NCBI RefSeq assembly: GCF_001245615.1
Contig: NZ_CWKH01000001.1
Location: 3,038,001-3,102,000, forward strand
Reading direction: 5' to 3'
DNA: 64,000 nucleotides
DNA from: Mycolicibacterium neworleansense
GTDB lineage: Bacteria; Actinomycetota; Actinomycetes; Mycobacteriales; Mycobacteriaceae
Positions 1 to 64,000 of this stretch are shown here, in pieces. The notes below the pieces were generated by a model that saw only the letters and a list, made by a program, of their open reading frames with translations, was not told where the DNA came from and made no database searches. Numbering within the stretch: position 1 is the first letter of the stretch; every line of letters starts with the position of its first letter. The position numbers were made by a program, and so were the translations under genes.

Positions 1-650
1 ACGACAAGCGACAGCACGGGATAGAGCACCGAATAGAGCCACTGCCCGCCCGTCAACGTGACCTGGTCGAACGCGGCACCCAACAACAGCAGGGGCCCTT
101 GGGTCGGCACGACATGGAGCACGGGATGCGGCCATAGGCCCGAGTAGTAGATCAGCGGCGGCACCAGCATGATCGCCAGCGGGATGGTCGCGGCCAGAAA
201 CCAGTCGGTGACCGAGGCGAACGGCAGCGAAGTGATGAACCCGACCAGCAGCATCAGCAGCGTGCCGAGCACCACCCCGAGGATCAAAGGCACCGGGTGA
301 TAGGCGAATCCGTCTGCGACAGTTGACACGACAATCGCCACGAACAGCGAGATGGCCACCAGCACCACGAGTTTGGCGACGAGGTACTCCCAGAACCGCA
401 GCGGCGTGGCGATGATTGCGCCGAGCGTGCGTTCCTGCTTCTCGAAGAACACCGAACCGCCGACGAAGAAGAACCCGATGATCGCGATGTCGCCGGCCAG
501 CACATAGGGCTCGGCGACCGGGCGCAGATCGCGCGGCATCGGCAACAGCACCGCCAACCAGATCAGGCCCGAGAACACCCCCGCGTGCAGGAACTTCTGC
601 CGGGTCGCAATGGTCAGTTCGAGCCGGGTCGCGGTGAGCAAGCGGGTCAC
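1..650 (-). CDS. ABC transporter permease (3' part outside window)
   Basis: This is the membrane subunit of an ABC exporter; about 216 residues are present and the C-terminus lies beyond the window edge. The translation starts VTRLLTATRLELTIATRQKF and has several hydrophobic membrane segments (for example FSGLIWLAVLLPMP and LVAISLFVAIVVST). It resembles the permeases of the Rv2686c-Rv2688c fluoroquinolone exporter type. The GTG start at 650 overlaps the stop of the upstream ATPase gene, so the two are translationally coupled. Family membership is from reading only; the exported substrate is unknown. Confidence 0.75.
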   Translation of the reverse strand, partial: MTRLLTATRLELTIATRQKFLHAGVFSGLIWLAVLLPMPRDLRPVAEPYVLAGDIAIIGFFFVGGSVFFEKQERTLGAIIATPLRFWEYLVAKLVVLVAISLFVAIVVSTVADGFAYHPVPLILGVVLGTLLMLLVGFITSLPFASVTDWFLAATIPLAIMLVPPLIYYSGLWPHPVLHVVPTQGPLLLLGAAFDQVTLTGGQWLYSVLYPVLSLV

Positions 651-1519
651 GACAGCTGCCGCCCGGTGACCTCGACGAAGACGTCGTCGAGACTGGCTTC
701 ACGGCTGTGGATGGTCTCGACGTGCTGATTGCGCAGGACCGCATGGAATTCCGGGTCATCGGCCAGCCCGTCCATCCCGTATTCGGCCGTGGTGAGCCCA
801 CCGGGCGTGCGGTACTGCACCCGTACGCGGCGTTGGCTACGGGCGATTTTCAGTTCGGCCGGGGTGTCGAGCGCGACGATGTTGCCGTCGACGACGAAGG
901 CCACCCGGTCGCACAGCTCGTCGGCGGTGGACATGTCGTGCGTGGTGAGAAAGATCGTGCGGCCGCGGGCTTTCAGGTCCAGGATGATGTCCTTGACCTT
1001 GCGGGCGGTGACGGGGTCGAGCCCTGAGGTGGGCTCATCGAGGAACAACAGCTCAGGGTTGTTGATCAGCGACCGCGCGAACGTCAGCCGCATCTGCATT
1101 CCCTTGGAGTACTTGGCAACTCGGGTGTTGGCGGCGTGGGCCAGGCCGACCGCGTCCAGCAGTTCCATCGGGTCGGCCGTCGCACCACCATAGAGAGAAC
1201 CGAAGAACCTGAGGTTCTCCAGACCGGTGAGCTTGTGATAGTGGTTGGGCAGTTCGAAGGAGACGCCGACGCGCTGGTAGTAGTCCGGCCCCCAGTCCAC
1301 CGGGTCGCGCCCCCACACCGTGGCTTGGCCGCCATGGCCGCGCAGCAGTCCGATGAGCAACTTCTGGGTGGTGGATTTCCCGGCGCCGCTGGGGCCGAGG
1401 AATCCGAATATCTCACCGTTTCCTACGGCGAAGTCCATTCCCCGCACCGCCGGTTCGGCGGCCTTGGGGTAGGTGAATGTCAATCCTCGAACGTCGATGA
1501 CCTCGGTTGCCGTGCTCAT
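647..1519 (-). CDS. ABC transporter ATP-binding protein
   Basis: Nucleotide-binding subunit that powers the permease encoded just downstream. It has Walker A (GPSGAGKST, near residue 45), a signature-like YSKGMQMRL and Walker B with D-loop (LLFLDEPTSGLDP). An H-loop His follows in LTTHDM. I chose the ATG at 1519 (MSTATEVID); an in-frame start 10 codons upstream exists, but the added residues are not family-like. A short C-terminal extension after the ATPase core is typical of the drug-export subgroup. A MarR/GbsR-like regulator is divergent, which suggests inducible control of export. Substrate unknown. Confidence 0.88.
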   Translation of the reverse strand: MSTATEVIDVRGLTFTYPKAAEPAVRGMDFAVGNGEIFGFLGPSGAGKSTTQKLLIGLLRGHGGQATVWGRDPVDWGPDYYQRVGVSFELPNHYHKLTGLENLRFFGSLYGGATADPMELLDAVGLAHAANTRVAKYSKGMQMRLTFARSLINNPELLFLDEPTSGLDPVTARKVKDIILDLKARGRTIFLTTHDMSTADELCDRVAFVVDGNIVALDTPAELKIARSQRRVRVQYRTPGGLTTAEYGMDGLADDPEFHAVLRNQHVETIHSREASLDDVFVEVTGRQLS

Positions 1520-1594
1520 CAGTGCCCTTTCCGCGCAGACGAAAACCACATCTCCGACCAGACTTCCCGGAACACCGGATCAGACTGTACTAAA

Positions 1595-1614
1595 CTTTCA
1601 GAAATAATTGAAGG
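1595..1614. promoter_or_regulatory. Candidate operator between ABC exporter and its regulator
   Basis: An imperfect inverted repeat, CTTTCA then 8 bases then TGAAGG, lies in an AT-rich patch of an otherwise GC-rich divergent intergenic region. It sits about 25 bp before the regulator start and 75 bp before the ATPase start. This is where a MarR/GbsR dimer would control both units. The assignment is by position and symmetry only. Confidence 0.4.
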
Positions 1615-1639
1615 CTATTTCGGGCGAGGAGGTTTCACG

Positions 1640-2104
1640 GTGGCCAGATCGACCGACCTGCAGCAGGCAGCCGAGCAGCTCGCCCTGGTACTCAGCAGTC
1701 ACGGCATGCAGCGGATGACCGCGCGCGTACTCGCCGCCCTGCTGTTCAGCGAGCAACCGAGCGTCACCATGACCGAGCTGGCCGACACCCTGCAGGCCAG
1801 CGCCGGATCCATCTCCGGCTCCCTCAAGATGCTGACGTCGGTGGGCCTGGCCGAGCGGGTTCCCGCCCCGGCCAGCCGGCGCGATCACTTCCGGCTGCGC
1901 GACAACGCGTGGGCGATCCTGTTCACCAACCAGAACGAGACACTCGCAGCCATGCAGGCCGCCGCAGACGCCGGGATCACGGCCACCGACCGCAACGGCC
2001 CGGCGCATCACCGGCTGACCCAGATGCGCGATTTCTACGCCTTCCTGATGGCCGAGATCCCCGCAGTGCTGGAACGCTGGCAGCAGCAGAACGGCAGGAC
2101 GTAG
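1640..2104 (+). CDS. MarR/GbsR-like transcriptional regulator
   Basis: A 154-residue winged-helix regulator, probably controlling the divergent ABC exporter. The helix-turn-helix core reads VTMTELADTLQASAGSISG followed by LKMLTSVGLAERV, then a wing (ASRRDHFRL). The C-terminal half is helical (a dimerisation-type region). The GTG start at 1640 is chosen because a good ribosome site (GAGGAGG) lies about 8 bases upstream; the longer open frame upstream runs through intergenic DNA. The length fits the GbsR/MarR group that sits beside drug exporters in actinobacteria. Its ligand is unknown. Confidence 0.8.
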   Translation: MARSTDLQQAAEQLALVLSSHGMQRMTARVLAALLFSEQPSVTMTELADTLQASAGSISGSLKMLTSVGLAERVPAPASRRDHFRLRDNAWAILFTNQNETLAAMQAAADAGITATDRNGPAHHRLTQMRDFYAFLMAEIPAVLERWQQQNGRT

Positions 2105-2179
2105 CGATTCCGATGCACGGATGGCCGACCGCGGATCCATAGGCCCCGCACCCTCGCCACGCACGGTTATCTTCGATCC

Positions 2180-3004
2180 ATGAGTGCCGAGGCAGTTGAG
2201 CACATGCGGGTCGAGCGCCTGTACCGATATCCGGTCAAGTCGATGCTCGGGGAGAGCGTGGACACGTTGTTCGTCAACGCCGGCGGAGCCGAGGGCGACC
2301 GCCAGTTCGCCCTCATCGATGAATCCAGCGGCCGGGTGGCGAGCGCGAAGCAAGCCCGACTGTGGCGGGAGCTGTTGTCGTGCGGGGCCGTCACCGAAGA
2401 CCGCCGCGTACGAATACACCTGCCGGACGGCAGCACGACGACAACCGATGACGACGACGTCGATGACCTGTTGTCACAGCTTGTGGGACGTTCGGTTCAC
2501 CTGATCGACAACAGGCCCGCCGGAGCCTCGATCGAACGCGCAGACCCCGATCAAGTGCTCGACATGGGTGTCGAGGCAGAAGTCGACGCTCCGATCCTGG
2601 AACTGGCCTTGGCAACTCCAGGGAGCTCGTTCACCGATCTGGCCCCCTTGCACGCGATCACCACGGCGACCCTGGAGCGCATCGGCGTCGAGGCCGCGCG
2701 GTATCGACCCAATCTGGTGATTGCGACGCCACCGGGTTATCCCCCGTACGCCGAGAACGAGTGGACCGATCAGATTCTCAGCGTGGGTGGAACGCAGCTA
2801 CGCGCCATGGGCCCCACCCCCCGCTGCATCATTCCGACCCTCGAGCACGGTCACCTCCCCCGGGCGCCACACGCGCTGCGCACACCCGCCGCCGAGAATC
2901 GCGTCGATGCCTTCGGGCTCGGCCTTTTGCCATGCGCCGGCACGTACCTACAGGTGCTTTCCGAGGGCGCCATACAGATCGGCGACCGCGTCTCGCTCGA
3001 TTGA
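2180..3004 (+). CDS. MOSC domain-containing protein
   Basis: A 274-residue protein with an N-terminal beta-barrel MOSC_N region (RVERLYRYPVKSMLGES) and a C-terminal MOSC domain carrying the conserved Arg-Pro-Asn (RYRPNLVI) and a Cys (TPRCIIPTLEHG). MOSC proteins bind molybdenum cofactor or transfer sulfur to it; the YcbX/mARC branch reduces N-hydroxylated compounds. No ferredoxin domain is attached, so any redox role would need a partner. It is monocistronic between the MarR-like gene and mmsA. The specific substrate cannot be read from sequence. Confidence 0.82.
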   Translation: MSAEAVEHMRVERLYRYPVKSMLGESVDTLFVNAGGAEGDRQFALIDESSGRVASAKQARLWRELLSCGAVTEDRRVRIHLPDGSTTTTDDDDVDDLLSQLVGRSVHLIDNRPAGASIERADPDQVLDMGVEAEVDAPILELALATPGSSFTDLAPLHAITTATLERIGVEAARYRPNLVIATPPGYPPYAENEWTDQILSVGGTQLRAMGPTPRCIIPTLEHGHLPRAPHALRTPAAENRVDAFGLGLLPCAGTYLQVLSEGAIQIGDRVSLD

Positions 3005-3069
3005 CGCGACTTCGCCCGTAGCACGCCCGGTTCAGCACCCGAGACCGCACGAGCAGCCCGTCAGAACCC

Positions 3070-3099
3070 TTGCCAAACCCTCCGACCAATTACTAGGAT
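3070..3099 (+). promoter_or_regulatory. Predicted SigA-type promoter of the mmsA operon
   Basis: A TTGCCA box (3070-3075), 18-bp spacer and TAGGAT box (3094-3099) precede mmsA by about 65 bp. This is a good fit to a housekeeping mycobacterial promoter. No transcript data are available here. Confidence 0.5.
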
Positions 3100-3109
3100 A
3101 TCCAAGTAT

Positions 3110-3133
3110 CTCGGGTATGCCCCGAGTCATACC
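3110..3133. promoter_or_regulatory. Overlapping inverted repeats downstream of the mmsA promoter
   Basis: Two perfect inverted repeats overlap: CTCGGG-5-CCCGAG (3110-3126) and GGTATG-8-CATACC (3114-3133). They lie between the predicted -10 box and the mmsA start, which suits a repressor operator or a leader hairpin. The regulator is not identified; no regulator gene adjoins the operon on this side. Confidence 0.4.
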
Positions 3134-3162
3134 ACCGCGCATACCTCTCTGGACGGAACGCC

Positions 3163-4683
3163 ATGACCACTCAGATTCCCCACTTCATCAACGGCCAGCG
3201 CACCACCGCCGGGTCGACCCGTACCGCCGATGTGCTCAACCCCAGTACCGGCGAAGTGCAGGCGCAGGTGGTCCTGGCCTCGGCCGCCGATGTCGACGCC
3301 GCCGTCGCCGGCGCCGCCGAGGCCCAGAAGGAATGGGCCGCCTACAACCCGCAGCGCCGCGCCCGCGTGCTGATGAAGTTCATCGAGCTGGTGGGCCGGC
3401 ACGCCGACGAACTCGCCGAGATGCTCTCCCTGGAGCACGGCAAGACCGTCGCCGACTCGCACGGCGACATCCAGCGCGGCCTTGAGGTCATCGAGTTCTC
3501 GGTCGGCATCCCCCACCTGCTCAAGGGCGAGTTCACCGAGGGCGCGGGAACCGGCATCGACGTGTACTCGATCCGCCAGCCACTGGGCGTGGTCGCCGGC
3601 ATCACCCCGTTCAACTTCCCCGCCATGATCCCGCTGTGGAAGGCCGGCCCCGCGCTGGCATGCGGAAACGCGTTCGTGCTCAAGCCTTCCGAGCGTGACC
3701 CCTCGGTTCCGCTGCGACTGGCCGAACTGTTCATCGAGGCCGGGCTGCCCGCCGGCGTGTTCCAGGTGGTGCAGGGCGACAAGGAGGCCGTCGACGCCAT
3801 CCTCGAGCATCCCGAGATCAAGGCGGTCGGCTTCGTCGGCAGCTCCGACATCGCGCAGTACATCTACTCGGGCGCGGCCGCGCACGGCAAGCGCGCCCAG
3901 TGCTTCGGCGGCGCCAAGAACCACATGATCGTGATGCCCGACGCCGATCTGGACCAAGCCGTCGACGCGTTGATCGGCGCCGGATACGGCAGCGCGGGCG
4001 AGCGTTGCATGGCGATCAGCGTCGCGGTCCCGGTGGGCGAAGAGACAGCGCAACGGCTGCGCAACCGGCTCGTCGAGCGGATCAACCAGCTGCGGGTCGG
4101 CCACAGCCTCGATCCCAAGGCCGACTACGGGCCACTGGTCACCGGCGCGGCACTCGAGCGGGTGCGCAACTACATCGGCCAGGGCGTCGAGGCCGGTGCC
4201 GATCTGGTGATCGACGGTCGCGAACGCGCGAGCAACGAGCTGACCTTCGGCGACGCCAGCCTCGAAGCCGGCTACTTCATCGGCCCCACCCTGTTCGACA
4301 ACGTCACCACCGACATGTCGATCTACACCGACGAGATCTTCGGTCCGGTGCTGTGCATCGTCCGGGCTCACGACTACGAAGAGGCCCTGCGCCTTCCGTC
4401 TGAGCACGAGTACGGCAACGGCGTGGCGATCTTCACCCGCGACGGGGATGCCGCCCGCGACTTCGTCTCACGGGTGCAGGTCGGCATGGTCGGCGTCAAC
4501 GTGCCGATCCCGGTACCGGTCGCCTACCACACCTTCGGTGGTTGGAAGCGGTCCGGCTTCGGCGATCTCAACCAGCACGGGCCGCATTCGATCCTGTTCT
4601 ACACCAAGACCAAGACCGTCACCGAGCGGTGGCCGTCGGGCATCAAGGATGGCGCCGAGTTCGTCATCCCGACCATGAAGTAG
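3163..4683 (+). CDS. mmsA: Methylmalonate-semialdehyde dehydrogenase (CoA-acylating)
   Basis: Oxidises (methyl)malonate semialdehyde to propionyl-CoA or acetyl-CoA with NAD+ and CoA in valine and pyrimidine breakdown. The 506-residue protein is a full-length aldehyde dehydrogenase. It has the substrate/cofactor motif ITPFNFPAMIPLWKAGPALA, the NAD-binding VGFVGSS and the catalytic Cys at about residue 282 in GSAGERCMA. At the position where hydrolytic ALDHs carry Glu it has CFGGAKNHM, as expected for MmsA. It is followed at 7 bp by fadE9 and then mmsB, the Rv0753c-Rv0751c order of M. tuberculosis. Confidence 0.95.
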   Translation: MTTQIPHFINGQRTTAGSTRTADVLNPSTGEVQAQVVLASAADVDAAVAGAAEAQKEWAAYNPQRRARVLMKFIELVGRHADELAEMLSLEHGKTVADSHGDIQRGLEVIEFSVGIPHLLKGEFTEGAGTGIDVYSIRQPLGVVAGITPFNFPAMIPLWKAGPALACGNAFVLKPSERDPSVPLRLAELFIEAGLPAGVFQVVQGDKEAVDAILEHPEIKAVGFVGSSDIAQYIYSGAAAHGKRAQCFGGAKNHMIVMPDADLDQAVDALIGAGYGSAGERCMAISVAVPVGEETAQRLRNRLVERINQLRVGHSLDPKADYGPLVTGAALERVRNYIGQGVEAGADLVIDGRERASNELTFGDASLEAGYFIGPTLFDNVTTDMSIYTDEIFGPVLCIVRAHDYEEALRLPSEHEYGNGVAIFTRDGDAARDFVSRVQVGMVGVNVPIPVPVAYHTFGGWKRSGFGDLNQHGPHSILFYTKTKTVTERWPSGIKDGAEFVIPTMK

Positions 4684-4690
4684 CGCACCG

Positions 4691-5851
4691 GTGAATTTGC
4701 ACGACCTAGATGAGGATGAACGCGTCATCGCCGAGACGGCCGCCGCGTTTGCCGAAAAGCGCATCGCGCCATACGCGTTGGAGTGGGACGAGACCCACCA
4801 CTTCCCCACCGACGTGTTGCGTGAGGCGGCCGAACTCGGCATGGGCGCCATCTACTGCGGTGAGGACGCCGGTGGCAGCGGGCTGCGCCGACTGGATGCG
4901 GTACGCATCTTCGAGCAGCTCGCGGCCGCCGACCCCACGCTGGCAGCGTTCCTGTCCATCCACAACATGTGCGCGTGGATGGTGGACAGCTTCGGCACCG
5001 AGGAGCAACGAAAGACCTGGGTGCCCAGGCTGGCCTCGATGGACGCCATCGCCAGCTACTGCCTGACCGAACCGGGCGCCGGCTCGGATGCCGCGGCACT
5101 GCGCACCAGGGCCGTTCGGGACGGCGACGATTACGTCCTCGACGGGGTCAAGCAGTTCATCTCCGGTGCCGGTAGCTCCGATGTGTACGTGGTGATGGCC
5201 CGCACCGGTGCTGAAGGCCCGAAAGGCATCTCGGCGTTTGTCGTCGAGAAGGATGCTCCGGGGCTGAGTTTCGGCGCCCAGGAACAGAAGATGGGCTGGA
5301 ATGCCCAGCCCACCGCGCAGGTGATCTTCGAGGGTGTGCGGGTTCCGGCCGACGCCCTGCTGGGCGGCACAGAGGGTACCGGCTTCGGGATAGCGATGAA
5401 CGGCCTCAACGGCGGCCGGATCAACATCGCCGCCTGTTCGCTCGGTGGAGCACGGACCGCCTACGACAAGACGCTGAGCTACCTGGCCGACCGCCAGGCG
5501 TTCGGGGCGGCGCTGCTCGACGAGCCGACCATCCGATTCGCCCTGGCCGACATGGCCACCGGCCTGGAGACATCACGAAACATGTTGTGGCGAGCGGCGT
5601 CCGCACTGGATGCCGATCACCCCGACAAGGTGACGCTGTGCGCGATGGCCAAGCTGTATGTCACCGACACGTGCTTCGAGGTGGCCGATCAGGCGCTGCA
5701 GCTGCACGGCGGCTACGGCTACCTGCGTGAGTACGGTCTGGAGAAAATCGTCCGGGATCTGCGGGTGCACCGCATCCTTGAGGGAACCAACGAAATCATG
5801 CGCGTGGTCATCGGCCGCTCCGAAGCGGCTCGGTCTCGCGCCACCGGGTAG
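4691..5851 (+). CDS. fadE9: Acyl-CoA dehydrogenase (probable isobutyryl-CoA dehydrogenase)
   Basis: FAD enzyme predicted to convert isobutyryl-CoA to methacrylyl-CoA in valine catabolism. The 386 residues match the family length. FAD/substrate motifs are visible: YCLTEPGAGSDAAALRT, then the C-terminal LQLHGGYGYLREY and RVHRILEGTNEIMRVVIGR. It uses a GTG start 7 bp after the mmsA stop and precedes mmsB by 9 bp, so it is the middle gene of the operon. The isobutyryl preference is inferred from the operon, not from pocket residues. Confidence 0.92.
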   Translation: MNLHDLDEDERVIAETAAAFAEKRIAPYALEWDETHHFPTDVLREAAELGMGAIYCGEDAGGSGLRRLDAVRIFEQLAAADPTLAAFLSIHNMCAWMVDSFGTEEQRKTWVPRLASMDAIASYCLTEPGAGSDAAALRTRAVRDGDDYVLDGVKQFISGAGSSDVYVVMARTGAEGPKGISAFVVEKDAPGLSFGAQEQKMGWNAQPTAQVIFEGVRVPADALLGGTEGTGFGIAMNGLNGGRINIAACSLGGARTAYDKTLSYLADRQAFGAALLDEPTIRFALADMATGLETSRNMLWRAASALDADHPDKVTLCAMAKLYVTDTCFEVADQALQLHGGYGYLREYGLEKIVRDLRVHRILEGTNEIMRVVIGRSEAARSRATG

Positions 5852-5860
5852 GGAGAGACA

Positions 5861-6733
5861 GTGAGCACGATCGCGTTCTTGGGACTGGGCCACATGGGTG
5901 GGCCGATGGCGGCGAACCTGGTGACCGCCGGGCACACCGTACGCGGCTTCGACCCGGTGCCGGCCGCGCAGGAGTCGGCAAAGGCCAACGGCGTCAACGT
6001 GTTCGGCACCGGCCCCGAGGCCGTCGCGGGTGCCGACGTGGTGATCACCATGTTGCCCAACGGTGCATTGGTGAAGAGCTGTTACGCCGAGGTGCTGCCC
6101 GCCGCCACCGAGGGTGCACTGTTCATCGACAGCTCGACCATCTCGGTCGACGATGCCCGCGAGGTGCACAAGGTCGCGCTCGAGCACGGCTTCGCCCAAC
6201 TCGACGCCCCGGTGTCCGGCGGGGTCAAGGGCGCGGTGGCCGGGACGCTGGCCTTCATGGTCGGCGGTGAGGACGACGCCGTCGAGCGTGGCCGCTCGGT
6301 GCTGGAGCCCATGGCTGGCAAGATCATTCACTGCGGCGCCGCCGGTGCCGGCCAGGCCGCCAAGGTGTGCAACAACATGGTGCTGGCCGTACAACAGATC
6401 GCCGTCGGCGAGGCGTTCGTGCTGGCCGAGAAGCTGGGCCTGGACAAGCAGTCGCTGTTCGACGTGATCACCGGCGCGACCGGCAACTGCTGGGCCGTGC
6501 ACACCAACTGCCCGGTCCCCGGCCCGGTTCCGACGTCTCCGGCCAACAACGATTTCAAGCCGGGGTTCGCCACCGCGCTGATGAACAAGGACCTCGGCCT
6601 GGCGATGGCGGCCGTGGAGTCCACCGGTTCGTCGGCCCCGCTGGGCACGCACGCCGCCGAGATCTACGCGAAGTTCGCCGTCGACCACGCCGACAAGGAC
6701 TTCAGTGCGGTGATCGAGACGCTCCGCGACTGA
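5861..6733 (+). CDS. mmsB: 3-hydroxyisobutyrate dehydrogenase
   Basis: Oxidises 3-hydroxyisobutyrate to methylmalonate semialdehyde, the substrate of MmsA two genes upstream. The 290-residue protein starts with the NAD-binding GLGHMGGPMAANL, continues with the substrate motif FIDSSTI and APVSGGVKGA, and has the catalytic-Lys helix GQAAKVCNNMVLA. A GTG start follows a GGGAGAG ribosome site. A strong hairpin terminator lies just after the stop. Confidence 0.93.
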   Translation: MSTIAFLGLGHMGGPMAANLVTAGHTVRGFDPVPAAQESAKANGVNVFGTGPEAVAGADVVITMLPNGALVKSCYAEVLPAATEGALFIDSSTISVDDAREVHKVALEHGFAQLDAPVSGGVKGAVAGTLAFMVGGEDDAVERGRSVLEPMAGKIIHCGAAGAGQAAKVCNNMVLAVQQIAVGEAFVLAEKLGLDKQSLFDVITGATGNCWAVHTNCPVPGPVPTSPANNDFKPGFATALMNKDLGLAMAAVESTGSSAPLGTHAAEIYAKFAVDHADKDFSAVIETLRD

Positions 6734-6742
6734 TCCACTCGG

Positions 6743-6798
6743 CGTTCGTAACGTGGCGGCGCCAGAAGCCGCGTTTCGCCGCCACCAGGTTACGAACG
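6743..6798. terminator. Bidirectional hairpin between mmsB and the HAD gene
   Basis: The gap between two convergent genes holds a compound inverted repeat. The outer arms CGTTCGTAAC (6743-6752) and GTTACGAACG (6789-6798) pair perfectly, and the inner arms TGGCGGCG (6754-6761) and CGCCGCCA (6777-6784) also pair perfectly. There is no U-tract, which is normal for mycobacterial terminators. It likely ends transcription from both sides. Confidence 0.65.
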
Positions 6799-6814
6799 TG
6801 GCCGCTCAGAAGAC

Positions 6815-7627
6815 TTACGCCGCAGTCGGGCTGCGTTGAGCCCACCACTGGTTGTGCAGACGCTGGCAGGCCGCCAGGCGCAGGGCGTCGGCACCGGCGA
6901 AGTCGGGCCGCACCGCGATCGCCGTGGACGAAGCAGCGGCGTCGGGGTCGATGAGGACGCCGGCCATCCCGGCGGTGTTCGCCGCACGCAGACCCGCGGC
7001 CGAGCCCGCCATCGCCAGCGCGTCGGGGCCGGCCACTCCCAGTTCGACCAGGGCGTGCCGGTACAGCTCGGCCCCGGTGGCGCTCACGTCGTCGGCCGTG
7101 ACGACCGTTTCCACCAAGCCTTCACCGACGAGCTGGCGGACCAGAGGTTCGGCCCAGCGCCGGCGACCGGAGGCGACGACGCCGACCGGCAGACCGGCCA
7201 GGAACGCGTCGTTCACCAGATCCTCCAGACCCGGCCGCGGCGTCAGGCCGGCGTCGAGGATCATCTCGTCGAACATCATGTCCTTGGTCATGCAGATCTC
7301 GTCGGCGAGCACCTCGGTCAGCACGTCGCAGTCCGGGCCCACACACCGCTTGCGCAGCTCGGCGGTGACCCGTTGGCGCTCGTCGTGCAGGGCCAGCAAC
7401 TGCCGATATCGCGCGACGCCCCACTCGATGGGCAGACCGTGCGCGGCGAAGGCGGCATTGAAGACCACGCGATGACCGTCGACGTCGAGATCGGACAACG
7501 CGTCAAGGTCGAAGATCACCGCACGCAGCGGATGCGCGCTGTTATCGGGCTGCGAACAGTCCCACCAGAACCGCCCGGCCCGCCATGACTTCTCTTGAGG
7601 TGACGACACCCCATGAGAGTGGCCCAC
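6815..7627 (-). CDS. HAD-superfamily protein with degenerate catalytic motifs
   Basis: The fold reads as a HAD phosphatase of the beta-phosphoglucomutase/CbbY type. Motif I is AVIFDLDALSD, keeping DxD but losing the usual Gly-Thr. Motif II is VVASGRRR. The motif III lysine (normally in KPxP) is absent in ATGAELYRHAL, and the motif IV acidic pair (normally EDS or GDS) is replaced in MAGSAAGLRAANTAGM. A reduced or non-enzymatic function is therefore likely. The N-terminus is uncertain: ATG at 7627 or GTG at 7609 are possible, and about 30 residues precede the domain. It is divergent from a two-component system. Confidence 0.7.
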   Translation of the reverse strand: MGHSHGVSSPQEKSWRAGRFWWDCSQPDNSAHPLRAVIFDLDALSDLDVDGHRVVFNAAFAAHGLPIEWGVARYRQLLALHDERQRVTAELRKRCVGPDCDVLTEVLADEICMTKDMMFDEMILDAGLTPRPGLEDLVNDAFLAGLPVGVVASGRRRWAEPLVRQLVGEGLVETVVTADDVSATGAELYRHALVELGVAGPDALAMAGSAAGLRAANTAGMAGVLIDPDAAASSTAIAVRPDFAGADALRLAACQRLHNQWWAQRSPTAA

Positions 7628-7724
7628 GTCACATCGCCCGCGCGTCCCCCGTAGGGGGGATTAAAGGAGTTGGTGTTGATCTGCCCTGCCCTCGCAATGC
7701 CGTCTCCACCTCTAGGGTGATGCC

Positions 7725-8387
7725 ATGGCGCCCTCCACACCGGTGCGCCTTGTGCTGGTCGACGACCATGAAATGGTCATCGAGGGTCTCAAGGCCATGC
7801 TTGCTGCGTTCAACGACCGGGTCGAGGTGGTCGGCCAGGCGGTCGGCGCCGAGCGCGCGCTGAACGTGATCGAGACGCTGGATCCCGACATCGTGCTGTG
7901 CGACGTACGCATGGAAGGTTCCAGCGGCCTGGACCTGTGCCGGACGCTGCGGGAGCGGGATCCGGACCGCAAAGTGGTCATGCTGTCCGTCTATGACGAC
8001 GAGCAGTACCTGTTCCAGGCGCTGCGGGTGGGTGCGGCCGGATATCTGCTCAAGAGCATCAGCAGCGACGAGCTCGTGCGTCAGCTCGAATTCGCCCACA
8101 GCGGCCAGACCGCGATCGATCCGGGGATGGCCGCCCGCGCGGCCGGTACCGCCGCCCGGCTGCAGCGCGACGAGTTCTGGCCCGGGGTGCGGCAGGGGCT
8201 GACCCAGCGCGAGAGCGAGATCCTGTCGTTCGTCGTCGCCGGCCTGTCCAACCGCGGAATCGCCAACAAACTGGTGATCGGTGAGGAAACCGTGAAGACC
8301 CACCTACGCTCCATCTACCGCAAGCTCGGGGTCAGTGACCGGGCCGGCGCGGTGGCGACCGCGTTGCGGGAAGGCATCTACCAATGA
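7725..8387 (+). CDS. NarL/FixJ-family response regulator
   Basis: A 220-residue DNA-binding response regulator. The receiver domain carries the acidic pair (VDDHEM), the phospho-acceptor Asp in IVLCDVRMEGSSG, a Thr/Ser position (MLSVYDD) and the Lys in GYLLKSISSDE. The LuxR-type HTH at about residues 155-215 reads LTQRESEILSFVVAGLSNRGIA and GEETVKTHLRSIYRKLGV. The stop overlaps the start of the histidine kinase gene by 4 bp (ATGA), so they form a cognate pair. The regulon is unknown; the divergent HAD gene is the nearest candidate. Confidence 0.93.
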   Translation: MAPSTPVRLVLVDDHEMVIEGLKAMLAAFNDRVEVVGQAVGAERALNVIETLDPDIVLCDVRMEGSSGLDLCRTLRERDPDRKVVMLSVYDDEQYLFQALRVGAAGYLLKSISSDELVRQLEFAHSGQTAIDPGMAARAAGTAARLQRDEFWPGVRQGLTQRESEILSFVVAGLSNRGIANKLVIGEETVKTHLRSIYRKLGVSDRAGAVATALREGIYQ

Positions 8388-9595
8388 CCGACCGGCCCGC
8401 GCGCGAACTCGGCCCGATCGATCTCACCGCCGACCGGGAGCTGGCCCTGCTGCGTGAGCTGATCCGGGCTGCCTCAAGCGGCCCGGGGGTCGAGCCGCTG
8501 GCGGCAGCCGCAGCCCGGATGATCACCGAGGCCACCGCCACCGACGTGTGCTTCGTGCACGTCCTCGACGATTCGGATCGGGCCCTGACGCTGGCCGGGG
8601 CCACACCGCCGTTCGATGCAGAGATCGGCAAGATCCGGCTGCCGCTCGGCCAGGGCATCTCCGGTTGGGTGGCCAGCCACCGCCAGCCCGTGGTGATCAG
8701 CCACGACAAGGAATCCGACCACCGCTACAAGCCGTTCGAGTCGCTGCGCGGACGCGACTTCACCTCGATGGTGTCGGTCCCGATGGAGACCGGCCCGGGT
8801 GGGCTGGTCGGGGTGCTCAACGTGCACACCGTCGAACGCCGCGAGTTCACCCCGCGCGACGTGGAGTTGCTGCTGGTGATCGGGCGGCTCATCGCCGGGG
8901 CGTTGCACCAGGCCCGGTTGCACCGCCAGCTGGTCGCACGCGAGCGGGCGCACGAGAACTTCGTCGAGCAGGTCATCCAGGCACAGGAGATCGAGCGACG
9001 CCGGTTGGCCGGCGACATTCACGACGGCATCTCCCAGCGGTTGGTGACACTGTCCTACCGGCTCGACGCCGCGGCCCGCGCGGTCGAGCCGCAGGCGGTG
9101 GCCGAACAGCTCGCGGCCGCGCGTGAGCTGGTCGCGCTGACGTTGCAGGAGGCGCGGGCCGCGATCAGCGGGCTGCGGCCGCCGGTCCTCGACGATCTCG
9201 GCTTGTCCGGCGGGCTGGCGAGCCTGGCCCGCTCGATCCCGCGCATCCCGATCGATGTCGATCTCGCCGAGACCCGGGTGCCCGACCACATCGAGCTGGC
9301 CCTGTACCGGATCGCCCAGGAGTGCCTGCAGAACGTGGTCAAACACGCCGAAGCAGACCGGGCCCGGCTCACCTTCTCCGTCGAGGACGGAGTGGCCCGA
9401 CTCGAAATCGTCGATGACGGAAAAGGTTTCGACACGTTCGAGCATCCGTTGGGTAGTGACGAGATGGGCGGGTACGGGTTGCTTTCGATGGCGGAGCGGG
9501 CCGAGATCGTCGGTGGCCGGCTGCACATCCGGTCGCGGCCGGGTGCGGGGACCACGGTGACGGCGGTCATTCCGCTGCCCTCGGTGATCGAGTAG
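8384..9595 (+). CDS. GAF-domain sensor histidine kinase
   Basis: A 403-residue cytoplasmic kinase with no membrane segment. It has an N-terminal GAF domain (about residues 30-180, with LPLGQGISGWVASHRQPVV), a HisKA_3 dimerisation region with the phospho-His in RRRLAGDIHDGISQRLV, and a HATPase_c domain (N box AQECLQNVVKHAEA, G1 DDGKGFD, G2 GGYGLLSMAERAE). The soluble GAF input suggests a small-molecule, redox or gas signal. The gene is coupled to the response regulator by a 4-bp overlap. Its stop directly abuts the stop of the convergent TetR gene. Confidence 0.92.
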   Translation: MTDRPARELGPIDLTADRELALLRELIRAASSGPGVEPLAAAAARMITEATATDVCFVHVLDDSDRALTLAGATPPFDAEIGKIRLPLGQGISGWVASHRQPVVISHDKESDHRYKPFESLRGRDFTSMVSVPMETGPGGLVGVLNVHTVERREFTPRDVELLLVIGRLIAGALHQARLHRQLVARERAHENFVEQVIQAQEIERRRLAGDIHDGISQRLVTLSYRLDAAARAVEPQAVAEQLAAARELVALTLQEARAAISGLRPPVLDDLGLSGGLASLARSIPRIPIDVDLAETRVPDHIELALYRIAQECLQNVVKHAEADRARLTFSVEDGVARLEIVDDGKGFDTFEHPLGSDEMGGYGLLSMAERAEIVGGRLHIRSRPGAGTTVTAVIPLPSVIE

Positions 9596-10180
9596 TCAGC
9601 CGTGCTCACCCAAGTGCACGCGCACGGCGGGCACCGCGTGCGCGATCAGCTCCTCGGTCGACTGCGAGGCGATCGGTTCGATCCGCAGGATGTGGCGCAG
9701 ATAGGCGATGCCGAGCAGCTGCCCCATCGCGAGGTCGACCCGTAGTTCGGCGTCGGCACCGGTGAGCGCGGTGGCGATCTGCGGGTAGAGCCGCTGCTCG
9801 ATGAACTGGCGGACCAGGGCGGCCGATTCCTCGTGGGTAGCCGCGCCGCGCAGGATCGCAAGCAGGGGCGCGCGGGTTTCAGGATCCTCCCAGAGTTCGA
9901 AGAAGGCCCGCGTGAGCCGTTCGGCCAGGCCGGACGGGCCGTCGTCGAGGATGCGTCCGCGGAGCTGCCCTGGGTCGAAGGGCCAGCCCACGGTGGCCCG
10001 GAACAGCTCGGCCTTGCTGCCGAAATAGTGCCGGATCAGGGCCGGATCCACGCTCGCGGCGGCCGCGATGTCGCGCAGGGAGGTCTTGTCGTACCCGCCC
10101 GCGGCGAACATGCGCCGGGCAATGGCGACCAGCTCCGCACGGGTGCCGGGCCGGCCCGGGCGTCGTCCACGTGGCGGCAT
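9596..10180 (-). CDS. TetR-family transcriptional regulator
   Basis: A 194-residue one-component repressor. The N-terminal HTH (about residues 15-60) reads FAAGGYDKTSLRDIAAAASVD then LIRHYFGSKAELF. The C-terminal ligand domain is of the type common in mycobacterial regulators. It is divergent from a deazaflavin-dependent reductase gene, its most likely target. The stop abuts that of the sensor kinase with no spacer. Confidence 0.88.
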   Translation of the reverse strand: MPPRGRRPGRPGTRAELVAIARRMFAAGGYDKTSLRDIAAAASVDPALIRHYFGSKAELFRATVGWPFDPGQLRGRILDDGPSGLAERLTRAFFELWEDPETRAPLLAILRGAATHEESAALVRQFIEQRLYPQIATALTGADAELRVDLAMGQLLGIAYLRHILRIEPIASQSTEELIAHAVPAVRVHLGEHG

Positions 10181-10201
10181 AGTCCCGAAATTCTACAGCC
10201 G

Positions 10202-10231
10202 TTGACTTCTTGATCTGGCCAGGTCTAGGCT
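10202..10231 (+). promoter_or_regulatory. Predicted promoter of the deazaflavin reductase gene
   Basis: TTGACT (10202-10207), 18 bp, TAGGCT (10226-10231) forms a good housekeeping promoter 35 bp upstream of the reductase ATG. It lies inside the divergent TetR intergenic region, so repression there is plausible. Confidence 0.5.
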
Positions 10232-10266
10232 CGAAATCATTAATTCCACACTTGAGGAGTTATCCG

Positions 10267-10650
10267 ATGCCCGCTCCGCGCTGGGTCGCCCGAGCCAACA
10301 AGATCGGCCTGAATCAGCTCACCCGGTTCATCGCCCCATGGGCGCCCGGCTGGGCCGTCGTCATCCACCGGGGACGCAAGTCCGGCCGGACCTTCCGGAC
10401 ACCGCTGTGGGCCTTTCGCCGGCCACACGGATTCGTCATCGCCCTGACCTACGGCTCACAGGCCGACTGGGTGCGCAATGTGCTGGCCGCCGGCGGGTGT
10501 GAACTGGAGGCCCGACGCCGTCGGTACCAGCTCACCGCACCTGAGGTCTACCGCGACGAGAACGCCACGGACATGCCGGCGTTCATCCGGTTCATGCTGC
10601 GCCGGGTCATCAAGGCCCCGGAGTTTCTCAGCCTGAAGACCCTGGACTAA
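10267..10650 (+). CDS. Nitroreductase-family deazaflavin-dependent protein (DUF385/Ddn-like)
   Basis: A 127-residue single-domain split-barrel protein of the F420-binding Ddn/DUF385 family. The hallmark is GRKSGRTFRTPLWAFRR, followed by the strand motif FVIALTYGSQADWVRNVLAAGG. Family members bind F420 and act as quinone or ene reductases; the substrate here is unknown. The ATG at 10267 is chosen for its GAGGAG ribosome site 8 bases upstream; an upstream in-frame ATG would run through the promoter. The 3' end overlaps the convergent lipoprotein gene by 4 bp. Confidence 0.85.
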   Translation: MPAPRWVARANKIGLNQLTRFIAPWAPGWAVVIHRGRKSGRTFRTPLWAFRRPHGFVIALTYGSQADWVRNVLAAGGCELEARRRRYQLTAPEVYRDENATDMPAFIRFMLRRVIKAPEFLSLKTLD

Positions 10651-11078
10651 CCGCCGAGTTTCCCGGCCAGCTCCGGGCACTCGTACTTGAGCGCCACGTT
10701 CACGATCGTCATCAGTGCATCGGGCGGGAGCTTGCTGCCCATCTGGGTCAGCACATCCACGACATCCTGTTTGGTCTTGTTGAAGCTGCCGCCGGCCATG
10801 ATGCAGGCCATCATCAGCTGATCCCCGATGGCGCTGTCGGAACCCTGAATGCCCGCGGCCCGGACCTCGGCGAACGCTTCCGGCGGCAAGCCGGCCGAAC
10901 CGCGCGGGGATCCCGGCTTGGGACTCTGCGCGGCAGTTCGCTTGGGCGCCTTCGACGCTGACGTGAACGGCGTGACGTCATCGGGTGCGGTGGCAACCCC
11001 CGCCGTCGTGCTACTGCAGGCCGCCATCAACACAACAGCGACGGCGCCCAGCGCCGCACCCGCCCGCTTGGCGTTCAT
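10647..11078 (-). CDS. DUF732-like lipoprotein
   Basis: A 143-residue exported protein. The N-terminal signal ends in the lipobox LMAAC, followed by a low-complexity Ser/Thr/Pro/Lys linker of about 45 residues. The C-terminal domain contains two Cys (MMACIMAG and KYECPELAG) that could form a disulphide, as in the small DUF732-type mycobacterial secreted proteins. Function unknown. It lies between the reductase gene (convergent) and the Rv0737-like regulator. Confidence 0.75.
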   Translation of the reverse strand: MNAKRAGAALGAVAVVLMAACSSTTAGVATAPDDVTPFTSASKAPKRTAAQSPKPGSPRGSAGLPPEAFAEVRAAGIQGSDSAIGDQLMMACIMAGGSFNKTKQDVVDVLTQMGSKLPPDALMTIVNVALKYECPELAGKLGG

Positions 11079-11143
11079 ACGGCTCTCCCCTCAGCTGGTT
11101 TCGAGGGTAGTGGTGTCCACACCGGGCGGATCGGAAACCCGCC

Positions 11144-11647
11144 TCAGAAATCCCCGGAATGTCGGCGCAGCGTCTCGATCGACGCCACGAGGGCCTGCGA
11201 CTCCTCATCCGACATCCCGACGTCGGCGAACACCTGCTCGTTGAGGGTCACGGTGGCGTCCTCGACGGTCGAGCGCCCCAGCTTGGTGATCTGCACCAGC
11301 GTGGTGCGACCATCGGTGGGGTGCGGGATCCGCTCCACCAGACCATTGGCCTCCAGGCGGCGGATGGCGTGCGTGACGCTGGTGACGTGTACCTGCAAAC
11401 GATCGGAGGCCTTGGTGATCGGCAGCGCACCGGCCCGGCTGAACGCCAGCAGACGCAGCAGTTCGAACCGCGAGAAGCTCAGATCGTAAGGCCGCAGTGC
11501 GGACTCCACCCGGGCCAGCAGGATCTGGTGGGCACGCATCACCGACGTCACCGCGACCATGCCGCCGGCCACATCGCCCCATCCGGCGGCCTCCCAGTTC
11601 GCGCGGGCCTGCGCGATGGGGTCACGCTTGTCTGTTGGCGAGGGCAC
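11144..11647 (-). CDS. MarR-family regulator (Rv0737-like)
   Basis: A 167-residue winged-helix regulator. The HTH region reads LPITKASDRLQVHVTSVTHAIRR, with the recognition helix and wing in LVERIPHPTDGRTTLVQIT. I chose the GTG at 11647 (VPSPTDKRDPIAQ); the open frame upstream runs antisense through the aminotransferase gene and is not coding. In M. tuberculosis Rv0737 directly follows rslA (Rv0736); here the four-gene biosynthetic operon and a methyltransferase are inserted between. It lies 71 bp after the aminotransferase stop on the same strand, so read-through from that operon is possible. Confidence 0.85.
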   Translation of the reverse strand: MPSPTDKRDPIAQARANWEAAGWGDVAGGMVAVTSVMRAHQILLARVESALRPYDLSFSRFELLRLLAFSRAGALPITKASDRLQVHVTSVTHAIRRLEANGLVERIPHPTDGRTTLVQITKLGRSTVEDATVTLNEQVFADVGMSDEESQALVASIETLRRHSGDF

Positions 11648-11718
11648 GCCTCTTCTTACCGCATCGCCGCGCGGCGCCGGGCAGCGATGCACGCATCGAC
11701 CCCGGCCGCGCCTGCGCT

Positions 11719-12753
11719 TCAGGCGGCCGCCGTCACCGCCCCCAGCACCGCACGGGTGGACTGCCTCGATCCGACGGTGATCCGCACTCCGCCGTCGGCG
11801 TAATGGCGGACCTGAAGTCCGGTGCCGTCGAACACCTCCGGCCATCGCCGGTACCCGCCGGGCAGGTAGAGGAAGTTGGCCTGCCCGTCGGTGCTGTACA
11901 CGCCGAGCGCCCGCAATCGCATCTGCAGATAGCGCCGTTCCGCGGCGATCATCCGGATACGTTGGCGTAGCTGGTTTTCCGCATCGTAGGAGGCGGCGAC
12001 GGCCACCTGGGCGCTGAGCCCAATGCCGAACGGCAGCTGCATCTGCCACAGCTGACGGGCGAGATCGGGGGCGCAGAACCCGTAGCCGATCCGCAGGCCG
12101 GCCAAGCCGTAGGCCTTCGAAAAGGTCCGCACCACCACGACATTGCCGAACCGGGCCACCAGGCTCGGTCCGTCGATGCGCTGTTCGGCGGTCAGGAATT
12201 CCACGTAGGCCTCGTCCAGCAACACAACGGTGTCCTCGGGAAGCCTGGTCAGGAAGCGCTCGATCGCACCAGACGGTTCGACGGTGCCCGTCGGGTTGTG
12301 CGGCCGGCAGACCGCCACCACCCTGGCGCCCTTCGCGGCCTCGGCCATCGCATCCAGATCGTGGTGGCCGTGCGCATCGAGCGGAACCGTCACCGTCCGC
12401 AACCGCGCCATCTGCGCGAAGATCGGATATCCGTCGAAGGTGGGCTCCGCCATCACCATGGTGTCGCCCGGACTGGTCACCGCATGCAGCACCTGCATGA
12501 TCACCCCGGTGGCACCGGCGCCGACGATCACCTGCTCCTCGGCCACGCCGTCGTGACCGGCGATCAGCGAGCGCAACCGCTGCGGGAGGAATTCCGGGTA
12601 CCGGTTCGCGGCCTCGTCGCACGCGCGCAGCGCCGAGCGCACCGCGGGCAGCGGCGGGAACGGGCATTCGTTGAGCGACAGCGCCAACGGGTTCACCGCC
12701 TGCGGCAGCGCGCCGACCACGTCAGACAGTGCGGTGCGCGGTGCCACCATCAC
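11719..12753 (-). CDS. PLP-dependent aminotransferase (HisC-like), biosynthetic cluster
   Basis: A 344-residue fold-type I aminotransferase resembling histidinol-phosphate aminotransferases. It has the Asn-Pro motif (PHNPTGTVEP), the cofactor Asp in VLLDEAYVEF (about residue 180), the PLP Lys at about 213 in RTFSKAYGLAGLRIGY, and a C-terminal Arg (GGVRITVG). Last gene of a four-gene operon; its GTG start overlaps the ketosynthase stop by 4 bp (an ATG one codon later is also possible). A dedicated role in transaminating a keto intermediate made by the upstream ThDP enzyme and ketosynthase is inferred; housekeeping histidine synthesis is unlikely in this context. Confidence 0.85.
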   Translation of the reverse strand: MMVAPRTALSDVVGALPQAVNPLALSLNECPFPPLPAVRSALRACDEAANRYPEFLPQRLRSLIAGHDGVAEEQVIVGAGATGVIMQVLHAVTSPGDTMVMAEPTFDGYPIFAQMARLRTVTVPLDAHGHHDLDAMAEAAKGARVVAVCRPHNPTGTVEPSGAIERFLTRLPEDTVVLLDEAYVEFLTAEQRIDGPSLVARFGNVVVVRTFSKAYGLAGLRIGYGFCAPDLARQLWQMQLPFGIGLSAQVAVAASYDAENQLRQRIRMIAAERRYLQMRLRALGVYSTDGQANFLYLPGGYRRWPEVFDGTGLQVRHYADGGVRITVGSRQSTRAVLGAVTAAA

Positions 12754-13799
12754 ACGTTCCCCAGGTCGGCGGTGTTACCGGCCCGGCCACCCCACCGGAC
12801 GGCGGCGGCCCCGGCGAAGTCACCGGCGTGGGCGAAGGCGGCCATCAGCACGGTGTCGCCGGCCTTCACCCGCCCGCCGGTGACGGCCCGGTCGAGATTG
12901 ACCGGAATGCCTGCGGCGAAAAGGTTCCCACATTCGTCAAAGGTGTCGACGTGACGCTCGGCGGGCAGTTCCAGCGCGTCGCGCCAGTTCCGCAGGAACA
13001 CCCGGTTGGGCTGATTGGTGACGAACAGGTCGATGTCCTTGGGCTGCACACCGATCCGGTCGCAGACGGTATAGGACACCTCGGGGACCTGCCGGTTGCC
13101 CCGGGCCAGCACCTTGGTGATCTTGCTCTCGGTGAAGCCGATGCACGCCTCCCCCGGGCCGGCCTGCCACCATTTGCGCGGCGGATCCATCACGACGGTC
13201 ATGTCACCCGCGTACTCCCCGTAGGTACGGCATTCGATGTCGAGGATCGGGGACTGGTCAGACAGCGTCACCAGCGCCACCGCAGCGCCGTCTCCGGGAA
13301 CCGCCGCCTGCGCCTTGCGCCGGATGGTCTCCTGATCGAAGACCTGGCCGGCGGAGTTCTGGGCGATCGCGATCACCGCGGTCCGGCCCTCTCCCGCGCT
13401 CAACAGCGTGCGGGCCACCTTGAGCCCGAGGACGAAGGCCGCGCACCCGCCGTTGTGCAGGTCGATCACCCAGTTGGGTTTCATCCCCAGCCGGTGCGCC
13501 ATGCCGCCACCGCCGCCGTAGAACGGCATGTCGGGCAGTTGGGTATGGGTGATCAACACGTCTGCCCCGGTGATGGCGTCGGCACCGTGCCGCTCGATCA
13601 ACCCGGCGGCGGCCCGCTCGACCATGTCGATCGCGGTCTCCTCGGGCCCCACATGATGGCGGAACCGCGGTGCCCGGAACATCACGTTGTCGGCCAGCTC
13701 ATCGGTCTCGGCGAACCCCGCGTAGTACTCGGCGCTGATCGGGTCGCCGGGCAGATAGGTGGACAGGTCGATGAGGCTGACGGGAGTCGTCTCGATCAT
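12750..13799 (-). CDS. FabH-like ketosynthase III family protein with altered triad
   Basis: A 349-residue thiolase-fold protein of the KAS III family. The nucleophile Cys is at about residue 119 (LHNGGCAAFVLGL). The usual His of the HQAN motif is replaced by Asn262 (FVTNQPNR), while the second Asn (N292, CGNLFAAGIP) is kept. The C-terminal AAFAHAGDFAGAAAVRW replaces the usual glycine-rich segment. This pattern argues against standard decarboxylating condensation and for acyl transfer or a modified condensation. It sits 9 bp after the SRPBCC gene and overlaps the aminotransferase, third in the operon. Confidence 0.82.
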   Translation of the reverse strand: MIETTPVSLIDLSTYLPGDPISAEYYAGFAETDELADNVMFRAPRFRHHVGPEETAIDMVERAAAGLIERHGADAITGADVLITHTQLPDMPFYGGGGGMAHRLGMKPNWVIDLHNGGCAAFVLGLKVARTLLSAGEGRTAVIAIAQNSAGQVFDQETIRRKAQAAVPGDGAAVALVTLSDQSPILDIECRTYGEYAGDMTVVMDPPRKWWQAGPGEACIGFTESKITKVLARGNRQVPEVSYTVCDRIGVQPKDIDLFVTNQPNRVFLRNWRDALELPAERHVDTFDECGNLFAAGIPVNLDRAVTGGRVKAGDTVLMAAFAHAGDFAGAAAVRWGGRAGNTADLGNV

Positions 13800-13808
13800 G
13801 GTGGGGCC

Positions 13809-14489
13809 TCACTTCATCCAGGCCGGGGTGACCGGCAGACCGTTGCGGTGCCGGTATTCGGCGATCGCCTTGAGGTTTCGCAGTTCCAGCAGGTGGCCGG
13901 GGCCGAACATGTCCCAGAAGTCGCCCACCCAGACCGGCCGCGCCGGGGGCGCGGTCTCCGGGTAGGGGTTCTCGTCGTAGAACGGATGGTGGCAATTCGT
14001 CCACAGCACAACCGATCCCGGCTTGTCCAGCACCACCTGCGCGTCGACGATGCGCATCAGGTAGATCATCCACAGATGCTTGCCCTGATCCCAGGCGCAG
14101 TGGTAGTCCACGGTGAGTGCGTCGCGGTTGGCCACGGTGCGGGTGTAGATCTCGCTGCCCGGTCCCGACGGCCCGGCGCCGAGCCGGTCGTGGGCCAGCC
14201 ACAGCCCGGGCTCCTCGGTCTGGGTGAAACCGCGCAGGCTGTAGGTCCACTCCTCCAGGCAGCGGGTGTCGGACAGGTAGTCGAACAGCTCTTCGGGTGG
14301 GCACTCGATGTAGTCGTTGACCGTGCAGTACTCACCGAACACCTGGTCGTGCGGGTAGACCGACCGCATCATGTCCATGATGATCGGAGTGGCCTGCTCC
14401 TTGGGCGAGGTCTCGATGCGGATCAGTCCGTCCAGCGGGGTGCGGGTGGCCCGATGGGCCGTGATGTCTTCAAGTGCGGGCAGTGACAT
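13809..14489 (-). CDS. SRPBCC-like (START/Bet v1 fold) protein, biosynthetic cluster
   Basis: A 226-residue protein read as SRPBCC-like. The segment around CPPEELFDYLSDTRCLEEWT is the classic entry of the helix-grip fold, followed by alternating strands and a Trp/His-rich stretch (LWTNCHHPFYDENPYPE). Such proteins act as cyclases, lyases or lipid/ligand carriers in biosynthetic clusters. I chose the ATG at 14489 (MSLPALEDITAH), which overlaps the end of the ThDP gene by 20 bp; the longer frame upstream is antisense-type noise within that gene. Exact activity unknown. Confidence 0.7.
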   Translation of the reverse strand: MSLPALEDITAHRATRTPLDGLIRIETSPKEQATPIIMDMMRSVYPHDQVFGEYCTVNDYIECPPEELFDYLSDTRCLEEWTYSLRGFTQTEEPGLWLAHDRLGAGPSGPGSEIYTRTVANRDALTVDYHCAWDQGKHLWMIYLMRIVDAQVVLDKPGSVVLWTNCHHPFYDENPYPETAPPARPVWVGDFWDMFGPGHLLELRNLKAIAEYRHRNGLPVTPAWMK

Positions 14490-16212
14490 GGGACCTGTTC
14501 TCCTGTGCGATCGAAGGGGTGCTGTCAGCGGGGGTGAGAAATGCTGCGAACGGCGGGATTTCGTCGGCTGAACATTCGATGCTGAGCACCGACGGACCGT
14601 CGGTGTCCAGCGCCATGCCCAGCGCCTGGGGCAGGTGCCGGGACTCGGTGACGTCGTACGCGGGAAGGCCGGGGAACATCGCCGCCAGGCCGGCGCCCAG
14701 CCGGCTCGGGCCGAACCTGTTGTAGGAGTATCGATCGTCGTAGAACAGCTGTTCGCGGGTGACGCACATGGCGTGCGCGTGGTTGTCGAACAGCACGAAG
14801 GTGATCGGCAGCCGGTACTGCAGTGCGGTGTGAATCTCCATGCCGTGCATGAAGAATGAGCCGTCACCGGCGATCACCACGGTGCGGCGGTTGGGCACAG
14901 CGCCGACGGCCGAGGCTCGGTGAAACGTCATCCCGATGCCGGCACCGAAGCTGTAGCCCATCCCGCCCATGCCGAGCGCGACCATGAAGCGGCCGTCGCG
15001 CCGGGCCGGCAGATAGTGGATGGCCGAGGCCCCGACGTTGCCCGCGTCGACGACGATGTCGGTGCCGTCGGGCAGGGCACCGTCGAGCACGGCCATCGCG
15101 TCGCGGTAGCGGATTCCCGGCCCGTCGTGCGCCGGTGGTCGCAGTTCGGTGTGCGGCACCGTATCCGGCACCCTGACCTGGGTGGGGCGCCCGGGACCGG
15201 ACAGCGCCCGGGTCAGTTGCGCCAACGACTCGCGCAGGTCGCCGGAATGCACGTGGGCGCACGACGGGTAGGGCACCTGGGCGCCGATCGAGTAGGTCGC
15301 CACCGCACCCAGCACGCTGTCGAGACCTGCCCGGGCGGTCACCGTCATGCGGGTGCCGACGAGCAGACACAGTGCGCTCTGCGCTGCGGCGACGGACACT
15401 CCGGGATGGCCCATCACGCCGGCTACCCCTAGTGCCGAGGATGAGCCGAGCCCCGGGGTGCCCGCCACGTCTTTGGCATCGGGCACCGTGGCCACCCGCG
15501 CCCGCAGGGTGGCCCGCAGCTGTTCCAGTTCGGCACGGGCATCGTCGCGCGCCACCTGCTCGCCGGCGATGATGGTGATCGAGCCGTCGACCCGGCGCAG
15601 GGCCTGCTCGAGCACGCCGAGATCACCATGCCGTACCGCCTCGCTCCTGGCGACACCGCTGCCGTTGCGCGCAGCCGGCTCCCCCAGATCGGCCTGCTGA
15701 ATGTTCTTGGGCAGTAACAACACCGCGGGCCCGCCGGTGCGAGCGGCGGCCAGCGCGTCGGGCAGCGCGGTCAGGATGTCCGCGGGTGTCAGCACCCGGC
15801 GGCAGTACAGCGAGACCGCCGAGAACAAGGCGTGCCCGTCGAGGCTTCCGTTTTCACCACTGGTGTCCTGGAAGGCGCCGCGGCCGTCGAGTGTCGTCGG
15901 CGCCTGCCCGATCAGGGCCAGCACGGGCACCCGGCTGGCCAGCGACTCGGCCAGTCCCGGCACGGTGTTCAGGCAGCCACCGCCTGACGTCGCCGCCACC
16001 ACGCCGATCCCGGCGCCGCTGCGGCTGTATCCGTCCGCCATTGTGGCAGCGGAGAATTCGTGCTTGGCCAGAACCGCGGTGAGGTCGTCACAGAAGTGCG
16101 CCGCGTCGTACAGATCTTCGATGTTGGCACCGTCGACACCGAAGATGTGCGAGACGCCATTGGCGGCCAGATAGCCGACGATGTGGTCCACCACCCTGTG
16201 CGCCTTGACCAT
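14470..16212 (-). CDS. Thiamine diphosphate-dependent enzyme (acetolactate synthase-like)
   Basis: A 580-residue three-domain ThDP enzyme. The catalytic Glu is at about residue 52 (LAKHEFSAATMADGYSR). The PYR domain motif is SGGGCLNTVPGLAESLASRVPVL (read in two halves, GGGCLNTVPG and LAESLASRVPV). The Mg/ThDP-binding motif is GDGSFFMHGMEIHTA with the downstream Asn/His in VLFDNHAHAM. It likely decarboxylates a 2-keto acid and carboligates or forms an aldehyde. It is not the housekeeping IlvB: it lacks an adjacent small subunit and stands first in a four-gene operon behind a SigL-type promoter. Substrate unknown. Confidence 0.85.
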   Translation of the reverse strand: MVKAHRVVDHIVGYLAANGVSHIFGVDGANIEDLYDAAHFCDDLTAVLAKHEFSAATMADGYSRSGAGIGVVAATSGGGCLNTVPGLAESLASRVPVLALIGQAPTTLDGRGAFQDTSGENGSLDGHALFSAVSLYCRRVLTPADILTALPDALAAARTGGPAVLLLPKNIQQADLGEPAARNGSGVARSEAVRHGDLGVLEQALRRVDGSITIIAGEQVARDDARAELEQLRATLRARVATVPDAKDVAGTPGLGSSSALGVAGVMGHPGVSVAAAQSALCLLVGTRMTVTARAGLDSVLGAVATYSIGAQVPYPSCAHVHSGDLRESLAQLTRALSGPGRPTQVRVPDTVPHTELRPPAHDGPGIRYRDAMAVLDGALPDGTDIVVDAGNVGASAIHYLPARRDGRFMVALGMGGMGYSFGAGIGMTFHRASAVGAVPNRRTVVIAGDGSFFMHGMEIHTALQYRLPITFVLFDNHAHAMCVTREQLFYDDRYSYNRFGPSRLGAGLAAMFPGLPAYDVTESRHLPQALGMALDTDGPSVLSIECSADEIPPFAAFLTPADSTPSIAQENRSHVTART

Positions 16213-16240
16213 GTGTCACCTACTTCCGTGCTCTGCAATT

Positions 16241-16268
16241 GACACGACCGGTGGGATTCCCGGGTTCA
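16241..16268 (-). promoter_or_regulatory. SigL-type promoter of the four-gene biosynthetic operon
   Basis: On the minus strand: TGAACC (16268-16263), 16-bp spacer, CGTGTC (16246-16241), ending about 28 bp before the ATG of the ThDP gene. It matches the SigL consensus reported for M. tuberculosis (TGAACC then CGTgtR). It has the same spacing as the promoter in front of sigL in this window. This links the operon to SigL control. Confidence 0.72.
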
Positions 16269-16393
16269 CCGCGGGCACGGATTTTTGGAAACTCCCTGCC
16301 ACACCCCAGGAGACGCCCAGCCGGTCTCGGTAGAACTGGGCATAGTGGAGGGAAAGGCCCAGGGGCCGGCTCGACCACGATCGGAGGCATCAG

Positions 16394-17056
16394 GTGACAC
16401 AGCCGTATATGGATTGGGACGCGGCCTACCGGCAGGACACCCCGCCGCCGTGGAGCATCGGGGAACCACAGCCCGAGCTCGCCCGCCTGATCGAGCAGGG
16501 CAAGGTGCACGGCGAGGTCCTCGACTCGGGCTGCGGCCACGCTGCCTTGTCCCTGGCGCTGGCGGCCAAGGGGTACCACGTGGTGGGGCTCGATGCCAGC
16601 GCCACGGCGGTGGCCGCGGCGGCCGCCACCGCGGCCGAACAGGGCCTGACCACAGTTACTTTCGCGCAGGCCGACATGACCGACTTCGGCGGTTACGACG
16701 GCCGCTTCGACACCGTGCTGGACAGCGGGCTGCTGCACGCCCTGCCGATCGAGGGGCGCCAGTCCTACATCCGGGCGATCCACCGCGCCTCGGCACCGGG
16801 CGCGGTGCTGTTCATCCTGGCCTTCGCGACCCGGCCCTTCGGCGGCACCACCCCGGGACCGACCGGCTTCACCGCCGACGAGTTGCGCGATACGGTGGCC
16901 ACCTGCTGGACCGTCGACGAGGTGCGCCCGGCCAAGCTGTACGGCAACGACACCCCGGCCGCCGGCGGGCCGGCGTCACTGCCCGGCGTGGAGCGGGACG
17001 GTGCCGGGCACATCACCATGCCCGGCTTCCTGCTCAGTGCCCACAAGGACGGCTGA
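16394..17056 (+). CDS. Class I SAM-dependent methyltransferase
   Basis: A 220-residue Rossmann-fold methyltransferase. Motif I is VLDSGCGHAALSLALAA, the ribose-binding acidic residue is in VVGLDASATA, and the post-motif reads DTVLDSGLLHAL. The N-terminus MDWDAAYRQDTPPPWSIGEP matches the thiopurine S-methyltransferase-like/tellurite-resistance group that begins W(D/E)xxY. It is divergent from the biosynthetic operon and convergent with rslA (12-bp gap). It could methylate a product of the neighbouring pathway, but is common on its own. GTG start at 16394 after GGAGG. Confidence 0.82.
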   Translation: MTQPYMDWDAAYRQDTPPPWSIGEPQPELARLIEQGKVHGEVLDSGCGHAALSLALAAKGYHVVGLDASATAVAAAAATAAEQGLTTVTFAQADMTDFGGYDGRFDTVLDSGLLHALPIEGRQSYIRAIHRASAPGAVLFILAFATRPFGGTTPGPTGFTADELRDTVATCWTVDEVRPAKLYGNDTPAAGGPASLPGVERDGAGHITMPGFLLSAHKDG

Positions 17057-17068
17057 GCGCGATATCCC

Positions 17069-17803
17069 TCAGAGCTGCTTTTCCAGCAGCACCTTGCCTT
17101 CAGGGGAGGTAACCAGTTGCACCGCAGCGATATCCGCCATCGGCATCTGGGTGTTGCCGCTGGGCAGCGCGGTGGCGCCGGACAACCCGAGCCACGTCGC
17201 GACCTCGTTGCGGCTACCGTCCCGGCCGATCACCACCATGCCCAGGTTCTGCGGGGGCGCATCCTGCTTGCCCCAGCTCCCGTAACTGCAGGCCATGTCG
17301 ATCCGGGTGCCCCAGGAGTAACTGGTCATCGCGATGCTGGCGTTGATCGGCGTATCGGAGACCTTGTTCATCGCCAGCATCTGCGCGCTCTGCTGATCGG
17401 TGCCGCTGTGTAGGCCGAACACCTCGGGACGGATACCGACCACCACGGCGAGCGCCAGCAGCGCCGCGGCCACACCCACGGCCGCGGTGGTGATCCACCG
17501 CGAGCGGCGCCGCCGCCAGCTGACCTTGGCCAGCACGGACTCCAGCACCTCGGGCCGCAGCGGCGGATCCGGCTGTTCGGATTCCAGGGCCAGCACCTCG
17601 TCGAGGTCGAGCATGGCCAGCAGCGCGGGCATCCCGCTCAACTCGGCCACCGCGGAGCGGCACCGCTCGCAGCCCTCCAGATGGGCCTCATACTCGCGTC
17701 GCTCGGAGCTGTCGAGCGATCCCAGAACGTAGGCCGCATCCCAGGTCCGGTAGCGGTCGAATTCAACCGGATCGGGGACGTGGGGTACACCGAACTGTGT
17801 CAT
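17069..17803 (-). CDS. rslA: Anti-sigma-L factor RslA
   Basis: Membrane-anchored zinc-associated anti-sigma factor that holds SigL inactive until a redox signal releases it. The 244 residues contain the ZAS motif HxxxCxxC (H41, C45, C48 in HLEGCERC), a single membrane segment at about residues 105-127 and an extracytoplasmic domain of about 115 residues with a further Cys (DMACSYGSW). It overlaps sigL by 4 bp (ATGA), the standard sigma/anti-sigma arrangement. Synteny and length agree with Rv0736. Confidence 0.93.
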   Translation of the reverse strand: MTQFGVPHVPDPVEFDRYRTWDAAYVLGSLDSSERREYEAHLEGCERCRSAVAELSGMPALLAMLDLDEVLALESEQPDPPLRPEVLESVLAKVSWRRRRSRWITTAAVGVAAALLALAVVVGIRPEVFGLHSGTDQQSAQMLAMNKVSDTPINASIAMTSYSWGTRIDMACSYGSWGKQDAPPQNLGMVVIGRDGSRNEVATWLGLSGATALPSGNTQMPMADIAAVQLVTSPEGKVLLEKQL

Positions 17804-18327
17804 CGTGTCACCCCCATCTCTTGCAGGTTCAGTCGTAACGCGCGGACCGCGTAGTGCAGCCGTGATTTCACGGTTCCCTCGGGTATGTGCAGGTCGTCGG
17901 CAATCTGGCCGGTGGTCCAGCCCTGGTAGTAGGCCCGGCGGACCACGGCCCGATGTTCGTCGGACAGTTGGCTCAGCGCCGTGCTCAGCAGTATTCGGTC
18001 CAAGGCGTTGTCCACCTGGTCGGGAGTGGCGGCAGCCCCGGAGTGGTCTGCCACCTGCTCGGGATCGGCCACCCCGGTCTCATTGCGAAACCGAGCACTC
18101 CGGCGTTCATCAATGATCATGTTTCGCGCCACGGTAAACAACCAGGCCCGCGCGGACCGGTCGGTATCGGCGGTGACATCGGGGTGACGCCATGCACGCA
18201 GCAGCGTCTCCTGCACCACGTCCTCGGCGCGCGCACGGTCACCCGTGAGTCGCAGGGCGTAGCGCCACAGCGCGGCAGCGTGCTCGTCGTAGAGCACCCG
18301 CATCATGGCGGCCTCCGGATCATCCAT
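17800..18327 (-). CDS. sigL: ECF RNA polymerase sigma factor SigL
   Basis: ECF sigma factor; in M. tuberculosis SigL controls polyketide synthase and exported-protein genes. Region 2 is visible (LYDEHAAALWRYALRLTGD, DVVQETLLRAWRHP, RAWLFTVARNMIIDE), and region 4 includes LSDEHRAVVRRAYY and PEGTVKSRLHYAVRALRL. The C-terminus closely follows M. tuberculosis SigL. I chose the ATG at 18327 (175 residues), which has GGAGG 6 bases upstream; an ATG 12 codons earlier would lie too close to the promoter. Neighbours map, adk and secY match Rv0732-Rv0736. Confidence 0.94.
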   Translation of the reverse strand: MDDPEAAMMRVLYDEHAAALWRYALRLTGDRARAEDVVQETLLRAWRHPDVTADTDRSARAWLFTVARNMIIDERRSARFRNETGVADPEQVADHSGAAATPDQVDNALDRILLSTALSQLSDEHRAVVRRAYYQGWTTGQIADDLHIPEGTVKSRLHYAVRALRLNLQEMGVTR

Positions 18328-18344
18328 TCCCAACCTCCGCCTGT

Positions 18345-18372
18345 GATACGACGTGGGTGGCAATCCGGTTCA
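18345..18372 (-). promoter_or_regulatory. SigL-dependent autoregulatory promoter of sigL-rslA
   Basis: On the minus strand: TGAACC (18372-18367), 16-bp spacer, CGTATC (18350-18345), just upstream of the chosen sigL start. Both hexamers and spacing fit the SigL class, so SigL likely drives its own operon. Confidence 0.75.
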
Positions 18373-18441
18373 ATTACTACCTTTGCGCGCAGGCTTGCAC
18401 CAGAGTTGGCGCGCGTTTCAGGTAGTGATTGCTGGCGTTAA

Positions 18442-19239
18442 TTACTGTGTGAGGATTCGCGGGCCGTCTTCGGTGACGGCGACGGTGTGCTCCCAGTGCG
18501 CGGCGCGGGTGCCGTCGGCGGTGACGACGGTCCAGTCGTCGTCGAGGATCACGGTCTCGGTGGTGCCGAGGGTGAGCATGGGTTCGATCGCCAGGACCGA
18601 ACCCGGCTGCAGGTACGGGCCCCGCCCGGGTGAGCCCTCGTTGGGCAGGAACGGGTCCATGTGCATCTGCCGGCCGATGCCGTGGCCGCCGTAGCCGTCG
18701 ACGATCCCGTACTTGCGGTCGTGGCGGGCCTCGGCAGCATGGGTCTCGACCTCGATCGCGTGCGAGACATCGGTGAGCCGGTTTCCGGGCAGCATCGCGG
18801 CGATACCGGCCTCCATGGCGGATTTCGTTGCCGCAGAAAGGGCTTCGTCGGCGGCGATGAGCGCACCGATCCCGAAGGTGACGGCGGAGTCGCCGTGCCA
18901 GCCGTCGACGATCGCGCCGCAGTCGATGGACACCAGATCCCCGGCGGCCAATTTCTCGCCGGCCGACGGAATGCCATGCACCACACGGTCATTGACCGAT
19001 GCGCAAATACTGGCCGGGAATCCATGGTACCCGAGGAACGACGGGGTGCCGCCACCGTCGCGGATGACGGATTCGGCGATCTGGTCCAGTTCGAGTGTGG
19101 ACACTCCCGGTGCGGCGGTGTCGCGCACCGCGCGCAGCGCCGAGGCGACGAGTGCCCCGGCCACCGCCATCGCGTCCAACTCTCCGGCGGTGCGCTGCGC
19201 AACGACCTTGCGCTTGCGCAACCCCGGCAATCCGATCAC
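18442..19239 (-). CDS. map: Methionine aminopeptidase, type I
   Basis: Removes the initiator methionine from nascent proteins. The 265-residue pita-bread enzyme shows metal ligands in [20 protein letters not shown] (two Asp), the His in [14 protein letters not shown] and the Glu in LAIEPML, with a final Glu in [12 protein letters not shown]. The active-site His is in [12 protein letters not shown]. It has no N-terminal SH3-linker extension, as in mycobacterial MapA (Rv0734). A GTG start overlaps the adk stop by 4 bp. Confidence 0.95.
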
Positions 19240-19781
19240 TTACCCAGTGCGTGCAACGCGCGGGCGAACACCTCGTCGAGGGCGCCCACCGCATCCACGG
19301 TCTTCAGGTCGTCGCGGTAGTACTCCAGCAGCGGCTCGGTCTCGTCGCGGTAGACCTTCATGCGGTTGCGGATGACCTCGTCGGTGTCGTCGGCGCGGCC
19401 GCGGCCCTTGAGGCGGGTCAGCAGCTCGTCCTCGGACACCTGGAACTCCACCACGGCGTCGAGCTTGGTGTTGCGGGCGGCAAGCATGTCCTTGAGCGCG
19501 CCGGCCTGCTCGACCGAGCGCGGGTAGCCGTCGAGGATGAATCCGTCGGCCGCGTCAGCCTGATCGATGCGGTCTTCGACGAGGCGGTTCGTCAGCTCGG
19601 CCGGCACCAGATCGCCGGCGTCCAGGTAACGCTTGGCCTCCAGGCCGAGCGGGGTTCCGTCACCGATGTTCTTGCGGAACAGGTCCCCGGTGGAGATTTG
19701 CGGGATGCCGAGCTTCTCGGACAGCTTCTCTGCCTGCGTGCCTTTGCCCGCGCCGGGCGGTCCGAGTAGAACGACTCTCAC
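19236..19781 (-). CDS. adk: Adenylate kinase
   Basis: Interconverts ATP + AMP and 2 ADP. The 181-residue protein starts [16 protein letters not shown] (P-loop) and has the AMP-binding [10 protein letters not shown] and [10 protein letters not shown], with a short LID containing KGRGRADD. It lacks the long zinc LID, as in the M. tuberculosis enzyme of the same length. The GTG start at 19781 overlaps the secY stop by 4 bp. Operon secY-adk-map. Confidence 0.96.
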
Positions 19782-21103
19782 TTCAGGAACCCTTCGTAGT
19801 TGCGTTGCATGAGCTGGCTCTCGATCTGCTTCACGGTGTCCAAACCGACACCGATCATGATGAGAACCGCGGTTCCGCCGAACGGCAGATTCTGTACCGA
19901 GCCCGTGTTGCCGATCTGCAGGAACACGTTGGGCAGAACGGCGATCACACCCAGGTAGATCGAACCGGGCAGGGTGATCCGGCTGAGCACGTACCGCAGA
20001 TAGTCGGCGGTCGGCTTGCCGGGACGGATGCCCGGGATGAATCCGCCGAACTTCTTCATCTCGTCGGCGCGCTCGTCGGGGTTGAAGGTGATCGACACGT
20101 AGAAGTACGTGAAGAAGATGATCAGGCCGAAGTAGATCGCGATGTAGACGGGGTCCGCCGGGTTGGTCAGATAGTCGGCGACGAACTTGTCCCACCAACC
20201 GGTCCCCGGATTGGAACTACCGCTCTGGATCAGCTGGGTGATCAGGTGCGGGATGTAGATCAGCGACGACGCGAAGATCACCGGGATGACACCGGCCTGG
20301 TTGACCTTGAGCGGCAGGTAGGTGGAGGTGCCGCCGTACATCTTGCGGCCCACCATGCGCTTGGCGTACTGCACCGGGATACGGCGCTGACCCTGCTCGA
20401 CGAACACCACACCGACGATGATCAGCAGCGTCGCGGCAACGACAGCGGTGAACACCAGGCCGCCACGGCTCTCCAGGATGGTCTGGCCCTCGGACGGGAT
20501 CCGGGCCGCGATGCCGGCGAAGATCAGCAGGGACATGCCGTTGCCGATGCCGCGTTCGGTGATCAGCTCACCCATCCACATCACCAGTGCCGCGCCCGCG
20601 GTCATCACCAGCACGATGACGATGAGGCCGAAGACCGAAGTGTCCTGGATGATGTCGAGGCTGCAGCCCTGCAGCAGCCCACCGTTGGCGGCCAGTGCCA
20701 CGATGCTGGTGGCCTGCAGGATGGCCAGCGCGATCGACAGATAACGCGTGTACTGCGTCATCTTCGCCTGGCCGGCCTGACCTTCCTTCTGCAGCTGCTC
20801 GAACCGCGGGATCACCACGACCAGAAGCTGCACGATGATGCTTGCGGTGATGTAGGGCATGACGCCCACCGCGAACACCGTCAGCTGCAGCAGCGCACCA
20901 CCTGAGAACAGGTTGATCAGCGAGTAGATCTGCGCCGAGTCACCGCCGCTGACCTGCTCGATGCACTTCTGGACGTTCGGATAGTTGACACCCGGAGACG
21001 GGATCGACGCGCCGGCCCGGTACAGGATCACCAGGCCCAACGTGAACAGGATCTTGCGTCTGAGGTCGGCCGTCCGCAGCGATGAGATGAAAGCCGAAAG
21101 CAC
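19778..21103 (-). CDS. secY: Protein translocase subunit SecY
   Basis: Central channel of the Sec translocon in the inner membrane. The 441-residue protein has ten membrane segments. Characteristic sequences are the N-terminal [21 protein letters not shown], the plug/TM2 region [22 protein letters not shown] and the cytosolic loop [21 protein letters not shown]. It is the first gene of secY-adk-map and is separated from rplO by an accessory block, as in other mycobacteria. Confidence 0.97.
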
Positions 21104-21415
21104 TCTTCCTCCTGCGCAGCCGACCTCTCAGCGCGGCGTGCCAAATGGGGCTGGTGGAGCCAGCGTCAATGGTCAAGTCGTGTACGACCGCCCTGCAGGC
21201 GCGCAGCCTGCGGACTCAGCCGTCAAATCAGTCTACGAGAGTAACAGTTGCCGCCGAACACCCCCGGCATGCACCCGCGTCGACCCTCCTCCGCCCGTCC
21301 GGGATCTGGCCGGGCCGCGGAGCAGAGCTTCTCTTCAGAATCGGAGCGTACAGTCGGCGGCAGCTCATTACATCACCTAACTAACACGTTGATTTTGACT
21401 GAACAAGGGGGATTC
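21104..21415. promoter_or_regulatory. Divergent intergenic region between secY and methyltransferase 1
   Basis: 312 bp without a convincing gene. On the minus strand a TAGACT -10-like box (21235-21230) preceded at 17 bp by a weak TTCGGC could drive secY with a leader of about 120 nt. A GAGGA-type ribosome site precedes secY. On the plus strand the methyltransferase has an AAGGGGG ribosome site before its ATG and an AT-rich stretch at 21365-21405 where its promoter probably lies. Nothing else stands out. Confidence 0.4.
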
Positions 21416-22330
21416 ATGGCCCGGACTGCTGACGATTCGTGGGACCTCGCGTCCAGCGTGGGTGCCACGGCGACGATGGTTGCGGCAGCGCGCGCGATGG
21501 CCACCAACGCCGATGATCCGGTGATCGACGACCCCTTCGCCGCTCCCCTGGTGCGCGCCGTCGGGATGGACTTCTTCACCAAGCTCGCCGACGAGAACTT
21601 CACCACCGAGGGTCTGGACGAGGAAGCCGCGACAGGCCTGATCCGGTTCGCCAACGGGATGGCCGCCCGCACCCGCTTCTTCGACGACTTCTTCCTCGGC
21701 GCATGCCGCGCCGGCATCCGGCAGGCCGTGATCCTGGCGGCCGGGCTGGATTCCCGGGCCTACCGGCTGCCGTGGCCGGCGGGCACCGTCGTCTACGAGG
21801 TCGACCAGCCCGAGGTGATCGAGTTCAAGGGCGCCACCCTGGCGAACCTGGGTGCGGTGCCGACGACCGACCGCCGCACGGTGGCGATCGACCTGCGCTT
21901 CGACTGGCCCGCGGCGCTGGCCGAGGCCGGCTTCGATCCGTCCCAGCCGACGGCGTGGATCGCCGAGGGGTTGCTGGGTTACCTGCCGGGCGATGCCCAG
22001 GACCGTTTGCTCGACCAGGTCACCGCGCTCAGCGCGCCCGGCAGCCGCCTGGGTGTCGAGGGCGTGCCCGCGACCGAGACCAATGACGAGGAGACGATCC
22101 GGGCCCGCATGCAGGAGTTCACCGACCGCTGGCGGGCCCACGGCCTGGACATGGACCTCAACGAGCTGATCTTCCTCGGCGACCGCGCCGATGTGACGAC
22201 CTATCTGGAGGGCCACGCCTGGAAGACCACCGGCATCTCGTCGAACGATCTGCTGATCCGCACGGGCCTGCCCCCGGTCGAGGACGAGGCCCACGCGGCG
22301 TCGGTGCTCTACATCAGCGCCGAGAACTGA
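21416..22330 (+). CDS. TIGR00027-family SAM-dependent methyltransferase, copy 1
   Basis: A 304-residue member of the mycobacterial leucine-carboxyl-methyltransferase-like family (relatives Rv0725c, Rv0726c, Rv0731c). Signatures are the N-terminal [29 protein letters not shown], the SAM motif [20 protein letters not shown], the acidic [13 protein letters not shown] and [12 protein letters not shown]. The ATG at 21416 is chosen for its AAGGGGG site. It is the most divergent of the four tandem copies in its C-terminal half ([15 protein letters not shown] region). Natural substrate unknown. Confidence 0.88.
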
Positions 22331-22342
22331 GGGAGGCGCGCG

Positions 22343-23248
22343 ATGGCACGGTCTGACACCGACAGTTGGGATCTGGCTTCCAGCGTGGGCGCGACGGCGA
22401 CGATGGTCGCTGCGGCCCGCGCGATCGCCAGCGCCGAACCCGACCCGCTGATCAACGATCCGTATGCGGCGGCGTTGGTGCGCGCGGTCGGGGTGGAGTT
22501 CTTCACCAAACTCGTCGACGGCGAGATCGCGCTCGATGGCGAGTTGGCCGCCGGCGCCGAGTTGATGATCGGGATCATGGCGGTCCGGACGAAGTTCTTC
22601 GACGACTTCTTCCTCGCCGCCGTAGGCGACGCCGGGATCCGGCAGGCGGTCATCCTGGCCTCCGGTCTGGATTCGCGCGCCTACCGCCTGCCCTGGCCCG
22701 ACGGCACCGTGGTGTACGAGATCGACCAACCCGAGGTGATCGGCGCCAAGACGGCCACGATGACGCAGATCGGGGCCACCCCCACCGCTGAACGCCGCAC
22801 CGTGGCCATCGACCTGCGTGAAGACTGGCCCACGGCCCTGCAGGCTGCGGGTTTCGATCCGACCGCACCGAGTGCGTGGAGCGCCGAGGGCCTGCTGGCC
22901 TATCTGCCACCCGACGCCCAGGACCGGTTGTTCGACGACATCACCGCACTCAGCGCTCCGGGCAGCCGCCTGGCCACCGAGTTCCACCCCGATATCGCGG
23001 CAAATCTGCGCGAGCGCGGCAACGAGATGAGCGAGCAGTGGCGTCGACACGGCCTCGAACTCGACCTGGCCAACCTCTGGTACGACGGCGAGCGCAATTC
23101 GGTCGTCGGATACCTCGCCGGCAGCGGATGGTCGGTCACCGCCCGGCGGCGACCCGAGCTGTTCACCGAATACGGACGCCCCTTCCCCACCGGAGAAGCC
23201 GCTGCCCCGCAACGCAACTCGCAGGCCGTCATCGCGATACGAGAATAG
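22343..23248 (+). CDS. TIGR00027-family SAM-dependent methyltransferase, copy 2
   Basis: A 301-residue paralogue of the preceding gene, starting 12 bp after its stop. It has the same landmarks: [61 protein letters not shown] and [21 protein letters not shown] short insertion (AVGDAG) follows the FFDDFF motif. The spacing suggests cotranscription of the four copies. Confidence 0.88.
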
Positions 23249-23255
23249 GAGCACC

Positions 23256-24161
23256 ATGACACGCACCGAAGGCGACAGCTGGGATCTGGCCACGAGCGTC
23301 GGCGCCACCGCGACGGGCGTCGCAGCCTCGCGCGCACTGGCCTCCAAACAGCCCGACCCGCTGATCAACGACCCGTACGCCGACGCGCTGGTGCGGGCGG
23401 TGGGTCTGGAGCACAGCATCCGGCTCGCCGACGGTGAGGTATGCGTCGAGGGCGACGTAATGCTCGACCGGCAGCGGATGTGCGAGCAGATCGCAGTTCG
23501 CACGCGGTTTTTCGACGACTTCTTCACCGCCGCGGGCGAGGCCGGGATCCGGCAGGCGGTGATCCTGGCCTCTGGGCTGGACACCCGCGCGTACCGGCTG
23601 GCCTGGCCGGCGGGCACCGTGGTGTTCGAGGTGGACCAGCCCGCGGTGCTGGAGTTCAAGGCCCGCACGCTGGCCGGCCTCGGGGCCCAACCGGCCGCCG
23701 ACCTCCACACCGTGCCGGTCGATCTGCGCGACGACTGGCCGAAGGCCCTGCGTGACAACGGCTTCGATCCAGGGGTCCCGACCGCCTGGATCGCCGAGGG
23801 GCTGCTGATCTATCTGCCGCCTGAAGCCCAGGACCGGTTGTTCGACAACATCACCGCGCTCAGCGCTCCGGGCAGCCGGCTGGCCACCGAGCACATGGAC
23901 GCCGCCTCGCTCACGGACAAGTGGTCCGAGCGGGTCAGCCAGTGGTCGAAGAAAGTCGGGTCCGACGTGGATCTGATGGACCTGTTCTACTCGGGTGAGC
24001 GCACATCGGCCCGCGACCACCTCACGACGCTGGGGTGGGACGCGACCGTGCAACCCAGCCGGGCGGCCTACGAGTCCCACGGCTTCGACTATCCCGACGA
24101 GCTTGCCGATCTCGCCGGCGATTCTGGTTATCTGTCGGCGACACTGAAGACACCGAACTAG
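23256..24161 (+). CDS. TIGR00027-family SAM-dependent methyltransferase, copy 3
   Basis: A 301-residue third paralogue, 7 bp after copy 2, with an AGGAG site before the ATG. It differs from the others at the start ([19 protein letters not shown]) and in a Cys-containing segment ([19 protein letters not shown]). It keeps the SAM motif ([20 protein letters not shown]) and [10 protein letters not shown]. Same predicted activity and unknown substrate. Confidence 0.88.
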
Positions 24162-24177
24162 ACGACCGGGAGACACG

Positions 24178-25098
24178 ATGGCACGTACCGATGGCGACAG
24201 CTGGGACCTGGCCTCCAGTGTCGGCGCAACCGCAACGCTGGTGGCGACCGGGCGGGCGATCGCCAGCCAGGATCCGCACGGCCTGATCGACGATCCGTTC
24301 GCCGCGCCGTTGGTCCGCGCGGTCGGCATCGAGGTGTTCACCAAGATGGTCGACGGTGAGCTGAGCCTGGAATCGCTGACCCAATTGGCACCGGATGCCG
24401 CCGACCGGGCGCGTGCCAACATCGACGAAATGGCCGTACGCACACGGTTTTTCGACGACTACTTCGTCGCCTCCGGCAAGGCAGGCATCCGACAGGCGGT
24501 GATCCTGGCCTCCGGATTGGACTCCCGCGCCTACCGCCTGCCCTGGCCCGAGGGCACCGTGGTGTACGAGATCGACCAGCCCGAGGTGATCGAGTTCAAG
24601 ACCCGCACGCTGGCCGATCTCGGTGCCGAACCGACCGCAGAACGGCGCACCGTTCCGGTCGACCTGCGCGACGACTGGCCGGCCGCCCTGCAGGCGGCGG
24701 GATTCGATCCGGGCGCCCCGACCGCATGGTGCGCCGAGGGTCTGCTGATCTATCTCCCACCAGAGGCTCAGGACCGGCTGTTCGACAACATCGCGGCGCT
24801 CAGCGCACCCGGCAGTGCGGTGGCCACCGAATTCGTACCCGGTCTCAAGGATTTCGACCCGGAGAAAGCGCGGGCCGCAACCGCGACGTTCAGCCAGCTC
24901 GGTTTGAACCTGGACATGCCGTCGCTCATCTATCACGGCGAAAGGCATTCGGCCGCCGATTACTTGAGCGCCAAGGGCTGGAAGATGACCGGGGCCGTGC
25001 GATCCGAGCTGTTCGTCCGCCACGGCCTGCCGGTGCCCGCCCGCGACGACAGCGATCCGATGGGCGAGATCGTCTACATCAGCGGAACGCTGGGCTGA
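24178..25098 (+). CDS. TIGR00027-family SAM-dependent methyltransferase, copy 4
   Basis: A 306-residue fourth paralogue, 16 bp after copy 3. Landmarks: [80 protein letters not shown]. The C-terminus ends [11 protein letters not shown]. It is the last gene of the array; the convergent MFS gene ends 3 bp after its stop. Confidence 0.88.
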
Positions 25099-25101
25099 AA
25101 C

Positions 25102-26541
25102 TCAGGCGGCCCGGCCGGAGGTGTCGGCACCGCTGCCCAACTCGTCGTACTCGAGCGGCGGCGGGGCTTCCGGTGTGCCGGGGATCTCGGTGCCGTTGAT
25201 CGGACATCGGGCGGTCTCGGGAACGCCCACCAGCGCCACCGCGCCGATCACGCAGGCCCCCATCATGTAATAGGCCGGCACCAGGTTCTCGCCGGTGAGG
25301 TTCACCAGCCAATCGTTGACCGCCGGTGCGGTACCGCCGAATATCGACGTCGACACGTTGTAGGCGATCGCGAAGCCCGCATACCGGACCTGGGTGGGGA
25401 ACATGGCCGGGAAGGTCGCCGAGATGGTGGCCAGCTGGGGCACGTACAGCAGCCCCAGCACCGCGAAACCGATCACCGCGCCGGCCACACTTGTGCCCAT
25501 CAGCAGGAACATCGGCACGCCCGCCACGAACAGCCCGATCAGCGAGAACCACCACATCGGTTTACGCCCAACGCGATCCGAGATGTGGCCGGCGAACGGC
25601 ACGAACAGCATCATCGCCAGCATGCCGATGATCGGCACCACCAGCGACATATCGGTGGACAGTCCGATGGTGCTCTTGAGGTAGGTGGGCATGTAAGTCA
25701 GCAGGGTGTAATTGACCACGTTGAGCGCCACGACCAGACCGCCCAACCGCAGCACCGGCCCCCAGTACCGCAGCAGGAGGTCCTTGAGTTCGGTGGAGGG
25801 TTGCGGCTCCTCCTCCCCCGCTTCGGACAGCTCCCGGAATACCGGGGTCTCGGACAGCCGGGTGCGCAGGTAGACACCGATCAGCCCCAGCGGCGCGGCG
25901 ACCAGGAACGGCAATCGCCAACCCCACGAACCCATCTGGTCCTCGGCGAGCACCACCGAGAAGCCCAGCATCATCAACGCGCCCAACGAGAATCCGGCCA
26001 GGGTGCCGAACTCAAGGAAGCTTCCGAGGAATCCGCGCCGGCGAGACGGGGCGTACTCCGCCATGAAAGTCGCTGCGCCGCCGTACTCTCCGCCGGTCGA
26101 GAAGCCCTGGATCATCCGCAGCAGCACCATCAGCACGGGGGCCCAGATACCGATGGAGGCATACGTCGGGACCAGCCCCACGCACAGTGTGGAACCGGCC
26201 ATCAGCAGAATTGTTATGGCCAGCACATGTTTTCGGCCGATCCGGTCCCCCAGCGGACCCCAGACGAATCCGCCGAGGGGGCGGACCAGGAAGGACACCG
26301 CGAACGTCATGAGCGCCAGCAGCGTCGCGTTCTCGGTGTCGCCGGGGAAGATCGCGGCGGATATGTAGGTCACGCCGTAGGCGTAAATGCCGTAGTCAAA
26401 CCATTCGGTGGCGTTACCGATCGCGGAAGCCGCGACGGCACGCCGTTGAACTTCGGGAGGAGTTTCCTCCACCGTGGCCGGCTCTTCTGACTCCGGCGAA
26501 TCTGGCGTCTTGCCCGTACTGTCCGAGTGCGCGGTGCCCAC
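25102..26541 (-). CDS. MFS transporter, metabolite:H+ symporter (ProP/ShiA-like)
   Basis: A 12-segment major facilitator of the MHS group. It has the entry motif SAIGNATEWFDYGIYAYGV, the loop 2-3 signature GPLGDRIGRKHVLA and the mid-loop GFSTGGEYGGAATFMAEYAP typical of proline/betaine/dicarboxylate symporters. I chose the GTG at 26541 because GAGGAGG lies 6 bases upstream; the open frame extends 9 codons further. The N-terminal 45 residues are Pro/Glu/Ser-rich and cytoplasmic. Substrate not determinable. Confidence 0.87.
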   Translation of the reverse strand: MGTAHSDSTGKTPDSPESEEPATVEETPPEVQRRAVAASAIGNATEWFDYGIYAYGVTYISAAIFPGDTENATLLALMTFAVSFLVRPLGGFVWGPLGDRIGRKHVLAITILLMAGSTLCVGLVPTYASIGIWAPVLMVLLRMIQGFSTGGEYGGAATFMAEYAPSRRRGFLGSFLEFGTLAGFSLGALMMLGFSVVLAEDQMGSWGWRLPFLVAAPLGLIGVYLRTRLSETPVFRELSEAGEEEPQPSTELKDLLLRYWGPVLRLGGLVVALNVVNYTLLTYMPTYLKSTIGLSTDMSLVVPIIGMLAMMLFVPFAGHISDRVGRKPMWWFSLIGLFVAGVPMFLLMGTSVAGAVIGFAVLGLLYVPQLATISATFPAMFPTQVRYAGFAIAYNVSTSIFGGTAPAVNDWLVNLTGENLVPAYYMMGACVIGAVALVGVPETARCPINGTEIPGTPEAPPPLEYDELGSGADTSGRAA

Positions 26542-26721
26542 GGGAACCCTCCTCGTGTCTGACGACACTGCTCCCGTCGGATCACATCTTCGACGTCGGC
26601 TGATTCAGATCAACACCGCAGGGCCAGACCGTAGTTTTATTGGCTACCTTCTGCTCCGGGGCCCGACGTTACCGCGCGACGCGCCACGATGCGAATCACC
26701 GCTGTCGCCGGCGGGTCCGCA

Positions 26722-28506
26722 TCAGAACCGGTGCTCCCCCAGCCACAGTGCGTTGACACCGGTCACGGTGCGCCCGGCCTGGTCCAGCATGCCGAGCAGG
26801 GACTGACCGAGCACACTGCCGACAGCCTGCGGCAACGAGGCGGCGGCCGGCTGCGAGGAAGGCTTGGGCCGCAATATGTCGAGCCAGGTCGAACCGGGGT
26901 AGCTCAGCACCCGCACCTTGGTGTCCGGATCCAGCCCGGCCAGCACCTTGGCCCGGGTGATCGCAGTGCGCAGGCCACCCAGTTCGTCGACCAGGCCGTG
27001 ATCCTTGGCATCAGCGCCGGTCCACACCCGGCCCCGGGCCACCGCATCGACCTGCTCGACCGACAACTTTCGCCCGTCGGCCACTCGTGAGATGAAATCG
27101 GTGTAGTACAGGTCGGTCTCGGCTTCGATCTGAGCGTGCTGTTCGTCGGTGAACGGCGCATTCGAGGACCAGGCGTCGGCATTGGGGTTGGTACGTAGCG
27201 AATCCGAACCGATCCCGAGCTTGTCCTTGAGCTCCCGCGAGATCAGCTTGCCGGTGATCACACCGATGGAACCGGTGATGGTACCGGCGTTGGCCACGAT
27301 GGCATCGGCCGCCATCGACACGTAATAGCCACCCGACGCGGCGACCGCACCCATCGACGCGACAACGGGCTTGCCGCGCTCGCGGGCCCGGATCACCTCG
27401 CGCCAGATGGTTTCCGATGCGGTGACCGATCCGCCGGGACTGTCCACGCGCAGCACGATCGCCGACACCTCGTCGTCGGCGGCCGCCTCGCGCAGGGCTG
27501 CGGCGATGGTGTCCCCGCCGGCGTTGGAGTTACCCACCGGCAGCACCTGCGGCCCACCGCGCCCGCTCACGATCGGACCGTGCAGGGTGACCACCGCGAC
27601 GGTGGGCTTGGACTTGCGGCCCGGCAGCTGCGGCGTCGGCACCTTGGGGGTGGTGCGTGCGTAGCGCGAAAGGTAAAGCCGCGGAAGGGCATCCGGGTGA
27701 CTGTCGGCATCCGCGCCCGCTTCGGTCGGGCCTCCGGACAGCTCGCCGATCCGCGAGTAGGCCTCGTCGCGGAACCCGATCCGATCGACCAGCCCGGCGG
27801 TGATCGCGTCGTCACGCAGCACCGGCGCGGTGTCGGCCAGTGTGTTGATCGCCTCGGTGCTCAGGTGCCGCGACTCGGCGATGCCCTGCCACACCTGCGA
27901 TCGCAGGCTTTCGATCATCCGGCCGTCGGCCTCGCGCTGCGCGTCGGTGTACCGGGCTTCGGTGAAAACGTTTGCCGCGGACTTGTATTCACCACGCGCG
28001 ACGAACTGCGCCTCGATACCCACCTTGTCGAGCGCGTCACGAAGGAACATCGCGTTGGTGGCGAATCCGACCAGGCCTACCGTGCCCGACGGCTGCATCC
28101 ACACCTCGCGGAACGCCGATGCCAGGTAGTAGGACAGCGTGCCCGGATAGGTCTCGGCCCAGGCCAGCGTGGGCTTGACATCGCTGAACGCCGCGATGGC
28201 GTCGCGCAGTTCCTGGACCGGGCCGGGCGCGGCGGCAGGCAGCTGCACCCGCGCGATCAGACCGGCCACCCGATCGTCCTCGGCGGCCCGGTGGATCGCC
28301 GCGACGGCCTGCCGCAGCGTCAGCGGGCGGCCCCCGCCGGCGATCACGGCGAGCGGGTCGAAGCCGGTGGTCTCCGGCGGCATCGACTGCAGGTCCAGCT
28401 CCAACACACATCCGTTGGGAACTCCGTTGTGCCGGGCGGTGTCAACGCGCCGGACCAACGTCTTCAGATCGTCCTGGCCGGGAAGCCCCGGGAGAAACGC
28501 GAACAT
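26722..28506 (-). CDS. sppA: Signal peptide peptidase SppA, 67K type
   Basis: Membrane-associated serine protease that degrades cleaved signal peptides. The 594-residue tandem-domain form shows the N-domain Lys (VARGEYKSAANVF) and the C-domain nucleophile Ser in RVDSPGGSVTASE, the Ser-Lys dyad of SppA; ASGGYYVSMAADAIVAN follows. Synteny matches Rv0724, next to the spc operon. There is no clear N-terminal transmembrane segment, which is common in mycobacterial homologues. Confidence 0.93.
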   Translation of the reverse strand: MFAFLPGLPGQDDLKTLVRRVDTARHNGVPNGCVLELDLQSMPPETTGFDPLAVIAGGGRPLTLRQAVAAIHRAAEDDRVAGLIARVQLPAAAPGPVQELRDAIAAFSDVKPTLAWAETYPGTLSYYLASAFREVWMQPSGTVGLVGFATNAMFLRDALDKVGIEAQFVARGEYKSAANVFTEARYTDAQREADGRMIESLRSQVWQGIAESRHLSTEAINTLADTAPVLRDDAITAGLVDRIGFRDEAYSRIGELSGGPTEAGADADSHPDALPRLYLSRYARTTPKVPTPQLPGRKSKPTVAVVTLHGPIVSGRGGPQVLPVGNSNAGGDTIAAALREAAADDEVSAIVLRVDSPGGSVTASETIWREVIRARERGKPVVASMGAVAASGGYYVSMAADAIVANAGTITGSIGVITGKLISRELKDKLGIGSDSLRTNPNADAWSSNAPFTDEQHAQIEAETDLYYTDFISRVADGRKLSVEQVDAVARGRVWTGADAKDHGLVDELGGLRTAITRAKVLAGLDPDTKVRVLSYPGSTWLDILRPKPSSQPAAASLPQAVGSVLGQSLLGMLDQAGRTVTGVNALWLGEHRF

Positions 28507-28590
28507 GAAACGAGCCTACCGATCCGCCGATTCTGCGCGCGCCGACGAGAAGTCTCCGCCCACCGGGCCCACCGTCGTACCGTGAGACGG

Positions 28591-29517
28591 GTGACGTTTT
28601 CCATCTCCCTGCCGCAGCTCGATCACGACGGCTTCGACGACGCCGGTTTCAAGGCCTACCTGGCTCGCGCCGAGGAACTCGGATTCGAGGGAGGTTGGAC
28701 GATCGAACAGACGGTGGGCCCGGCACCGACGATCGCCCCACTGGAGCTGCTGTCCTATGCCGCGGCGGTCACCACGACGTTGCGGCTGGGGGTGGCGGTC
28801 CTCATCACGTCACTGCACGACCCGCTGCAACTGGCGTCCGCGATCACCGCGGTGGACCGGCTCAGCCACGGCCGGCTCGACGTCGGTGTGGCCCCCGGCG
28901 GGGCCTCCCGCCAGTTCCCCGCCTTCGGCGTGGACCGCTCGACGTTCATCTCCAGCTTCACCGAAGGCCTGGAGTTGATGAAGGCCGCCTGGTCGGATGA
29001 ACCGCGGATCACCTTCCACGGCCGCTTCCGTGATGTCGACGATCTGGCGATCAGCCCCAAACCCGTGCAGCGCCCGCATCCGCCGATCTGGTTCGGCGCG
29101 AACGCCCCGGCGGCACTGGCCCGGGCGGTGCGACATGGCGACGCGTTTCTCGGGGCCGGCTCCTCGACCACGGCGGCCTTCGCCGAGGCAGTGCGCACGG
29201 TGCGCCGCGAGCTCGACGAACAGGGCAAGGACCCGGACGGCTTCCGGATCGGCAAGCGCGTGTATCTGATCGTCGACGACGACAGCGCCCGCGCGCGGGA
29301 ACGGGTGGACGCGGGGTTGGGGCGGATCTACGGGGACCGGTCCGGGTTGGGCGAGGTGGCCGTGGCCGGCACGGCGGACGAGGTCGTGCGGGGCCTGCGC
29401 GAGGTTCTCGATGCGGGCGCACAGACTGTCGTGCTCAACCCCACCGGGGCCACCATCGCCGAGGACCGCGAGCAGTTGGAGCGCCTGGCCGCCGACGTGA
29501 TCCCGCGGCTCACCTGA
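28591..29517 (+). CDS. Luciferase-like (LLM) class flavin/F420-dependent oxidoreductase
   Basis: A 308-residue TIM-barrel bacterial luciferase-like protein. Typical segments are LPQLDHDGFDDAGFKAYLARA, EELGFEGGWTIEQ, TTTLRLGVAVLITSLHDP, LSHGRLDVGVAPGG and KPVQRPHPPIWFGANAP. Mycobacterial members often use F420. The start is GTG at 28591 or 28582; neither has a strong ribosome site. It is inserted between sppA (divergent) and rplO (convergent), two genes that adjoin in M. tuberculosis. Substrate unknown. Confidence 0.85.
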   Translation: MTFSISLPQLDHDGFDDAGFKAYLARAEELGFEGGWTIEQTVGPAPTIAPLELLSYAAAVTTTLRLGVAVLITSLHDPLQLASAITAVDRLSHGRLDVGVAPGGASRQFPAFGVDRSTFISSFTEGLELMKAAWSDEPRITFHGRFRDVDDLAISPKPVQRPHPPIWFGANAPAALARAVRHGDAFLGAGSSTTAAFAEAVRTVRRELDEQGKDPDGFRIGKRVYLIVDDDSARARERVDAGLGRIYGDRSGLGEVAVAGTADEVVRGLREVLDAGAQTVVLNPTGATIAEDREQLERLAADVIPRLT

Positions 29518-29524
29518 TACTGGT

Positions 29525-29580
29525 GAGCAGACGCAAATGTCCCCGACACGCCGGGCGTGCGGGGACATTTGCGTCTGCTC
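29525..29580. terminator. Long perfect hairpin terminator between LLM gene and rplO
   Basis: A 21-bp perfect inverted repeat: left arm 29525-29545 beginning GAGCAGACGCAAATG, right arm 29560-29580 ending TTTGCGTCTGCTC. The 14-base centre (CACGCC/GGCGTG) can pair too. It separates convergent genes and can act on both. The outer sequence is shared in part with the hairpin after mpt83. It belongs to the recurrent mycobacterial terminator type (called TRIT in the literature, to my recollection). Confidence 0.85.
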
Positions 29581-29591
29581 GTGCAGAGAGA

Positions 29592-30035
29592 TTACAGCTC
29601 GGTGGCCGAACCGCCGGCGGCGGTGATGGCCTCACGGGCGCTACCGCTGAACTTGTTGGCGGTCACGTCGACCTTGACGGCCAGCTTGCCGTCGCCGAGC
29701 ACCTTCACCAGGCTGTTCTTGCGAACCAGGCCCTTGGCGACCAGCTCGTCGACACCGATGGTGCCGCCCTGCGGGAACGCCTTGGCGATGTCGCCGACGT
29801 TGACGACCTGGTACTCGGTCCGGAAGCGGTTCTTGAAGCCCTTGAGCTTCGGCAGCCGCATGTGGATCGGCATCTGGCCACCCTCGAACGTCGCGGGGAC
29901 GTTCTTGCGGGCCTTGGTGCCCTTGGTACCACGACCGGCGGTCTTACCCTTGGAGCCCTCACCACGACCGACGCGGGTCTTGGCGGTCTTCTCCCCGGGA
30001 GCGGGCCGCAGGTCGTGAAGCTTGATAACGGACAT
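29592..30035 (-). CDS. rplO: 50S ribosomal protein L15
   Basis: Large-subunit assembly protein. The 147 residues begin [21 protein letters not shown] and include the [21 protein letters not shown] loop. Its ATG overlaps the rpmD stop by one base. It is the last gene of the spc operon, followed by the long hairpin terminator. Confidence 0.97.
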
Positions 30036-30220
30036 CAGGACTTCACCTCCTCCACCTCGATGAGGTGATGAACGGCCTTGATCAGACCGCGGGTCTGTGC
30101 GTTGTCCTCACGCACCACGGACTGACGAATCTTCTTCAGCCCCAGGGTCCGCAGGCTTTCGCGCTGCTTCCAGCGTGCGCCGATGGTTCCGCGCACCTGG
30201 GTGATCTTGAGTTCTGCCAT
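30035..30220 (-). CDS. rpmD: 50S ribosomal protein L30
   Basis: A 61-residue protein with the L30 signature [23 protein letters not shown]. It lies between rpsE (2-bp gap) and rplO (1-base overlap) in the spc operon. Confidence 0.97.
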
Positions 30221-30222
30221 GG

Positions 30223-30879
30223 TTATGCCGATCCCTCACGCGCTGCTGCGGCAGCCAGCGCTTCGCTCTCACGCCGGGCCTTCAGCATGCCGGCCGGCGC
30301 AACGTCCTCGAGGGGCAGACCGCGACGGGCTGCCACCTCTTCCGGCCGCTGGATCTGCTTCAGCGCGGCAACGGTGGCGTGAACCACGTTGATCGCGTTG
30401 TCGCTGCCCAGCGACTTGGCCAGGATGTCGTGCACGCCGGCGCACTCCAGCACCGCGCGAGCCGCACCACCGGCGATCACACCGGTACCGGGGCTGGCCG
30501 GACGCAGCATCACGACACCGGCAGCGGCCTCGCCCTGAACCGGGTGCACGATGGTGCCACCGATCAGCGGAACGCGGAAGAAGCCCTTGCGAGCCTCCTC
30601 GACGCCCTTGGCGATAGCGGCCGGAACTTCCTTGGCCTTGCCGTAGCCGACGCCGACCATGCCCTTGCCGTCACCGACGATGACCAGTGCGGTGAAGCTG
30701 AAGCGCCGACCACCCTTGACCACCTTGGAGACGCGGTTGATCGACACCACGCGCTCGATGTAATTGCTCTTCTCGCCGCTGTCGCGGCCGCCACGGCCAC
30801 CGCGGTCGTCGCGGCGGCCACGGCCACCACGGTTGTCGGAAGCGCCTGGGCCGCCGGCACCAGTTGCCTGCTCGGCCAT
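30223..30879 (-). CDS. rpsE: 30S ribosomal protein S5
   Basis: Decoding-fidelity protein of the 30S subunit. It has the S5 double-stranded-RNA-binding start [21 protein letters not shown] and the C-terminal [20 protein letters not shown]. The first 40 residues are a Gly/Arg/Asp-rich mycobacterial extension. Two adjacent ATGs exist at 30882 and 30879; I chose the second by comparison with the mycobacterial MAEQ start. Confidence 0.97.
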
Positions 30880-30904
30880 CATGCAGTCCTCTCGTTGACA
30901 GTCA

Positions 30905-31315
30905 TCAGAATTTCAGCCCGCCCTCGCGCGCGGCATCCGCCAGCGCGGCGATCCGGCCGCCATAGGTGTAGCCACCACGGTCGAACACCACGGTGTCGAC
31001 GCCGGCAGCCTTGGCACGCTCGGCGATCAGCTGACCGACGCGAACGCTGTGCGCCTTCTTGTCACCCTCGACGGCGCGGACGTCGGCCTCGATCGACGAA
31101 GCAGCCGCCAGCGTGACGCCCTGCAGGTCGTCGACGAGCTGCACGTGGATGTGCCGTGCCGAGCGGTTGACCACCAGACGCGGGGTCTGGGCGGTGCCGG
31201 AGACCTTCTTGCGCAACCGGGCGTGCCGACGCAGCCGGGAGTTGCGGCGGGTCTCAGAGATGTTCTGCCCCACCGGCTTGCGGGCGGCGGCAGCGTCAGT
31301 CTTTGTAGTAGCCAT
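30905..31315 (-). CDS. rplR: 50S ribosomal protein L18
   Basis: 5S rRNA-binding protein of 136 residues. L18 signatures are [32 protein letters not shown] and the C-terminal [23 protein letters not shown]. It follows rplF by 3 bp. Confidence 0.97.
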
Positions 31316-31318
31316 GAC

Positions 31319-31858
31319 TTACTTACCTGTCTTTCCGACCTTGCGGCGGATCTGCTCACCCTCGTAACGCACGCCCTTGCCCTTGTACGGGTCGGGACGG
31401 CGCAGGCGGCGGATGACCGCGGAGATCTGACCGACCTTCTGCTTGTCGATACCTGAGACCGAGAACTTCGTGGGCGTCTCGACGGCGAACGTGATGCCCT
31501 CGGGCGCCTCGATCACCACGGGGTGGCTGTAACCGAGTGCGAACTCCAGGTTGGAACCCTTGAGCTGGACGCGGTAGCCGACGCCGAAGATCTCCATCTT
31601 GCGGGTGTAGCCCTCGGTGACGCCGGTGACCAGGTTGGCCACCAGGGTGCGGGAGAGCCCGTGCAGGGAGCGGCTGCGCCGCTCGTCATCGGGACGGCTG
31701 ACCACAATGGCGCCATCCTCGTTGCGCTCGACGGTGATCGGCTCTGCGACATCCAGGGTCAGGGTGCCCTTGGGGCCCTTGACCGAGACGTTGCGGCCGT
31801 CAATCGTCACATCGACCCCGGCGGGAACCAGGACCGGCTGCTTACCAATACGCGACAT
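31319..31858 (-). CDS. rplF: 50S ribosomal protein L6
   Basis: A 179-residue protein with the duplicated L6 fold. It starts [17 protein letters not shown] and has the C-terminal signature [19 protein letters not shown]. It lies between rpsH and rplR in the spc operon. Confidence 0.97.
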
Positions 31859-31871
31859 GTTCTGCTGCCCC

Positions 31872-32270
31872 CTACCAGACGTAAGCGAGGACTTCGCCGC
31901 CCACGCCGCTTCGTGCCGCCTGACGGTCGGTGAGCAGACCCGAGGACGTGGAGATGATCGCCACGCCCAGGCCGCCGAGCACCCGAGGCAGATTGGTGGA
32001 CTTTGCGTAAACCCGCAGACCGGGCTTGCTCACGCGACGCAGGCCGGCGATGCTGCGCTCACGGCTGGGGCCGTACTTGAGCGAGACCACCAGGGACTTG
32101 CCGACGCGGGCATCCTCGGTGCGGTAATCGGAGATGTAGCCCTCTTTCTTGAGGATCTCGGCGATGTTCGCCTTGATCTTCGAGTGGGGCAGAGTCACCT
32201 CATCGTGGTACGCCGAATTGGCGTTGCGCAGACGTGTCAAAAAGTCTGCGATCGGGTCAGTCATCGTCAT
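31872..32270 (-). CDS. rpsH: 30S ribosomal protein S8
   Basis: A 132-residue 16S rRNA-binding protein and central assembly protein. It begins [18 protein letters not shown] and ends with [21 protein letters not shown] sequence. A 99-bp gap from rpsZ contains no gene and could hold an internal regulatory hairpin. Confidence 0.97.
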
Positions 32271-32369
32271 GACAACCGGCTCACCTTCCTCGCGGCGGTT
32301 CCCTCTTCAGGGCCTTCCGCAACCTGTTTGGATTGGTCTGTGTGGTCTACTGCGCAGCGGTCCGCTGGA

Positions 32370-32555
32370 TTACCAGCTGGACTTCTGCACGCCGGGCAGC
32401 TCACCCGCGTGCGCCATCTCGCGCAGGCAGATACGGCACAGCCCGAACTTGCGGTAGACCGAGTGCGGGCGACCGCACTTGTTGCACCGCGTGTACGCGC
32501 GAACCGCGAACTTGGGCTTCTTGTTGGCCTTGTGGATCAACGCCTTCTTTGCCAT
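32370..32555 (-). CDS. rpsZ: 30S ribosomal protein S14 type Z (zinc-binding)
   Basis: The short 61-residue S14 with two CxxC pairs (CNKCGRPH and CRICLREMA) forming the zinc ribbon. This is the C+ form; the zinc-independent paralogue, if present, would be elsewhere. It lies in the spc operon after rplE (4-bp gap). Confidence 0.97.
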
Positions 32556-32559
32556 GTGC

Positions 32560-33123
32560 TCAGTTCTCCTTGAAGGGGAAGCCCAGCGCCTTCAGCAGCG
32601 CACGGCCTTCGTCGTCGTTGGTCGCCGAGGTGACGACGGTGATGTCCATGCCGCGGGGACGGTCGATGGAATCCACGTCGATCTCGTGGAACATCGACTG
32701 CTCGTTGAGGCCGAAGGTGTAGTTGCCGGTGCCGTCGAACTGCTTGCCGTTCAGGCCGCGGAAGTCGCGGATACGGGGCAGGGCGATGGAGATCAGCCGG
32801 TCCAGGAACTCCCACATCCGGTCGCCGCGCAGGGTCACGCGGGCGCCGATGGGCATGCCCTCACGCAGCTTGAACTGTGCGATGGACTTGCGGGCCTTGC
32901 GGATCTCCGGCTTCTGGCCGGTGATCAGCTGCAGGTCACTGACCGCGCCGTTGATCAGCTTGGCGTCACGGGCGGCGTCACCGACGCCCATGTTGACGAC
33001 GACCTTGACGACGCCAGGGATCTGCATGACGTTGTCGAACTCGAACTGCTTGTTCAGCGCTTCGCGGATCTCTTCGCGGTAGCGCTGCTTCAGCCGGGGC
33101 TGAACCTTCTCTGGTGCAGTCAT
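32560..33123 (-). CDS. rplE: 50S ribosomal protein L5
   Basis: 5S rRNA and P-site tRNA contact protein, 187 residues. L5 signatures are [38 protein letters not shown] and [19 protein letters not shown] C-terminus. Its ATG overlaps the rplX stop. Confidence 0.97.
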
Positions 33124-33440
33124 CAGATGTCCTTGCCATTGGTCTTGGCGATGCGGACCTTCTTGCCGGTCTCCTCATCGACGCGGTAACCCACGCGGGT
33201 CGGCTTGCCGTCGGAGTCGACGACCATCACGTTGGACACGTGGATCGCGGCTTCCTGGGTGACGATGCCGCCCGACGACGCGCCACGCTCGTTCTGCGAC
33301 TGCGCGGTGTGCTTCTTGATCCGGTTGACGCCCTCGACCAGAACCTTGTCGCGGGTCGGGTAGGCCTCGATGACCTTGCCCTTCGCGCCCTTGTCCTTGC
33401 CCGAGACCACCAGCACGGTGTCGCCCTTGTGGACCTTCAT
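33123..33440 (-). CDS. rplX: 50S ribosomal protein L24
   Basis: A 105-residue assembly initiator with an N-terminal KOW motif ([19 protein letters not shown]). It immediately follows rplN with no spacer and overlaps rplE. Confidence 0.97.
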
Positions 33441-33809
33441 TTACAAAACCTCCGGCGCCAGCGAGACGATCTTCATGAAGCGCTTCTCGCGCAGTTCCCG
33501 GCCGACGGGCCCGAAGATGCGGGTACCGCGGGGGTCGTTGTCGGCCTTGATGATGACGGCCGCGTTCTCGTCGAACTTGATGTAGCTGCCGTCGGCGCGG
33601 CGACGCTCCTTGACGGTGCGCACCACGACGGCCTTGACGACATCGCCACGCTTGACGTTGCCGCCGGGGATGGCGTCCTTGACGGTCGCGACGATGACAT
33701 CACCGATGCCTGCGTAGCGTCGCGATGAGCCACCGAGCACGCGGATGCACAAGATCTCCTTGGCGCCCGTGTTGTCGGCGACCTTCAACCGCGATTCCTG
33801 CTGAATCAC
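33441..33809 (-). CDS. rplN: 50S ribosomal protein L14
   Basis: A 122-residue protein starting [18 protein letters not shown] and ending in the L14 signature ([19 protein letters not shown]). First gene of the spc operon. A strong housekeeping promoter lies about 130 bp upstream, so the operon need not depend on S10-operon transcription 27 kb away. Confidence 0.97.
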
Positions 33810-33939
33810 TCGATCTCCTGACCTGGTTTTGTATGCACGCCAGATACCGACCTGGACGTGCGCGGTCTTTGTTTCCGAAGGGCACGCGGGGCTGACTCAA
33901 TACAGCAGTCAACCGAGGTCTGCCCAAGGCAACCCCTAC

Positions 33940-33968
33940 ATACTAGGTGAGCACGGCGAATGCGCCAA
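33940..33968 (-). promoter_or_regulatory. Predicted promoter of the spc operon (rplN)
   Basis: On the minus strand: TTGGCG (33968-33963), 17-bp spacer, TAGTAT (33945-33940). Transcription from here gives a leader of about 120 nt before rplN. It lies after the FGE gene stop, in a 256-bp gap without any gene. The leader has ribosome site CAGGAG before ATG; any autoregulatory structure was not resolved by eye. Confidence 0.6.
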
Positions 33969-34065
33969 ATCGTCGCGCTTTCCTCGTCGAGCGTGCGGTG
34001 AGATCACCGCTGAGCTGGGAAACGCGATCTGTGTGCACCCTCGGCGCGGGCGCGCGTCCCGGCCC

Positions 34066-34938
34066 TCAGCTGACCACGCAGCGAAATCCGATGTGGGTGG
34101 TCGCGCTGTCCTGCGACTGCGGCGACCGTGCCGCCGGACGGTAACGGTGACAGTACTCGGGCGCGCAGAGGTGCGAACCACCCTTGAGCACCTGGTTCAC
34201 CGTGGGATCCGCCCCGGCGGGCGGGCAGCACGCCGGCGCGTCGGTCCCTGGCCGGTGCTGACCGGTGAACCTCGTGGTGGTCCACTCCCACACGTTGCCG
34301 ATCATGTCGGACAAGCCGAACCCGTTCACCGGGAAGGCTCCGATCGGCGAGGTGCCGTGCCAGCCGAGGGCGCCGTCGTTGCGATACGGGAACCGGCCCT
34401 GCCAGGTGTTGGCCATGAGCTGCCCGCCGGGAGTTGCCTCGTCACCCCAGGCATAGATGCCCTCGACTCCCCCGCGGGCCGCGTACTCCCACTCGGCTTC
34501 GGTGGGCAGCCGGCGGCCCGCCCAGGCTGCGTACGCCGCGGCGTCCGGATAGGCCACCTGAACGACGGGATGATCGGGTGCGGCCGGGTCCCGGTCTGGC
34601 CCGAACGGGTGACGCCAGTTGGCTCCGGGCGCCCAGTCCCACCATTGCCGCCAGTCCCTCAGGTCGACGGGGCCGTCGGTGGGCTTGAACACCAGGGCCC
34701 CGGGCACCAGATCGGCCTCGTCCACCCCGGGGTACAGCGCCGGGTCCATCGGCTGTTCGGCGATCGTGAGGTATCCGGTTGCCTCGACGAATGCGCCGAA
34801 CTCGGCGGTGGTGACCGGGTACTTCTCGATGGCGAACGGGGCCACGGTCACCGGATGAACCGGGGTCTCTTCGGGGTAGAACGCCGTCGAACCCATCTGG
34901 AAGGTCGCGCCGGGAAGCTCGATGAGTTCGGAGACCAC
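34066..34938 (-). CDS. Formylglycine-generating enzyme (Rv0712-like)
   Basis: Oxidises the active-site Cys of type I sulfatases to formylglycine. The 290-residue protein has the FGE-sulfatase fold: MGSTAFYPEETPVHPVTVAPF near the N-terminus, GRRLPTEAEWEYAARGG, NVWEWTTTRF and the two catalytic, copper-binding Cys in KGGSHLCAPEYCHRYRPAAR, ending HIGFRCV. The start is GTG at 34938. It lies 35 bp after a lipoprotein gene and downstream of the sulfatase atsA on the same strand; the Rv0711-Rv0712 pair is conserved apart from that lipoprotein. It should activate both CSPTR sulfatases of this window. Confidence 0.93.
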   Translation of the reverse strand: MVSELIELPGATFQMGSTAFYPEETPVHPVTVAPFAIEKYPVTTAEFGAFVEATGYLTIAEQPMDPALYPGVDEADLVPGALVFKPTDGPVDLRDWRQWWDWAPGANWRHPFGPDRDPAAPDHPVVQVAYPDAAAYAAWAGRRLPTEAEWEYAARGGVEGIYAWGDEATPGGQLMANTWQGRFPYRNDGALGWHGTSPIGAFPVNGFGLSDMIGNVWEWTTTRFTGQHRPGTDAPACCPPAGADPTVNQVLKGGSHLCAPEYCHRYRPAARSPQSQDSATTHIGFRCVVS

Positions 34939-34973
34939 GGCACCGAGGCTAGTCGGGTTGAGGATCGTCCCGG

Positions 34974-35675
34974 TCAGCCCGGCATGGTGATTCCGAAGTC
35001 GGCGAGCATCTTCGAACTGGCCTCATCGAATCCCGGTGTTCCGCTCGGAGCCTCGAGACGCACGACGGCCAGGAAAGCGCCGTCATTGGTCCACACGTGA
35101 ACGATGCGGTCGGCGTATTCGATGGATTTCCCAGGCTGCTCGGCCAGCATGCCCATCAGCTTCTGCCCGCTGTAACCGCACAGGTCACCGGGCAGCACGC
35201 TGACACTGTTGATCGGGTATTTCGCGACGCGCTCGTCGGCGTAGTGCTCGAAGTCCGCCCGGGCGGTCCGCGTCGTCGGGGTGAGCGTGATCTCGGCGGT
35301 CATCTCCGCCGGGCCGGTCAGCCGTACCGCTGCCGCATGTGGGGTCACCTCGGTGAACCCTTCGGGCACCGCGACCGTCAGCGACGGCGAGCCGGGCGCT
35401 TGGCTGTCGGCGGTCACGGTCGGCCCAGCCGGCGGCGGGCAGGTGATCTCGCCGGCAGCCAGCACCCGCGTGGTGGTCGGCTCGACCCCGTAGGCCGGCA
35501 TGGCGAACTCCGGCGGCCGTTCGCGCTGAGGGGTGGTCACCGGCAGTGTCGTGACCGGCGCCGCCGACATCGTGGTGTCGGCGAGCGGGTCGGCGACGTG
35601 GACCGTGCCCCCACAGCCTGCCAATGCCAGCAGCGCCAATGCGCCGATGGCCACCGGAACCGCTTGCACTGCCAT
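34974..35675 (-). CDS. Lipoprotein, possibly LpqN/LpqT-like
   Basis: A 233-residue exported lipoprotein with signal and lipobox LALAGC at residues 16-21. A Thr/Pro-rich linker (to about residue 55) precedes a mixed alpha/beta domain with one Cys pair candidate (EITCPPPAG and GDLCGYSG). The C-terminal pattern (SLTVAVPEGFTEV, then ANDGAFLAVVRLEAP-like strands) suggests the Lpp-LpqN fold, with moderate confidence. It lies 11 bp after atsA and 35 bp before the FGE gene, so it is expressed with sulfatase functions; a role at the cell surface in sulfate-ester handling is only inferred. Confidence 0.7.
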   Translation of the reverse strand: MAVQAVPVAIGALALLALAGCGGTVHVADPLADTTMSAAPVTTLPVTTPQRERPPEFAMPAYGVEPTTTRVLAAGEITCPPPAGPTVTADSQAPGSPSLTVAVPEGFTEVTPHAAAVRLTGPAEMTAEITLTPTTRTARADFEHYADERVAKYPINSVSVLPGDLCGYSGQKLMGMLAEQPGKSIEYADRIVHVWTNDGAFLAVVRLEAPSGTPGFDEASSKMLADFGITMPG

Positions 35676-35686
35676 TGATCTGCCCT

Positions 35687-38050
35687 TCAGTCCTTGGCGA
35701 ACGCGACGGACAGGGATCGTTCGAGGTCCTGGTACGGCTCGCCGGACAGGTCGACGGTGACCTGGCCGATGGTGCCGCCGGTGAAGGGGAACGGCGCCCG
35801 GTATTGCCGGGACACGGCCGATCCGGTGTTGCGGCCGATGCAGATGCCGCCACCGGCGAGCGCGAACATGCCGGGGTGGGTCTGCATTCCGGCCAGGGTG
35901 GCCACCGCGGCGTCGTCGACGTACAGCACGGTGTCCCCGAGTGGGGTGTGGCTGCCCTCGACGGTTCCGGTGCGCTGGTACTGCACCCCGAAAATGTGCC
36001 GCCCCAACGCAATCGGGTCTGGTGAGACCAGCGACTGCTCCTGCTCACCGAGGAAGTTGTAGACATAGTGCAGTCGCCCGCCGGCGAGGAACAGCACGTG
36101 ACCGCCGTGCGCGCCACCCTGTTTGAACAAGACGCCCTGGGTGTCGGCATGCTCGACGGTGACGTCTGCGAGCACGGTGAACGACTGCCCGCGCAGTTCG
36201 GCTGCCGCGCCCAGCCCGACCTCCGCGGTGTGCGGATAGTAGGTGTATCGGGACCGCTCCCCCACCAGGTACGGCCGCCACCGGGTCATGGTTTCCAGGA
36301 TGTTCAGATCGGCCAGCGGCAGGCCGTTGTACTTGCCGGCCTCGCTGAACCACAGCTCCTTGAGTTCGGCGAGTTTGTCCGGCTCTTCGTCGGCCAGGTC
36401 GTGGCACTGGCTGCGGTCGGTTTCGATGTGGAACAGCTCCCAGCGGTCGGCATCGAAGTGCGACCAGCCCGAGGGGGTCGCGGCGTGGACCGTGTTGGCG
36501 AACCAGCCCTTGTGCCAGATGCCCCGGGTACCCAGCATGGTGTAGAACTGGGTCTCCTTGCCCGTCGGCGCCTCCGGATTGTCCAGTGCCACTTTGAAGC
36601 TCACGCCGTCCAGTGGTTTCTGCGGCACCCCGCGCACGCTGGCCGGCGGCGTGATGTCGAGCAGGTCGTAGACGGTCGGGGTGATGTCACAGACGTTGAC
36701 GTAGTTGTCGCGGACCGCGCCGTGGGCACCAATGCCGTTGGGCCAGGAGATGATTGCGGTGTCGGCGATTCCCCCTTCGTGCGACGCGTAGCGCTTGAAC
36801 AGCTTGTAGGGCGTGTTGAACGCCATCGCCCACCCGATCGGGTAGTGGTTGTAGGTCTCCGGTGAGCCCAGCCGGTCGAAGAACTTGAGCCCTTCCTCGG
36901 CCGTGTCGATATACCCGTTGAAGAACTTGGTCTCGTTGACCGAGCCGTTGGGCCCGCCCTCGCCGCTGGCCCCGTTGTCGGAGATCACCACGATGATCGT
37001 GTTGTCGAGCTGCCCCGTCTCCTCCAGGAAGTCCAGTACGCGGCCGATCTGGGCGTCGGTGTAGGACAGGAACCCGGCGAACACCTCCGCCATGCGCGTG
37101 AACAACCGCTTCTCGTCGTCACCCAGGCCGGCCCACGGCCGCACGGTGTCCTGCGCGGGCCACGGTTCACCGTTGGGTCCCTTGACATCCGCGTACGGGT
37201 TCACCGGCGACAGTTCGGTGTCGGGCGGCACGATGCCCAGCCGTTTCTGATTCTCCAGCACGATGTCGCGGTAGGCCTCGTAGCCCATGTCGAACCGCCC
37301 GGCGTACCGGTCTGCCCATTCCTTGAAGACATGGTGCGGGGCGTGGCCCGCGCCTGGACACAGGTAGGTGAACCAGGGTTTGTCCGGGGCGATCACCTTG
37401 GCATCCCGGATGAACTCGATGGTCTTGTCCGCCAGGTCCTGTGAGAGGTGGTAGCCCTGCTCGGGTGTGGCCGGCGGATCGACCGGATGGTTGTCGTACA
37501 CCAGATCCGGGTACCACTGGTCGGTTTCGCCGCCCATGAATCCGTAGAACCGTTCGAACCCGCGTGAACACGGCCAATGCCGTTTGGTGGCAGCGAGATT
37601 GGACTCCTCCAGCGGGGTCAGGTGCCACTTGCCCACGCAGTAGGTGTTGTAGCCGTTCTCGGCGAGCACCTCCGACAGCAGGGCCGTCTCATACGGAATC
37701 CGGCCGTTGCAGTTGGGGAATCCGTCGGTGAACTCCTCGATGGTGGCCATCCCGACCGTGGTGGCGTTGCGACCGGTGAGCAGTGACGCCCGGGTGGGCG
37801 AGCACAGCGCGGTGGTGTGAAATTGCGACAGCCGAACTCCGCGTTCGGCGATCCGGCTCATCGCGGGCATGTCCACCAAGCCGCCGAAGCAGTCCCAGGT
37901 GGCGATTCCGGTGTCGTCCCACACCAGGTACAGAACGTTCGGCGCGTTCTCGGCGGCAGTGGGTGCTGCGTAGGGAGCCCAATCCGGTTCGGAATCCCTG
38001 ATGTCCAGTTCAATCTTGCCGTTGAACGCTGGGTTGAACGCGCTAGCCAT
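35687..38050 (-). CDS. atsA: Arylsulfatase (AtsA-like, type I)
   Basis: Hydrolyses sulfate esters. The 787 residues equal the length of M. tuberculosis AtsA (Rv0711). The formylglycine site CSPTRASLLTG has its Cys at about residue 83. Metal ligands are in VWDDTGIATWD and the later VISDNGASGEGG. About 200 C-terminal residues form a beta-rich extension that reads like a lectin-type jelly roll (LYVDDAAVATLAGMQ). No signal peptide is seen, so the site of action is probably cytoplasmic or it is exported otherwise. It heads an apparent run atsA-lipoprotein-FGE. Confidence 0.92.
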   Translation of the reverse strand: MASAFNPAFNGKIELDIRDSEPDWAPYAAPTAAENAPNVLYLVWDDTGIATWDCFGGLVDMPAMSRIAERGVRLSQFHTTALCSPTRASLLTGRNATTVGMATIEEFTDGFPNCNGRIPYETALLSEVLAENGYNTYCVGKWHLTPLEESNLAATKRHWPCSRGFERFYGFMGGETDQWYPDLVYDNHPVDPPATPEQGYHLSQDLADKTIEFIRDAKVIAPDKPWFTYLCPGAGHAPHHVFKEWADRYAGRFDMGYEAYRDIVLENQKRLGIVPPDTELSPVNPYADVKGPNGEPWPAQDTVRPWAGLGDDEKRLFTRMAEVFAGFLSYTDAQIGRVLDFLEETGQLDNTIIVVISDNGASGEGGPNGSVNETKFFNGYIDTAEEGLKFFDRLGSPETYNHYPIGWAMAFNTPYKLFKRYASHEGGIADTAIISWPNGIGAHGAVRDNYVNVCDITPTVYDLLDITPPASVRGVPQKPLDGVSFKVALDNPEAPTGKETQFYTMLGTRGIWHKGWFANTVHAATPSGWSHFDADRWELFHIETDRSQCHDLADEEPDKLAELKELWFSEAGKYNGLPLADLNILETMTRWRPYLVGERSRYTYYPHTAEVGLGAAAELRGQSFTVLADVTVEHADTQGVLFKQGGAHGGHVLFLAGGRLHYVYNFLGEQEQSLVSPDPIALGRHIFGVQYQRTGTVEGSHTPLGDTVLYVDDAAVATLAGMQTHPGMFALAGGGICIGRNTGSAVSRQYRAPFPFTGGTIGQVTVDLSGEPYQDLERSLSVAFAKD

Positions 38051-38105
38051 GGCGACCTCACTCCGGTTGGCGATTCGACACCGGTAAGACTGATCGCGGA
38101 GGAGA

Positions 38106-39374
38106 TTACACCTGCTCGCCGGTGTTTGCTGGGGAAACTGACGCTGCCTTCAATCCCGGCCCTGACGTCGAGGGCCATTGCTCCGTCGCGCCCGCATCGG
38201 TTCGCACGGCCGGTTGATCGGTGAGACCGCTCAACGGACCGGCCAGACGCGCGGCGACGGGGGTGCCCGCCGCGACAAGGGCGAGCACCGTCGATACCAC
38301 GATCGGACCGGCCGCGCCGTGCGCATCGGCCGCCACGCCGGCGATGGCGGTACCCGTCGCCCCGCCCACGAGTGCGGCGCTGTTGAGCCAACCGAACGCC
38401 TCCGTCGCGGAGTGATCCGCGATTTGTCTCGACACCATCAGATACAGCGCGGACATCGCCGGGGCGAAGCCCAGCCCGGAGACGAACAACGCGACGAATT
38501 CCCACACGCGGTTGTCGACGACCCCGAACACTCCCGTCCCGATCGCCACGGTTGCCAGTGCGGCTACCAGACCCGCGAGCCCAAATCGGCGGTGCCCGAA
38601 CGCCAGACCACCGAGCAGCGATCCCACGCTGGCCACCGCGATGGCCAGGCCGGCGGTCAGACCCGTGCGACCGAAAGCGGCGACGATGCCGACCTCCAGT
38701 GCCATGAAGGAGGCGACCAGCGCGAGGCTGGCGACCATCGCAAGGATGACCGCCCGGTTCGCCATCACCCGGCCGAAAGCCGTGGCGCCCTTCGGCGGCA
38801 CCGGTCGAAGATGCCTGGCGCTCAGCAGGAACCACCCGGTCCCGGCCACAGTGACCACCGCGGACGCGACCAACGGGATCGCGGTCGACAGCATCGAAGC
38901 GAGGAAGGTCGTGGCCAGCGGACCGACGACCCAGATCAATTCCTGCGCAGTGGTATCGAACGCGAACAAGGCCCGCACCCCATCGCGGGGAACCAACTGC
39001 GGGTAGAGCGCGCGGACCACCGGCATCAGCGGCGGCACGGAGGCACCGATCACCACACCCAGGGTCAACAGCACCGCCGGTGAGGGGCCGGCAACGGCGA
39101 GGGCCAGCATGGCAGCGCCGTTCACCACGGCCGCGGCGACAAGGGTTGCCGTCATGCCCCGGCCGGCCAGCCGGGCGGTTACCGGCATCGCGACGGCTTC
39201 CCCGACGCTGAGGCAGGCCACCGCGGCGCCGGCCAGCGCATAAGAGCCGGTCTTGGATTGGACGTGCAACAGGATCGCGAGGTTGAGCATGCCCAGCGGC
39301 AGCCGGGCGAACAGCTGAGAGGCGGTCATGTTGAGCACGCCCGGCGCCGCGAGCACGTCCCGGTACACCCGCAT
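38106..39374 (-). CDS. MFS transporter
   Basis: A 422-residue transporter with about 12 hydrophobic segments of the small actinobacterial MFS type. The start is ATG at 39374 (MRVYRDVLAAPGVL), with an A/G-rich ribosome site (GGAAAGGGG). It is divergent from a TetR gene with a perfect palindromic operator in the shared region, a classic repressor-efflux pair. It ends 56 bp before atsA and may be cotranscribed with it. Substrate unknown; drug or metabolite efflux is likely. Confidence 0.85.
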   Translation of the reverse strand: MRVYRDVLAAPGVLNMTASQLFARLPLGMLNLAILLHVQSKTGSYALAGAAVACLSVGEAVAMPVTARLAGRGMTATLVAAAVVNGAAMLALAVAGPSPAVLLTLGVVIGASVPPLMPVVRALYPQLVPRDGVRALFAFDTTAQELIWVVGPLATTFLASMLSTAIPLVASAVVTVAGTGWFLLSARHLRPVPPKGATAFGRVMANRAVILAMVASLALVASFMALEVGIVAAFGRTGLTAGLAIAVASVGSLLGGLAFGHRRFGLAGLVAALATVAIGTGVFGVVDNRVWEFVALFVSGLGFAPAMSALYLMVSRQIADHSATEAFGWLNSAALVGGATGTAIAGVAADAHGAAGPIVVSTVLALVAAGTPVAARLAGPLSGLTDQPAVRTDAGATEQWPSTSGPGLKAASVSPANTGEQV

Positions 39375-39417
39375 GACCCACCCCTTTCCACTTTCCGAGT
39401 CGACCGTCCGATAACTA

Positions 39418-39433
39418 TACCGTCCAGACGGTA
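39418..39433. promoter_or_regulatory. TetR operator between MFS transporter and TetR gene
   Basis: A perfect palindrome TACCGTC-CA-GACGGTA (arms 7 bp, centre 2 bp), 32 bp before the TetR ATG and 43 bp before the MFS start. A half-site-like GACCGTC lies about 16 bp to the left. A TATAGT -10-like box for the MFS gene (minus strand, 39419-39414) overlaps it, so binding would repress both genes. Confidence 0.75.
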
Positions 39434-39465
39434 CAGTTCCTTGCCCGTTGTCGTAGGCTCTGGGC

Positions 39466-40011
39466 ATGGCTTCGTCGCGGGACCGCATCCTCGACGCCTA
39501 TGAGGACGTCCTCGCCGTCGAAGGCGAGCGGTACGCCACCCTCGATGCGGTGGCCGCCAAGGCGGGCGTATCGAAAGGCGGTCTGCTGTACCACTTCCCA
39601 TCGAAGGACCGCCTCGCCGGCGCCCTGTGCGACCGGCTGCTGGCGCTGGCCGCCGACGACGTGGAAGAGATGCGGACGGCTCCGGACGGACCGGCGCGGT
39701 ACTACATCCGGTCATCGCACTACGCGGGCACGCCGCTCGACCGGACCCTGGTGGCGGTATCGCGGTTGCAGCAGGCCGGCGACAACCATGCCCGGTCGGT
39801 CATCGAGACGGTTTCGGCCAACTGGTTGAACCTCCTTCACGAGGCGCTCGGCGATCTCGACGTGGCCCGCGCGGTGAAGTTGATCGGTGACGGCCTGTAC
39901 TACAGCGCCCTGCACCGTGCGCTGGGCGGCCACGCGGTGCAGGCACAGCAGGACGACGGATTGCTGGCGATCATCGATCGGATCACGGCCAACTCGGACA
40001 CCGCTCGATGA
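39466..40011 (+). CDS. TetR-family regulator of the divergent MFS transporter
   Basis: A 181-residue repressor. The HTH reads YATLDAVAAKAGVSKGGLLYHFPSK (two parts: LDAVAAKAGVS and KGGLLYHFPSKDRL), typical of the QacR/TetR_C group regulating efflux. The C-terminal helical ligand domain follows. Divergent from the MFS gene with the shared operator at 39418-39433. Ligand probably a substrate of the pump. Confidence 0.9.
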   Translation: MASSRDRILDAYEDVLAVEGERYATLDAVAAKAGVSKGGLLYHFPSKDRLAGALCDRLLALAADDVEEMRTAPDGPARYYIRSSHYAGTPLDRTLVAVSRLQQAGDNHARSVIETVSANWLNLLHEALGDLDVARAVKLIGDGLYYSALHRALGGHAVQAQQDDGLLAIIDRITANSDTAR

Positions 40012-40030
40012 CCCAGGAACTTCCTGCCGA

Positions 40031-40735
40031 TCAGCGGGCGGTGTCCAACCTCAGCGCGATGCCGTCGAGAAGGAGATCCAGGGCCGATTCACAAGCGCTG
40101 CGCCGCATCGATTCGTCGAGCAGACCGCTCGTGGCCGCGATGTTCGGATGGCTCTCGGCGGGCAACCGCGCGTAGGTGTCACGCCACTTGTCGTCGTCGC
40201 GCTTCTTGTGTTCGGCCGGCAACGCCTCGAAGGCGGCGTCCAGCGCGGCAAATCCCAGCATCTGGTCGATGAAGGCGTGATACACCTCCACCGCCTCGCG
40301 CTCCGGGAATCCCGCCGCGCGCAGTGAACCCAAAACCGTCTCGATGATCTGGATCTCGTGGGCACCACCGGTCACCCGGCTCGCGGCGAGCACGCCCGCT
40401 TGCGGATGCGCGAGGTAGACGCGGTGCACGCGCAGCCCGAGTTCCCGCATGTCCTCCCGCCAGCCGCCAGTCGGCTCCCACCCGTCGACCACTCGCCGTA
40501 GCAATTCGTCGGTGATGGCCAGCACCACGTCCTCGATGCCGTGGAAGTAGCGATACAGGGCGGTGGGGTCGGCCCCGAGTGCCACGCCGAGGCGTCGCAC
40601 GGTCAGTCCGGCGGCACCGTGATACTGCAATACCCGCAGCGCCGCCTCGACGATGAGCTCCTCGGACAGCACCACCCCCTGCTTTGTCTGCCGCCGCCGT
40701 CGCTTCGGCGACTCCGACTTCAATGTTCGGCTCAT
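40031..40735 (-). CDS. TetR-family transcriptional regulator
   Basis: A 234-residue regulator with a basic N-terminal tail (SPKRRRRQTK) before the HTH (LRVLQYHGAAGLTVRRLGVAL, LGADPTALYRYFHGIEDVV). The ALYRYF recognition helix and large C-domain fit the TetR_C_1-type subgroup. It is convergent with the previous TetR gene and lies 78 bp after a cupin gene on the same strand. It may regulate the cupin/FAD oxidoreductase pair; no operator was identified. Confidence 0.88.
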   Translation of the reverse strand: MSRTLKSESPKRRRRQTKQGVVLSEELIVEAALRVLQYHGAAGLTVRRLGVALGADPTALYRYFHGIEDVVLAITDELLRRVVDGWEPTGGWREDMRELGLRVHRVYLAHPQAGVLAASRVTGGAHEIQIIETVLGSLRAAGFPEREAVEVYHAFIDQMLGFAALDAAFEALPAEHKKRDDDKWRDTYARLPAESHPNIAATSGLLDESMRRSACESALDLLLDGIALRLDTAR

Positions 40736-40813
40736 CCGACTGCCTTCTCCGCGCTTACGTCAACGCCTTCGTGCCATTGTGCGGCGTGGACCGGCCCCGG
40801 CGCCCGGGAACGG

Positions 40814-41164
40814 TTATGCGATGAAGACTTTTCGCAGCGTCTCGCGGACCGTCCAGGTGGTGCGCTGCCCTTCGCGCAACCGGACCACGCTGCCCGGACG
40901 GAGATCGATCGGTGGGGAGCCGTCGTCGAAGGAGACGGTCGCGTGGCCGCACAGGACCACGAACACCTCGTCGGCCTCCACGTCACGCGAGACCCCGGGC
41001 GTGTGTTCCCAGACCCCGATCGTCACGTCCGAGAACCCGGTCAGATCACGGTGGGCCGTCATCGGCGCTCCATCGACCACCAGCTCATCGGGAAGCCGGG
41101 TGTGGTCGAGCGCCAGCGCCGCGGCGTCGACGACGCTGCCGGGCGCAGCGAGGTACTCGCTCAC
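40814..41164 (-). CDS. Cupin-domain protein (DUF861-like)
   Basis: A 116-residue single-domain cupin. The second-half strand pattern ADEVFVVLCGHATVSFDDG and GSVVRLREGQRTTWTVRETLRKVF matches the ethanolamine/ureidoglycolate-type DUF861 group, in which a terminal KxF/KxY follows WTV. Few His remain, so metal binding is uncertain. It overlaps the FAD oxidoreductase by 4 bp (ATGA); this cupin-oxidoreductase pair is typical of polyamine or amino-acid catabolic loci. Confidence 0.83.
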   Translation of the reverse strand: MSEYLAAPGSVVDAAALALDHTRLPDELVVDGAPMTAHRDLTGFSDVTIGVWEHTPGVSRDVEADEVFVVLCGHATVSFDDGSPPIDLRPGSVVRLREGQRTTWTVRETLRKVFIA

Positions 41165-42585
41165 GAGTCGAATCCCAATCCCACCGAATCAAGCGCTTTC
41201 AAGAGCACATTGCGCCGGCCCTCACGATGGTCGGCCCGGTCCAGCGACCAGCGAGTGGCCTGAATCCCGGCCGAGGCCAACGGTTCCGGCGGAAACGGCA
41301 TCGGCATGGACTTGACCATGCCGAGTTCGGTGCGGACCGTCGGGGTGCCGGCGAACCGGTCGAGCATCACCTCGGCGGCGAACCGGGTGGCCGCCACGCC
41401 GAGCCCGGTGAACCCGGCGGCGTATCCGACGCGGTCGCCGTACGCGGATCCGAAGAACGCGCAGAACCGCGTCGACGTGTCGATCACGCCGGCCCACCGG
41501 TGGCTGAACCTCACGTCCTCCAGCTGCGGGAAGGTGGTGAAGAAGTGGCCGGCCAGCCGGCGGTAGGTGGCATCTCGGTCTTCGTACTCGGGCCGGATCC
41601 GGCCGCCGAAGTGATAGATGGCGTCGTACCCGCCCCACAGGATCCGGTTGTCTTTCGACAACCGGTAGTAATGGAACTGATTCGACATGTCGCTGATGCC
41701 TTGCCGGTTCCCCCAGCCGATCTCGCCGAGCTGGGCGTCGGTCAGCGGTTCGGTCATCAAGGCGTAGTCGTACACCGGCACCGTGTGGTAGCGGTAGCGC
41801 TTCAGCAGTGATGGAAATCCGTTGGTCGCCAAGATCACCCGGTCGGCCTGTACGGACACACGCTCGGTGCGCACGGACAGCGGCCCACCTCGGTGCTCCT
41901 GGTCGAGACCGAGAACCTTGCTGTTCTCGTAGATCTCCACGCCGAGTTCACCTGCGGCGCGGGCGAGTTCACTCGCAAGCTTGGCGGGGTGAACCAACGC
42001 GGCGGCGTCCTTCGACCACACCCCGGCCAGATATGTGGGCGAGTGCACCTCGGCACGGATTCCCTGCTGGTCGAAGTAGACCTGGCCGGGCCGCAACGCG
42101 GCGTCGGCCAGTTCGGCTGCCTGGTAGGGCTCCAGCGCCACCGCGATCGAACCGGTCCGCTCGAAGTCGCAATCGAGCTTCAGCGACTCGACGGCCTTCT
42201 CGATGCCGTCGAGGTTCTCCGCGCCCAGCCGGTCGAGCAGTTCGATCTCATCCGGCCAGCGGCTGCGTCCGTTCTCGGCGCCGTGGGTGAGCGACGCCTC
42301 GACGAAACCGCCGTTGCGACCCGAGGCCGCCCATCCGATGGTCTGCCCCTCGATGAGAGCAACCCGGGCGCCCGGGTCCCGCTGCTTTGCCAGCAGCGCT
42401 GACCACAGGCCGGTGTACCCGCCGCCCACGACGACCAGGTCGTAGCGCGACGACGGCTTGGTCAGCCCGGGATGGCCAGGCCCGCCAGGAATGTCGTCGA
42501 GCCAGAAGGGCTGAAGGGCTGTCGACGCCAACGCGCGCTCGATCAGGCCGGGGGCGGGAGTATTTCGTTCGAAAACGGTTTGCAC
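41161..42585 (-). CDS. FAD-dependent oxidoreductase (DAO family, PuuB-like)
   Basis: A 474-residue flavoprotein of the D-amino-acid oxidase/gamma-glutamylputrescine oxidase family. The dinucleotide motif is YDLVVVGGGYTGLWSALL at about residue 50, followed by IGWAASGRNGGFVEAS, where the SGRNGG loop contacts flavin. Late motifs are WAGVIDTSTRF and AAGFTGLGVAATRFA. It probably oxidises an amine. A GTG start lies behind an AGGAAG site. It is coupled to the cupin gene. Exact amine unknown. Confidence 0.88.
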   Translation of the reverse strand: MQTVFERNTPAPGLIERALASTALQPFWLDDIPGGPGHPGLTKPSSRYDLVVVGGGYTGLWSALLAKQRDPGARVALIEGQTIGWAASGRNGGFVEASLTHGAENGRSRWPDEIELLDRLGAENLDGIEKAVESLKLDCDFERTGSIAVALEPYQAAELADAALRPGQVYFDQQGIRAEVHSPTYLAGVWSKDAAALVHPAKLASELARAAGELGVEIYENSKVLGLDQEHRGGPLSVRTERVSVQADRVILATNGFPSLLKRYRYHTVPVYDYALMTEPLTDAQLGEIGWGNRQGISDMSNQFHYYRLSKDNRILWGGYDAIYHFGGRIRPEYEDRDATYRRLAGHFFTTFPQLEDVRFSHRWAGVIDTSTRFCAFFGSAYGDRVGYAAGFTGLGVAATRFAAEVMLDRFAGTPTVRTELGMVKSMPMPFPPEPLASAGIQATRWSLDRADHREGRRNVLLKALDSVGLGFDS

Positions 42586-42641
42586 GGGTATCTTCCTGGA
42601 CAGTGAGGTACCACCCAGTAAGACGCATCCCCTGCCCTACC

Positions 42642-43166
42642 TCAAGGGTGTTGACGTAAGCGCAGCAGCCGCGGGATCAGCACCCGCGTATCGGGCACGA
42701 ACGGCCAGGCCGGATCGGCCAGATGCGTTTCGAGCTCCGCATCGGTCCACCACCAGCCGTCCACGATCTCTTCGGGTTGATGGCGGATCGGACCGTCCCA
42801 GCGCGCCTCGTACGCATACAGGTGACACCGCATGGGCTCACCCGCCCACTGCCCGTCCCACGCCGCCGAGGCGAGCTCGGTCAACGGGAGCCCAGAGATG
42901 CCCAATTCCTCGGCCAGTTCCCGGGTTGCGGCCTGCACCGGCGTCTCCCCCGGGTCGACGACACCGCCGGCGAGGCAATCGTGCATGCCAGCGAACACCG
43001 CCTTCGTCAAGGTGCGGCGGTGGACGTAGACACGTGTGCCATCCACAGAACGCACCAGCACCCCGGCGCTCGCATGCCACAGGCCCTCGGCATAGACCCG
43101 TGAACGGGGCTCCGCGCCAATGACATTGCCACCGGCGTCATACACCGCGACGAGTTCTTCGGTCAC
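42642..43166 (-). CDS. Nudix hydrolase
   Basis: A 174-residue Nudix protein with a complete box: GGVVDPGETPVQAATRELAEELGI (read as GGVVDPGETP then AATRELAEELGI), at about residues 65-90. The N-terminal VYDAGGNVIGAEPRSRVYAEG and WHASAGVLV place it near the YfcD/isopentenyl-diphosphate-isomerase-like group. It likely hydrolyses a nucleoside diphosphate derivative; substrate unknown. Monocistronic. Confidence 0.9.
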   Translation of the reverse strand: MTEELVAVYDAGGNVIGAEPRSRVYAEGLWHASAGVLVRSVDGTRVYVHRRTLTKAVFAGMHDCLAGGVVDPGETPVQAATRELAEELGISGLPLTELASAAWDGQWAGEPMRCHLYAYEARWDGPIRHQPEEIVDGWWWTDAELETHLADPAWPFVPDTRVLIPRLLRLRQHP

Positions 43167-43202
43167 GTCGTCACGTTACCGGCCGGCGCGCCGGTGTCGC
43201 GG

Positions 43203-45281
43203 CTACGGCGTAACGATGTTGAACCAGAACGGGAAGGTGTCGAGCAGCCCGACGAAGTCCTCCACCGACTGCTTGTCGCCTTCCAGCGTGACGTTGTTCG
43301 CCGAAATGGCGTCGTTCAGGTTGACCTTGCCCATCTGAATGTCGTTCATGGTCGCCTTGGTCAGCTTCAGCGTGGCATCGGACTGCGGCAGCAACCCGTC
43401 CGAATAGTTCAGTACACCGTTCTCCACGGTCAGGCCGTACTGCTTCTTCAGATCGGTGAAATCGACGTTGAGCGCGATCTTCTTGCCTGCGGCCTTGGGA
43501 CCGTTCAACCGGACACCGAGGTAGTCGAACATCATCTCCGGCGGCATCGCGGCGATGGTGTCCGGACTTGCGGTATCGGTACCGCCGGATGTCGGTACCC
43601 CGTTGCGCAACTCGTAGGCACCTTGCAGATACACCGAACGCCACGGGCCGGATTCAGCCTGGTAGCCCATCTGTTCGTAACTGTCGGCCAGCAGGTTCTT
43701 GCCGTTCACGCTGTCGGGGTTGGCGAAGACGACCTGCTTGAGCACCATCGCGGTCCAGCGGTAGTTGCCGTTGTCGAAGTCCTTTTTGGCCTTGTCCAGG
43801 ATGGCGTCCTCCCCGCCCATGTACTCGACATACTTCTTGGCCGCCGCTACCGGCGGCAGGTCGTCGAGGTCAGACGGGTTGCCGTCATACCAACCCATGT
43901 AGCGCTGGTAGACCGCGCGCGAGTTGTGCTTGAGCGTGCCGTAGTACCCGCGGTCCGGCCAGAAGTTGTTCAGTTCGGGCGGAAGGGCGATCTCCTCGGC
44001 GATCTCCGAACCGATCATGCCGTTGTTCATCATCCGGACCGACTGGTCGTGCATGTACTTGTACATGTCACGTTGCTTCTTCCAGTAATCGATGATCTTG
44101 TCGCGACCCCACATCGGCCAGTGGTGGCTCTGGAACTTGACGTCGGTGTTGGGGCCGTAGGTGCGGATGGTGTCGTTGAGGAACTGTGCCCACTTGAGCG
44201 CATCACGCACCTGCGCCCCGCGCAGGGTCAGCAGGTTGTGCATGGTGTTGGTGGTGTTCTCAGCCATCCACATGGCCTTGAACTGTGGGAAGAAGGTGTT
44301 CATCTCGGTCGGCGCCTCGGTGCCGGGAGTCATCTGGAACTCCATGTCGACCCCGTCGATGGTCATCTTCTGGCCCGTGGTGGTGATGATGTCGGTCGGA
44401 ATGATCAGCGTCGGCAGGCCGGTGGAGACCGTCATACCCAGGCCACCGTTGACCCCGCCCTCGGCATTACGCGGGAGCAGTGCGCCGTACATGTAGACCG
44501 CGCGCCGGCCCATCGCGTTACCCGCGATGACGTTCTCACTGACGGCGTCCTCGACGAACGCCTGCGGAGCAATGATTTTGACCTTGCCCGAGTCGACGTC
44601 GGCCTGATTCACGATGCCGCGTACGCCACCGTAGTGGTCGACGTGGGAATGGCTGTGGACGACGGCGAGTACGGGCCGGGTGCCCAGGTGCTGATTGGCG
44701 AGATCGAGTGCCGCCTTCGCGGTCTCCGGTGAGATCGCCGTATCGATCACGATCCAGCCCGTGTCACCTTGGACGAACGTGACGTTCGACAAGTCATAGC
44801 CGCGTACCTGGTAGATCCGGTCAGCCACCTTGAACAGGCCGTACTCCATGCACAACTGCGCATTGCGCCAGAGACTCGGGTTGACGGTGTCCGGGGCCGG
44901 CTTGTCGGCGCCGATGTACTTCTTGTACTCCTCCAGGTCCCAGACGACGTTGCCGCTGGCGTCTCTGATGGTCAGTGTGTCCGGACGTGCCACGAGATTC
45001 CGTTGCGCGTCCTCGAAGTCACCCTTCTCGTTGAACGGCAGGCTGTCGAGCACCTTCTGGTTCGCCGCCTTGGTGGCCTCGGTGGCGCCCTTGACATTGT
45101 TGTCGGTGTTCAATCCCGCACTGCCGCTGGCGGATCCGCTGCCGGTCTGGTCGTCACACCCGGCCACCAGGGCGGTCGCGACACCGGCCACGGCCAGTCC
45201 CCCGAGCATTCGGCGTCGCGGCAGTTGCGCTCGCAATTCGTGAGGCTTATCGGTTTGATATGACTTCGAATTGTGATCCAT
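43203..45281 (-). CDS. Alkyl sulfatase, type III (SdsA1/BDS1-like), lipoprotein or Tat-exported
   Basis: A 692-residue metallo-beta-lactamase-fold sulfatase. The N-terminus carries twin arginines (PRRRMLGGLAVAGV) and a lipobox (ALVAGC), so it is predicted to be exported and anchored. The zinc motif is VVHSHSHVDHYGG, followed by the family segment AVSENVIAGNAMGRRAVYMYG, an alkylsulfatase dimerisation domain and a C-terminal SCP2-like domain (LNVDFTDLKK to LEGDKQSVEDF). It cleaves alkyl sulfates such as SDS in characterised relatives. It does not need formylglycine, unlike its two sulfatase neighbours. Confidence 0.92.
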   Translation of the reverse strand: MDHNSKSYQTDKPHELRAQLPRRRMLGGLAVAGVATALVAGCDDQTGSGSASGSAGLNTDNNVKGATEATKAANQKVLDSLPFNEKGDFEDAQRNLVARPDTLTIRDASGNVVWDLEEYKKYIGADKPAPDTVNPSLWRNAQLCMEYGLFKVADRIYQVRGYDLSNVTFVQGDTGWIVIDTAISPETAKAALDLANQHLGTRPVLAVVHSHSHVDHYGGVRGIVNQADVDSGKVKIIAPQAFVEDAVSENVIAGNAMGRRAVYMYGALLPRNAEGGVNGGLGMTVSTGLPTLIIPTDIITTTGQKMTIDGVDMEFQMTPGTEAPTEMNTFFPQFKAMWMAENTTNTMHNLLTLRGAQVRDALKWAQFLNDTIRTYGPNTDVKFQSHHWPMWGRDKIIDYWKKQRDMYKYMHDQSVRMMNNGMIGSEIAEEIALPPELNNFWPDRGYYGTLKHNSRAVYQRYMGWYDGNPSDLDDLPPVAAAKKYVEYMGGEDAILDKAKKDFDNGNYRWTAMVLKQVVFANPDSVNGKNLLADSYEQMGYQAESGPWRSVYLQGAYELRNGVPTSGGTDTASPDTIAAMPPEMMFDYLGVRLNGPKAAGKKIALNVDFTDLKKQYGLTVENGVLNYSDGLLPQSDATLKLTKATMNDIQMGKVNLNDAISANNVTLEGDKQSVEDFVGLLDTFPFWFNIVTP

Positions 45282-45289
45282 GCCCGCTA

Positions 45290-45310
45290 ATTATGCCGCG
45301 CTATCGCGCG
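45290..45310 (-). promoter_or_regulatory. Predicted leaderless promoter of the alkyl sulfatase gene
   Basis: On the minus strand a CATAAT -10 box (45295-45290) lies only 8 bases before the ATG, so the transcript would begin at or near the start codon. No ribosome site is visible, in keeping with a leaderless mRNA. Just upstream a small palindrome (CGCGC-4-GCGCG, 45297-45310) could be an operator. No good -35 box was found. Confidence 0.4.
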
Positions 45311-45451
45311 ATTCGAGCACAATTCGCCCTAGCGACCGACTTCACGCTTTGAGCACCTCCACCACCGGCGCATAGTCGGCAAATCGAATTGCCCAGCAAG
45401 CAAACGAGTGTCGGCCTTCGACAGAAGAATCACCAGGCCCACCAAATGGCG

Positions 45452-46741
45452 TCACACCGTCCACCAATTCTTTCCGTCGGAGACCACATCCACCGCCACG
45501 CCACAGGTGAGCGTGAAATCGCACTCACCGTCGATCACCTGTCCCGAAATGGCGTTCAGCGTCGCATCGGAGCCGGAAACGTTCTTGACGGTATACCGGC
45601 ATGTGTTGTGCGCAGCGGTGGGCAACGTGACGGACGAAACCCCGGATGCGAGCAGGTATACGTACTCGACCCCAGGTGAATTCCCCAACGTCGCGCCTGA
45701 AGACGACAACGTATCGACCACCCGTCGCGGTGCTGCCGTCAGATTTCCCGATGTGTTGCCTGCGATCCCGACATTGAGGCCCTCGGCCCGCACCGGCGCC
45801 ACGCGGTATCCGTTGTTGTCCCACTGGTTTCCGGATATCGCGATGTCGTCGACATACCGGGCATCCACCGCATAGCTCCAGCCCGCACCCTCATCGGTAT
45901 TCGCGATGAAGTTTCCGGTGATGTTGAAACCCCTGGTCCGGTGGCCGGAATCGACGGAATAGATTCCGATGGCGGGATATTCGTCCGGTGCGCCCTTACC
46001 GCCGTTCGTGATGTTGTTCCCGACGATCGCCACCTGCTCGTCATCCGCCTCCAGCCACGGCGGCATCGTGAAGATGATGGCTTCTCTGCGTGCCCCCTCG
46101 CAGATGTTGCCGATGATCGTCAGCTGTTTGTTTCCGCGCAGCTCGATGTTGTGCTGCGGGGCCCCGTTGAGGTGATTGGCGAGGACCCGGACCGGACCGG
46201 CCTCGATCGACAGGTTGGGACCGGTCGATCCGATGTTGTTGTTGACGATCCACGAGTCGTAGAACCGGTAGGTGGTGTGGATGCCGTAACCCGTGCTCTG
46301 TTCGATGAAGTTGTCGTCGATCCAGTTCAGCAGGCCCTCGGCACGGGCGTTGAGCCGCATACCGTAATCGGTCCAACCGACGATCCAGCAGTGCCTGACG
46401 TAGCTCTTGTCCAGATCGACGTCGAGGCCGGGAGATCCCTGAGTATCCGCGTCTATCTTGAGGTTTTCGATTCGGCATTCGGTCCAGCGCCCGCTGATCG
46501 GCGCGACCTTCGCCTTGACCCGCAACCGTGCCGCGCGTTCACCGTCGCCGAGCAGCCAGACCTGGGAGAACCCGTGGGCGCCGTTACCGATCGAATCAGA
46601 CAGTGCATAGTCGCCCGCGGGAAAGAACACGGTGCCGCCACCCGCGTCGTCGGCTGCCTGTATCGCCCGCAGTATCGCCGCATGATCGTCGGTCTTTCCG
46701 TCCCCGGTGGCACCGTGCGACCTCACATCGATCACAGACAT
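45452..46741 (-). CDS. Right-handed beta-helix (pectate lyase-3-like) protein with tail-fibre-like C-terminus
   Basis: A 429-residue protein. Residues 1-50 (VIDVRSHGATGDGKTDDHAAI) are the entry of the Pectate_lyase_3/tailspike beta-helix family. The middle shows repeated strand rungs rich in Asn and Gly (ITGNFIANTDE, AISGNQWDNNGY, VGIAGNTSGNL). The last 80 residues (SSVTLPTAAHNTCRYTVKNV to VDVVSDGKNWWTV) resemble a phage tail-fibre tip module. No signal peptide is present. ATG at 46741 is chosen; a TTG three codons upstream is possible. It may bind or cleave a polysaccharide; its neighbour is an exopolysaccharide operon. Catalytic residues were not identified. Confidence 0.78.
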   Translation of the reverse strand: MSVIDVRSHGATGDGKTDDHAAILRAIQAADDAGGGTVFFPAGDYALSDSIGNGAHGFSQVWLLGDGERAARLRVKAKVAPISGRWTECRIENLKIDADTQGSPGLDVDLDKSYVRHCWIVGWTDYGMRLNARAEGLLNWIDDNFIEQSTGYGIHTTYRFYDSWIVNNNIGSTGPNLSIEAGPVRVLANHLNGAPQHNIELRGNKQLTIIGNICEGARREAIIFTMPPWLEADDEQVAIVGNNITNGGKGAPDEYPAIGIYSVDSGHRTRGFNITGNFIANTDEGAGWSYAVDARYVDDIAISGNQWDNNGYRVAPVRAEGLNVGIAGNTSGNLTAAPRRVVDTLSSSGATLGNSPGVEYVYLLASGVSSVTLPTAAHNTCRYTVKNVSGSDATLNAISGQVIDGECDFTLTCGVAVDVVSDGKNWWTV

Positions 46742-46863
46742 GGTGCCCAATCTATGGCGAATTCCGGGTATTCGATCGGGTATCCGGTCACGTACCGCAC
46801 CCTCCGATGAAAAGATGGTGGATGCCCGCCGCCAGCTGTGGAAAACCAGGTAAGGGACGTTCG

Positions 46864-48057
46864 ATGGTTCGAGTCACAGTCCTGCTCTCAGTCGCTCTCG
46901 CCGTACTCACGGCGTGTGGCGGATCTCCGACCCAGGGATCGGCGGAAGACCCGGACAGCGCCGGCCACGTCGTGTCGCAGGCGCCGTTGGACAACCTGGT
47001 GCCCGCGCTGCGCGAGGCAAGTGCGGAAGCCAAGTCCATGACGTATGCCTCTCGCAACGGGGTCAACGACGCGGTCTCGCACGTGACGGGAACGGTGTTC
47101 GTCCCCAAGGGCAATCCACCCGCGGACGGCTTTCCCATCGTGGCACTGGGCCACCGGACCGCGGGCACAGCCGCGGACTGCGCCCCCTCGCTGTCACCCG
47201 ACCTGCGCGGCGAGGCATCGACGGTGGTGGACCTGCTGAACGCCGGCTACGTCGTCACCGCGCCCGACTACCAGGGTCTGGGACAGCCGGCCAAGCCCGA
47301 CGACTACGACTTCCACCCGTACCTGGACTCGACCACCGCCGGCTACAACGTGATCGACGCGGTACGGGCGGCCCGCACCATGGTTCCCCATACATCGACG
47401 TCTTGGGCGGCACTGGGTGCTCGTGAAGGCGGGCAAGCCGCCTGGGCTGCAAACGAACTCATCGACAACTATGGCTACGACCTCAACTTGGTCGCCACCG
47501 CGTCGCTGGCACCGATGGCGAACATCGATGCCCTCGCGGACGCCGCGATGGCCGGCACGCTGAACACCGACCAGAAACTGGCCTACGTCGCCTACCTCGC
47601 CGCCTTGAAAGATCAGTACTACTACGACTTCGAACTCGACGATTACCGCCGGGGCGCCGCTCAAGAGAATTGGGATGCCCTGCTCGGCTGCAACGACGCC
47701 GCGCAACGAATTTCATTGGCCGAGAAGCTGACCGCCGATGACCTTCGTCCCACCGGTCCCGAAGCACTGCAGACGTTGCGCGGCTACCTGCAGAAGACGA
47801 ACCTGCCGCAAGGACCGACCGCGGCACCGATGTACGTCATCTACGCCGGCAAGGATTCGGTGATCCCCGCCGCCTCGACGGAGCGGGCACTCACCGAAGC
47901 CTGCATGATGGGCGACGGAATCCAGATCGCATTCTGGCCCGACCAAACGCGCGAACAGGTCCAACCCGCAGCGGCATTGGGCTGGCTCAACGATCGGATG
48001 AAATCCGTTCCGGCGGCCAATGACTGCCCGGCGTTCACCGCAGCGCATCCGCGGTGA
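46864..48057 (+). CDS. Secretory-lipase-like lipoprotein lacking the catalytic Ser and His
   Basis: A 397-residue protein of the mycobacterial secretory lipase (LIP) family by its scaffold: GHRTAGTAADCAPSL, GYVVTAPDYQGLG, NVIDAVRAARTMVP, QAAWAANEL. It has a signal with lipobox VLTAC (Cys18). In the nucleophile elbow, where active relatives read G-x-S-x-G-G-Q, this protein has GAREGGQ, so the Ser is Arg187. Near the C-terminus the expected His is also missing (PDQTREQVQ); the Asp region is AGKDSVIP. It is therefore a predicted pseudoenzyme. I chose ATG 46864; longer frames lack a signal. Convergent with the GT-C gene (4-bp gap). Confidence 0.82.
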   Translation: MVRVTVLLSVALAVLTACGGSPTQGSAEDPDSAGHVVSQAPLDNLVPALREASAEAKSMTYASRNGVNDAVSHVTGTVFVPKGNPPADGFPIVALGHRTAGTAADCAPSLSPDLRGEASTVVDLLNAGYVVTAPDYQGLGQPAKPDDYDFHPYLDSTTAGYNVIDAVRAARTMVPHTSTSWAALGAREGGQAAWAANELIDNYGYDLNLVATASLAPMANIDALADAAMAGTLNTDQKLAYVAYLAALKDQYYYDFELDDYRRGAAQENWDALLGCNDAAQRISLAEKLTADDLRPTGPEALQTLRGYLQKTNLPQGPTAAPMYVIYAGKDSVIPAASTERALTEACMMGDGIQIAFWPDQTREQVQPAAALGWLNDRMKSVPAANDCPAFTAAHPR

Positions 48058-48061
48058 CCGG

Positions 48062-49747
48062 TCAGCTCCTGCCGACCGGCTCGTTCACCCGGTACAGCCG
48101 CCAGTCCGGTTGACCGTCACCGTCATTGGGTATCTCCAGCTCCAGTGTCGCCACCTCGGCACCCGTGTCGTACAACGTTGGGTACCGCACGTTGAGCGCA
48201 TCCGAAGTGCCACGGCCGGTTGCCGGCACCGCGAGCAGATACTTGACGCCGTTCGCGCTCGGATCATTGAGCAACTCGGTGAAGTCGGGGTCTGACGGGA
48301 TCACGAAAACCCGCGGCCGGCTGGAGGCGGCCAGAATGCCGAACCCGTAGACGGTATCGGTGATCACCGAGCTGTCCGGTAGATGGAGGTTCTCCAGATA
48401 TTGGGCGATCTCGCGCTCCGTCTCAAACGTCCGGGCGATCTGATGCTCGATGGCCTTGCGCTCGGTCACGTTGTACGGATCCGGGTTCAGCACCGCACCG
48501 AGTCCGTATTCCTGTGGCGCGTACTTCGGTTGAGCCATGCCGAGCATCGTCACCGGGATACCGATGGCGACCGTGGCGGCGACGGCGATGTACGGCGCGG
48601 CGGACCTGGGTTTGACTGGTTCGGCGGTCTGGGCCTGCGCATACCTGCCCCGGCGCGTCGGTGTCCTGAAGACGCCGTCCGGTACCCCGAGCATCGCCAT
48701 GGTCACGCTCAGCGGTATCGCGATGATGAAGAACCGCAAGAACGGAAAGGTCGATCCCGAGGCGTAGCTGTACGACTGGAAGGCCAACACCGCCCCGAAC
48801 AAAGCCAGGGGCACGATCAACATCTGCCAGTTCGGACGCCCCCACCGCTGCATCACCGCCCACAACGCCAGCGGCAGCATGGTCGGCGCCAGCAGCATGA
48901 TGCAGATCGCGGCGAACGTCAGGCCGTCGAACAGATTCGGCGCCGTCTGCCCGGATTGCTCGAGAATCGCCGTGTTGCCGTACTGGGAAGTGAACTGGGC
49001 GAACGCCTCACCGGTGATCAACCAGCCGGCGGCCGCCCAGCCCAGGAACGCCAGAAAGCCGGGGCCTGCGACGATCAACATGTCCAGAATGGCGCGCCGC
49101 AGCCTGGGCGGTGGTTTGGCCCGAAGGTACGTTGTGATGCCCACCAGGAATCCGGCTGCGGCCACACACGCCGCTGCGTCGTAGCGCGTGAGATAGGCCA
49201 ATCCCATCGCGATACCACCCGCGGCGACGAGGTGGTGCACGTCGTCGTCGACCATCCAGAGAATGAGCCGACGCACGGCCCACGTCATGAAGAAGATGAA
49301 CGGCGCTTCGCTCATCCCGTTGGACCCATAGAAGACGATCATCGGGTTGAGCGCGAACAACAGTGTGAGCGTCACCGAATATGCTCGGGGCAGGCCACGG
49401 TCGGTGCCCATGCTCAGCATCTGCACTGCGGCGCCGGCCATGAAGGTCGCCGACATGATCGTGCCGGCGAACGCCTTGCCAGCGATGTCCGGCCAGATCG
49501 AACCCAGCGCGACCGCGGGTATCTGCACCATGGCGGCCACCGGGGTGAAGATGAACCCGAGCGCGGCAAGATGCGGATCTCGACTGAACAGCACCGACTG
49601 GGTGGCCACCACACGTGACAGCGTGTCGCCCATGATGAACCCGTGCTGGACCTGCAACCAGTGCCCGACCGCAAGGTAGACGAAGAGCATCACGACGAAG
49701 ATCGTCAGCTTCAGGCGGAAATCCGACCGCCCGGTCAACGCTGACAT
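48062..49747 (-). CDS. Polytopic membrane protein, GT-C/GT39-like, exopolysaccharide operon
   Basis: About 561 residues with roughly 11-12 membrane segments and a soluble C-terminal domain of about 140 residues. The first external loop has an acidic residue (HGFIMGDTLSRVV), as in GT-C enzymes that use lipid-linked sugars. NPMIVFYGSNGMSEAPFIFF resembles the GT39/87-type core. Start is ATG at 49747 (or GTG at 49750), overlapping the GT2 gene, so it is the fourth gene of the operon. A sugar transfer to the polymer or lipid carrier is inferred; no donor can be named. Confidence 0.75.
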   Translation of the reverse strand: MSALTGRSDFRLKLTIFVVMLFVYLAVGHWLQVQHGFIMGDTLSRVVATQSVLFSRDPHLAALGFIFTPVAAMVQIPAVALGSIWPDIAGKAFAGTIMSATFMAGAAVQMLSMGTDRGLPRAYSVTLTLLFALNPMIVFYGSNGMSEAPFIFFMTWAVRRLILWMVDDDVHHLVAAGGIAMGLAYLTRYDAAACVAAAGFLVGITTYLRAKPPPRLRRAILDMLIVAGPGFLAFLGWAAAGWLITGEAFAQFTSQYGNTAILEQSGQTAPNLFDGLTFAAICIMLLAPTMLPLALWAVMQRWGRPNWQMLIVPLALFGAVLAFQSYSYASGSTFPFLRFFIIAIPLSVTMAMLGVPDGVFRTPTRRGRYAQAQTAEPVKPRSAAPYIAVAATVAIGIPVTMLGMAQPKYAPQEYGLGAVLNPDPYNVTERKAIEHQIARTFETEREIAQYLENLHLPDSSVITDTVYGFGILAASSRPRVFVIPSDPDFTELLNDPSANGVKYLLAVPATGRGTSDALNVRYPTLYDTGAEVATLELEIPNDGDGQPDWRLYRVNEPVGRS

Positions 49748-51237
49748 CACGCCGATGCCATCTGCTCGTGGGCAGCCTTGTCGTCCGGACGCTCGGCCAG
49801 CCCGTGAAAGGTCTTCTCCCAGAACGACGGCTGCCGAATCATCTGGTAGGCGCCCTTGGCGGCCGCGATGCTCATCATCAGCCAGAACAGCGGCACGCTG
49901 AGCGCGGCGAGCAGTAGATCAGATCGATCGTCCTCCCGCAGGGCGATCATGTTCATGTACATGACCGTGAAGTTTCCGATGATCATCGCGAACAGCGCCG
50001 GGAAGTAGATCAGTGCCGGGAACACGGAGCCGACGACGGCCGGCTGCCCCAGGAACCACAACACGGTGATGAACCAGAACAGCAGGTTCAGCACCGCGAT
50101 GATGGGCGTTCCCGCCAACACCAGGTTGAACCGGACGAAACTGCGCAATCCCAATGTGCGGTACAGCTTCACCGGCTGCCGGGTGTGTACCAGCCAGGTC
50201 TGAAGGTAACCCTTGTACCACCGCGAGCGCTGGCGAATCCAGTTGATCACATCGCTGTTGGCCTCTTCGAGGGTGTATGAGTCGATCACCGCGGTGTGAT
50301 ATCCGTGCGACGCGATGCGCAGGCCGAGGTCTGCATCTTCGGTGACGTTGAACGGATCCCACGCGCCGATTCTCCGCAGGATGTCCCGGCGGAGGTGATT
50401 GGAGGTGCCGCCCAACGGAATCGGAGAGGTGCTCACCATCATGCCGGGCAGCAGATAGCCGAACCAGAGCGCATACTCGGCGGTGAACCACGCCGTCAGC
50501 AGATTCTGATGGCCGTTGTGATACACCAGCTTGGCTTGCACACACGCCACGTCGTCGGGCAGGTCGCGGAACGCCGCCACCACCCGGCGCAGCTGCAGCG
50601 GTTCAGGCAGATCCTCTGCGTCAAAGATCGTGACGATATCCCCCGTGGCGAAATGCAGACCATAGTTGCACGCCTTGGGTTTGGTGCGCGGCTCGGCCGG
50701 CGGCACCAAAAGGATGGTGATGACGTCGGATTCGCCACAGGCCTTCGCGGCGTCGATCGTGATCTGATCGTCGGCTTCGAGCAACAGCAGCACCTGCAGA
50801 CGGTCTCTGGGGTACTCCAGCGCATCCATGGCCGCGATGAGATCGGCGACGACCTCCGGCTCGTTGTAGGCGGGCACGAGGATTGTGTACGGAGGCAATT
50901 CCTCATCGGGAATCGCACGCGCCACGTCGTCGGGAATCACGATCGGACGCGACGCCAACCCGCGCTTGAAGATCAGCACCCGGTCGCCGAGCGTCAAAAG
51001 GTAGGCCAGCGTGCACAACCCGATGAGCGTCACGGTGGTCTGCAGGGGACGCCAGATGCCGAAGGCGATCACGATCGCCAGCAGACCCCACAGCACCGGC
51101 TTCTGCCAACCCGTCAACGGTTTGGATGCCGAATGTATGGGATCGTCTTCGCGCAAGCCGTTGATCGCCCGGTTGAGTGCATAATCGCGCTGCTCGGCGG
51201 TGACGGTCTCGGGGTCGAATCTGTCGTCGAAACTCAC
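49747..51237 (-). CDS. Processive GT2 glycosyltransferase, cellulose-synthase-like (no PilZ)
   Basis: A 496-residue membrane glycosyltransferase. Hydrophobic segments flank a GT-A domain containing the processive set: LLEADDQ (D156/D157), FDAED (206-209), TEDADLG (299-301) and QRSRWYKG (336-342), followed by about four C-terminal membrane segments. This is the BcsA core that polymerises and extrudes a glycan from a nucleotide sugar. It has no PilZ domain, so it is not controlled by c-di-GMP in the BcsA manner. Genes on both sides overlap it by 1-4 bp. Glucose specificity is not proven. Confidence 0.88.
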   Translation of the reverse strand: MSFDDRFDPETVTAEQRDYALNRAINGLREDDPIHSASKPLTGWQKPVLWGLLAIVIAFGIWRPLQTTVTLIGLCTLAYLLTLGDRVLIFKRGLASRPIVIPDDVARAIPDEELPPYTILVPAYNEPEVVADLIAAMDALEYPRDRLQVLLLLEADDQITIDAAKACGESDVITILLVPPAEPRTKPKACNYGLHFATGDIVTIFDAEDLPEPLQLRRVVAAFRDLPDDVACVQAKLVYHNGHQNLLTAWFTAEYALWFGYLLPGMMVSTSPIPLGGTSNHLRRDILRRIGAWDPFNVTEDADLGLRIASHGYHTAVIDSYTLEEANSDVINWIRQRSRWYKGYLQTWLVHTRQPVKLYRTLGLRSFVRFNLVLAGTPIIAVLNLLFWFITVLWFLGQPAVVGSVFPALIYFPALFAMIIGNFTVMYMNMIALREDDRSDLLLAALSVPLFWLMMSIAAAKGAYQMIRQPSFWEKTFHGLAERPDDKAAHEQMASA

Positions 51238-52757
51238 TGACCGGCCCCCTTCACAAACTGTTCCGCCACCAGGGCACGGCCGAACTCGGTGAGCAGCTCG
51301 GCATCTTTGTATGCCGGTTTGCGCTGCACCAATACGGAATTGCCACGGAACAGCACGGTGAACAGGTTTCGCAGCGTGGAAACCAAGCCTCGCTGCGGAT
51401 TGGGGAACGGCGCGTCGGGTAGGTGGTTGTCGACCGCGAAGATGTCGATGACCTGGTCCTCTTTGTCGTCACCCCAGGCGAAACGCAGCACATCCCAGCT
51501 CACCAGCAGCCGGTCATCGATCGCCGAGAAGAGATTTCCCGTCACTCCGTAGCCGAGATCGACCGGTCGCGGTCTGCTGAGCCGAGTGCCGGTGGTGTCA
51601 TAGAGCACCTGGCCTGGGTATGCGTCGAACGAGAACGGCAACTCGCTGACGATGCTGTCCACCATCAGGTTTCGCCGCGCCGATAGTTTGTCGAACCGCG
51701 GGTCCCCGACATCTGCGGTCATCCGCTGGCGGATGAGTACGGCTTGATCCCCGTAATACCGCTTCACCCCGGTGTATTGCTGCTCGCCGGTGATCGACCA
51801 GCCAGGCGGTGCGGCCAGTCGCATGCCCGGGCTCAGGTCGTACGGTGCGCTCCGACTGATCATCGTGGCACTCAGCTGCTTCGGCAGCGGCATCAATGAG
51901 AGAGCAACCGCGACCGCGACGACCAGCGGAATTGACGCCCAGATCTGTTTGGCGGCAAGAGGTTCGACCTTACGGACGAGCAGACCTTTCGGTTGACCGC
52001 GACGCGTGTAGACAAAGGCCGCGAGCCCCACCGCGACGATCGATGCCAGCGAGGGAACCATCTGATAGACGATGACCGGCGCATGCGGCCACAGCTTGTC
52101 CATCACGAACAGGATGACGAAACCGAACGCGAATGCGACGAGCGCACCGACCACCGCGCGCTTACGGGTGCGACCCACCGCAATGGCGGTGGCCGCGGCG
52201 GCGATCAGCAGGGTCCCGACTCCGGCGGCGAAGTTGCCGCCACCCAGTGCGATGACGACCACCTGATACGGCAGGGCCGAGATCAGCGACAACAGCACCC
52301 ATACCCAACCGAACCGGGCCACCGGCCGTACCCCGAACAGCACGAAACTGCTGCTGAGCATGAACAGCCAGAGCGCCAACAGATCCAGCCGCATCAGGTG
52401 GAAGAACTCCGAATAGCGCTTCAGCAAGACACCCTGCACCATGAGCGCCAGCCCGAGCCCGATCACACCGACGATGACGTCTGTCTGCCGATCATGGATC
52501 GGCAGTTCGGTGCGGCGCCGAAAGGTGATCCCCCACGCAGCCAGCGCGGCGGCGATCGGGACCATCCAGACATAACCGATGAGACCTCCGGCCAGCGTGG
52601 TCTCGACCAGGTTGCGCAGACTCGCACGGAATGCCACCAACGTGAGCACCCCGATCAGCGCCCAGCGCGCCACCAGCCGGACCGTCGGAGGCAGACCGAA
52701 CCACCACTGCGCCAGCCGGTCCCAATCGCGCCGGGTGCCTTCCAGCGTCGTCGTCAC
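51234..52757 (-). CDS. Polytopic membrane protein of the exopolysaccharide operon
   Basis: A 507-residue protein with about eight membrane segments (residues 30-320) and an extracytoplasmic C-terminal domain of about 170 residues (from SRSAPYDLSPGMRLAAPPGW). I chose the GTG at 52757 (VTTTLEGTRRDWDRLAQ), which overlaps the BcsB-like stop by 4 bp (GTGA); the open frame extends 27 codons further into that gene. I do not recognise the family. By position between BcsB-like and BcsA-like genes it may help to assemble or secrete the polymer. Confidence 0.72.
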   Translation of the reverse strand: MTTTLEGTRRDWDRLAQWWFGLPPTVRLVARWALIGVLTLVAFRASLRNLVETTLAGGLIGYVWMVPIAAALAAWGITFRRRTELPIHDRQTDVIVGVIGLGLALMVQGVLLKRYSEFFHLMRLDLLALWLFMLSSSFVLFGVRPVARFGWVWVLLSLISALPYQVVVIALGGGNFAAGVGTLLIAAAATAIAVGRTRKRAVVGALVAFAFGFVILFVMDKLWPHAPVIVYQMVPSLASIVAVGLAAFVYTRRGQPKGLLVRKVEPLAAKQIWASIPLVVAVAVALSLMPLPKQLSATMISRSAPYDLSPGMRLAAPPGWSITGEQQYTGVKRYYGDQAVLIRQRMTADVGDPRFDKLSARRNLMVDSIVSELPFSFDAYPGQVLYDTTGTRLSRPRPVDLGYGVTGNLFSAIDDRLLVSWDVLRFAWGDDKEDQVIDIFAVDNHLPDAPFPNPQRGLVSTLRNLFTVLFRGNSVLVQRKPAYKDAELLTEFGRALVAEQFVKGAGQ

Positions 52758-54682
52758 GACTGTCCCCGGGACCGCCCACGCCATGCGACCAACCCAGCCC
52801 CCAGCGCCGCGAGCACCACGACGCCGGCGCCGACCCACAGCCGCAAATCCTTATGAGTACCGGCCGTCGCGCTTTCCTCTTGGCCGGCGGCCGGAGTGGT
52901 CAGGGTGAACGGCGCCCGGCCCGGCATGGCGAGTGCGGCGTTGCCGGACAGACCAGACCACCGCATGACGTCGCCGTCCAGCCAGTTCAACAGCCGGTCC
53001 AGTTCCTGGGGGGCCTGGCTGGACGTGGCTACCAGCACCGAGCGTCCACCTGAGTAGACGGTCTGCAGGGATCCGAAGCCGACCGTCGGATCCAACGTCA
53101 ACGTGGATGAGTTGCCCGATCCGTCAACGTTTTCGACGGTGATCACGCCCTCGGAATTCACCGCGACGGGCAGCACGATCCGCCCGTCGTTCCAGCCGTC
53201 GGCGCTGATCAGCAACGCGGGACTGGGCGAGGCGACGGCGTCGCCCAGCGAGCGGACCTCGGCATCGAAGGGACGTGAGCTCAGGCGCTGCAGCCCCGTC
53301 AGGATCTGTACCGCACGACGCAGGTTCGCGAACCCCGAGTCCATCCCTACCACGACCCGCGGCATCAAGGCCTGCGGCAACGACTGAAAACCAGACGGGA
53401 CAGGAGGTTTGGCCAGCTTGGTCTCCACCGGGGTTTCGCCGTCGATGGTCAGGGTGATCGGCTGGAACTCGCCGCACCGACCGGTGTTACCGGCCGCGTC
53501 GACCGCGATGTCCAGATTGGTGTAGCGCTGCAGAAGCCAGTCGGGTACGTCGACCCACCTGTCGATCCTGCCGTTTGCCTCGGTAGACCAACGGTCGATG
53601 GTCTGCCCACCGATGCTGACCACCACCTGGCCCGCGGTGCTGGCCGGCAACGGGGTGTACGACCCCTGCAGGTGAACTCTCACATCGCGCACCGCACGGC
53701 CCAGCCGGGTCTGGTCCAGCGGAACCGTGACACGCGGATTTACCAGCGCGGTGGCGTTGACGCCGGGCTGGCCGAGCTTACGGATCGTGGTGTGGTCGGG
53801 CGGCAGCTGCGGAGTATTGGAAAGCGGCCCCACCACGGCCTTCGACTGCACGGCAAGCTGCGAGATGTCACTGGACAGCAACCGGGCCTGGTTCGTGACC
53901 TCTCCGGCAGGGCCCGAGATGAGCAGGGCCGGAACACCATTGGGACCCTGCAGGCTCAGTCCGGGCGCGTCTCCCTCGCGCACGATCACCTGCCGCTCCA
54001 GGGGCTGTGGCGGCGCCACCGGACCGCCGTCGGTCGTCACGATGTCGACGGCGGGACGTTGCAGGCCATACCGCGCCACCACCGCCGTCGCGATGCGGAT
54101 TGCGGCGTCGGACTCGGATTGCGACGGATTGGGCGGGACGAACAGAGTGAGCTTGCTCAGTACCGGCGGCAAGAAGTCGGCGATCACCGTCGGTGGCTGT
54201 TCGGTACCCGTGAATGCAACGTCGCTGTTGATCAACCGCAGCGGGTTCGTCGGGTCATATGCGCAGTAGTCGTCCGGCACGGTCAGGTAGCTGGTCAGTT
54301 GCACCGTCACTGCGTTTTCCACGACCCGGGCGCCGGCCAGCGGAATCGTGATCGGCGATTGATCCCGCGGCAACGGCACCCGCGACAAGACCCGCTGATC
54401 CTGGCTCACCTCAAGGGTGCCGCCGCGGGTATTGACCGGAAGTTGCACCGTGGCAACCAGCTCGGCGGGGATCAGTCCGCGCGGCACCGGAATTGTCAGG
54501 GTCTGCGAGCCCTGAATGCCATATAGAGCGATATCCGGATTCAGTCCAAGCGTCCGCAAGTTCAATGTCGGGGTACTCACCAACGACGGATCATCGCCGG
54601 GGGCGGCCGCGGCGGTCCCTGGCATGATGGCCACCGAGGCGACGAGTGCTGCGGCAAACAGTCGAGTTATCCGGGCAGTCAC
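52754..54682 (-). CDS. BcsB-like exported polysaccharide synthase subunit
   Basis: A 642-residue protein with a cleavable signal peptide (LFAAALVASVAIMPGTAAAAP), a long beta-rich extracytoplasmic part and one C-terminal membrane anchor (LWVGAGVVVLAALGAGLVAW). The pattern matches BcsB, the cellulose synthase accessory subunit: two carbohydrate-binding-like modules (LTIPVPRGLIPAELVATVQL, DVRVHLQGSYTPLP) alternate with flavodoxin-like modules (PALLISGPAGEVTNQARLL, PALLISADGWNDGRIVLPV). It heads the four-gene operon. Start is GTG at 54682. BcsZ and BcsC counterparts are absent. Confidence 0.82.
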   Translation of the reverse strand: MTARITRLFAAALVASVAIMPGTAAAAPGDDPSLVSTPTLNLRTLGLNPDIALYGIQGSQTLTIPVPRGLIPAELVATVQLPVNTRGGTLEVSQDQRVLSRVPLPRDQSPITIPLAGARVVENAVTVQLTSYLTVPDDYCAYDPTNPLRLINSDVAFTGTEQPPTVIADFLPPVLSKLTLFVPPNPSQSESDAAIRIATAVVARYGLQRPAVDIVTTDGGPVAPPQPLERQVIVREGDAPGLSLQGPNGVPALLISGPAGEVTNQARLLSSDISQLAVQSKAVVGPLSNTPQLPPDHTTIRKLGQPGVNATALVNPRVTVPLDQTRLGRAVRDVRVHLQGSYTPLPASTAGQVVVSIGGQTIDRWSTEANGRIDRWVDVPDWLLQRYTNLDIAVDAAGNTGRCGEFQPITLTIDGETPVETKLAKPPVPSGFQSLPQALMPRVVVGMDSGFANLRRAVQILTGLQRLSSRPFDAEVRSLGDAVASPSPALLISADGWNDGRIVLPVAVNSEGVITVENVDGSGNSSTLTLDPTVGFGSLQTVYSGGRSVLVATSSQAPQELDRLLNWLDGDVMRWSGLSGNAALAMPGRAPFTLTTPAAGQEESATAGTHKDLRLWVGAGVVVLAALGAGLVAWRGRSRGQS

Positions 54683-54998
54683 TCGAAGCAGCCTAAGCCC
54701 CGGCCCGCAGTGTTGGCTCGCCTAATGCGAAATTTCTCGAGCGATCCTTAATTGCGGCAGCGAAGCAGTCGGCATTGCGCGCCAGCTGATTCCACAGCTC
54801 CACCGAAAGCTGAATGCGCTGATCGAACGCCCCGCCACCGGCTCCGCCCCTGCATCGATCGCCAAAGTGATTCAGCCACCCGCAATTGCTGTCGGCTCGT
54901 CGCGCACTACCCGATCAATCAAATTGATCATCAACGCATGCAGACTGATTCGCGCGGATTCCTGGCATGTCGGCGTGACCCCTGACAGGATCGATTTC
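54683..54998. promoter_or_regulatory. Divergent intergenic region between BcsB-like operon and sulfatase
   Basis: 316 bp without a supported gene, more AT-rich than its surroundings. On the minus strand a TAGGCT -10-like box (54695-54690) lies 7 bases before the GTG of the BcsB-like gene and no ribosome site is seen, so that operon may be leaderless. On the plus strand side a perfect palindrome, GATCAAT-CAA-ATTGATC (54913-54929), lies 70 bp before the sulfatase ATG and is a candidate operator. The gap also contains GAAATTTC (about 54728-54735). Confidence 0.45.
54913..54929. promoter_or_regulatory. Candidate operator upstream of the AtsD-like sulfatase
   Basis: Perfect inverted repeat with 7-bp arms (GATCAAT and ATTGATC) and a 3-bp centre, in the promoter region of the sulfatase gene. 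No regulator gene adjoins, so a remote regulator (for example of sulfur supply) would be needed. Confidence 0.45.
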
Positions 54999-57359
54999 AT
55001 GGCTGACGATCCGAATTCCGCATTCCCGCTGTATCTCGATCGTTATCACCTGCCGGAGCCGGAGTGGACGTTTCCCAATGCCACCATCAACTTGTACGCG
55101 CAGGATTCGACACCGGACTTTCCGCCGGTGCGCCAAGCCCCTGCGGGTTCGCCCAACATCCTGCTGGTCCTGCTCGACGATGTGGGCTTCGGCTGGCCCA
55201 GCGTCAACGGCGGTTTGGTCCGCATGCCGACGGCCGAACGGCTGCACGAGCGTGGCTTGTTCTACAACCAGTTCCACACCACCGCACTGTGCTCACCCAC
55301 GCGGGCCGCACTGTTGACCGGGCGCAACCACCACTCCGTGGCCACCGGCGTCATCCAGGAGATGGCCACCGGTTACCCCGGATACTGCGGCATCATCCCC
55401 AAGAGTTGCGCGACCATGGGTGAACTGCTCAAGCAGGCCGGCTACACCTCTGCCTGGTGGGGCAAGAACCACAACGTTCCCGACAACCAGACCAGCCCGG
55501 CCGGGCCGTTCGACAACTGGCCCACTAACCAGGGCTTCGACTACTTCTACGGGTTCATCTCCGGCGAGACCGACCAGTTCTATCCGTCGCTGATCCGGAA
55601 CACCACACCCGTCGAACCCCCGGCCCGCCCAGAGGACGGCTACCACCTCACGCGGGACCTCGCCGACGACGCCATCGCCTGGATCCAGGCTCAGAAGACC
55701 ATCGCACCCGACCGGCCCTTCTTTGGATACTTCTCGACGGGCGCAGCACATGCCCCCCATCAACCACCGCTGGACTGGCGGGGTCGTAACGAAGGCCGCT
55801 TCGACATGGGCTGGGACGAATACCGCAAGACCGTGCACCAGAACCAGCTCGACATGGGGATCATCCCAGCCGGGACCCGGCTCACCGAACGCCCCGACCA
55901 GATCCCATCGTGGGAAAGCCAGCCTGCCGAACATCAAGCGCTGTTCGCCCGCCAGGCGGAGAACTTCGCCGACTTCCTGGAGCACACCGACTACGAGGTC
56001 GGTCGCGTAGTCGACGCCATCGACGCGATCGGCGAACTGGACAACACCATCGTCATCTACATCCTCGGCGACAACGGATCCTCTGGCGAGGGTTCATTGA
56101 TCGGAACACCGAACGAGCTGATGAGCCTCAACGGCCAGCAACCGTCCATCGAGGAGTCCTTGCGGTTCATCGACAAGTGGGGCCTGCCGGGCACCTCCCC
56201 GCATTATGCGGTGGGCTGGGCCCATGCGGGCGATACCCCGTTCCAGTGGACCAAACAGGTGGCGTCGCACTTCGGCGGCACCCGTAACAGCATGATCGTC
56301 TCCTGGCCCGACAAGATCTCCGAACACGGTGCGGTGCGTTCGCAGTTCCACCACGTCATCGACGTTCTACCAACACTTTTGGAGGTCGTCGGAGTCCGCG
56401 AGCCGGTTGAGGTCAACGGGTATATCCAGCGACCGATCGAAGGAACCAGCTTTGCCTACTCGTTCGCCGACGGCGATGCCAAGAGCGCGCACGACAAGCA
56501 GTACTTCGAGATGATGGGCAACCGGGCGATGTATCACGACGGCTGGATCGCCTGCTGCCGGCACGGACGACTGCCCTGGGAAACCGCGGGAACCTTCTCC
56601 TACGACGACGACAAGTGGGAGCTGTACAACATCGGCGACGACTTCAGCGAATCGATGGACCTCGCCGAGGAACAGCCCGCGAAACTCGCTGAGCTAAAAG
56701 ACATGTTCCTCGCCGAAGCGGCCAAGTACAACGTGCTGCCGATCGACGACCGGTTCGCCGAACGACTCGATGTGACCCTGCGGCCCAGCTTCTTCACCGG
56801 ACGCAAGGAAGTCACGTTCTATCCGGGCATGATCCGGTTGCCCGAGGGGTCGGCACCCAAGATGGTCGGGGTGCCGCACCAGATCACCGTGCCGGTAGAG
56901 ATTCCCGATAGTGGTGCCGAGGGCGTGCTCGCGGCGCTCGGCGGCGATGCCGCAGGCTTCGCGTTGTTCCTGTGGGAGGGCAAAGTCCGGTACCACTACA
57001 ACTATTTCGGGATCGAACGCTACGACGCGATTGCTGAGGAAGCGCTGTCACCCGGTAGACACACCATCGTCGTCGACTTCGCCCCTGACAGGCCCCAGCC
57101 CGGAGCCCCCGCCTCAGTGACGATCTCGGTCGACGGCAGCCAGGTGGCACAGGCCCGCGTCGAACGGCAGGTGCCACAGCGTTGCGGGACAGAGTGCTTC
57201 GACGTCGGCATGGACAACGTGTCACCGGTGTGCGACGACTACGCCGACAGGGCGCCGTTCCCGTTCACCGGAAAATTCGATTCGGTGAAGTTCGAGTTCG
57301 GCGATCACGTCGAACCGTCGGGGATGGACCGGCTGGAGATGGCGACCAAGTTGGACTAG
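54999..57359 (+). CDS. atsD: Arylsulfatase (AtsD-like, type I)
   Basis: A 786-residue sulfatase of the same class as AtsA at 35.7-38.0 kb and of M. tuberculosis AtsA/AtsD. The formylglycine site CSPTRAALLTG has its Cys at about residue 98. Metal ligands are in VLLDDVGFGWPSVNGG and YILGDNGSSGEGS. A beta-rich C-terminal module follows (VDGSQVAQARVERQVPQ). No signal peptide. ATG 54999 (MADDPNSAF) is chosen; the open frame upstream is intergenic. It depends on the FGE at 34.1-34.9 kb. The assignment to AtsD rather than AtsA is by position outside the atsA-FGE unit and is tentative. Confidence 0.88.
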   Translation: MADDPNSAFPLYLDRYHLPEPEWTFPNATINLYAQDSTPDFPPVRQAPAGSPNILLVLLDDVGFGWPSVNGGLVRMPTAERLHERGLFYNQFHTTALCSPTRAALLTGRNHHSVATGVIQEMATGYPGYCGIIPKSCATMGELLKQAGYTSAWWGKNHNVPDNQTSPAGPFDNWPTNQGFDYFYGFISGETDQFYPSLIRNTTPVEPPARPEDGYHLTRDLADDAIAWIQAQKTIAPDRPFFGYFSTGAAHAPHQPPLDWRGRNEGRFDMGWDEYRKTVHQNQLDMGIIPAGTRLTERPDQIPSWESQPAEHQALFARQAENFADFLEHTDYEVGRVVDAIDAIGELDNTIVIYILGDNGSSGEGSLIGTPNELMSLNGQQPSIEESLRFIDKWGLPGTSPHYAVGWAHAGDTPFQWTKQVASHFGGTRNSMIVSWPDKISEHGAVRSQFHHVIDVLPTLLEVVGVREPVEVNGYIQRPIEGTSFAYSFADGDAKSAHDKQYFEMMGNRAMYHDGWIACCRHGRLPWETAGTFSYDDDKWELYNIGDDFSESMDLAEEQPAKLAELKDMFLAEAAKYNVLPIDDRFAERLDVTLRPSFFTGRKEVTFYPGMIRLPEGSAPKMVGVPHQITVPVEIPDSGAEGVLAALGGDAAGFALFLWEGKVRYHYNYFGIERYDAIAEEALSPGRHTIVVDFAPDRPQPGAPASVTISVDGSQVAQARVERQVPQRCGTECFDVGMDNVSPVCDDYADRAPFPFTGKFDSVKFEFGDHVEPSGMDRLEMATKLD

Positions 57360-57373
57360 GACCGGCCTCGTCC

Positions 57374-58060
57374 TCACGTCAACGACAGCCGGGCCACCAT
57401 CTCCCCTGTCGGCTGCGTCGACCCGCCGTCAGGCTCCATGGTGAACGCCAACGCGCTCGAATCCCCCAAGTCACGCACCATGGCGGTGGTCGACGGTGCG
57501 ATGGCCCCCATCGTGCCCGCCGACTCCGGGCCCTGATCGGTCATCAGCCACATCTGATAGACCATCCCGGGCGGTGGTGGCGCGGCGTTGTTCATCACCA
57601 GGACACCGCTCCGCTCGTCGCGCGAATACATGAAGGTCGCCGTGCCACCGGCCGCCAGTTGCCCGGTCACCGTGCGGACATCGCCGGCCGACAGCACCTG
57701 CTCGGCTGTCGTCGGGGCGGTCAACGGGCGCAGGGCCAATCCCGCCCCGAAGCCGCCCGCGGCGACCACCACAGCAGCCGCCGTGGCCAGCAACCCCGTG
57801 CGCCAACGGAAACTGTCACGGTGCGGGTCGCGGGACACCGCAAGTGCCTGTTGCCGCAGCGACGCCGGCGGGGTCACCGCGACCGTCGCAGAGGCCCTCG
57901 CCATCGCCTCGCGCACCACACGTACCTCGGCGCGGAATGCGTCGGCGACCTCGGCGGGAGCCTCAGCCAGCCGGTGTTCGATGTCGGCGCGCTCGGCGTC
58001 GGAAACCGCGTCCAGCGCGTAAGCCGTCGCCAGGTCCGGCAGGTCGGAATCGCTGGTCAT
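57374..58060 (-). CDS. rskA: Anti-sigma-K factor RskA
   Basis: Membrane anti-sigma factor that restrains SigK and is released by regulated proteolysis. About 228 residues: a cytoplasmic N-terminal sigma-binding region (ATAYALDAVSDAERADIEHRL), one membrane segment (GLLATAAAVVVAAGGFGAGLAL) and an extracytoplasmic RskA domain (VLVMNNAAPPPPGMVYQMWLM). No zinc motif, as expected for RskA. The ATG at 58060 overlaps the sigK stop by 4 bp. The gene ends 14 bp from the convergent sulfatase. Confidence 0.94.
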   Translation of the reverse strand: MTSDSDLPDLATAYALDAVSDAERADIEHRLAEAPAEVADAFRAEVRVVREAMARASATVAVTPPASLRQQALAVSRDPHRDSFRWRTGLLATAAAVVVAAGGFGAGLALRPLTAPTTAEQVLSAGDVRTVTGQLAAGGTATFMYSRDERSGVLVMNNAAPPPPGMVYQMWLMTDQGPESAGTMGAIAPSTTAMVRDLGDSSALAFTMEPDGGSTQPTGEMVARLSLT

Positions 58061-58620
58061 CTCACCCCCAGGCAATCACGCAGGCGGCGCAGTCCGTCGC
58101 GCATCCGGGTCTTGACCGTGCCCAGACTTGTCGACAACCGTTCGGACACCTGGGGGTAGGTCAACCCGTCGTAGTACGCCAGCTCGATGACCTGCCGTTG
58201 CAGGTCGGTCAGAGATCCCAGGCAGTCGGCCACCTGCCGTCGCTCGTCGGTCCGGATCGCCGAATCCGCGACCACATCGGTGGCGGGTTCGGTGCTCACC
58301 GCGACGTAACGCGCCTCGCGCCGGCTTGAGGCCACCTCGGACCGCACCCGATCCACCGCGCGGCGGTGCGCCAAGGTCATGAGCCAGGCCAGCGCCGAAC
58401 CCTGCTGCGGGTCGTAGTCCGAAGCGTTGCGCCACACCTGGGCGTAGACGTCCTGCGCTGTCTCTTCGCTGTAACCGGGGTCGCGCAGGATGCGCAGGAT
58501 CAATCCGTAGACCCGGGCGCTGGTGGCGTCGTACAGCGCTTCGAATGCTTCGGCGTCGCCGCGGGCCACCCGGCGCAGTTGGGCGTCGAGTACGGTGCTC
58601 ACGTCCGGCGATCGGGCCAT
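58057..58620 (-). CDS. sigK: ECF RNA polymerase sigma factor SigK
   Basis: ECF sigma factor for the mpt70/mpt83/dipZ regulon. Region 2 shows YSEETAQDVYAQVWRNASDYD and SALAWLMTLAHRRAVDRVRSE; region 4 shows LTDLQRQVIELAYYDGLTYPQ and GTVKTRMRDGLRRLRDCL. Alignment by eye with M. tuberculosis SigK places the start at the ATG at 58620 (187 residues); an upstream ATG at 58656 adds 12 residues. It follows dipZ by 42 bp on the same strand, so a dipZ promoter can also express sigK. Confidence 0.94.
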   Translation of the reverse strand: MARSPDVSTVLDAQLRRVARGDAEAFEALYDATSARVYGLILRILRDPGYSEETAQDVYAQVWRNASDYDPQQGSALAWLMTLAHRRAVDRVRSEVASSRREARYVAVSTEPATDVVADSAIRTDERRQVADCLGSLTDLQRQVIELAYYDGLTYPQVSERLSTSLGTVKTRMRDGLRRLRDCLGVR

Positions 58621-58662
58621 CAATGGGTAGCCTAGCGCCGATTCGGCAGCGCTCATCGCCGG

Positions 58663-60378
58663 TCACCCGTAGGTGAACGAGAATGCCTGCAGCCCTTGGC
58701 TCAACCGGACCTCGATCTCGCCACGCTGCACGTCGCGGTCACTGACGATCTGCCGCAGGGTTGGCGGGCCACTGACCGGCACGGTTGTCGTCTCACCGCC
58801 GCGCAGCACCGTCACGGTGCCGGTGCCACCCACGACGAGGTAGACGTTCCTGGCCTGATAGTCGAGCTTGATGGCCGAACCGGCGCCGTTGGCCGTCGCA
58901 CCTTGGTAGTCGAGGTGCCAGGGTCCTTGCAGGGCGAACGAGTCCGCGGGCAGGTTCTTCGGGTAATCGAACGCCGCGTCGCCCTCGTCGTACGTCCCGC
59001 CGCCGGCGTAGTTGATCTCCTTGCCGACCCCGAGATACGTCTCGGGGGTCAGCGCCGTCGTCGGCGTGACATCGGGTGCATTCACCGGGGCCGGCAAGCT
59101 GGTGTTCTTCGCGTCGGTGAGCAACTCGCGGATCAACCGTTCCGTCGTGTCGTAGCCACCCTCACCGAACTTCACATGCCGCACAACGCCATTCGCATCG
59201 ATCAGGTACTCGGCCGGCCAATACCGGTTCTCGAAGTTCGTCCAGGTCGAATACGAGTTGTCCAGCGCGACCGGATAGGTGATGCCCAGGTCAGCCGCGC
59301 CTTTCGCCACATTGCCGGGAACCCGCTCGAACGCGTACTCCGGAGTGTGCACGCCGATTACGGTGAGGCCGGAATCCTTGTATCTGCCGTACCAGTCGAC
59401 GACGTGGGGAATCGCGCGCTGGCAGTTGATGCACGAGTACGCCCAGAAATCGACCAGCACCACCCTGCCACGCAGCGACTTGAGGTCGACCGGCGCGCCC
59501 TCTGGGGTGTTGAGCCAACCGGCGATGCCGGTGATGTCCGGTGCCGCACCGCAGTTCTGGAGTTCCTCTGCGCCCTCGATGCACTTCGACAACTCCCCGC
59601 TACCCGTCGGACTCAGCCTGTCCTGAACCTCACCGGCGGTGGCGACCCGGTCCTGTAGCCCGCTGGTGTAATCGGGAATCGCCCGCTGCAACTTCGCCGG
59701 GACATTGGCGGCCAACGCCAGCGCGAAAACCAGCATCACGATTCCCCCGATCAGCCGGATCTTGCGCTGCTGACGGCGGAATGCGTTGACCCGCTCGGCA
59801 ACTCGCCGGCCCGCCAGCGCGAAGACCAGCAGAGGCAGCGCGGCACCCACGGCGAACGACAAGGTCAGTGCGACGGTGTTGGCACCGATCGAACCGGTTG
59901 CGCCGGCTACGACGATCGCCGCGAGCACCGGACCCGCGCACGGCACATAGAGCACGCCGAGCGCCAGGCCCAGGCCGAAACCGCTACTCCCGGAGGCGAA
60001 CTGCTTCTGCGGTATCCGGCTGAACGGCTTCTCCAGCATCTGCTCGAAGCGCGGGAAGATCAGGCCCAACCCGATCAGCGTCAGCGCCAGCAATCCCGCC
60101 CAGCGGAGCGCGTCCTGGGGCAGGTGCAACAGCTGCAGCAGCGCCGAGCCGGCCAGCGTCACCACGCTGAAGCTCAGGACCAGCCCGGCGATCACGCGAT
60201 AGGGCCGCAGCGTCTCGGCCATGGTCGGTTTCGACGCGACGATCGTCGCGCCGTCCGATTCGGTCACGCGGGCACTCTGCGCACCCGAGAAGAAGATCAC
60301 GGGCAGTACCGGCAGGATGCACGGCGAGATGCCGGTGATAAGACCGCCGAGGAATCCGATGAGCAGCAAGGTGTACAT
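58663..60378 (-). CDS. dipZ: DipZ-like CcdA/thioredoxin fusion protein
   Basis: Membrane thiol-redox protein of the SigK regulon. Residues 1-230 form a CcdA/DsbD-like domain with about six membrane segments and paired Cys ([10 protein letters not shown] and YVPCAGPVL). An extracytoplasmic thioredoxin-like domain contains CxxC in [13 protein letters not shown], and a C-terminal beta domain of about 120 residues follows. At 571 residues it is shorter than M. tuberculosis DipZ. It probably passes reducing equivalents to exported proteins. The ATG lies 9 bases from a SigK-type -10 box, so its mRNA is probably near-leaderless. Confidence 0.93.
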
Positions 60379-60386
60379 GCTCCGGT

Positions 60387-60413
60387 ATTCGGTACCGACG
60401 CCCTGCCGGATTG
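60387..60413 (-). promoter_or_regulatory. SigK-type promoter of dipZ-sigK-rskA
   Basis: On the minus strand: CAATCC (60413-60408), 15-bp spacer, CCGAAT (60392-60387). It closely matches the SigK promoter class (CCATCC then CCGAAT) and ends 8 bases before the dipZ ATG. Confidence 0.75.
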
Positions 60414-60427
60414 GTTCGGATCAAATC

Positions 60428-60454
60428 CCATCCGGATCCGTCCCCGCTCCGAAT
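60428..60454 (+). promoter_or_regulatory. SigK-type promoter of the mpt83-like gene
   Basis: CCATCC (60428-60433), 15-bp spacer, CCGAAT (60449-60454): both hexamers match the SigK class exactly, and the spacing equals that of the divergent dipZ promoter 14 bp away. The leader before the ATG is about 50 nt. Confidence 0.82.
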
Positions 60455-60512
60455 ACCCACTGACCGAGAAAGTGACGGCGGTCACCGTCAATCACCTACA
60501 GGGAGTCGGAAG

Positions 60513-61160
60513 ATGTTCATCCTCTACAAGTCAGCCGCGGTGGCAGGGATGGCCGCCGCAGCCATGTTCGCGCTGCCCGCCTGCTCGAACGACACCGCAC
60601 GCTCCGCACCCGGCACACCGGCGGTCACCAGTGCGCCCGCGGCGCCGATGGCCGGAGACCCGGCATCAGACCTGGTGGGCCCCGGTTGCACGGCCTACGC
60701 GGAGAAGGTGCCGTCCGGCCCGGGTTCGGTGGTCGGGATGGCACAGGATCCGGTCACCGTCGCGGCGTCGAACAACCCGCTGCTGACCACACTGACCGCG
60801 GCGCTGTCCGGGAAGCTGAATCCGAACGTGAACCTGGTGGACACCCTCAACGGGGGTGAGTTCACCGTGTTCGCGCCCACCGACGACGCCTTCGCCAAGA
60901 TCGACCCGGCCACCATCGAGGTCCTGAAGACGGACTCCGCGATGCTGACCAAGATCCTGACCTATCACGTGGTGCCGGGGCAGGCCAGCCCGGCCAAAGT
61001 CGCCGGCACCCACCCGACCGTCCAGGGCGCATCCGTGTCGGTGACCGGCTCGGGTGACGCGCTGAAAGTCAACGACGCATCGGTGGTCTGTGGGGGCGTC
61101 CACACCGCCAACGCCACCGTGTACCTCATCGACACAGTGCTGATGCCGCCTGCTGCCTGA
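60513..61160 (+). CDS. mpt83: MPT83-like fasciclin-domain lipoprotein
   Basis: A 215-residue cell-surface lipoprotein. Signal and lipobox FALPAC (Cys24), an Ala/Pro/Thr linker, then one fasciclin (FAS1) domain with the H1 box [17 protein letters not shown] and H2-type region LTYHVVPGQ, ending [11 protein letters not shown]. It matches MPT83/MPT70 in length and order. The ATG at 60513 follows AGGGAG; the longer frame upstream covers the promoter. It is the SigK target divergent from dipZ. Confidence 0.93.
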
Positions 61161-61172
61161 TGCCAGGCCGTG

Positions 61173-61218
61173 GACGCAAAAGTGCCCCAAACCCGAAGGT
61201 TTGGGGCACTTTTCAGTC
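61173..61218. terminator. Hairpin terminator between mpt83 and rpsQ
   Basis: A 21-base arm (61173 onward: GACGCAAAAGTGCCCCAAAC...) pairs with a right arm ending CACTTTTCAGTC; only two bases near the base mismatch. It lies between convergent genes. The flanking TCTGCTCG is shared with the terminator after the LLM gene. Confidence 0.82.
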
Positions 61219-61250
61219 TGCTCGCGCAGGAGAAAGAGAAGGAGCCTTCG

Positions 61251-61547
61251 CTACTTCGCCTTCTCGAGAACCTCGACCAGGCGCCACCGCTTGGAGGCCG
61301 ACAGCGGCCGGGTCTCCATCAGCGAGACGCGGTCGCCGATACCGGCGTCGCCGTTCTCGTCGTGCGCCTTGACCTTCTTGGTGGTCCGGATGATCTTGCC
61401 GTAGAGCGGGTGGCTCTTACGATCTTCCAGCTCGACCACGATGGTCTTCTGCATCTTGTCGCTCACCACGTAGCCGATGGCGGTCTTGCGACGGCCACGG
61501 GTCTCTTCGGTGCGCGGAGTGTGCTTGGGGCCCTTAGTCTCCGCCAT
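61251..61547 (-). CDS. rpsQ: 30S ribosomal protein S17
   Basis: A 98-residue OB-fold 16S rRNA-binding protein. It has the S17 core [21 protein letters not shown] and [20 protein letters not shown]. Last gene of the S10 operon; the next spc gene, rplN, is 27 kb away. Its ATG overlaps the rpmC stop. Confidence 0.97.
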
Positions 61548-61780
61548 TAGCTTTCCTCACCTCCGGGCCCGGAAGCCAGACCCAACTCACGTTCACGCAG
61601 CACGGTGTACACCCGTGCGATCTCCTGGCGCACAGTGCGCAGCCGACGGTTGTTGGCCAGCTGACCGGTCGCCATCTGGAAGCGCAGGTTGAACAGCTCT
61701 TCCTTCGACTCGCGCAGCTTGTCCTTCAACTCGGTGTCGGACAGTTCGCGCAGTTCACCAGGCGTAGTTCCCACTGCCAT
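61547..61780 (-). CDS. rpmC: 50S ribosomal protein L29
   Basis: A 77-residue helical protein near the exit tunnel: [20 protein letters not shown] and [19 protein letters not shown]. The ATG at 61780 shares a base with the rplP stop; the longer open frame runs through rplP antisense-free overlap and is not used. Same length as the M. tuberculosis protein. Confidence 0.96.
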
Positions 61781-62196
61781 CAGAACTGCTCCTCTCGACT
61801 CACGATGCGTGCCTTGATCGGCAGCTTGTGGATTGCGCGAGTCAGGGCTTCCTTGGCGATCTTCTCGTCGGGGTAGCTGATCTCGAACAAAATGCGTCCC
61901 GGCTTGACGTTGGCGATCCACCACTCCGGCGAACCCTTACCGGAACCCATGCGGGTCTCGGCAGGCTTCTTGGTCAGCGGGCGGTCCGGGAAGATGTTGA
62001 TCCACACCTTGCCGCCACGCTTGATGTGCCGGTTGATGGCGATACGAGCGGACTCGATCTGCCGGTTGGTGATGTAGGCATGGCCGAGGGCCTGAATGCC
62101 GTAGTCACCGAAGCTCACCGACGTGCCGCCGCTGGCGATGCCACGCTGCCGAGGGTGATGCTGCTTGCGGTGCTTGACCTTGCGGGGAATCAGCAT
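61780..62196 (-). CDS. rplP: 50S ribosomal protein L16
   Basis: A 138-residue protein, starting [19 protein letters not shown] and including the L16 signatures [15 protein letters not shown] and [19 protein letters not shown]. It lies 2 bp after rpsC. Confidence 0.97.
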
Positions 62197-62198
62197 GA

Positions 62199-63474
<1,276 letters not shown>

Positions 63475-63478
<4 letters not shown>

Positions 63479-63756
63479 CGCCGCTTGCTCTTCCGGTCGT
63501 CCTTGATGTGACCCTTGAAGGTGCGCGTCGGGGCGAACTCGCCGAGCTTGTGCCCGACCATCGCCTCGGTGACGAACACCGGGACATGCTTGCGGCCGTC
63601 ATGCACCGCAAAGGTGTGCCCGATGAAGTCGGGGAGGATGGTCGACCGACGCGACCAGGTCTTGATGACCTGCTTGGTGTTCTTCTCGTTCTGAACGTCG
63701 ACCTTCTTGAGCAGATGGTCGTCGACGAACGGACCCTTTTTAAGACTACGAGGCAT
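63475..63756 (-). CDS. rpsS: 30S ribosomal protein S19
   Basis: A 93-residue 30S head protein: [20 protein letters not shown] and the S19 signature [18 protein letters not shown]. It lies 21 bp after rplB. Confidence 0.97.
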
Positions 63757-63777
63757 CGCTGCTACTCCTTCCGCGGC

Positions 63778-64000
63778 CTAGCGCTTCTTGCCGGTGCGCC
63801 GGCGACGGACGATGAGCTTGTCGCTCGGCTTGTTGGGCTTGCGGGTGCGGCCCTCGGGCTTGCCCCACGGGCTGACCGGGTGGCGACCACCGGAGGTCTT
63901 GCCTTCACCACCACCGTGCGGGTGGTCGACCGGGTTCATCACGACACCACGGACAGTCGGGCGCTTGCCCTTCCACCGCATACGGCCGGCCTTGCCCCAG
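63778..64000 (-). CDS. rplB: 50S ribosomal protein L2, C-terminal part
   Basis: The last 73 residues of L2; the start lies beyond the window edge. The segment contains the L2 signature [21 protein letters not shown], with the conserved His near the peptidyl transferase centre, and ends RRRRTGKKR. Upstream S10-operon genes continue outside. Confidence 0.96.

Follow-up and report, generated by a model that had tools for sequence, protein, structure and literature searches.

SigL very probably switches on an adjacent operon of four enzymes in many mycobacteria, to judge from the sequence of a 64-kb stretch of Mycolicibacterium neworleansense DNA (the window) and of its relatives. We consider it probable, furthermore, that the operon under this direct control by SigL and its anti-sigma factor RslA functions in the manner of the Streptomyces carbazole-core machinery. 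The original prediction, that an uncharacterised operon beside sigL is a direct SigL target, is supported by a site before the ThDP enzyme gene in 72 of 80 loci when 0.12 are expected, by linkage, and by the specificity residues of SigL. The operon itself is narrowed to the carbazole-synthase type, from its homology to CqsB2 and its matching enzyme set, and this resemblance to the carbazole-core enzymes is new.

Results

The sigL Region

The features of the region are collected in Table 1. The four enzyme genes follow each other on the minus strand in the order that had been predicted, i.e., ThDP enzyme, SRPBCC protein, ketosynthase, and aminotransferase. They are tightly packed: genes 1 and 2 overlap by 20 nt, genes 3 and 4 overlap by 4 nt, and genes 2 and 3 are separated by 9 nt. 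The start of the SRPBCC gene at 14489 is our choice inside a listed open reading frame (13809-14867).

Table 1. Coordinates of the promoters and genes in the window
Feature	Coordinates	Strand	Basis
MarR-family regulator, after aminotransferase	11144..11647	-	MarR domain; syntenic place of Rv0737
Class I/II aminotransferase, putative CqsB7 role	11719..12753	-	Aminotran_1_2; 4r2n, E=1.7e-57
KASIII-like enzyme, 349 aa, putative CqsB1/NzsJ role	12750..13799	-	ACP_syn_III, ACP_syn_III_C
SRPBCC (Bet v1-like) cyclase, 226 aa, CqsB2/NzsI-like	13809..14489	-	PDB 6ipv CqsB2
ThDP enzyme, 580 aa, acyloin (alpha-hydroxy-beta-keto acid) synthase-like, putative CqsB3/NzsH role	14470..16212	-	TPP_enzyme N, M, C
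SigL-type promoter of ThDP operon	16241..16268	-	TGAACC-16-CGTGTC
Class I methyltransferase, between rslA and ThDP promoter, divergent from operon	16394..17056	+	Domain scan
rslA, zinc-type anti-sigma factor with HxxxCxxC	17069..17803	-	zf-HC2; PDB 3hug_B, E=8.1e-22
sigL, ECF sigma factor, 175 aa	17800..18327	-	NCBIfam NF007227, 272.7 bits (cut-off 202); PDB 6dv9 SigL, E=9.8e-76
SigL-type promoter of sigL-rslA	18345..18372	-	TGAACC-16-CGTATC

In the alignment to 6dv9, His48 and Asp54 of the window SigL are the counterparts of His54 and Asp60 in M. tuberculosis SigL, which set its -10 specificity (PMC6372665); 3HUG is the structure of RslA (PMC2877774). Among the rows shown, the methyltransferase gene is confined to near relatives (L002, L003, L004, L006-L008, L082-L084, L086, and L087), and in most of all the rows shown the MarR gene stands behind the aminotransferase gene. 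In L153 only a remnant of the operon is left, between rslA and the MarR gene. From its position, and with the context of Rv0737 taken from PMC13002591, the MarR gene is presumably orthologous to Rv0737.

The Four Enzymes and the Carbazole Machinery

The same four enzyme types serve the Streptomyces pathways to carquinostatin A (CqsB7, CqsB3, CqsB1, and CqsB2, whose roles in carbazole-core assembly are given in PMC7466098) and neocarazostatin A (NzsH, NzsJ, and NzsI). Four loci, L154-L157, stood in for the CqsB1 and CqsB3 sequences. They carry the same four enzymes, and L155 also has an SQS_PSY-type prenyltransferase and a P450, while L157 also has a P450, a NUDIX protein, and a second KASIII; from these extra genes follows that L154-L157 are carbazole-type clusters.

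The cyclase has a single PDB relative up to E=1, the carbazole synthase CqsB2 (6ipv, E=4.6e-45), with 42% identity across 186 aligned residues. The catalytic residues Tyr144, Tyr172, His206, and Glu209 of CqsB2 are identical in the window protein, and Glu105 is replaced by Asp101. Wherever the positions are present, the cyclase residues Tyr143, Tyr171, His199, and Glu202 are invariant (78-79 of 81 rows, the rest being gaps), and at the Glu105 position 80 of 81 rows have Asp and 4/4 carbazole-type loci have Glu. The KASIII-like enzyme has the triad Cys119-Asn262-Asn292, so that Asn takes the place of the catalytic His, as it does in 78/78 aligned rows with the position; the carbazole-type loci have His in 4/4. 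Lacking the catalytic His, the enzyme may therefore not carry out the decarboxylative condensation of CqsB1.

The best PDB relatives of the ThDP enzyme are CsmA and BbmA, and the former, together with the latter under the spelling BpmA, is counted among the CybE homologues in PMC12395478. The best PDB relative of the aminotransferase is a putative phenylalanine aminotransferase, 4r2n, and the enzyme would convert an aromatic amino acid to an aryl pyruvate. In the NCBIfam scan, the ThDP protein did not come near the cut-off of any of the 25 families shown, the KASIII-like protein fell below all 8 cut-offs, and the SRPBCC protein, scanned as a 352-aa open reading frame, had no match. When the window genome was searched with the KASIII-like protein, it found only itself at E<=1e-10.

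The operon departs from the Streptomyces carbazole systems in several ways. Its gene order is ThDP-cyclase-KASIII-aminotransferase, whereas theirs is KASIII-cyclase-ThDP; its KASIII-like enzyme and its cyclase have the substitutions described above; and a dedicated ACP, a second KASIII, and an SQS_PSY-type prenyltransferase are absent among the operon proteins scanned. Identity to L154-L157 is 24-28% for the KASIII, 33% for the ThDP enzyme, 37-41% for the cyclase, and 33-41% for the aminotransferase. On these comparisons, the operon is carbazole-machine-like with a clade of its own, and is not a standard carbazole cluster.

There is an even chance that the operon, while still controlled by SigL, has a product other than a carbazole, i.e., another acyloin-derived ring or an acylated compound such as an alkyl catechol or quinone, a furanone, or a lipid ester. 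Such a product would fit the Cys-Asn-Asn KASIII and the Asp-for-Glu cyclase, which set apart from L154-L157 a clade made up of the mycobacteria, L150-L152 (other genera of the same family), and L149 and L158-L164 (genus f4). It would fit also a sister cluster, L209, unlinked to sigL, where an AMP-binding (acyl-activating) enzyme and an MmpL transporter suggest a lipidic product. The furanolide (cyanobacterin) pathway of CybE and CybF shares the ThDP acyloin step with the window operon, and furanolides, too, are fed by CybE-type ThDP enzymes (PMC12395478, PMC13288894). In that pathway, however, CybF closes the ring and the sections of the furanolide accounts used here name no CqsB2-like cyclase, while the one relative of the window cyclase in the PDB is CqsB2.

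Two Promoters of the Same Layout

SigL promoters combine a -35 element TGAAC(C) with a 16-bp spacing to a -10 element CGT. Two elements of this kind had been predicted on the minus strand of the window, and their coordinates, strand, and 16-bp spacing are all exact. The pattern TGAACC-N15..17-CGTRTC has 2 matches in the window, when 0.05 are expected, and at least 2 were found in 0/100 dinucleotide shuffles. Across the whole genome (6.29 Mb) it occurs 6 times and the reversed control pattern once. The relaxed pattern TGAACY-N15..17-CGTRT has 18 matches genome-wide against 8 for the control (about twofold), and for this reason relaxed SigL-like matches alone are weak evidence.

Three other genomic matches were rejected as SigL targets: C1:1131015 sits inside a 469-aa open reading frame, C1:2512986 lies within overlapping open reading frames with no clear downstream gene, and C2:1286127, before an aldehyde dehydrogenase gene and with a 17-bp spacer, is kept in 0/10 relatives. 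A match before an MmpL gene, C3:266634, survived as a candidate target.

The -10 consensus of SigL is T-G-N-C/A-A-G after CG, and the strongest preference of M. tuberculosis SigL is for G at '-11', from which one of its four known promoters departs (PMC6372665). The ThDP site, CG-TGTCA, fits this consensus except at '-7' (A for G), and the site of sigL itself departs from it with A at '-11' and C at '-7'. When all 72 ThDP sites of the relatives are counted, '-11' is the consensus G in 64, as compared to 19 of 58 sigL sites. With the -10 numbering of PMC6372665, transcription is predicted to start at about 16232 for the ThDP operon, near the 16235 of the original prediction, and at about 18336 for sigL.

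Conservation of the Promoter

Of 377 relatives the best 80 were taken, and the site was sought no farther than 150 bp from the ThDP gene. In this sample TGAACY-16-CGTNT is the form found in the 72 loci mentioned above. A SigL or RslA relative occurs in the fetched flank of 75 loci, of which 72 have the strict site and 3 one-base variants; in the 5 loci without such a relative the strict site occurs in none, and two of these, L055 and L039, have weaker look-alikes with 17-bp spacing. The sigL promoter motif is present in 58 of the 68 loci with a SigL match above 200 bits, when L017, which is cut by a contig end, is scored as without.

Information content was calculated from 46 distinct sites, obtained by merging identical ones and dropping those without 14 bases downstream (near the start codon). 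The spacer has 13/16 columns below 0.8 bit, and the same is true for 12/12 columns just upstream of the site. The unselected letters after the -10 element are kept: C, A, and C in 37, 42, and 40 of the 46. The distance from the site to the first residue of the query ranges from -31 to -88. In a deep branch, L208, TGAACC-16-CGTGT stands before both sigL and the ThDP gene, so the SigL-type promoter persists where SigL is only 55-59% identical (59% or 55%, with RslA at 31%).

The strictest form, TGAACY-16-CGTGTCAC, was sought in 41 genomes, 25 of the genus and 16 from other families of the order. It matches 14 times, in 8 genomes, and the control 3 times; by their coordinates 5 of the 14 are ThDP promoters, 3 are sigL promoters, and 6 lie elsewhere. 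Since the window genome has CGTGTCAA at its ThDP site and CGTATCAC at its sigL site, it gives no match.

Linkage to sigL

Among the genus genomes listed with a near-full-length ThDP relative, 81 of 97 have sigL within 15 kb of it. A tree was made of 96 rows with all three proteins (L016, L051, L053, L055, L152, L153, and L207 were dropped, which leaves L055 unplaced), and mycobacterial rows were labelled unlinked when the fetched flank has no SigL or RslA relative. The 8 sigL-free rows group together with support 99 in a single clade, which is nested within the linked rows of the mycobacteria. With one change of linkage in the tree, the linked state with the promoter looks ancestral within mycobacteria, and the contrast in linkage is one evolutionary event and not five.

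Another 26 ThDP copies, sigL-unlinked, split between contigs, or in tandem, were checked for the site; in 7 of them, including L192, the gene start was not located. The strict site occurs in 4 of the 26: L180, L182, L192, and L204. The last of these shares its contig with a first copy and has sigL at a distance of about 19 kb, and the contig of L180 is as long as that of L054, a locus with an RslA relative. Upstream of the unlinked L182 (16 bp) and L181 (17 bp) there is a TGAACC...CGTAT match; L182 is a real exception to the link between site and sigL, and L181 is similar at 17 bp. In L151, from another genus of the family, TGAACC-16-CGTAT stands at -73 and the flank has no SigL or RslA match. 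With L182, L181, and L151 the link is thus imperfect.

In these three loci the site occurs although sigL is neither in the flank nor nearby on the contig, as one would expect if another ECF sigma factor could replace or assist SigL at the ThDP promoter. A candidate is the second SigL-like factor of the window genome, G000:C2:1088827-1089324 (NF007227, E=2.9e-48, below cut-off), with a TGAACC-16-CGTAT match about 2 kb off, and the sites of SigL, SigE, and SigH are similar (PMC4821874). We regard such a role as improbable, since over the 80 loci the strict site follows the linkage to sigL and rslA and has the layout of the promoter of sigL itself. Least likely of all is that the site is non-functional and owed to chance and close kinship, even though much upstream DNA is common to the nearest relatives: the 80 upstream sequences are all distinct, the poorly conserved spacer and upstream columns contrast with the well-kept letters after the -10 element, the position of the site varies, only 0.12 sites are expected, and the aldehyde dehydrogenase site shows, for comparison, how such a match is lost.

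Discussion

In M. tuberculosis, SigL is freed from RslA by an oxidative (or other envelope) signal. If the same holds for the window species, RslA would let go of SigL upon such a signal, and SigL holoenzyme would then transcribe the operon from the promoter before the ThDP gene as well as sigL-rslA from its own promoter with the weaker -10 element. The aryl pyruvate supplied by the aminotransferase would most likely be indole-3-pyruvate; the ThDP enzyme would couple it to a second alpha-keto acid, and the KASIII-like enzyme would add an acyl group, taken from acyl-ACP or acyl-CoA. Finally, the CqsB2-like protein would close and aromatise a ring, which would give a catechol or ortho-quinone aromatic, and a carbazole if the donor is indolic.

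The window shares with the SigL-RslA regulon of M. tuberculosis, which includes the sigL, pks10, and Rv1139c promoters (PMC6372665, PMC2877774), the sigma factor, the zinc anti-sigma factor, the specificity residues, and the promoter layout. The targets described there are polyketide, cell-wall, or exported-protein genes. The sets of targets from M. tuberculosis did not reappear in one sigL-deletion study, for which its authors blame experimental design, according to the part of PMC10449499 drawn on here. As M. tuberculosis is not among the 8 control genomes that match the SigL family, its gene order was taken from PMC13002591: rv0737 is immediately downstream of sigL-rslA, and an operon of the window type is therefore not in that place. 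The MarR gene of the window has the same syntenic place as Rv0737/Ms_1492, a regulator that reportedly binds the sigL-rslA promoter and activates it (PMC13002591). The sections of that paper used here are silent on any biosynthetic operon separating rslA from the MarR gene, and in its main text the words thiamin and ketoacyl have 0 occurrences. In the open-access literature we found no paper that links carbazole synthase genes with mycobacteria, and none that links a ThDP-SRPBCC-KASIII-aminotransferase operon with SigL.

SigL is known mainly from M. tuberculosis, and a sigma factor beside a ThDP gene with a SigL-type promoter offers a direct test of its purpose. Tentatively, and with somewhat less than an even chance of being right, we suggest that activating a pathway for a redox-active, carbazole-like quinone or catechol lipid upon oxidative signals is the original and most conserved task of mycobacterial SigL. 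At least one lineage, that of L153, would then have lost the pathway and kept the sigma factor, as the lineage of M. tuberculosis probably did too, to judge from its gene order; SigL would be left there with its secondary targets only. The product may be exported by an MmpL transporter whose gene has a conserved SigL-like site. What is predicted, then, is a mycobacterial aromatic metabolite, made by a carbazole-synthase-type machine with altered active sites.

Probable direct control of the operon by SigL

The original prediction was that the operon of ThDP enzyme, SRPBCC-type cyclase, KASIII-like protein and aminotransferase is a direct target of SigL, and its two promoter elements, before sigL and before the ThDP gene, lie exactly where it had placed them. 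The window contains two matches to TGAACC-N15..17-CGTRTC, a count reached in none of 100 shuffles (0.05 expected); the whole 6.29-Mb genome contains six, and the reversed control pattern has one match there. Among 80 named loci (the best 80 of 377 relatives found by scanning genome contigs with the ThDP protein of the window), 72 have the strict form TGAACY-16-CGTNT no more than 150 bp before the start of the ThDP gene, while 0.12 is predicted from the background of the same loci; all 80 upstream sequences are distinct. The conservation of TGAAC and CGT-T is by choice, because the search pattern fixes these letters. Among the 46 distinct sites, the information content is below 0.8 bit in 13 of the 16 positions of the spacer and in all 12 positions immediately before the site, and the unselected C, A and C after the -10 recur in 37, 42 and 40. 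On this sequence evidence the prediction is supported, and direct control by SigL is very likely.

The -10 element of SigL has been measured as T-G-N-C/A-A-G following CG, with His54 and Asp60 reported to set the specificity at '-12' and '-11' (PMC6372665), and alignment finds counterparts of both residues in the window SigL. The -10 region reads CG-T-G-T-C-A-A in the ThDP promoter and CG-T-A-T-C-A-C in the sigL promoter, and G stands at '-11' in 64 of 72 ThDP sites and 19 of 58 sigL sites. From these letters and counts, the operon promoter looks a better SigL target than the sigL promoter. The window RslA retains HxxxCxxC, and a zinc site of this type is reported to oxidise in M. tuberculosis RslA (PMC2877774).

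Among the loci, the ThDP site lies at -31 to -88 from the query's first residue. It is at -31 to -35 in many species (e.g., L044, L063 and L080), where the transcript, with the start sites we infer, would be leaderless or nearly so because the promoter is so near the start codon. Upstream of sigL, an inverted repeat, CAATTACTACCT / AGGTAGTGATTG, with arms 37 nt apart, adjoins the -35 element on its upstream side and is kept in part by relatives; it is a candidate activator site.

Coordinates of the features in the window (first nine rows) and in other contigs
Feature	Position	Strand
ThDP enzyme gene	14470-16212	minus
SRPBCC/cyclase gene	13809-14489	minus
KASIII-like gene	12750-13799	minus
Aminotransferase gene	11719-12753	minus
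MarR-family gene	11144-11647	minus
ThDP promoter, TGAACC-16-CGTGTC	16241-16268	minus
sigL promoter, TGAACC-16-CGTATC	18345-18372	minus
Inverted repeat, CAATTACTACCT / AGGTAGTGATTG	18371-18382, 18420-18431	
GC-rich inverted repeats	11661-11711	
TGAACC-16-CGTATC, 77 bp before MmpL-family transporter gene (locus L114, own genome)	G000:C3:266634-266661	minus
Second SigL-like ECF sigma factor (own genome)	G000:C2:1088827-1089324	
TGAACC-16-CGTAT match about 2 kb from it	C2:1091542-1091568	
Second pathway copy in a relative (L209)	G087:C1:3062000-3081000	

Linkage of the operon to sigL

The strict form is missing from eight loci: TGAACG stands in L025 and CGTAG in L053 and L077, and the other five (L033, L036, L039, L041 and L055) are the sole loci of the 80 without a SigL/RslA relative in the fetched flank; L055 and L039 carry weaker look-alikes with 17-bp spacing. 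Sites without a neighbouring sigL are exceptions (L182, L181 and, from another genus of the same family, L151). Outside the genus, the remaining comparator loci all lack the strict site, one of them (L150) having a weak look-alike at -205. When the ThDP, SRPBCC and KASIII proteins are joined and a FastTree tree is built from them, the eight sigL-free rows form one clade inside the linked rows (support 99), with a single change of linkage. From this follows that the contrast in sites between linked and unlinked loci is one evolutionary event, not five. Locus L208 branches outside every other mycobacterial row of this tree. Its SigL is 59% or 55% identical to the window SigL in two comparisons, and its RslA 31% to the window RslA; nevertheless TGAACC-16-CGTGT precedes its sigL and ThDP gene alike.

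SigL is found at E <= 1e-40 in 131 of 148 genomes sampled from the genus. Among the matches listed, 97 genomes have a near-full-length ThDP relative, which lies at most 15 kb from sigL in 81 and is not shown near it in 14 (separate contigs in 11); two lack a SigL match, and in 36 genomes SigL is present but the full ThDP gene is not. Some mycobacteria carry two operon copies near sigL, on the same contig and about 12.5 kb apart (L038 with L064, L052 with L057), each copy with its own SigL-type site. L038 and L057 are preceded by an RslA-like gene; a SigL gene was not found there.

The element before the MmpL gene may, by its sequence, be a third SigL-type site: its strict form is present in seven of 11 near-relative orthologues (L211-L217 of L211-L221), and the other four have a near-match. 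In the sigL-unlinked second pathway copy L209, the KASIII and aminotransferase genes are separated by a gene for an AMP-binding (acyl-activating) protein, and behind the aminotransferase comes an MmpL gene whose product is 69% identical to the L114 MmpL of the window's own genome.

Chemistry of the operon

The window is from a mycobacterial genome, and Mycolicibacterium boenickei holds the top-scoring database relative of its SRPBCC protein (95%); scanning this protein as a longer 352-aa ORF gave no Pfam or NCBIfam match. Its single PDB relative up to E=1 is CqsB2 (E=4.6e-45), the carbazole synthase of carquinostatin biosynthesis, which works without a cofactor. The carbazole-core set is described as aminotransferase CqsB7, ThDP enzyme CqsB3, KASIII-like CqsB1 and cyclase CqsB2 (PMC7466098), and each of these types has one gene in the window operon. 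Of the CqsB2 residues, the window cyclase keeps Tyr144, Tyr172, His206 and Glu209, which are invariant wherever there is no gap (78-79 of 81 rows, i.e., the 80 named loci and the window); Glu105 is replaced by Asp, as in 80 of the 81. The best PDB relatives of the ThDP enzyme are CsmA and BbmA, the latter as BpmA reported together with CsmA as CybE homologues, in connection with alpha-hydroxy-beta-keto acids (PMC12395478). The aminotransferase has a putative phenylalanine aminotransferase as nearest PDB structure and shares 38% identity with the most similar other copy of the same genome. Carbazole-core-like chemistry is likely.

In another actinobacterial genus, 29 of 343 genomes have a cyclase relative at E <= 1e-8. 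These relatives form two groups, a larger one at 48-59% identity and a smaller one of four (L154-L157) at 41-45%. The four have the order KASIII-cyclase-ThDP with an aminotransferase nearby (33, 41, 40 and 41% identical to that of the window), and the accessory genes of L155 (SQS_PSY prenyltransferase, P450) and L157 (second KASIII, P450, NUDIX protein) mark them as carbazole-type clusters. The larger group has ThDP-cyclase-KASIII, as in the window, in all eight loci examined; the aminotransferase comes next in four and was not found in the other four. The KASIII triad is Cys-His-Asn in all four carbazole-type loci, but Cys-Asn-Asn in the 11 other comparator loci and in all 78 mycobacterial rows with the position. 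KASIII His/Asn and cyclase Glu/Asp thus change together between the clades, and because two active sites differ jointly, the operon is filed as working like the carbazole core and not as a carquinostatin-type member. Since the KASIII is altered, an actual carbazole is a possible but somewhat doubtful product. The combined explanation, direct control by SigL-RslA of an adjacent carbazole-core-like operon, is fairly probable.

The MarR gene and loss of the pathway

In M. tuberculosis, rv0737 is reported to lie immediately downstream of sigL-rslA, and its product to bind the sigL-rslA promoter and raise its expression (PMC13002591). The window MarR gene occupies the corresponding place, yet behind the operon, and from this position we infer that it is the Rv0737 orthologue. 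The GC-rich repeats just upstream of it are a possible autoregulatory site. In a 4.5-Mb genome of the genus (L153), sigL-rslA is followed by a ThDP remnant (residues 1-95) and then a MarR gene, and the promoter has CGTGG as -10. If the MarR gene is the Rv0737 orthologue, the ancestral mycobacterial unit would comprise a sigma factor, its anti-sigma factor, a pathway and a MarR regulator of the sigma factor.
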